Made by a program: the position numbers and the translations under genes
Shown: positions 1-24,219 of the stretch, piece after piece
Position numbering within the stretch: position 1 is the stretch's first letter
Layout: each line of letters opens with the position of its first letter
IMG/VR virus record: IMGVR_UViG_3300020395_000099
Coordinates: 1-24,219 of that record
Direction: 5' to 3' (one strand)
DNA: 24,219 bases
From: a virus
The notes under the pieces: generated by a model
What the model saw: only the letters and a program-made list of their open reading frames with translations
The model's database searches: none
Told to the model about the DNA's origin: nothing

Positions 1-1
1 A

Positions 2-1063
2 GCAGAATATTACAACGAAGAAGGTACATACATATTTCATATGACTTCTGCAACTATTCTTGACTTCATACCAAACCCACTAGATAGTGGACCTGCTTTT
101 GTTATTGCAAAGAAATTTGCTTTTGACAGAATGCAAGGACAGTATGACCAAATCATAGGACTTATGGCTTCTATGGCAAAGATTAATGTGATGTCAATAA
201 TAGCTATGGAAGATGCAGTCTTTACAGAAACAAACATATCTGGTGAGATAGAATCAGGACAGTATCGTAAAGGTAGATTTGCTGTAAACTATTTAGCTCC
301 AGGTACACAAGTAAGTAAACCTGCATCTAATGTTCCTTATCAAATATTTCAACAAATAGACAGAATAGAACGACAACTTCGTGTAGGTGGTTCTTATCCT
401 GTATCTGATGATTCACAAAGTCCACTTAGTTTTGCAACAGGTAGAGGATTAGAAGAACTAGGTGCATCTATGTCGCTTATGATTAGAGAATATCATACAG
501 TTATGGCTGATGCTATAGAGATGATTGATTCTAAGAGATTAGAGTGGGATCAAAAAATGTATGGTGGCAAGAGTAAAGAACTATCAGGATATTATCAAAA
601 CACATTTTTTAATGAAACATATGACCCAAACAAAGATATTAATGGTGCATATAAGACACGCAGAGTGTATGGTGCTATGGCTGGTTATGATGAGCCACAA
701 AAAATAGTAACAGGGCTGCAACTACTACAGGCAGGTATCATAGACACACAGACTTTGCAAGAAAACCTAGATGGTTTAGACAACCTTGTTAGAGTTAATG
801 AAAGAATAACAAAAGAAAAAGCAGAAAAAGTATTGTTTGATTCTTTGTTAGCACAGGCACAACAGGGCGACCCTAAAGCAACTATGGCTGTTATACAGAT
901 AAGAAAGAACCCTGATGATATGCAAAGTATCTTAGATAAATTTTATACAGCAGCACAACCTGAAATACCACAAGCAGAACAAGATTTGCTTGGGGGTGCG
1001 ACCTTACCACCACAAGGTCCACCACCAGGCATAGCACAATTACTACAAGGTATGGGTGGATAA
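2..1063 (+). CDS. Portal protein, C-terminal part (5' end outside window)
   Basis: The reading frame is open from base 2, so the ATG at 41 is internal and the gene begins upstream. About 353 residues are visible. Portal proteins form the dodecameric ring at the capsid vertex through which DNA is packaged and ejected. The call rests on overall character: a mixed alpha/beta part, then a helical stretch with the motif SPLSFATGRGLEELG near visible residue 140 followed by long amphipathic helices (MIREYHTVMADAIEMID), and a Pro/Gln/Gly-rich flexible tail ending in QGMGG, as is common for portals of actinobacterial and marine phages. The place also fits, since it is the first gene of a late cluster that runs on through internal proteins to scaffold and capsid. 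The stop overlaps the next start (TAATG). The N-terminal wing domain cannot be seen, so the call is from family resemblance and synteny, not from a catalytic motif. Confidence 0.62.
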   Translation, partial: AEYYNEEGTYIFHMTSATILDFIPNPLDSGPAFVIAKKFAFDRMQGQYDQIIGLMASMAKINVMSIIAMEDAVFTETNISGEIESGQYRKGRFAVNYLAPGTQVSKPASNVPYQIFQQIDRIERQLRVGGSYPVSDDSQSPLSFATGRGLEELGASMSLMIREYHTVMADAIEMIDSKRLEWDQKMYGGKSKELSGYYQNTFFNETYDPNKDINGAYKTRRVYGAMAGYDEPQKIVTGLQLLQAGIIDTQTLQENLDGLDNLVRVNERITKEKAEKVLFDSLLAQAQQGDPKATMAVIQIRKNPDDMQSILDKFYTAAQPEIPQAEQDLLGGATLPPQGPPPGIAQLLQGMGG

Positions 1064-1278
1064 TGTCATTTAACGGAGATTTTGCAGATATAGTACACAA
1101 CTCACTTGGTGATGTAGATGAAGTTGGAGATGATATATTGCTTGAAGCAGAAACATTACAACCAAGAATGTTTAGAGATCAAATGCCACCTTTAGCTTTC
1201 CCTTTTGGCTATATGATTATAAGTTCTACTTTTATGTTTTATGATGATGAGGAGCAAGATGGCAACGAGGAGTTCTAG
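1063..1278 (+). CDS. Small acidic hypothetical protein (71 aa)
   Basis: I do not recognise this protein. It starts at the ATG of a TAATG overlap with the portal gene, so it is probably translated by coupling. The N-terminal half is acidic (GDVDEVGDDILLEAE), a hydrophobic aromatic stretch follows (residues about 42-59, LAFPFGYMIISSTFMFY), and the tail is very acidic (DDEEQDGNEEF). Its last 20 bases overlap the start of the next gene in another frame. The acidic tail is therefore partly set by the GATGAGGAG sequence that serves as ribosome binding site for that gene. A small head or portal accessory role would fit the position but is only inference. Confidence 0.6.
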   Translation: MSFNGDFADIVHNSLGDVDEVGDDILLEAETLQPRMFRDQMPPLAFPFGYMIISSTFMFYDDEEQDGNEEF

Positions 1279-1642
1279 TAACAAAGGTACTGACAAAAGA
1301 TCATTAAATGTTCCACCACCAGCAAGAAATACACAAGATAACACACAAGCTGTTAGAAGAATGCCTGATGTTGCATATGGTGAACAACAAGCATTAACAG
1401 AACAACAAAAAGCTGCACCACTTCCAAAAGATACTTTGCCACAAGCACAACCTATGCGTAGGCGTATGCCAGAAGTAGATGTGTTTGCACAGACACAAAG
1501 ACCAAGTGAACCTGTTACATCAGGATTACCATTTGGTGCTGGTCCAGGTGCAGAAGAACCTTTAGAAAATACAAACGATATAATTTATGAGATGTATCGC
1601 TTAACAGGTGATAGCTATTTACTTAACCTTATTGATCAATGA
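1259..1642 (+). CDS. Disordered basic/Pro-Gln-rich small virion-region protein
   Basis: This 127-residue protein has low-complexity composition (Ser, Pro, Gln, Arg) and should be largely disordered up to a short helical C-terminus (NDIIYEMYRLTGDSYLLNLI). I chose the ATG at 1259 because GAGGAG at 1249-1254 sits just upstream; an ATG run at 1241 in the same frame has no such site. Two copies of a short motif are visible, RRMPDVAYGEQQALTEQQ and RRRMPEVDVFAQTQRP, followed by a segment like VTSGLPFGAGPGAEEPL. From memory, similar YGE...Q...APL and VT.G.P.G.GPG segments occur in uncharacterised small proteins next to portal or capsid genes of actinophages, so I take it as a real conserved phage protein of unknown role. 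It ends in an ATGA overlap with the next gene. Confidence 0.65.
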   Translation: MATRSSSNKGTDKRSLNVPPPARNTQDNTQAVRRMPDVAYGEQQALTEQQKAAPLPKDTLPQAQPMRRRMPEVDVFAQTQRPSEPVTSGLPFGAGPGAEEPLENTNDIIYEMYRLTGDSYLLNLIDQ

Positions 1643-4600
1643 ACACATATGGTATTTATGATGAGGACTTGTATGATGACAGCCAAGTTGTTCAGGCAAA
1701 AAGAAAATATAATAGACAAGTATCTGTAACACAAGAACAGGCAGATTATGCCTCAAATCTTGTTACACAATATCCAAACCTATCTCCATCTGTTGTAGTT
1801 GGTTTAACTAAATTAGGTTTAGATGTTAATGACCCTAAAGTACAAGAAATATTATTAAAAGATTATTTTGCAAAACAAGAACCTAACAACACACTTAAAC
1901 AATCATTGTGGGAAAAAACAAAAGAAAAAATTAAAGAACCATTTAGATATGCTTTTGCTGGATTTCAAGCTGCTTGGGAAGGTGGAGCACCAAGACTTGT
2001 TAGATACCTAGAAGCAAGACAACAAGGTCAATCACACGAAGAAGCTAGAAAAAATACATACACAGGACTAGGTGCTGCGTTACTAAAAGATGGATTTGGT
2101 GCAGAGTTAGGCACAGGCATACTTCCTGGTATTACAGATATAGAAGAAACTGATGAATACAAAAACCTAATTAGTAATGGTACTGATCCACAGAAAGCTA
2201 GAGAGTATGTGTTAAACAATGTTCTTGACCAAAATGTATATCAACTTGCACGACAGAGAGCAGAACAAGGTGTACAGTTTGTTGGAGAACGAGCAGAAAA
2301 ATTTAAAGAAGCAGGACTAGATCCAACAGTTACTATTGGTAGATATTTCTTTAAACCTTTTGATAAAATTGTAGAGCCAGGCACAGAAGCATATAACATT
2401 ATTACAGGTGTTATAGATGCAGCAGCCCAGTTGTTTTTAGACCCTACTGCTATTGCAACATTAGGTGTAAGTAAAGTTCGTAAAGGAAAGCAAGTATTTA
2501 CAACAATAGATGAAATAAAAAGTTTTGAACAAGCAGGATTAGTTAAAGGTGTTAGAAAAACATTACTTGGTCCTACTACACAAAAATTTTTAGCAAGTAA
2601 TAATGGTAGAAAATTTAAAGAGTTTTTATGGGAAAACGCAGATAATCCTAGTGAAATAATATCTCGTACAAGAGAAGGTATAAAAAGTCATAGTTTTTTA
2701 AATGAATTAAATAATCTTAAAAAAGCAAATCCTGGTTCTTTTGATGAAGTAGGTAATAGTTTAGTTACTAATTTATTAGATGATGCAACATTACTTGAAG
2801 TAACAAAAGGATATGTTCCTAAAAAAATAAAACAAGGAAACATACTTACAAAAGCTATGGAAAAAGCATATGGTCCACGCATAGTCGTATCTGATAAAGA
2901 TAGTGCTATGGTGCAACTTAATCGTTTTATAAGTCTTGCAAGTAAAAATGTAGATACAAGAAAAGAGTTTTTGACAAAAGCTATGGTTGCATTAGATGAA
3001 AAAGATTCTGTTACTGCTGTAAATAACTTGTTAGTAGATACTTTAGAAAACACAATGCGTGTAGAACTTACTGATGTATTAAAACCAAAACCAGGTAGTA
3101 GAACGCAAAAATGGATAGATGATGCAACAAGAGTTATGGCAAGTTATTCTGATGAAGGAAAAGAAGCAAAAGATGTTTTAGGTAAATACAATCAAGATAG
3201 TTCAGGAGTTGCATTACCAATAAATGATTTGATAAAAAAAGAATATGGTATAGAAGCAAATTTTTTAGTTAGACCAACAGTTACAACTCAATTAGCACAA
3301 GAAATATATTTACCAAATCCACGTGATGTTGTAAAAGCTACAAAAATATTAAACAGTAAATTAGGATCATATGGAGCTAATATTATTGACAATTTACCAA
3401 GAGATGTAACTACTAGATTTTTAGATAATTATTACAGCACTATATGGAAACCACTTGTATTGCTTAGACCTGCTTGGACAACAAGAGTAATTTTAGAAGA
3501 ACAGTTGCGTTTGATTACGGCAGGTGTAGCAACAGGAATAAATCACCCTTTATCTTTTATTGCAAGTATGTTTAAAAAAGAAAAAGGTTTCTTTTATCCT
3601 GAAGTAGGACTACTTGGATCTTTTGAAAATAACGCAGCTATGACAGATGCTCTTGCTTCACAAGTAGGAAGTCTAAAATCATTAAGGAGAAAATGGGGTA
3701 AAACAAGTCAATGGATTACTTTTGATAAAGTAGCTAATCGTAGTGAATGGGGTCAGTCAGCATTTAGAAATGTTATGCAATTATATTTTGACCCAGTAAG
3801 TAAAAGGTTAGCAAAAATACAAATGATAGATGACACAGCAGAAAAAGCAACAGCATTAAAAGCGTTTAAAAATGAAGTATTTGATAAAACATCTCCACTA
3901 AATAATCAAATACAAAAACTTACAGCATCTAAAAGCCACCCATTTTATGGTGCTGGATTAGATAGAGGATTAACAGATGAATTTATAGATTACATAAACG
4001 CTAATTTAGCTGCTACTGCTGGTGGTGTAGTAGAAGCAAATAAAGCTACTAAAGCTGCTAATTGGATTAAACAAGATGGTGATAAAAGATTATTAGATTT
4101 TATTGGTAGTGAAGATGCAAGATTTCTTAAAAAAGAATTTGATAATTTAACAGATATAGATAAAGCAAAGTATTGGGCTGGTGAACTAGATACAGAAAGT
4201 TACAATGCAATATCTGAAAGATTAGTAAAAAATCAAAAAAATGTAATTAAAGATTTTCTTAATGAATTTGATGATGTTTTACCAACAAGTGTAAGAGGAG
4301 AAATGCAAATTACAGCAGGTATTGAACAAAAATATAATGCAGTTGTAGATAAATTATTTAATAGCTTGATGGCTGTGCCTACTAATAAACTTTCCAGAGC
4401 ACCTGCTTTTAAATCTTTTTACTGGCAAAGTGTTGCACAAAATGCAAAGTTTGCAACTGATGATGTTTTACAAGCAATTATTAAACAAGCAAATGAAGCA
4501 GGTTTAGCAAAAGGACCAAAAGAATTACAAAAACTTTACAAACAAATAACAAGTGCAAAAGGTAATGCAGAGGGAATTACAGATATAAAATTATTTGACC

Positions 4601-6264
4601 AAATAGCTTCTGCTGATGCTTTAGGTAAAACAAAAGATTTACTTTATGACATAACAACTAAATCAAGATTAGGTAATGCAACAAGATCAATATTTCCTTT
4701 TGGTGAAGCATATGTAGAAATATTTTCTACTTGGGCAAGGTTGATAAATGCAGAAACAGGCAGACCTTTACGTAGAGTACAACAAGTTATAGAAGCAGGT
4801 AGAAAACCAAATCCTGTATTTGATGAAACAGGACAAAAAGGTTTCTTTTATAAAAACCCTAAAAATGGACAAGAAGTATTTGGTTATCCTGGTGAAGGAT
4901 TATTACAAAAATGGTATTTTAAAGATTTAGAAGAAGGTGGCGTAAATGTTAATATGCCTGTGTATCTTAGTTCTGTAAACATAGCAGCTAATGTAATACC
5001 TGGTTTTGGTCCTGTTATACAAATACCAGCAGCATATTTTAATTCAAGAGGATCAGCGTTTCTTAAAGAAGAAGGATTTTTACAAACATTAATATTCGGT
5101 GATTTTGCACCACCAAAAATTGGATCATTAGCAGACTTGCGTAGAACAGCAATACCTACTCCATCTTGGCTTACAAAATTTTCTAGGGCATTTGTACAAG
5201 AAAGTGATGAAGCTAAACGACAATATGCAAATACAACTATTGATGTTTATAAAGCTATGTTATATGCAGGACTTGCTAATGATAGTAACCCTGAAGCAGC
5301 ACAAATATCATTAGACCAAGCATCAGAGTATGCAAAGAAAATAATGTTAATTAGAGGTATATCACAGTTGCTAGGTCCTTCTGGTATTGCAACACCAGAG
5401 TATGAATTGACAGATGAAAATGGAAAACTGTATTTATTTGAACAGTTAGCAGATGAATACAGAAATATTAAGACAGCAGTTGGTGGAGATGATAGCGAAG
5501 CTACTGCAATATTTATAGAGAGATTTGGTTTAGACCCTGTTGCTTTAGTTACTTCTAAATCACAAAGTATTAAGAAAAGACCTATGACAGTTGATGGTGC
5601 TAACTGGGCTAGAGAAAACAAAGAGTTATATGAAAAGTTTGATAACACAGCTTGGTATCTAAATCCTGTAGATGAATCAGAGTTTTCATATGATGCTTAT
5701 TACAATGCTTTAATTAATGGCGATTTACAACCAAGAACAGCAGAAGAATGGTTAAGAGCTAAAAATAAATTACTTGGTTCTGTAGAGTACGAAAACTTTT
5801 TGCGTAAATACGAACTGCATAACAGAAGTGATAATGTAGCTTCTACAGCTAAAGCAAACAAACAAAAAGAGTTAATGTCTAAATACTGGGGATATGGTAG
5901 AGCAATACCACAATCTATGAATAAACCAGAAAATGAAGAAATAATTGAAGAACTTTATACTTGGATTGATCCTGTAACTTATGAAGTAGCAGATGAAATA
6001 AAAGAATACGATACTGCTGTTGCTTGGGCTGTATATGCTAAAGAAAGAGATAGAATAATAAAGAGGAGTGTAGAACTAGGATTTAGCGAAGAAGGTTGGA
6101 AACGAAGTAAATCTTTGTTACCATTTAGAACACATCTTAGAGGTGTAGCTGACAAATTAATTTTGCGTTATCCAGAGTTTGAAGCTATGTATAGAGATAT
6201 ACTAGAAGTAGAGTTAAGAGAAGAATATCAAGACTTGGCATTAATAGAAAGTTTAGGCAAATGA
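1639..6264 (+). CDS. Giant internal virion / ejection-type protein (1541 aa)
   Basis: The largest gene of the window, it starts in an ATGA overlap with the gene before. The protein is mostly helical and Lys/Asn/Ala-rich, with no signal peptide and no enzyme motif that I can name. Landmarks: TGVIDAAAQLFLDPTAIATLG near residue 260, LRPAWTTRVILEEQLR from residue 609, and a conserved-looking FPFGEAYVEIFSTWARLI from residue 1019 followed by GRPLRRVQQVIEAGR. Comparable blocks (RPAWTLR...E..LR and PFGEA...W.RL) occur in very large uncharacterised virion proteins of podophages and actinophages. Lying between portal and scaffold with a transglycosylase two genes on, it fits the set of internal proteins that leave the head with the DNA and form a channel through the envelope, as T7 gp14-16 do. 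That role is inferred from synteny. A tape-measure role is less likely because no tail-tube genes are present. Confidence 0.72.
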   Translation: MNTYGIYDEDLYDDSQVVQAKRKYNRQVSVTQEQADYASNLVTQYPNLSPSVVVGLTKLGLDVNDPKVQEILLKDYFAKQEPNNTLKQSLWEKTKEKIKEPFRYAFAGFQAAWEGGAPRLVRYLEARQQGQSHEEARKNTYTGLGAALLKDGFGAELGTGILPGITDIEETDEYKNLISNGTDPQKAREYVLNNVLDQNVYQLARQRAEQGVQFVGERAEKFKEAGLDPTVTIGRYFFKPFDKIVEPGTEAYNIITGVIDAAAQLFLDPTAIATLGVSKVRKGKQVFTTIDEIKSFEQAGLVKGVRKTLLGPTTQKFLASNNGRKFKEFLWENADNPSEIISRTREGIKSHSFLNELNNLKKANPGSFDEVGNSLVTNLLDDATLLEVTKGYVPKKIKQGNILTKAMEKAYGPRIVVSDKDSAMVQLNRFISLASKNVDTRKEFLTKAMVALDEKDSVTAVNNLLVDTLENTMRVELTDVLKPKPGSRTQKWIDDATRVMASYSDEGKEAKDVLGKYNQDSSGVALPINDLIKKEYGIEANFLVRPTVTTQLAQEIYLPNPRDVVKATKILNSKLGSYGANIIDNLPRDVTTRFLDNYYSTIWKPLVLLRPAWTTRVILEEQLRLITAGVATGINHPLSFIASMFKKEKGFFYPEVGLLGSFENNAAMTDALASQVGSLKSLRRKWGKTSQWITFDKVANRSEWGQSAFRNVMQLYFDPVSKRLAKIQMIDDTAEKATALKAFKNEVFDKTSPLNNQIQKLTASKSHPFYGAGLDRGLTDEFIDYINANLAATAGGVVEANKATKAANWIKQDGDKRLLDFIGSEDARFLKKEFDNLTDIDKAKYWAGELDTESYNAISERLVKNQKNVIKDFLNEFDDVLPTSVRGEMQITAGIEQKYNAVVDKLFNSLMAVPTNKLSRAPAFKSFYWQSVAQNAKFATDDVLQAIIKQANEAGLAKGPKELQKLYKQITSAKGNAEGITDIKLFDQIASADALGKTKDLLYDITTKSRLGNATRSIFPFGEAYVEIFSTWARLINAETGRPLRRVQQVIEAGRKPNPVFDETGQKGFFYKNPKNGQEVFGYPGEGLLQKWYFKDLEEGGVNVNMPVYLSSVNIAANVIPGFGPVIQIPAAYFNSRGSAFLKEEGFLQTLIFGDFAPPKIGSLADLRRTAIPTPSWLTKFSRAFVQESDEAKRQYANTTIDVYKAMLYAGLANDSNPEAAQISLDQASEYAKKIMLIRGISQLLGPSGIATPEYELTDENGKLYLFEQLADEYRNIKTAVGGDDSEATAIFIERFGLDPVALVTSKSQSIKKRPMTVDGANWARENKELYEKFDNTAWYLNPVDESEFSYDAYYNALINGDLQPRTAEEWLRAKNKLLGSVEYENFLRKYELHNRSDNVASTAKANKQKELMSKYWGYGRAIPQSMNKPENEEIIEELYTWIDPVTYEVADEIKEYDTAVAWAVYAKERDRIIKRSVELGFSEEGWKRSKSLLPFRTHLRGVADKLILRYPEFEAMYRDILEVELREEYQDLALIESLGK

Positions 6265-7265
6265 CAGTAGAACAGTTTATTGACAGATTAAAAAAAATAT
6301 TAGATACAGTTAATAACGAACAAATAGAAGGTCAAAATCAATTATTGTTATCTGAAGATGATGAGATACTTCTTAGAGGTGAAACTACTGTAGAAAATGC
6401 AATACTTAGAGCTAAGACTTTAAATCCTGCAATAGGTGTTTATGCTGACTTTGCAGCAAATCCTGAACAAAACATAGGAGATTTTGCAACAACAGATGCT
6501 AGTTTTGCAGCAGCAGAAGCATCAGTAATGTCAGGTTTTGGTGTAGGTCCTAGTTATTTAGGTGTTACAAGTGAGTATGTACCACCACAAGGTGGAACTG
6601 ATTTCTATACAGAAGAAGATAATATAACTTTATTTGCTGGTAAATCAACAGAAGAAATAGCAGGAATACAGGCAGATTTAGTAAATGCTAATTTATTAGA
6701 ACTAGGTGCTTTTAGACCTGGTGATTGGGATTTACAAACACAAAGAGCTTTTGCTGTAATACTTGCTAGAGCAAATAGATTAGGTGTTACACCAGAACAA
6801 AAAGCAAATGGTTCTAGGTGGAAAGAAGTATTAATTGATTACTCTCAAAATCCAACAACAGTTGTAAAACCTGAAGCAGTATATTTACCACCTGATTATG
6901 ATGCAGTTACACAACAAGTAAAAGGATTATTTAGACAACAACTAAATCGTGATCCAAAAGCATATGAAATGAAATTATTAGGTGATGTGCTTATGGCAGA
7001 ATCACAAAAAGCATTTGAATTACAAAAACAATTACAAGAAGATTTAGATGTAGATGTTACACAAGAACAATTATTTGCAGGAAGTTATGGTAATCACATA
7101 ACACCACAAGTAGAGCCAGGGGTAACAGAAGTATCTCCAACAGCAGCATTATATGAAAAGTTTGATAATATTACAGCAAAAGAACAAGAAAGGTTAGGTG
7201 CGAATCGTGATATTCAAGCCACTAATCGTATCATTCTTAATAGCATCACAGGTGCTCCAAGGTAG
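6261..7265 (+). CDS. Probable internal virion protein (334 aa)
   Basis: Coupled to the giant gene by an ATGA overlap. The N-terminal 130 residues are acidic and Ala/Gly-rich. A central block around residues 130-180 (IAGIQADLVNANLLELGAF, then RPGDWDLQTQRAFAVILARANRLG) has the helix-turn pattern of a peptidoglycan-binding-like or related small helical module: a residue string of IQ..L...LL....F.PG..D..T..A. A second block, VTQQVKGLFRQQLNRDPKAY near residue 215, resembles the 'F...L.RDP...E' segment seen in several phage structural proteins. A C-terminal acidic coiled-coil-like part follows. With the transglycosylase directly downstream, the two may act together at the cell wall; this is inference. 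The exact fold is uncertain. Confidence 0.62.
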   Translation: MTVEQFIDRLKKILDTVNNEQIEGQNQLLLSEDDEILLRGETTVENAILRAKTLNPAIGVYADFAANPEQNIGDFATTDASFAAAEASVMSGFGVGPSYLGVTSEYVPPQGGTDFYTEEDNITLFAGKSTEEIAGIQADLVNANLLELGAFRPGDWDLQTQRAFAVILARANRLGVTPEQKANGSRWKEVLIDYSQNPTTVVKPEAVYLPPDYDAVTQQVKGLFRQQLNRDPKAYEMKLLGDVLMAESQKAFELQKQLQEDLDVDVTQEQLFAGSYGNHITPQVEPGVTEVSPTAALYEKFDNITAKEQERLGANRDIQATNRIILNSITGAPR

Positions 7266-7269
7266 TATT

Positions 7270-8070
7270 ATGGAAAATGATATGAACAATGATAGCAACC
7301 CAGCATTAATAGATATATATTTAAAAGCATTAAAAATGCAAGAAAGTTCTGGTAATTATCAAGCAAAACACGAATCATCAACAATTACAGATATTGTAAC
7401 TGGTAAACCTATTAGAGTTCAAGCATTAGGTGCGTATGGAATACTAGATATAAATTGGTATGGAACTGAAACGCAAGAATCTTGGGCAGAACAAGCAGGA
7501 TATGAAGGTGCAGATATAAATGATCCTAAAGCACAAGATGCAGTTGCTAAATATAAAGTACAAGAATTTTTTAATAAATTTGGTTCTTGGGACGCTGTAT
7601 CAGTTGCTTGGTTTGCAGGTGATGGAACGGCAAAGGATTTAGTAGAAACAGGAACTATAGATTATTCTAAAGCAGATGTTAATGGTGTAGATATTAAAGA
7701 ATATGTAGATGAAATGAATATTAAAATTGGCGAAGAACTTATGAAAATGGAAGTACCAATGGAAACATTTACTTTACCTTCAACTGTTAAAGGTCCACCA
7801 ACTCCACCAGTTATAGCTAAACAAAAAGATATGCAAAGAGTATTTGCTGCACAAGTATTAGATGCTATGACTAAAGCAAATGCTGGTGGTATACGACCAA
7901 GTTTTGAATCACAAGTTCCAGCACAAGCAGGAGATTTTGCTGATAATGTTGTAAAAACACAAGTCTTAAGAGGAGATATTGGTCAAGATCCAGTACAAGA
8001 GGTTAATCAATACGCACAAACTGTAGAACAGGCATTTCAACAATACTTAGATGCAATAAACAATGGCTAG
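7270..8070 (+). CDS. Virion-associated lytic transglycosylase-like protein
   Basis: The first 120 residues carry the soluble lytic transglycosylase (goose-lysozyme-like) pattern: ESSGNY at 25-30 with Glu25 as the expected catalytic acid, GAYGI at 54-58 and AWFAG at 113-117. Such domains cleave the glycan strand of peptidoglycan, and in virions they open the wall for DNA entry. The second half is Gln/Ala-rich and helical (PPTPPVIAKQKDMQRVF, VNQYAQTVEQAFQQYL) and probably holds the protein in the virion. I chose ATG 7270, which is preceded by AAGG at 7259-7262. A GTG in frame at 7198 would add 24 residues with a hydrophobic, signal-like stretch but overlaps the upstream gene by 68 bases. The 3' end overlaps a zinc-ribbon microprotein gene. 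The place among internal proteins, apart from the lysis block, favours an entry enzyme over an endolysin. Confidence 0.82.
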   Translation: MENDMNNDSNPALIDIYLKALKMQESSGNYQAKHESSTITDIVTGKPIRVQALGAYGILDINWYGTETQESWAEQAGYEGADINDPKAQDAVAKYKVQEFFNKFGSWDAVSVAWFAGDGTAKDLVETGTIDYSKADVNGVDIKEYVDEMNIKIGEELMKMEVPMETFTLPSTVKGPPTPPVIAKQKDMQRVFAAQVLDAMTKANAGGIRPSFESQVPAQAGDFADNVVKTQVLRGDIGQDPVQEVNQYAQTVEQAFQQYLDAINNG

Positions 8071-8164
8071 TTATTACTGTAATTTTTGTGGTTACGATAG
8101 TGAATTAGATGATGATAGTTATTGTGAATGCAGGTGTCATATTATTAAAAGGGGAATAGAGTGA
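8063..8164 (+). CDS. Zinc-ribbon-like microprotein (33 aa)
   Basis: A short frame fitted exactly between two genes. Its ATG lies inside the last codons of the transglycosylase gene (8-base overlap), and its TGA shares GTGA with the GTG start of the next gene. The sequence has a CxxC pair at residues 6 and 9 (CNFCG), a spacer of acidic residues, and a CxCxCH cluster at 21-26, then a basic tail. Two cysteine clusters about 12 residues apart are what a tiny zinc ribbon or rubredoxin-like knuckle needs. The tight coupling on both sides argues that it is translated. Function is unknown: it could bind nucleic acid or a partner protein, or be a small virion component. Confidence 0.72.
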   Translation: MASYYCNFCGYDSELDDDSYCECRCHIIKRGIE

Positions 8165-10446
8165 GTTTAGAAGAATTTATAGAAGCACAACAAGCACTAG
8201 ATGGTTTAATTAAACATTTGTCTAATAAATATACAGAAAAATTTGAAAAATTAAATTTGTTTGGGAAAGAATTTATTGCAGATGACGCAACTTTTAGTGC
8301 TTTAGATGACATAGATTTTGATGACAGACATTTATTATTTCCTGAAGAATTTTTAAAACCTGGTCCAGGTAGTCCTGTTCCTGATTTGTGGGTAGATGAT
8401 TATAAAGTTGTATATGACATAGATGTAAGAGATGTAAGTCAAGTATTAAGAGAAGATTTAAGATTGCTTGTTACATTAGTTACAGAAGATGTTTTTATAG
8501 GCGATACAGATGTGTTAGAAAAAACTATTGTTAAAGGTTTTAGAATAGACATTGTAGATTCTCAATCAGCAGCAGGTACTATTACAGGATTTGGTTATAC
8601 CAGAACTACAGATAAACCTATGCTAGTTATTGAAATGAATCCAATATTAGGTCCAGAAGATAATTTTCTTTTACAACAAGGAAATTTTCTTGCAAATCCA
8701 TATATAGAAGAATTTTATCCACAAAATAGAAGTACAAGACTCGATGTATTAAAAGGCGAAATACCTTTAATTAATACACAAGAAGGTAACTATGAAAAGA
8801 AAATTGATATGCTTAAATTTCACACTACTGAAAATCCTTCTATAGGTCACAAACAAAAAGCCGATATGTTAAAAATGTTAGAAATATCTAAAAACGAAGA
8901 ATTGTCTTTTGCAGCAGACCTACCAACACCAAATCAAATAGATCGTGCAACAAATTTAATTGATATTGAAGATACACCTGAAGGTGTAGCATCAGATATA
9001 GTACCAGATGACATATCTAATATAGACACACCTACAAATGTAGTAGATGATGCTAGTGAAATAGAATTTATAGAACAAGCAGAAAAAGAAAAAATATTTA
9101 TTGCAAGTGAAGATTTGCCTATTGATGAAGATGTCCTTAAACAACAAGTTGGTGCAAGACAATTAGGTTATGGAGATGATGAACTTAAAATTATAGAAGG
9201 CACAGCATTCAAAGAAATTATGGACGATATGGACGCTAAAGGTATTAATAATTCAAATGTAGATATATATAGTTATATACCTGAAAGTGAAAGATTAACT
9301 CCTTATTTAATATTTATGGAAGATGTTAGAAACAGATGGTACACAGATGATTTTGTAGAGTATTTAGTTAAAGTTTCAGCAGGAGGTGCTTTTGAAAATA
9401 TAACTCCTAATAATTTACCTTTTTCTCCTGCTGCACAAATACACGAACACGCATTAAACATTTCTTTTAGGAGAGGTCCAAAACAATTTGATGATATGTT
9501 TGATGTTGTACTAGATGTTGATAAACAATTTATTGAATTAAGTCCTGAACGAATAAAAATAAAATATATAAATAATATATTTCCTGGTGGCAGTTACAAG
9601 GCATCTTTAGAAGATAGTACAAGAAGGTGGTTTGAAAATTTAGGAATGACACCTGAAGGCAAATGGTTGCCAGAAATTCAACAACAAATAAATGACAAAA
9701 TAGCATTTGATGACATTGTAAAAAACATAGACACACCTACAAATGAAGTAGATGACACACCTGGTGGTTCTCTGGGTGCAGCTAAGTTAAACGATCCATT
9801 AGTCTTTGACAGTTGGGTAGATAACTTAGGTAGAACAACTGCAAGTTTTGTAGATAACTTACCTTTAGAAACTGTTGTTAAAAATCGTGTTAAAAATTTA
9901 ATTACTACAAAAATAAAACAATTAAAAAAACCTGGTAGTTTACTTGTAAAATCAGTAGATGCTTGGGAATTTGGAGTAATAGGATTAATGGCTGCTGCTG
10001 TAGCATTTAATGAAATAGATGAAGTTCCAACAATAATTAATAATACAGCAATCAATATGTTTAATTCTATGACAGCACCTTATGGTATTGCTCCTGTAGA
10101 AAAAGAAGAATACGACATAGATTATGAATTTATTAATACAGTATTAGATACAGGTACTAAAGTTATGCCTACTGATATAATTATTGAAAAACTAAAACCA
10201 TACAGTTTAGAAGAAGGAGAAGATGTTATTTTGCCAGGCACAGGTGTAACAGCTACTACTGGAGCAAAACAACAATTTGAGCCATATGGAGAGGAATTGG
10301 CTAAACGAGCTAAAAAAACTGTTAATATGAAAAGAGATGAAGTTAAACAAAAAATCCTAGAAAGCAAAGGCGTACAAGAAGAAAAGATGTTTGAACAAAC
10401 AAAACCTAAGAAAAGTAGTGGTGGTGCAGGAGCTAAGATTTTATAA
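8161..10446 (+). CDS. Large internal virion-type protein of unknown function (761 aa)
   Basis: Starts at GTG 8161, preceded by AAAGGGG at 8148-8154 and sharing GTGA with the stop of the microprotein gene. I do not recognise the family. The N-terminal 190 residues look folded alpha/beta (VIEMNPILGPEDNFLLQQGN). Residues 260-310 form an acidic linker holding IDTPTNVVDD. A second folded block spans about 330-510, with HEHALNISFRRGPKQFDD near 424. IDTPTNEVDD then recurs near residue 523. A hydrophobic stretch, EFGVIGLMAAAVAF, at about 603-616 could insert into or cross a membrane. The C-terminus is Lys-rich and ends in Gly/Ser. The recurring linker suggests two domains bounded by the same hinge. 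The position among ejection-type proteins and the hydrophobic segment would suit a protein that enters the envelope, but this is inference. Confidence 0.62.
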   Translation: MSLEEFIEAQQALDGLIKHLSNKYTEKFEKLNLFGKEFIADDATFSALDDIDFDDRHLLFPEEFLKPGPGSPVPDLWVDDYKVVYDIDVRDVSQVLREDLRLLVTLVTEDVFIGDTDVLEKTIVKGFRIDIVDSQSAAGTITGFGYTRTTDKPMLVIEMNPILGPEDNFLLQQGNFLANPYIEEFYPQNRSTRLDVLKGEIPLINTQEGNYEKKIDMLKFHTTENPSIGHKQKADMLKMLEISKNEELSFAADLPTPNQIDRATNLIDIEDTPEGVASDIVPDDISNIDTPTNVVDDASEIEFIEQAEKEKIFIASEDLPIDEDVLKQQVGARQLGYGDDELKIIEGTAFKEIMDDMDAKGINNSNVDIYSYIPESERLTPYLIFMEDVRNRWYTDDFVEYLVKVSAGGAFENITPNNLPFSPAAQIHEHALNISFRRGPKQFDDMFDVVLDVDKQFIELSPERIKIKYINNIFPGGSYKASLEDSTRRWFENLGMTPEGKWLPEIQQQINDKIAFDDIVKNIDTPTNEVDDTPGGSLGAAKLNDPLVFDSWVDNLGRTTASFVDNLPLETVVKNRVKNLITTKIKQLKKPGSLLVKSVDAWEFGVIGLMAAAVAFNEIDEVPTIINNTAINMFNSMTAPYGIAPVEKEEYDIDYEFINTVLDTGTKVMPTDIIIEKLKPYSLEEGEDVILPGTGVTATTGAKQQFEPYGEELAKRAKKTVNMKRDEVKQKILESKGVQEEKMFEQTKPKKSSGGAGAKIL
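9022..9050 (+). repeat. Linker repeat copy 1 (29 bp)
   Basis: This 29-base stretch encodes IDTPTNVVDD and recurs at 9727-9755 with a single base change, inside the same gene. The two copies sit at the edges of a central domain of about 225 residues. Confidence 0.8.
9727..9755 (+). repeat. Linker repeat copy 2 (29 bp)
   Basis: Second copy of the repeat at 9022-9050, encoding IDTPTNEVDD. Such near-identity at DNA level in an otherwise diverged protein points to recent duplication or recombination between hinge segments. Confidence 0.8.
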
Positions 10447-12257
10447 TGTCATTTGAAGGTAGTAATTATGTAGGAGATTTAGCACTTTATTACGCTGCTA
10501 AAAAAATAGAAGCAGGTGCAAATAAAAGTATTAAAGACATAATATCTCCAACAGAACTTTACAGACAAAGGACAGGTAGAGGTCGTGCAACAAAATTTAG
10601 TCAAGGTGAAATACAACAAGCACAATATTTAGCAGATCGTTTAGTCAATACAGCACAAGCACAAACAAAACCAAGTGGTTATACAGAAAAAGATTTATTA
10701 AATAGTGTACAAAATGTTGCTAAAGAAATAATAGAAGTAGAAAAACAAGTAGGTAAATTACAAGTACCACCTGAAGCAACAGGTGTACAAGAAGCACAAA
10801 TGTTTCAAAATGCTTTAGATGAAGTAATGAAAAAAAGTGTTTTAAATACTTTGTCAGAAAGTGGTCAATTAGAAAGAGATACTTTTTTAAATGCTTTAGG
10901 TTTTAATGATGTAGCAGAAGGACCTGGAATACCTGTAACAAGCACAACAACAGATGAAATTACAGAAGAAGATTTAGTTGTAGAAGATAATGATGAAATA
11001 GTTGATGATGAAATAGTTGATGAAACAACTCCTACTACAACTACTACACCTATTACTCCAATTACAGGTAGTGGACAAATAACAAATACAGCTTTTACAG
11101 AATTTAATAATGTACCAGAGAATGGTTTGTTATGGAATGTGGGTGGTAATTTTTATATAGTGTATGAAGTACCTGGTTCACAAGGTGAAATATACGAAGG
11201 TAATCCTATTTATATGGCATACGAATTAAAAGACAATGATTTGTTTGCAGCAGGATTATTAACACAAGGAGAAACAGCACCACAACCTAACGCAACAATG
11301 GATCAAGCATTCTTTGATTCTATTGCAATAGTTACAGGTAATACTGACCAACTATCAGCAGAAATAGATAATCCATTTGCTAGTTTTGTAGAAACAATTA
11401 CAGAACAATCACAAGTAGCACCTTGGATTACAGACCCAGAAATGATTTCATTAATAGCTGAAGCTGCTGTAGAAGGTAGAACAGTTACAGATGCTGAGTG
11501 GCAAACAACTAATTGGTATCAAACACACAATGAAACTGAAAGAGAGTGGTTAAGAACTTATTATTCTGACCCATCAACAGCAACACAACTTACAACAGAT
11601 GCACAGATAGCAGTCGCTAACTCTTTACAAGCAGCAGGTGTATCTAATGCACCAGAAGCATTGATTAATTGGGTTGCAGGTAAGTATGTATCAGGAGAAT
11701 GGTCGCAGACATATACAACAGAACAAATTAGTTTATTTGCTGACCCATATGCTACAGGTAAAAGAGATTCAAGTTTTGAAAACTATTTATCTTCTACTGC
11801 TTTGACTGGTGTAGATAGAACTACAGAAAGAGAAAAAGAAGTAAGAGATTTATACGGCAAATGGTTAGGACCTACTCTTGGTAAATTAACTGACCAAGAA
11901 GCAGCAGAAATTGCAGGTAGATTAAGAGATGACCCAGATTATCAAGATCAGTTAGTACAATCTTTAAAACAATCAAGACTTGCTGCGTTTAATGCATACA
12001 CAAATCCAGAACTAACTTATGAGGATATTGCACGACCTTGGAGAAACTTAACAACTTCTGTATGGGGTCAGACAGCAGATGAAACACAAGGTTGGTGGCA
12101 GGAAATGGTTAAGTCTAATGACTTTGCACAAGCACAAAATACACTAAGAGAAAAAGGTTTAGAACAAAATATTACACAAGTTACAACAGATGCAACACAA
12201 GCATTACAACAAGCATTAGGACAAGGTACAGTAAGCCAGTTAGGAGTTAATGTATAA
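10446..12257 (+). CDS. Internal virion-type protein with acidic/Thr hinge (603 aa)
   Basis: Coupled to the previous gene by TAATG. Residues 1-165 are helical and Gln/Lys-rich. Residues 165-215 are an acidic then Thr/Pro-rich hinge containing DEIVD twice in tandem and a TTPTTTTTPITPIT stretch. A small beta-rich part follows (LLWNVGGNFYIVYEVPGSQG). The C-terminal 270 residues are helical and contain TDPEMISLIAEAAVEGRTV then TTNWYQTHNETEREWL, and later RPWRNLTTSVWGQTADE. From memory, blocks like 'D...I..L...A...G......L..T.WY..T...R.W' recur in uncharacterised internal or minor virion proteins of many marine and actinobacterial phages. I therefore call it a structural protein of the ejection set; the exact role is unknown. 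Confidence 0.66.
   Translation: MSFEGSNYVGDLALYYAAKKIEAGANKSIKDIISPTELYRQRTGRGRATKFSQGEIQQAQYLADRLVNTAQAQTKPSGYTEKDLLNSVQNVAKEIIEVEKQVGKLQVPPEATGVQEAQMFQNALDEVMKKSVLNTLSESGQLERDTFLNALGFNDVAEGPGIPVTSTTTDEITEEDLVVEDNDEIVDDEIVDETTPTTTTTPITPITGSGQITNTAFTEFNNVPENGLLWNVGGNFYIVYEVPGSQGEIYEGNPIYMAYELKDNDLFAAGLLTQGETAPQPNATMDQAFFDSIAIVTGNTDQLSAEIDNPFASFVETITEQSQVAPWITDPEMISLIAEAAVEGRTVTDAEWQTTNWYQTHNETEREWLRTYYSDPSTATQLTTDAQIAVANSLQAAGVSNAPEALINWVAGKYVSGEWSQTYTTEQISLFADPYATGKRDSSFENYLSSTALTGVDRTTEREKEVRDLYGKWLGPTLGKLTDQEAAEIAGRLRDDPDYQDQLVQSLKQSRLAAFNAYTNPELTYEDIARPWRNLTTSVWGQTADETQGWWQEMVKSNDFAQAQNTLREKGLEQNITQVTTDATQALQQALGQGTVSQLGVNV
10992..11021 (+). repeat. Tandem 15-bp repeat, two copies
   Basis: GATGAAATAGTTGAT occurs twice head to tail (10992-11006 and 11007-11021), encoding DEIVD-DEIVD at the start of the acidic/Thr hinge. 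Its size, a multiple of three, keeps the frame, as expected for slippage in a linker. Confidence 0.85.
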
Positions 12258-13084
12258 TGGCAACATACGCTGAATTAGCACAAAGTTTATATCCTAATAT
12301 GCCACCTGATATTCTTAGTATATTTGCTAGTGAGTGGGCAAGAACAGGCGACCCACAAGTAGCTATTGCAGAAGTTAGAAGAAGTGATGCTTATGAGATA
12401 GCATTTCCTGGTAACAAAAGACCTGATGGTACAGTTAAGTTTGATGAAGTAACTTATACAGGATTAAAAGAAAGTTACATAGGTACATTACAAGAGTATG
12501 GTATTCCAAGAAACACATCAGTAGATTTACTAACAGATAGATTTACAGGGCTTATAGAGGGTGAAGTGTCTGCTAGAGAATTTGCACAGAGAGTAGATGC
12601 TGTGTATCAAGGCATACAAGAAAACATACCAGAAGTTACAGAGTTTTATAGAGAAAATTTTGGATTAGAACTTACACCAGAAGCTATCTTTGTTGGTGCA
12701 TTAGACCCAACAGTAGGAGAGGAAATAGTTGCAGGTAGAATAACTACTGCACAGATTGGTGGAGAAGCAGCTAGAGCAGGGTTTCAAATATCAGGAGATT
12801 TTGCACAGAGATTACAAAGAGCTGGTATATCACAAGCACAAGCTAGACAGTTATTTACTACTGCACAAACAGAATTACCAAGATTACAAGAATTACAAAC
12901 TAGAGGTGGCGTAACTGATCCTGAACAATTTACATTAGAACAATTTACAGAAGCAGCAGTATTTCAAAGTCCTGAAGAAATAGAAGAAATACGAAGATTA
13001 GAGAGAGAAGAAGAATCTAGGTTTGCTCCTGTCGGTGGTGCTGCTAGGCGTGGTCGTAGAGTTACAGGATTAGTAGAAGAATAA
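12257..13084 (+). CDS. Probable minor virion protein (275 aa)
   Basis: Coupled by TAATG to the 603-aa gene. It is a helical protein with conserved-looking blocks: FASEWARTGDPQVAIAEVR then SDAYEIAFPGNKRPDG near residues 24-58 (pattern of W..TGDP..A....R.S..Y...FPG..R.DG), IGGEAARAGFQISGDFAQRL near 165-185, and a Gln/Glu-rich tail ending in a basic RRGRRVTGL. I recall the FPG..R.DG block next to the 603-aa type of protein in other phages, so the two probably belong together as a pair of internal or neck components. The ORF closes the long left operon; its TAA at 13082-13084 is only a few bases before the next promoter. No enzyme motif is visible. Confidence 0.62.
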   Translation: MATYAELAQSLYPNMPPDILSIFASEWARTGDPQVAIAEVRRSDAYEIAFPGNKRPDGTVKFDEVTYTGLKESYIGTLQEYGIPRNTSVDLLTDRFTGLIEGEVSAREFAQRVDAVYQGIQENIPEVTEFYRENFGLELTPEAIFVGALDPTVGEEIVAGRITTAQIGGEAARAGFQISGDFAQRLQRAGISQAQARQLFTTAQTELPRLQELQTRGGVTDPEQFTLEQFTEAAVFQSPEEIEEIRRLEREEESRFAPVGGAARRGRRVTGLVEE

Positions 13085-13087
13085 ACC

Positions 13088-13114
13088 TTGACATACTACA
13101 TATAGTGGTATAAT
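13088..13114 (+). promoter_or_regulatory. Sigma70-type promoter for leader RNA, scaffold and capsid
   Basis: A perfect -35 TTGACA (13088-13093) and a perfect -10 TATAAT (13109-13114) preceded by TGG, which makes an extended -10. The spacer is 15 bases, shorter than the usual 17; the extended -10 can compensate. Transcription should begin near 13120, right at the first strand of the structured RNA. The site lies just after the stop of the left operon and before the two proteins needed in the largest amounts, so a strong extra promoter makes sense here. Confidence 0.82.
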
Positions 13115-13115
13115 G

Positions 13116-13241
13116 AAATTGTCGCATAGTGGTAGTCTGCGAATATAAATTGACTCTGCACCTCCAGTTTATATCTGGCGTGTAAACTGTGTATTTCAAT
13201 TCGCCTAGTATCTGAATAGCCGAAAGTGGCTGACAATTTTT
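13116..13241 (+). ncRNA. Structured RNA of unknown class upstream of scaffold/capsid genes
   Basis: Pairing found by eye. The outer stem joins AAATTGTC (13116-13123) with GACAATTT (13232-13239), 8 bp. A hairpin GCA/TGC (13124-13126 with 13138-13140) has loop TAGTGGTAGTC. AATTGA (13148-13153) pairs with TCAATT (13196-13201) around a 7-bp hairpin CAGTTTA/TAAACTG (13165-13171 with 13183-13189). AGCC/GGCT (13218-13221 with 13228-13231) has loop GAAAGT and abuts the outer stem. The 13172-13182 loop contains GGCG (13177-13180), which can pair with CGCC (13202-13205) as a pseudoknot. An alternative 7-bp pairing ATATAAA/TTTATAT (13143-13149 with 13168-13174) excludes the middle helices. A U-run follows the outer stem, so this could be a free small RNA ending there or the 5' leader of the scaffold-capsid mRNA. 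If transcription starts near 13120 the outermost pairs are lost. I match it to no known class. Confidence 0.68.
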
Positions 13242-13259
13242 GTTATTCTTTATTATTAT

Positions 13260-13321
13260 TTGTCGCCTATCACATCATTATCCCAAGGGTGATGTAGCTA
13301 GTAGAAAACTTGGAGTAGGAG
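13260..13321 (+). promoter_or_regulatory. Scaffold leader: strand-mimic sequence, small hairpin and RBS
   Basis: TTGTCGCCTA at 13260-13269 repeats two parts of the upstream RNA: TTGTCGC (13119-13125, first strand of the outer stem) and TCGCCTA (13201-13207, which holds the pseudoknot strand). It could compete for the same partners. A 6-bp hairpin ACATCA/TGATGT (13272-13277 with 13290-13295) follows, then AGGAG at 13317-13321, five bases before the scaffold ATG. Whether this forms a switch is inference. Confidence 0.45.
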
Positions 13322-13326
13322 AAATA

Positions 13327-13782
13327 ATGGAAAACGAAGTAGAAAATACAGTAGGAGATATGCAAGAAGATAACAATGCGATTAAGCAAATGCGTGAGCG
13401 TATTAAAGAGCTTGAATCAGTAGAAAAAGAATTTAAGTCTGTACAGATGGCTAACGCTATCCAAGATGCAGGTTTTGATCCTGAATCTGGTGAAGGTAAA
13501 GCACTCAAAGACTTGTATAAAGGTGAGTTACAAGCAGATGCTATAAAAGAGTTTGCTTCTAACTATGGTTGGGGTGAAGTACCACCACAAGCAACACAAG
13601 AAGAACTACAGCGACAAAGAGTTGTTTCTAGTCAAGATAGTTTAGATACTGTAATAGAAGCATCAGTTCCTGTAGAACCTGTAGGTCTTGAGGATCAGAT
13701 TGCACAAGCACAAGCTGATGGTGATTGGCAGACAAGTTCTAATCTCAAAGCAGATAAATTAAAAAACCTATTAAAGAAGTAA
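13327..13782 (+). CDS. Capsid scaffolding protein
   Basis: This 151-residue protein is highly charged and helical. It has an acidic N-terminus, a coiled-coil-like heptad stretch (QMRERIKELESVEKEFKSVQ, about residues 20-45), the segment GFDPESGEGKALKDLYKGE, a Gln/Glu-rich middle and a basic C-terminal helix (NLKADKLKNLLKK). A small acidic coiled coil with a basic C-terminal helix directly before the major capsid gene is the usual form of a scaffold, which binds the capsid protein through its C-terminus and guides procapsid assembly. ATG 13327 has AGGAG five bases upstream; an in-frame TTG at 13240 lies in the leader RNA and lacks a ribosome binding site. The capsid gene starts 16 bases after the stop. 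The name rests on size, composition and place, not on a catalytic motif. Confidence 0.8.
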   Translation: MENEVENTVGDMQEDNNAIKQMRERIKELESVEKEFKSVQMANAIQDAGFDPESGEGKALKDLYKGELQADAIKEFASNYGWGEVPPQATQEELQRQRVVSSQDSLDTVIEASVPVEPVGLEDQIAQAQADGDWQTSSNLKADKLKNLLKK

Positions 13783-13797
13783 AGGAGAAAGATTTAA

Positions 13798-14736
13798 ATG
13801 GGTGCAGTATCAGGATTGGGAGATTCATACGATCTCCCCAATTATGTGGGTGAGTTATTTAACATAACTCCAAACGATACACCTTTTCTTTCTGCTATTG
13901 GTGGAATGACTGGAGGTAAATCAGTTACCTCTAAACAATTCACCTGGCAAACAGTTGATAATGCAGCAGCAGCTCAAACAGTAGTTGTTGAAGGTGCAGA
14001 TGCAACTTTCGCAGAGAGAAGCAGATCTGAAGTAACAAATGTTACTCAAATTATGCAATATGGTGTACACGTTTCTTACACAAAACAAGCAGCAACTGGC
14101 AACAAAAGTGGCGAATCTATACTAGGAAATCAACCAGTTCAAGATGAATTGGCTTTCCAGTTAGATATGGCTATGAAAAGAGCAGCCAGAGATATAGAAT
14201 ACTCTTTCCTAAGAGGTTCATATGTTGCAGACACAAACATAACAACAGCTAGAAAAACAAGAGGTATGTTATCAGCTATTTCTACTAACGAAGTAGCAGG
14301 TGGTAACGCAGCTCTTGACCAAGCTAAAGTTAATGCTTTAATGAAAGCTATGGCAGATTCAGGAGCTCCTTTTGAGCAACCTGTAATTTTTGCTAATGCC
14401 TTCCAAAAGCAAAAACTATCTTCAATTTATTCAAGTGCTTTATCACTTGCACCAAGAGATAGAAACTATGGTGGTGTTAATATCAACACTATAGAAACTG
14501 ACTTTGGTGAAGTAGGTATTGTCTATAGCAGACATTTACCAGCTGAAGATTTAATTTGTGTTGACCTTGCTTTTTGTAAACCAGTATTCTTAGACATTCC
14601 TGGAAAAGGACACTTCTTCGCAGAACCACTTGCACAAAGTGGTTCAGCTTATAAGTTCCAAATCTATGGAGAGGTCGGATTAGAATATGGTCCAGAGCAA
14701 TTCCACGGCAAAATTACATCACTATCTACTTCCTAA
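13798..14736 (+). CDS. Major capsid protein, SU10/DUF5309-like
   Basis: This 312-residue protein has the hallmarks of the SU10-type HK97-fold capsid family (DUF5309): an N-terminus with LPNYVGELFNITPNDTPFLS and IGGMTGGKSVTSKQFTWQT, a middle with QYGVHVSYTKQAA and a helix MAMKRAARDIEYSFLRGS (long spine helix), and a C-terminal beta part with DFGEVGIVYSRHLP and GEVGLEYGPEQFHGKI. It builds the icosahedral shell. AGGAG at 13783-13787 lies ten bases before the ATG. Codon choice differs from the neighbours, with visibly more C-ending codons such as TTC and AAC, as expected for the most highly expressed gene. A promoter sits upstream of the scaffold and a hairpin follows the stop, so scaffold and capsid may form their own abundant transcript. 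Confidence 0.93.
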   Translation: MGAVSGLGDSYDLPNYVGELFNITPNDTPFLSAIGGMTGGKSVTSKQFTWQTVDNAAAAQTVVVEGADATFAERSRSEVTNVTQIMQYGVHVSYTKQAATGNKSGESILGNQPVQDELAFQLDMAMKRAARDIEYSFLRGSYVADTNITTARKTRGMLSAISTNEVAGGNAALDQAKVNALMKAMADSGAPFEQPVIFANAFQKQKLSSIYSSALSLAPRDRNYGGVNINTIETDFGEVGIVYSRHLPAEDLICVDLAFCKPVFLDIPGKGHFFAEPLAQSGSAYKFQIYGEVGLEYGPEQFHGKITSLSTS

Positions 14737-14758
14737 TAAGTAGTTAGATAGTATATTT

Positions 14759-14790
14759 ATTAGAGGGAGATAAATACTTCTCCCTCTAGT
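14759..14790 (+). terminator. Hairpin after the capsid gene, no U-tract
   Basis: TAGAGGGAGA (14761-14770) pairs perfectly with TCTCCCTCTA (14779-14788) over an 8-base loop, and the stem can grow by two more pairs. No T-run follows; the next gene's ribosome binding site (GGAG, 14796-14799) starts a few bases on. It could be a weak or U-less terminator, or a barrier protecting the 3' end of the capsid mRNA while allowing some read-through to the connector gene. Confidence 0.7.
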
Positions 14791-14803
14791 AATATGGAGA
14801 TAT

Positions 14804-15709
14804 ATGGCAGCAGTAAGCACACTTGTAGATAGAATATACAGAGATTTTTTAAACAAACCAGATGATTTGTCTGCGTTTTCTCGTTTAGATGGAGCAATCA
14901 GTAGCACAACAAGTACATCAGTTGTGTATGAATCAGGATTATTTTCATCTGAAGAAGAAAACTTACTTGGATCTGGTGCATTAATAGAGATAGACCAAGA
15001 GATTATGTTAGTTACAGCAGCTAACACATCTACTAGAACATTGACAGTTGCTAGAGGTTATCAAGGCACAACTGCTGCAACACACGCTGATGAAGCCAAT
15101 ATATTTGTTAATCCAACATTTCCTCGTAAATCTGTATTTGATGCAGTAGCAGATAACATAGTTAGGTTATACCCAAGTCTTTATAATGTAACAACTACAA
15201 ATGTAACATCTAACAGTACATATCAAGAAGTACCTGCAAGTACAGTAGAGATACTTACTTCATATGTACAAAATGCAACAGGTAATCAGTACACATCTGC
15301 TGGAATACAATTACTTAGAGATTTTCCACCATCAAGTACAAATACTGCTGTACAGTTTTATAACACATCATTAGGCAAGACAGTATATTTGGTTGTAAAA
15401 AGAAAGTTTGTAAGACCTACTTCTGAATCTGTAGATTTAGCAACTGACTGTCTTATGGTAGATGAGTATGAGCAGATAGTTATGGTTGGTGCTGTAGCTG
15501 ACATTGTAGGTGCTACAGATGTAGATGCTTCAACACAAGAGTTTATTACAGAGAAACTAGCTGCTGAAAGTTATCCAGTAGGATCAGGAGAAAGACTTAG
15601 AAATGCACTACTTAGGCTTAGGTCATTGTTGATAGATGAAGCAAGAGGGAACTTGCGTTCTTTATATCCTGCTCCTGTATCAATAATGAACATAAACTAT
15701 AGTGCATAA
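14804..15709 (+). CDS. Head-tail connector (adaptor) protein
   Basis: 301 residues, with GGAG four bases before the ATG. After an N-terminal helix (TLVDRIYRDFLNKPDD) comes a beta-rich module, about residues 28-108: LIEIDQEIMLVTAANTSTRT, then LTVARGYQGTTAATHADEAN and IFVNPTF. The pattern E.I.E.M.VT....T.TV.RG..GT.AA.H......VNP.F is familiar from actinophage proteins placed between capsid and tail genes. A helical part (SVFDAVADNIVRLYPSLY), a beta part and C-terminal helices (GERLRNALLRLRSLLIDEAR) follow. It probably sits under the portal and joins head to tail. The stop overlaps the next start (TAATG). Confidence in a structural role is high; the exact ring position is inferred. Confidence 0.72.
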   Translation: MAAVSTLVDRIYRDFLNKPDDLSAFSRLDGAISSTTSTSVVYESGLFSSEEENLLGSGALIEIDQEIMLVTAANTSTRTLTVARGYQGTTAATHADEANIFVNPTFPRKSVFDAVADNIVRLYPSLYNVTTTNVTSNSTYQEVPASTVEILTSYVQNATGNQYTSAGIQLLRDFPPSSTNTAVQFYNTSLGKTVYLVVKRKFVRPTSESVDLATDCLMVDEYEQIVMVGAVADIVGATDVDASTQEFITEKLAAESYPVGSGERLRNALLRLRSLLIDEARGNLRSLYPAPVSIMNINYSA

Positions 15710-17646
15710 TGGCAGTATTACCTTCACCTAGCAACACATCTGCACCTGAATCACAAGGTTTTGAAGCTAACTTAGATGACTTATTTTTAAGATTTGCTGT
15801 AGGTCCTGGTAGGCAGATGAATATAAATACTGCTCCACTACAGGCACAAGCAATACAGACATCAGAAACACCAGAAGATTTCCAACAGGAGTTTGGTCAG
15901 ATATTTTCTAGGACAGACTTTGCAGGTGGTAGTGGTTTAGACAAAGCACACAAAAGAAATGCAGGAGAAAATGATTTTCAAAGATATTGGGATAGCAAAG
16001 GTATAGATGTTTTTAGTGGTAAACAAGTAGGACAAGAGTATAAAGTGTCATTACTGCACAGCACAGATGAAACATTAACTTCTTCTAATACAAACTTATA
16101 TATGCAGGAATTAGATGGAACAATATTTTATGCAGATGGTGATACACTTATGAAAATCACAACACCACTTACAGGAACACCAGCACAAGATGGATCTTCT
16201 GGTCAAGGTAAACCTAGTTCTGGTAATGCTATTACTGGTATGGCTGTAATGGGTAATCAATTATTTCTTGTTGCTAATGGTGTTATATATCAAAGAACTG
16301 CAACTAATACTTATGGTAGTTACAACTCTGACAATACTTACAGTAGGTTGTGGTCTGCTAAAGGTAGATTAATTGCATCAGACACATCTGGTGTTCTTTA
16401 TGAAATAGAGCCATCTTCTTCATCAGCAGGTGCTGATACAACTATTCATACATTAAGAAATGGTAGAAGTTGGACAGATGTTTGTGATGCAGGTGCAGTT
16501 GTATTAGCAACAGCAGATGATGGATATATATATTCTTTTGCAGATGAATCAGCAACACTTGCATTGAAAGGTCAAACATTTGTAGAGGGTGAAGTACCTA
16601 ATGCAATAGATGCAGCACAAGGTTTTATATTTTACGGCACATATCAGAATACTGCTAGTGGTAAAATCGGCAGATTGTACAGAGCAGAGATAACAAATGC
16701 TAATAGTTTGTATGTACTTGTAAATGCACAGTTAATAAAACAATGGGGAGATGGAACAACAACACTTAATCAAGCACCTTACAAAATTATATCTACTAGA
16801 GATAGTATTTTTACAGGCATAATAGATAGTGCAAGTAAAACAAATCTGTGGCGATACTATTTACCGACAGGTGGTATAGCTAGAGATTTAGAGTTTGCAG
16901 AAAGTGGCATAGTAGAAGGAATAGCAGTATTTTCTGACAGAATATTTGCAACTGTATCTGGTGGTGGATCGTATAGAGAAAGCACAAACTATGTATCTAC
17001 TGGTTACATTATTACACCTCTTGCAGATTTTTATACATCAGAGAAAAAACAATGGGTAGGTGCAAAATTAAATACAAATGTAATTACTTCAGGTTCTGTA
17101 AAGTTATTTAGTTCTACTATTGCAGCAGATATAAATAGTCCTGATTCTGCAACTTGGGCAGAACAAGTATCTATATTTTCTGGTACAGGTGGAGAAGAAG
17201 AAGTTATGACACTTGTAGATGGTAGGTGGATTGCAGGTAAAATAGAGATAAACACAGATGATGTAACACAGACACCAAGTGTATTATCTTTTGCTATTAG
17301 AGGTTTCCAGCTTGTCAATGACTTGGTAGTAGATATGCCTATAAATATATCTGACCAGATAGAAAGACCATTTAGAAAAGCTATACGAATACAAGGTCAA
17401 GGAGATTTAGTGTACCAGGCACTTCGTAACAAAGAAGGTAAGAATGTGCAATTAGAGATATTCAGACCAGATACATTATTACGAGGTATAATAGAAAATG
17501 TTAGTAGTCCTATAGAAGAAATTAGTCCTAGAGGGTCTGTAACAATGTATTGTTTGGTAAGATTTAGAGGTAGTAAAGTAATACAAACATCAAGTTCTGG
17601 AGTAGGATTAGGAATAGAACTATTAGGAGTAGGTAGATTAGGATAG
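15709..17646 (+). CDS. Tail protein with beta-propeller-like body (645 aa)
   Basis: Coupled to the connector gene by TAATG. An N-terminal segment (LDDLFLRFAVGPGRQMNINT) is followed by about 300 residues of repeating short beta units that read like propeller blades: LYMQELDGTIFYADGDTLMK, MAVMGNQLFLVANGVIY, LIASDTSGVLYEIEP, VVLATADDGYIYSFADE, IFATVSGGGSY. The C-terminal 110 residues form another beta domain (RPFRKAIRIQGQGDLVYQAL, FRPDTLLRGIIENVSSPIEE, GSVTMYCLVRFRG) that resembles beta-sandwich domains of tail hub or nozzle proteins. In a podovirus-like layout this should be the main short-tail (nozzle or hub) protein, between connector and fibre. Propeller folds in tails often face the host surface. 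The assignment is from repeats and synteny. Confidence 0.68.
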   Translation: MAVLPSPSNTSAPESQGFEANLDDLFLRFAVGPGRQMNINTAPLQAQAIQTSETPEDFQQEFGQIFSRTDFAGGSGLDKAHKRNAGENDFQRYWDSKGIDVFSGKQVGQEYKVSLLHSTDETLTSSNTNLYMQELDGTIFYADGDTLMKITTPLTGTPAQDGSSGQGKPSSGNAITGMAVMGNQLFLVANGVIYQRTATNTYGSYNSDNTYSRLWSAKGRLIASDTSGVLYEIEPSSSSAGADTTIHTLRNGRSWTDVCDAGAVVLATADDGYIYSFADESATLALKGQTFVEGEVPNAIDAAQGFIFYGTYQNTASGKIGRLYRAEITNANSLYVLVNAQLIKQWGDGTTTLNQAPYKIISTRDSIFTGIIDSASKTNLWRYYLPTGGIARDLEFAESGIVEGIAVFSDRIFATVSGGGSYRESTNYVSTGYIITPLADFYTSEKKQWVGAKLNTNVITSGSVKLFSSTIAADINSPDSATWAEQVSIFSGTGGEEEVMTLVDGRWIAGKIEINTDDVTQTPSVLSFAIRGFQLVNDLVVDMPINISDQIERPFRKAIRIQGQGDLVYQALRNKEGKNVQLEIFRPDTLLRGIIENVSSPIEEISPRGSVTMYCLVRFRGSKVIQTSSSGVGLGIELLGVGRLG

Positions 17647-17647
17647 A

Positions 17648-19882
17648 ATGACAGCACAAGAAACTAAGTTATTAAATGCGTTTGAAACAACTTTAACAGG
17701 TACTATTGGTGCATCTGATTTGACTTTTACAGTAAACTCTGTAACAGATGCAGCTTCTAATACACTTACTGCTCCTTGTTATTTAATTTTAAATCCAGAT
17801 AGTGCAACAAATAGAGAGGTTGTACAAGTTACAAGCATCAATACAGGTACTAAAACACTTACATTAGATAACATAAACAAAAGATATTTAACAGGATCAG
17901 CAGCTACTTCAGGTTTATCACACGCTTCAGGTTCTGTTGTTCGTATGTCACCAGTTCAACAACACATAGAAGATTTAAACGATAGAGTAGATACAGTTAT
18001 TAACGAAGCAGGTACAGCAGTAAATACATCATTATTCTTAGATGAAGATGATATGTCATCTAACTCTGCTACTAAAGGTGTAACACAGCAATCAGTTAAA
18101 GCGTATGTAGATACACAACTTACAGCAGAGGATTTAGATATATCTGCTGATAGTGGCAGCAATATTGCTATTGACTTAGATTCAGAAGTATTAGATTTAG
18201 AAGGTGGCACAGGTATAGATACCACAACAGGCACAAACAAAGTTACTTTTGCAATAGATAGCACAGTAGCAACACTTACAGGTTCACAAGCATTAACTAA
18301 CAAAACTATAGATGTAGATAGCAACACAGTATCTAACATTGAAGTAGATAACTTAAAGTCTGGTGTATTAGATACAGATTTATCTTCTGTTAGTTCTAGT
18401 GATGACACTATTCCATCTGCTAAAGCTACTAAGACTTATGTTGATGCCCAGGTAACTGCACAGGATTTAGATTTAATATCTGATTCAGGAACAATAGACA
18501 TTGATTTAGATTCTGAATCATTAACAGTATCAGGTGGAGAAGGTATTGACACATCTGCTACAGGCACAACACTTACTATTGCAGGAGAAGATGCAACTAC
18601 TTCTAACAAAGGTATTGCTAGTTTCTCATCTGATAACTTCGCAGTATCATCTGGTGCAGTAACAATTAAATCTGGTGGTGTAGATTTAGCAGCAGAAGTA
18701 ACAGGAACATTACCTGTAGCTAATGGTGGTACAGGTGCTACTTCACTAACAGATGGTGGTGTATTACTAGGTTCTGGTACAGGTGCTGTAACAGCAACAT
18801 CAGTATTAACAAATGGACAACTTCTTATTGGAGATGGTACAGGCGATCCAACAGTAGCAACTTTGACAGAGGGTTCTAATGTAACTATTACAAATGGTTC
18901 AGGTTCTATTACTATCGCATCTACCGATACTAATACAACTTATACAGCAGGTACATTATTAGATTTATCTAGCACAACATTTAATGTAGATTTATCTGAA
19001 GCAGCAGAAGCAGCTATAGCAGATGGTGATTACATATTATTTTTAGATGGTGGTGCAACAGGTACTGCTAAGAAAGAAGCTGTAGCAGATTTAGCAACAC
19101 TTCTTGCAGGAACAGGACTTACTGCTTCTAGCTCTGTTATTGGTGTAGATACATCACAAAACATTACTGCTTTAACTGGTGGCGATTTAACAATTTATGA
19201 AGATGCAAACAACGCAGATGTTTCTCTTAAAATGGGAACAAGTGCTGCTGAATCATTAACTATAGAAGTACTAAATGGTTCTGGAAACAAAACTGCTGAA
19301 CAGATAAACTTTACAACTGCTACTGCTTCAGGAACTGCTGACCACGGCAAGATGGTATTTGCAGTAGATGAAACAACAATAGCAACTATTGATGATGGTG
19401 GTATTGATTTAGCATCAGGAAAAGAATTTAGTGTTAACGGAACTGCATTAGGTGCTGGTGGTAAAATATTACAAGTTGTAACAGGAACTACAAATACTGA
19501 TACATCAGTAGCTTCAACAAATTATACAGATTCAACTTTAAGTGCAAGTATTACACCTAGTGCAACATCAAGTAAAATACTTATTTTGGTATCACAGACT
19601 GCAAATGTATCAAGAGATAGTGGAAATGCTATAGGTGCTATAAATATTATGAGAGCTACAACACAAATATGGGAAGGATATGTTGCTGTTGCTGGTGCTG
19701 ATGGTCAATTAGGACAAACTTCTGTAATGTATTTGGATTCTCCTAGTACAACTTCTGCTACAACTTATAAAACACAAGGAAAAACAGATACAACTGCTAA
19801 TAATGGAAAAATAAGATTTCAACAAGACTCAGGTCTTTCGGATAGAAATTCAAGTATTCATTTAATAGAGATAGGTGCATAA
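17648..19882 (+). CDS. Tail fibre protein (receptor-binding candidate)
   Basis: 744 residues, almost all beta, rich in Thr, Ser, Gly, Ala and Asp. Residues 1-115 form an N-terminal virion-attachment module (LTGTIGASDLTFTVNS, NREVVQVTSINTGTKTLTL, GLSHASGSVVRMSPVQ). Next is a long shaft with the typical fibre phrases LTGSQALTNKTIDVDSNT, PVANGGTGATSLTDGGVLL and NGQLLIGDGTGDPTV, and a 54-residue unit present twice. The C-terminal 140 residues (GKILQVVTGTTNTDTS to SSIHLIEIGA) form a separate head domain of a type common in phage fibres and likely to contact the host. The gene begins one base after the stop of the propeller gene. The C-terminal head is where variation between related phages should concentrate. 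Confidence 0.88.
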   Translation: MTAQETKLLNAFETTLTGTIGASDLTFTVNSVTDAASNTLTAPCYLILNPDSATNREVVQVTSINTGTKTLTLDNINKRYLTGSAATSGLSHASGSVVRMSPVQQHIEDLNDRVDTVINEAGTAVNTSLFLDEDDMSSNSATKGVTQQSVKAYVDTQLTAEDLDISADSGSNIAIDLDSEVLDLEGGTGIDTTTGTNKVTFAIDSTVATLTGSQALTNKTIDVDSNTVSNIEVDNLKSGVLDTDLSSVSSSDDTIPSAKATKTYVDAQVTAQDLDLISDSGTIDIDLDSESLTVSGGEGIDTSATGTTLTIAGEDATTSNKGIASFSSDNFAVSSGAVTIKSGGVDLAAEVTGTLPVANGGTGATSLTDGGVLLGSGTGAVTATSVLTNGQLLIGDGTGDPTVATLTEGSNVTITNGSGSITIASTDTNTTYTAGTLLDLSSTTFNVDLSEAAEAAIADGDYILFLDGGATGTAKKEAVADLATLLAGTGLTASSSVIGVDTSQNITALTGGDLTIYEDANNADVSLKMGTSAAESLTIEVLNGSGNKTAEQINFTTATASGTADHGKMVFAVDETTIATIDDGGIDLASGKEFSVNGTALGAGGKILQVVTGTTNTDTSVASTNYTDSTLSASITPSATSSKILILVSQTANVSRDSGNAIGAINIMRATTQIWEGYVAVAGADGQLGQTSVMYLDSPSTTSATTYKTQGKTDTTANNGKIRFQQDSGLSDRNSSIHLIEIGA
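18098..18259 (+). repeat. Fibre shaft repeat, unit A (54 codons)
   Basis: Encodes KAYVDTQLTAEDLDIS... to VTFAID. It matches the unit at 18431-18592 in order and length: YVD.Q.TA.DLD, then SDSG-like, IDLDSE, GG.GIDT and a closing beta strand. Each unit is 162 bases. Confidence 0.8.
18431..18592 (+). repeat. Fibre shaft repeat, unit B (54 codons)
   Basis: Second copy of the unit at 18098-18259, beginning KTYVDAQVTAQDLDLIS and ending TIAGED, shifted by a one-residue gap inside. The copies have diverged in DNA but keep the protein pattern, so the shaft grew by an old in-frame duplication. Confidence 0.8.
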
Positions 19883-19883
19883 T

Positions 19884-20168
19884 ATGGACGCAATAGATAT
19901 AAAATCATCAGCAATATCACAACTCGGTGGTACACAATTTCAAATTATGGCAGATTTATCTGTAGTTTATTTAGATGGTAATGAAACAGAGCCAAGTGAA
20001 AGTGATATTACAAGCAAAATTGCAGAAATAGAAGTACAAGAAGCTAGGAAAAATTCTTACGCATCTATAGCAGACCAATTAGATATGCAGTATTGGGATA
20101 ATGTAAACAGTACTACTACTTGGAAAGACCACATAGCAAAGGTTAAATCAGACAACCCTAAACCTTAA
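19884..20168 (+). CDS. Small tail-fibre-associated protein (94 aa)
   Basis: Begins at ATG 19884, one base after the fibre stop. A GTG at 19875 in the same frame would only add three residues. The C-terminal half has a familiar order: YASIADQLDMQYWDNVNSTT then TWKDHIAKVKSDNPKP. The pattern Y..I.DQLD...WD...GT..W...I..VK...PKP is common in short proteins encoded right after fibre genes in marine and other phages, where they are thought to help fibre folding or attachment. The N-terminal half (LSVVYLDGNETEPSESDITSK) resembles a small beta hairpin plus helix. An assembly chaperone role is the best guess. It closes the tail operon; no terminator hairpin is seen before the next promoter. Confidence 0.7.
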   Translation: MDAIDIKSSAISQLGGTQFQIMADLSVVYLDGNETEPSESDITSKIAEIEVQEARKNSYASIADQLDMQYWDNVNSTTTWKDHIAKVKSDNPKP

Positions 20169-20180
20169 TAAAAAATCCTA

Positions 20181-20189
20181 TGATACAAT
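20181..20189 (+). promoter_or_regulatory. Extended -10 promoter, probably giving a leaderless mRNA
   Basis: TGaTACAAT is an extended -10 element. No good -35 is visible upstream. Transcription expected 6-8 bases after the hexamer falls at 20195-20197, which is the A of the next gene's ATG. No ribosome binding site precedes that ATG, so the mRNA is probably leaderless, a form common in Actinobacteria. Confidence 0.6.
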
Positions 20190-20196
20190 CGTATGT

Positions 20197-20340
20197 ATGG
20201 ACTTCATTATTATATTTGCGTTAGGTTATTGTTTTAGAGATTTTACTTCGTATCTAAAAAACTTAGTTAATTATCAACAACTAACAATAGATGATTGGGA
20301 CACAGAATTTGAGGAATGGCAATCTGATGACTTACCCTAA
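20197..20340 (+). CDS. Small membrane-type protein (47 aa), leaderless start
   Basis: A 47-residue frame from ATG 20197 to TAA 20340. The N-terminus MDFIIIFALGYCFRDF is hydrophobic and could be a short membrane anchor; the C-terminus is acidic and Trp-rich (TIDDWDTEFEEWQSDDLP). It has no ribosome binding site, but an extended -10 lies at the spacing that puts the transcript start on its ATG. Its end overlaps the next gene by 14 bases, so it probably leads the lysis and membrane operon. I do not recognise a family. A lysis-timing or membrane accessory role would fit the setting but is unproved. Confidence 0.6.
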   Translation: MDFIIIFALGYCFRDFTSYLKNLVNYQQLTIDDWDTEFEEWQSDDLP

Positions 20341-20518
20341 CAACAACGGCTTTACACAAAAGGAAATGTTGAATTTAATATTGGAAGGACAACAAGATAT
20401 AAACAAACGCATAGATCAACTACACGAAAAGGTTAATCAAAAGATTTCAAGACAAGAACTAAGTGGGTGGCTTGTAGCTATCTCTGCATTGGTGGTGCTT
20501 ATAAACAACTTAATGTAA
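20327..20518 (+). CDS. XhlA/holin-like small coiled-coil membrane protein (63 aa)
   Basis: I take ATG 20327 as the start, with GAGGAA at 20311-20316 ten bases before it; the ATG at 20291 in the same frame has no site. After a short polar N-terminus comes a coiled-coil helix (MLNLILEGQQDINKRIDQLH, residues 14-45) and a C-terminal membrane helix (GWLVAISALVVLINNLM, 47-63). This order and size match XhlA-type accessory holins and similar lysis proteins, which sit in the inner membrane. The stop overlaps the start of the large secreted-protein gene (TAATG). The family call is from topology only. Confidence 0.6.
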   Translation: MTYPNNNGFTQKEMLNLILEGQQDINKRIDQLHEKVNQKISRQELSGWLVAISALVVLINNLM

Positions 20519-22488
20519 TGTTTCGTTTATTACTGTCTGTCCTTTTACTAATACCACTACCCTTACTCGCTAATGAAACAGAAGTTACTGTTACAGAAAC
20601 ATTTAACGATCAGCAAATAAACGAAGATATACAGTTTGTTTATGGTGGTAATGATACAGTTGTTTCTGCTTCTACTACATCACACCCTGAATGTGCCTCT
20701 ACGCACCCAACAGATAGTGCAGGAACTATAGGAATAGAAGATTTAGATTGTTTTGGTGCTATGTATTTTGGTACAGACAGACATCAATTAGGCATTCGTG
20801 CTAGTGCAGATACATTAACTATTGCTTTTCCTAACTCTGATAGCAAACCTATTACAGAAGTAGGTTTTGTTTATAATGCTAGAGAAAGCACAGGTACTGC
20901 AACTGTATATTTTGACAATGATGAAACTCAAACTATTAATTTAATAGATACGCAAACTGAAACTGACCAAACTGCAAGTGTTACTGTAACTGCACCAACA
21001 GGTACAACAATAAATGAAATACAAGTACCAGGAGTTTCTTCAGGTAATGATTGGTGGCTCATAGATAATGTATACTACAAGTATGATAATGTATCTACTA
21101 CAACGACATCTAGTACGACAACAACTACTAGCACCACAACAACGACTACTACCACGACTACAACGCTACCTAAAGCAGAAGATGTCGTGGAAGATAATAT
21201 CACTACCTATCTTGCTTGGGATCAAGATGGTTGTGAACACCCTGACAACCCTCTTTCGTACAGACAATACCTTGAAGCAGTAGAAAGTGGAGATTGGTTT
21301 GGTTATCAAAGTGGTGATTGCTCTGACATACCTGATGTTATTACTATTGTTATCGCAGAAGAAGAACAGGAGATAGAAGAAAATGAAATACTTGAAGAAG
21401 ATATGGAACTTGATGGACTTGATGATTTGGAATTACCAGAGGAAGAAGTCATTGAGGAACTTAGTGAAGAAGAAATAGCTGCTATTGAGGCAGAGATTGC
21501 AGGAGAGGAAGAACGGCTGATTCAAGAACAACTAGATGTTGAAGAAGAATTACTTATACTAGAAGAATTAGAAGATAGTGTAATCATACTAGAGGGATTG
21601 ACAGAGGAAGAACTAGAAGAATTTGTAGATGTTATACAAGAAATAGAAGATACTATTGAAATTATAGAGATTATAGAGGAAGTCATAGAGATAGACATAC
21701 CTGAAGATATAATTGTAATAGAGATAGAGGAAGATGAGGTTATAGAAGATGACATTGTTATTGTGGTGGAAGATGAAGAAGTTGATGAGGAAGTTTTGGT
21801 TGAGCCAGTACAGGAAGATGTTGAGGAGAAACCTAAAGAAGAACTTTCTGAGGAAGAAATCGTTGAAGAACTTGCTGAAGTTGAAGAAGTCATTGAGGAA
21901 ATTATAGAGATAGAGATTGTTGAGGAAGATTTAACAGAGGAAGAAATAGAAGAAGTTATTGAGGAGTATGTAGAAGAGCTAGAAACAGAAGAAGTTATAG
22001 AGGTTCTTGAAGAAGTTAATGATGTTGGTGTACAAAATTTAGAAGAAGTGTCAGAAGAAGTCCAGGAAGTTATCCAGGCAGTAGTAGAGGAAGCTATAGA
22101 AGATGTTGAAGAACTTACACAGGAGCAAGTTGAGGTTGTTGCTGATGTATTACAAGTTGAAACTGAAGATGTTGCTATCGTTGCAGAGGCGATTAAATCA
22201 GACGAAGTAGTAGCTGAAGCAGTAGAAGAATATGTAGAGAGAGCAGTAGAGAACGCTGATGTAGAGGATTACACACTTGCTGATGTTGTTACAGAGGTAC
22301 AGTATGAATCATTTTTAGAGAATCCAATAGAAGTATTAGTAGATTTCGACAATATAACAGAGATAAATCTATCAAACATATCTAATGATATGACACAAGA
22401 TCAAAAAGAAAAAGCACAAGAAGTCGTAGTTCCTGTAATCTTGACTAGAATAGCTAGTATGGCAGCATTTATATTTAGGAAAAGCTAA
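20518..22488 (+). CDS. Secreted/anchored protein with Thr linker and long Glu-rich region (656 aa)
   Basis: Start at ATG 20518 in a TAATG overlap; this start gives a clean signal peptide (MFRLLLSVLLLIPLPLLA, cleavage near residue 18). Residues 19-190 form a beta-sandwich-like extracellular domain with cysteines (HPECAST, EDLDCFG) and a closing DWWLIDNVYYKYD, like carbohydrate-binding folds. Residues about 193-216 are nearly all Thr and Ser, a flexible and possibly glycosylated linker. A short Cys-containing module follows (WDQDGCEHPDNPLSYRQYL, YQSGDCSD). Residues 278 to about 590 are extremely Glu/Ile/Val-rich with EEVIEI-type repetition, probably long acidic helices. The last 25 residues (VVVPVILTRIASMAAFIFRKS) could anchor it in the membrane. 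Poly-Thr linkers and Glu-rich secreted proteins are typical of small marine Actinobacteria. It might be a virion appendage, a host-surface or exclusion protein, or a lysis factor; I cannot choose. Confidence 0.75.
   Translation: MFRLLLSVLLLIPLPLLANETEVTVTETFNDQQINEDIQFVYGGNDTVVSASTTSHPECASTHPTDSAGTIGIEDLDCFGAMYFGTDRHQLGIRASADTLTIAFPNSDSKPITEVGFVYNARESTGTATVYFDNDETQTINLIDTQTETDQTASVTVTAPTGTTINEIQVPGVSSGNDWWLIDNVYYKYDNVSTTTTSSTTTTTSTTTTTTTTTTTLPKAEDVVEDNITTYLAWDQDGCEHPDNPLSYRQYLEAVESGDWFGYQSGDCSDIPDVITIVIAEEEQEIEENEILEEDMELDGLDDLELPEEEVIEELSEEEIAAIEAEIAGEEERLIQEQLDVEEELLILEELEDSVIILEGLTEEELEEFVDVIQEIEDTIEIIEIIEEVIEIDIPEDIIVIEIEEDEVIEDDIVIVVEDEEVDEEVLVEPVQEDVEEKPKEELSEEEIVEELAEVEEVIEEIIEIEIVEEDLTEEEIEEVIEEYVEELETEEVIEVLEEVNDVGVQNLEEVSEEVQEVIQAVVEEAIEDVEELTQEQVEVVADVLQVETEDVAIVAEAIKSDEVVAEAVEEYVERAVENADVEDYTLADVVTEVQYESFLENPIEVLVDFDNITEINLSNISNDMTQDQKEKAQEVVVPVILTRIASMAAFIFRKS
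21094..21168 (+). repeat. Poly-Thr/Ser codon tract (ACN-rich microsatellite-like)
   Basis: A run of ACA, ACT, ACG and ACC codons with a few AGT/AGC/TCT codons, coding a Thr/Ser linker. Mixed synonymous codons show that it is held by selection for the amino acid as well as by slippage. Confidence 0.85.
21349..22300 (+). repeat. Degenerate Glu-rich repeat region (GAA/GAG, EEVIEI-type)
   Basis: About 950 bases of imperfect repeats of GAGGAAGAA, GTTATAGAG and GAAGAAGTT, encoding alternating Glu and Val/Ile/Leu. It contains many GAGGA sequences that look like ribosome binding sites. A Ser-rich frame on the opposite strand is only its shadow. Confidence 0.8.
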
Positions 22489-22670
22489 TGATTAAGAAAT
22501 TATGGTCTTGGTTTGTTGAAGCAATTAAAGAAACACTAAATCTTAGTTGGACTTTAGTTGGTTTAGTTATTGCAACACTTACACTAACTGGTTCTGCCCA
22601 GCAAATCACAGGTTTAGCGACTATAATTACTTTAGGCGTATGGTTATTGACCATAGGTTTTAGAAAGTAA
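22488..22670 (+). CDS. Small two-helix membrane protein, holin candidate (60 aa)
   Basis: Coupled by TAATG, with AGGA at 22477-22480. A basic amphipathic N-terminus (MIKKLWSWFVEAIKETLNL) is followed by two hydrophobic helices (about residues 20-35, WTLVGLVIATLTLTG, and 41-57, TGLATIITLGVWLLTIG) with a short loop and the basic end FRK. The size and hairpin topology are those of small holins or antiholins. A second, more typical holin lies 1 kb downstream, so this could be an antiholin or an accessory membrane protein. The conserved part cannot be told from sequence alone. Confidence 0.6.
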   Translation: MIKKLWSWFVEAIKETLNLSWTLVGLVIATLTLTGSAQQITGLATIITLGVWLLTIGFRK

Positions 22671-22674
22671 TTAA

Positions 22675-22887
22675 ATGGAAGCAAAAGTTAATTTAAGTCA
22701 GATACTGCAAGGTGGTTTAGCTGCCTTAGTTGGTTGGCTATTTAAAACTGTTAATGATTTGCAACAAGAAGTAGCAACACTTAAAGCACAAGTGTCTGCT
22801 TATCAAGAATCTATTGCAGGATTTAATCAAAATCTAATAGTAATAGAAGAAGTTATTAGAGAAATATTATTTAAGGTAGGTGGATAA
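22675..22887 (+). CDS. Small membrane-anchored coiled-coil protein (70 aa)
   Basis: Starts four bases after the previous stop. Residues 10-23 (ILQGGLAALVGWLF) are hydrophobic and could be a membrane segment; residues 24-68 form a long coiled coil (VNDLQQEVATLKAQVSAYQE, NLIVIEEVIREILFKV). The topology is the reverse of the 63-aa protein at 20327, whose coiled coil comes first. Spanin- or XhlA-like lysis accessories have such plans, but no family is recognised. It ends in TAATG with a tiny Cys-rich frame. Confidence 0.6.
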   Translation: MEAKVNLSQILQGGLAALVGWLFKTVNDLQQEVATLKAQVSAYQESIAGFNQNLIVIEEVIREILFKVGG

Positions 22888-22925
22888 TGGACTGCTGTGG
22901 TAGTGGTTGCTGTGGTGGTTCTTAA
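22887..22925 (+). CDS. Cys-rich micropeptide, 12 aa
   Basis: The frame reads MDCCGSGCCGGS, with two CC pairs three residues apart. Its ATG shares TAATG with the stop of the gene before, and its TAA again overlaps the ATG of the next small frame, so re-initiating ribosomes could translate it. It is too short for a fold but could bind metal or form disulfides. It may also be a mere link in a coupling chain. Real translation is uncertain. Confidence 0.4.
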   Translation: MDCCGSGCCGGS

Positions 22926-23014
22926 TGTGCATATCATATATTGATGAGAAAGGAACTCACATTAATATATGTGATTGCAAGTTTGGAGATATAGGTGAAA
23001 TTACAAGTTGTTAG
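22925..23014 (+). CDS. Cys-containing microprotein, 29 aa
   Basis: Begins at the ATG of a TAATG overlap and runs to TAG 23014, overlapping the lysin gene start by 20 bases. Cysteines at residues 2, 16, 18 and 29 (CISYIDEKGTHINICDCKFG) could bind metal or oxidise. Its last part is set in another frame by the ribosome binding site and start of the lysin gene, so it may end there for coupling reasons. No family recognised. Confidence 0.42.
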   Translation: MCISYIDEKGTHINICDCKFGDIGEITSC

Positions 23015-23585
23015 AACACAGTTTGGTACTGATGCAACAAATGGTTTGTTGTTTGTAAATGGAGTGTTTGAAAATTATACATTAGAAGATCAATACCAGG
23101 CAGTAAAAGTTATGCACGAAACCTGCATACCTGAAGGAACATACGACATAAAGTTTAGAACTGTTGGTGGATTCCACGAGAAATACAAGAAAAGATATGG
23201 TAATGACCATTATGGTATGTTGCATTTACAAGATGTACCTAACTTTACTTATATACTTATACACGCAGGAAACACAGATGAACACACATCAGGTTGTTTA
23301 ATTGTAGGAGAAACACAACAAGATTTAGACCTAAGTGATGATGGATTTATAGGGCATAGTGGCGTAGCATACTCAAAATTATATAAAAAAGTAGCAAAAG
23401 AATTATTGTTAGGAAAGAGTGTAACAATAGAGTACACAACAATAACTAAATTATTAGAAAAACCTTTAGAGGAAGCCTCTAGTACAGACATAGGTGTTGC
23501 TAAAGATGTTATGGAGAAATTACAAGAAATTAATGGTAATGTTATACAGACACAGACTATGTTGAGAGGTAGGATAATTAGATAA
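22995..23585 (+). CDS. DUF5675-like protein, putative endolysin
   Basis: Starts at GTG 22995 with GGAG at 22985-22988, six bases before. Residues 1-145 form one domain with the DUF5675 pattern: RTQFGTDATNGLLFVNG, YTLEDQ near 29, IPEGTYDIKFR near 45, and the key LIHAGNTDEHTSGCLIVG at 88-105. His90 and Cys101 in an H.GN....GC context recall the His/Cys pair of L,D-transpeptidase-like folds. Members are often encoded beside holins and are thought to act on cell-wall peptides; this activity is not proved for the family as far as I know. The C-terminal 45 residues are a helical, coiled-coil-like tail (AKDVMEKLQEINGNVIQTQ). The stop overlaps the holin start (TAATG), a typical lysin-holin pairing. 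It is the best endolysin candidate in the window. Confidence 0.72.
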   Translation: MKLQVVRTQFGTDATNGLLFVNGVFENYTLEDQYQAVKVMHETCIPEGTYDIKFRTVGGFHEKYKKRYGNDHYGMLHLQDVPNFTYILIHAGNTDEHTSGCLIVGETQQDLDLSDDGFIGHSGVAYSKLYKKVAKELLLGKSVTIEYTTITKLLEKPLEEASSTDIGVAKDVMEKLQEINGNVIQTQTMLRGRIIR

Positions 23586-23866
23586 TGTTTGAAAGATATA
23601 AAAGAGCAAGAAACCAAGATGGTACATTTAAGAAAGATGTATGGTGGACACCTTGGTCTGATTCGTGGGAGTATAAAATGAGTGAAGATCTCAAAGATAT
23701 GCTTGAAAGAACTGCGTGGACCTTTATTGAAGCCTTTATTGGGGCTTTAACAGTAGCTCCATTGGTCGGTGTTGAGGCAGAAACACTTCAACTAGCTGCA
23801 TTAGCTGGTGGTGGTGCTGCACTTGCAGTTATCAAGACATATGCTAAAAAACAAATCACTAAGTAG
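23585..23866 (+). CDS. Holin, r1t-like
   Basis: 93 residues, coupled by TAATG to the putative lysin. The N-terminus (RARNQDGTFKKDVWWTPWSD) resembles the 'R..DG.F..D...TP...EAW' tails seen in actinophage proteins. Then DLKDMLERTAWTFIEAF leads into the first membrane helix (about 44-63), followed by an acidic turn (VEAETLQ) and a second helix (68-87, Ala/Gly-rich) ending in a basic tail (KTYAKKQITK). The pattern 'LERT.WTF..AF......' with two helices matches the phage r1t holin family. Holins oligomerise in the inner membrane at a set time and release or activate the endolysin. It ends the lysis operon; the next promoter follows 20 bases after the stop. Confidence 0.82.
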   Translation: MFERYKRARNQDGTFKKDVWWTPWSDSWEYKMSEDLKDMLERTAWTFIEAFIGALTVAPLVGVEAETLQLAALAGGGAALAVIKTYAKKQITK

Positions 23867-23886
23867 ATTCTGTCCTAATTCCTGTG

Positions 23887-23892
23887 TATAAT
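23887..23892 (+). promoter_or_regulatory. Promoter (-10 TATAAT) of the next unit
   Basis: A perfect TATAAT, preceded by CCTGTG. No clear -35 at 16-18 bases. Start expected near 23899, then AAAGGG (23904-23909) and ATG 23916. The gap between two gene blocks fits a new transcription unit. Confidence 0.6.
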
Positions 23893-23915
23893 TAGCTCAA
23901 CAGAAAGGGCTGAAT

Positions 23916-24219
23916 ATGACACAGGAACTAGGTAATAACTACTATAAATCAGGGTGGCAACCCTCTATAGAGTTTGATGAATCAACAGGCAAAGGTGAAG
24001 TAACCTATGTAGGTACTGATCCTGATTACAAGAATAAGTATGATGACATACTTAGAGGTTGGGGTTTTGACCCTAAATACTATGAAATAGAAGGCACAGT
24101 TCGTGCTAGTAGCTGGGAAGGACAGCTAAAAGGTGGTAGAACAACCACCTTTTTTGCATTTAAGGGGGTTGTAAAGCGTAAAAACCCTGCATTAGATGAG
24201 TATTTTGACAAACTTCTTA
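23916..24219 (+). CDS. Probable metallophosphoesterase-type phage protein, N-terminal part (3' end outside window)
   Basis: About 101 residues are seen. AAAGGG lies six bases before the ATG. The order SGWQPSIEFDESTGKGEVTY, then ILRGWGFDPKYYEIEGTVRA, SSWEG and FFAFKGVVKRKNPALDEYFD recalls the N-terminal region of large phage proteins that carry a calcineurin-like phosphoesterase domain further on. There the pattern is 'W.P...FD...G....T......LL..WG.DP..YEI.G.VR.S.WE'. The catalytic motifs (DxH, GD, GNHD) would lie outside the window, so the enzyme name is a recollection of family context and unproved. An intrinsic-terminator-like hairpin sits inside this frame at 24128-24155. Confidence 0.5.
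   Translation, partial: MTQELGNNYYKSGWQPSIEFDESTGKGEVTYVGTDPDYKNKYDDILRGWGFDPKYYEIEGTVRASSWEGQLKGGRTTTFFAFKGVVKRKNPALDEYFDKLL
24128..24155 (+). terminator. Intrinsic-terminator-like hairpin within a reading frame
   Basis: AAAAGGTGGT (24128-24137) pairs with ACCACCTTTT (24144-24153) over a 6-base loop (AGAACA), and the T-run continues to 24155. Six of the ten pairs form a compact GGTGGT/ACCACC core. It has the complete form of a rho-independent terminator, yet it lies in the sense strand of an open coding frame about 230 bases after the predicted transcript start. Confidence 0.65.

Follow-up and report, generated by a model that had tools for sequence, protein, structure and literature searches.

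A modular exported protein and its two-transmembrane partner in the lysis cassette of uncultured phages: a candidate envelope-disrupting factor

What might a phage gain from a secreted, strongly acidic protein of more than 600 residues encoded next to its lysis genes? The question is raised by a window of 24,219 bp (the whole stretch of viral DNA analysed here, an IMG/VR record), in which portal, SU10-type major capsid protein, tail and fibre genes are followed by a lysis cassette. An ORF check of the window confirmed the reading frame of the gene under study, called here the main gene, and its parts are compiled below.

Architecture and export of the main protein

20518..22488, +: main gene, encoding an exported, acidic, modular protein of 656 residues
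20518..20571, +: Sec/SPase I-type signal peptide, residues 1-18, conserved among relatives, no lipobox
20572..21090, +: predicted N-terminal jelly-roll β-sandwich resembling carbohydrate-binding modules (CBMs), residues 19-191, with cysteines C59 and C78
21091..21168, +: poly-Thr/Ser linker, residues 192-217
21169..21327, +: Cys-bracketed segment, residues 218-270, C239/C268, with the motif YLAWDxxGCEHPxNPLSY...GDC
21328..21972, +: Glu-rich stalk, residues 271-485 (~215 residues), 38% Glu
21973..22485, +: conserved C-terminal domain, the hallmark of the family, residues 486-656
22420..22485, +: C-terminal hydrophobic segment, residues 635-653, with the short cationic tail RKS; proposed membrane anchor

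A longer frame starting at GTG 20467 is unlikely, since ATG 20518 overlaps the upstream stop by 1 nt (TAATG) and begins the signal peptide. The N-terminus of the main protein is signal-peptide-like (MFRLLLSVLLLIPLPLLA, followed by NETE), and its h-region and AXA-type (SPase I-type) site are kept in 68 of the 69 relatives compared, none of which carries a lipobox within its first 40 residues. The number of mature cysteines, taken as those after residue 22, is even (0, 2, 4 or 6) in all 121 unique complete relatives, which as related sequences are not independent observations; 115 of them have 2, 4 or 6, usually 2 or 4, while the other Cys-containing ORFs of the same loci divide into 101 with even and 129 with odd counts. 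An even count is the pattern of disulfide-bonded exported proteins and supports export at the level of sequence. At the other end of the chain, the best C-terminal 19-mer (EVVVPVILTRIASMAAFIF) has a mean Kyte-Doolittle hydropathy of 1.89, close to the family mean of 1.85, and is followed by RKS, with RRS, RKS or similar residues at this position across the family. This arrangement would suit a type I membrane protein, although the segment holds Pro and Arg, so that it may form an amphipathic helix instead of a transmembrane (TM) span.

Between the two ends, Thr makes up 77% of the linker, the net charge of the mature protein amounts to -172, and both the length of the stalk and the middle segments differ across relatives, some of which have another segment in place of the Cys-bracketed one. 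The original prediction had described a signal peptide, a likely binding domain, a poly-Thr linker, long acidic helices and a hydrophobic C-terminal end, and had likened the product to host cell-surface proteins. Export was borne out by these comparisons, the linker is as described, a binding-type fold is predicted for the N-terminal domain (below), and the hydropathy profile fits a surface or membrane topology; the acidic character of the long middle part likewise stands, but its helices are weakly supported, because the full-length AlphaFold2 model is poor (pLDDT 49.7) and unusable outside the N-terminal domain. Profile matches of the C-terminal domain in the PDB were weak and helical (a colicin E3 fragment, designed bundles). 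Pfam, NCBIfam and PADLOC gave no match for the main protein or for TM60, the product of the next gene, and PHROG gave insignificant matches only; for the main protein this includes the defence and exclusion models of PADLOC, a collection of defence systems that does not cover all exclusion proteins.

The family is large. A whole-protein scan returned 57 related viral loci and a scan of IMG/VR with the C-terminal domain at least 589 related stretches, while none of the 50,697 phage records of INPHARED matched the main protein or TM60. The last 170 residues are 53-98% identical to those of the window, mostly above 70%, although in many of these phages the major capsid protein is only ~32% identical to the window's. 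Median dN/dS values are ~0.13 for the C-terminal domain, 0.12 for TM60 and 0.31 for the N-terminal domain, with synonymous sites near saturation; low dN/dS at such sites marks the cassette as old and constrained, and on these substitution patterns the main gene is judged to be real and under constraint. Hundreds of viral contigs carry the module, which is better conserved than the capsid protein and is without a described relative.

The N-terminal domain and its exchange

The AlphaFold2 model of the N-terminal domain, built from 31 sequences, is a jelly-roll β-sandwich (pLDDT 80.6, pTM 0.77). Its best structural match is CBM61 (Z 11.2, rmsd 3.4 over 137 residues), followed by CBM8 (Z 10.9), CBM29 (10.6) and CBM22 (~9.9), the matches to CBM29, CBM22 and CBM8 spanning Z 9.5-10.9; MAM-type and other jelly rolls also lie near the model. 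CBM61, CBM29, CBM22 and the MAM-type jelly rolls share the fold of the domain at Z ~10-11 with ~4-15% identity in the structural alignments, but CBMs sit on an enzyme, whereas this domain would sit on a membrane stalk. Neither a Pfam match above cut-off nor a PDB profile match was obtained for it. The model suggests a carbohydrate-binding-type domain; since the fold is common to many binding domains, glycan binding is suggested rather than proven.

Exchange of this domain is a prominent feature of the family. Two unrelated-looking β-sandwich classes account for 42 and 27 of 71 complete proteins, the second being putatively FN3-like with weak Pfam hints, and the window and one relative (L016) exemplify a pair with near-identical C-terminal and differing N-terminal domains. 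The original prediction had raised acquisition from a host surface protein, with codon use as a check. Recent acquisition of this kind is disfavoured: codon use and GC3 of the main gene fall inside or close to the values spanned by the remaining genes of the window, and the N-terminal domain is confined to the family architecture, the C-terminal domain being present in the same ORF at all 56 testable loci found from the N-domain search. A genome scan with two middle-segment peptides, too narrow a query to be decisive on host copies, had as its only match a phage contig of this group (L059; PAEL01000130, MAG MED855) inside a gammaproteobacterial MAG, a placement that is probably binning contamination because only phage genes are recognisable on the contig.

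In this context, the possibility of a virion component, a tail fibre or decoration, has to be considered, as the gene comes shortly after the fibre genes and some tailspikes contain jelly rolls of this kind, among them CBA120 TSP4, which matches the model with Z 10. This possibility, likewise listed in the original prediction, is highly improbable in view of the conserved signal peptide, the strictly even cysteine count, the TM-like segment at the C-terminus and the obligate TM partner. Nor did the N-terminal domain turn out to be a known phage tail module, the finding that had been named as decisive against the prediction, since its likeness to the tailspike reflects a common carbohydrate-binding fold. 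An adhesin, by which infected cells or debris would be held together or attached to particles for more contact with new hosts, is very unlikely. Such a role would agree with the predicted CBM-like domain, and with the Thr linker and acidic stalk, which resemble those of bacterial surface adhesins; it leaves the obligate linkage to the lysis cassette unexplained.

The main rival to a role in lysis, although in our judgement a rather unlikely one, is superinfection exclusion or receptor masking, in which the lectin-like domain and the acidic brush would block adsorption or DNA entry by other phages, or would keep progeny from re-adsorbing to debris. A surface protein anchored in the membrane and bearing a variable binding domain, as the sequences suggest, fits this rival well, as does the relaxed constraint on the N-terminal domain (dN/dS 0.31). 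Its similarity is furthermore associated with that of the upstream fibre region when the C-terminal domain is controlled for (partial r 0.20, permutation p 0.0005). The association, significant as it is, is weak, and one and the same type of N-terminal domain is often paired with unrelated fibres, which speaks against simple receptor mimicry; the idea that the domain mirrors the adsorption fibre was accordingly dropped. Exclusion is further opposed by the position of the gene among late lysis genes beside the holin, from which its product would act late, and by the finding that the same slot can hold a coiled-coil rod that has no binding domain. Membrane exclusion proteins exist, for example Ltp of phage TP-J34 (PMC11676413). 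Like the main protein as proposed here, Ltp is encoded by a phage and attached to the membrane at the cell surface. It is, however, a prophage lipoprotein, whereas the main protein belongs to a late lysis cassette and carries a CBM-like domain. Should exclusion nevertheless apply, the family would represent a surface-exclusion system of a lytic cassette with variable lectin-like domains.

TM60 and the neighbours in the lysis cassette

The genes around the main gene, together with a protein found in related cassettes, are the following:

20291..20518, +: TM75, a 75-residue coiled-coil protein with a C-terminal TM segment, present in 31 of the 39 loci that extend far enough upstream
22488..22670, +: TM60, a 60-residue two-TM hairpin and obligate partner, with stop/start overlap with the main gene
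22675..22887, +: 70-residue protein with an N-terminal TM segment and a coiled coil, found in a minority of loci (6/102)
22995..23585, +: DUF5675 protein with an L,D-transpeptidase-like motif, presumed peptidoglycan enzyme of the cassette
23585..23866, +: holin, PHROG 443 (3.1e-6), also weakly r1t-like
L349:3331-3864, L324:1981-2514 and L360:3833-4339: coiled-coil protein of 168-177 residues

The upstream stop codon within TAATG, mentioned above, is that of TM75. TM60 follows the main gene in all 102 loci with more than 3 kb of downstream sequence and is 70-98% identical in most of them; a reciprocal search from TM60 found the gene for the C-terminal domain directly upstream in 66 of 66 testable loci, and at 103 of 122 junctions the stop and start of the two genes overlap by exactly 1 nt or 4 nt. 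Some contigs recur and some loci are closely related, so that these locus counts, like those that follow, do not represent independent events.

The assignment of the region to a lysis block, as originally proposed, is supported by the downstream DUF5675 gene (Pfam 2.9e-28) and the holin, which are present in 98 and 95, respectively, of the 102 loci with enough downstream sequence. Conversely, the main gene lies upstream in 69 of 72 testable DUF5675 loci, ~4% being without the pair. The DUF5675 protein keeps the motif HxGN...GC (conserved H90, G92, N93, G100 and C101), and one annotated relative is named L,D-carboxypeptidase/transpeptidase.

The close linkage of the pair invites a further alternative, according to which TM60, with TM75, would be a holin/antiholin and the main protein an extracytoplasmic sensor or clamp that frees the holin when the wall or a surface ligand changes. 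The tight coupling of its translation to that of a two-TM hairpin would be in keeping with such control of lysis timing, and two-TM holin-like proteins with N-in/C-in topology, such as LysF1a, are known from actinobacteriophage cassettes (PMC13056207). Nonetheless, nearly all of these loci (95/102) already encode a holin apart from TM60, and a variable surface protein of 600 residues would be a costly regulator, so that we regard this alternative as improbable.

In three cassettes that lack the pair, the 168-177-residue protein, with an N-terminal TM segment and a long acidic coiled coil, occupies the slot that separates DUF5675 from the small TM genes. Its topology is that of an i-spanin, and both its length and its topology agree with those reported for LysZ of corynephages. 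It is a candidate for the i-spanin- or LysZ-like protein of these phages. The pair is absent from 13 of the 15 loci that encode it; strict replacement was rejected, because L012 and L434 carry both, and two cassettes (L391 and L423) have neither.

Some small reading frames were observed in the same region. A 12-codon micro-ORF (MDCCGSGCCGGS; window 22887-22925, +) overlaps the stop of the 70-residue gene (TAATG), and of 238 unique regions, 88 contain a form close to M[DE]CCGxGCCGG[K/S/R] in the 500 nt that precede DUF5675, in 51 distinct nucleotide sequences that differ largely at synonymous positions, a pattern by which the frame is recognised as a conserved tetracysteine micropeptide. A second small Cys-containing ORF (MCISYIDEKGTHINICDCKFGDIGEITSC; window 22926-23015, +) follows it and recurs in a few relatives.

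Phage group and proposed role in envelope disruption

Portal, terminase and capsid sequences point to actinobacterial phages. The portal of a 44.6-kb relative matched 31 phage records at ~24% identity, 29 of them from Streptomyces (FlowerPower among these) and two uncultured, the best-listed matches of its terminase are mostly Streptomyces phages, and the capsid protein of the window has its best matches in Mycobacterium and Propionibacterium phages (47% and below). A marine origin is presumed from the relatives and the original prediction, and the GC content is 34.5%; the hosts are likely marine ‘Ca. Actinomarinales’, for which putative phages with comparable GC have been described (PMC3861242, PMC5628999, PMC7771536), and the group as a whole, abundant and uncultured, probably infects marine actinobacteria. 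WhiB, sought as a host marker in 15 relatives, was not found and is uninformative. A main flexible genomic island devoted to cell-wall and surface-polysaccharide genes is reported for Actinomarinales, in which an outer membrane is judged unlikely (PMC7771536).

Tentatively, and with somewhat less than even confidence, we propose that the main protein is a membrane-tethered, glycan-binding lysis factor resembling spanins or LysZ. A wall-acting lysis factor was among the options of the original prediction, and it is the one that the evidence favours. Export signal, N-domain fold, gene pairing, cassette position, domain swapping and constraint were computed; membrane topology, glycan ligand, the complex with TM60 and the lysis role are what we infer. 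An envelope-breaking role appears most likely because the membrane partner is constant and the cell-bursting genes adjoin, and the near-exclusion with the coiled-coil protein, together with the lysis neighbours, the putative membrane topology and the CBM-like tip, makes a spanin- or LysZ-like role the best supported.

The protein would be expressed late and exported through Sec, its chain running from the signal peptide through the swappable β-sandwich, the Thr linker, the disulfide-bracketed segment, the acidic stalk and the conserved domain to the anchor. The β-sandwich would be displayed at the outer face of the host envelope and the poly-acidic stalk would span the wall, while the C-terminal TM anchor would rest in the membrane with its cationic tail in the cytoplasm, most likely assembled there with the co-translated two-TM protein TM60. 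Once the holin and the DUF5675 enzyme had opened membrane and peptidoglycan, the protein, bound to envelope glycans by its tip and to the membrane by its anchor, might disrupt or strip the remaining surface layer, and virions would be released.

Several points weigh against this lysis role. The likeness to spanins and LysZ is drawn from architecture and published description rather than from sequence or structural homology; the pair and the coiled-coil protein occur together in two loci and are both missing from two others; the C-terminal segment with its Pro and Arg is perhaps amphipathic rather than TM; the position in the cassette would equally fit another kind of late surface protein; and host and envelope type are themselves inferred.

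Among the closest known systems is LysZ of the Corynebacterium phages CL31 and Cog: a one-TM protein of 177 residues, it is reported to act on lipid-anchored glycans and to help lysis (PMC13056207). It shares with the main protein the association with lysis and, as far as our proposal goes, a single anchor, a chain mostly outside the membrane, actinobacterial hosts and action on envelope glycans. LysZ is N-in/C-out, whereas the main protein appears to have a cleavable signal peptide and a C-terminal hydrophobic segment; it also differs from LysZ in its CBM-like domain, its acidic chain of 600 residues and its obligate two-TM partner, and the 168-177-residue slot protein is nearer to LysZ, which is known here by its published description. 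The unimolecular spanins of the T1 gp11 type have in common with the main protein export, a presumably distal N-terminal part, a C-terminal TM domain (in the main protein a putative one) and a place in the lysis cassette, the last being one of the features by which spanins are recognised. They carry, however, an outer-membrane lipobox, which this family of a host probably without outer membrane lacks, and a periplasmic cysteine was found in none of 58 u-spanins (PMC6139136), whereas cysteines are present in 115 of 121 relatives here; membership in the u-spanins was rejected on both grounds. The Beephvirinae (Streptomyces phages, e.g. FlowerPower), with distantly related portal and terminase, have a similar gene order, small holin genes following the tail block, but neither the exported protein nor TM60 had a counterpart in any of the phage records searched. 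The proposed job thus has precedents, and the architecture, as far as these searches show, has none.

A more specific form of the lysis role, conceivable though doubtful, is a new two-gene ‘glycan spanin’ in which an exported acidic stalk with interchangeable lectin-like tips and a two-TM partner would serve phages of walled hosts that lack the usual outer membrane, breaking the surface glycan layer; the tips would be exchanged following the diversity of host surface polysaccharides. How phages of monoderm or actinobacterial hosts overcome layers outside the peptidoglycan is a largely open question, with LysB and, recently, LysZ as known candidates. If the lysis role holds, the family would add a further, testable solution with swappable binding tips, which could in turn probe the surface glycans of marine actinobacteria.

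Two further observations concern other parts of these genomes. Tandem ORFs of ~170-200 residues lie between tail genes and lysis cassette in three relatives (L173, L175 and L180) and are possibly alternative tail-tip or adhesin units. At window positions 1639-6264 and 7198-8070, a 1541-residue protein, only 26-31% identical among relatives, lies beside a protein recognised by eye as lytic-transglycosylase-like; the two are probable DNA-ejection proteins of a podovirus-like actinophage.
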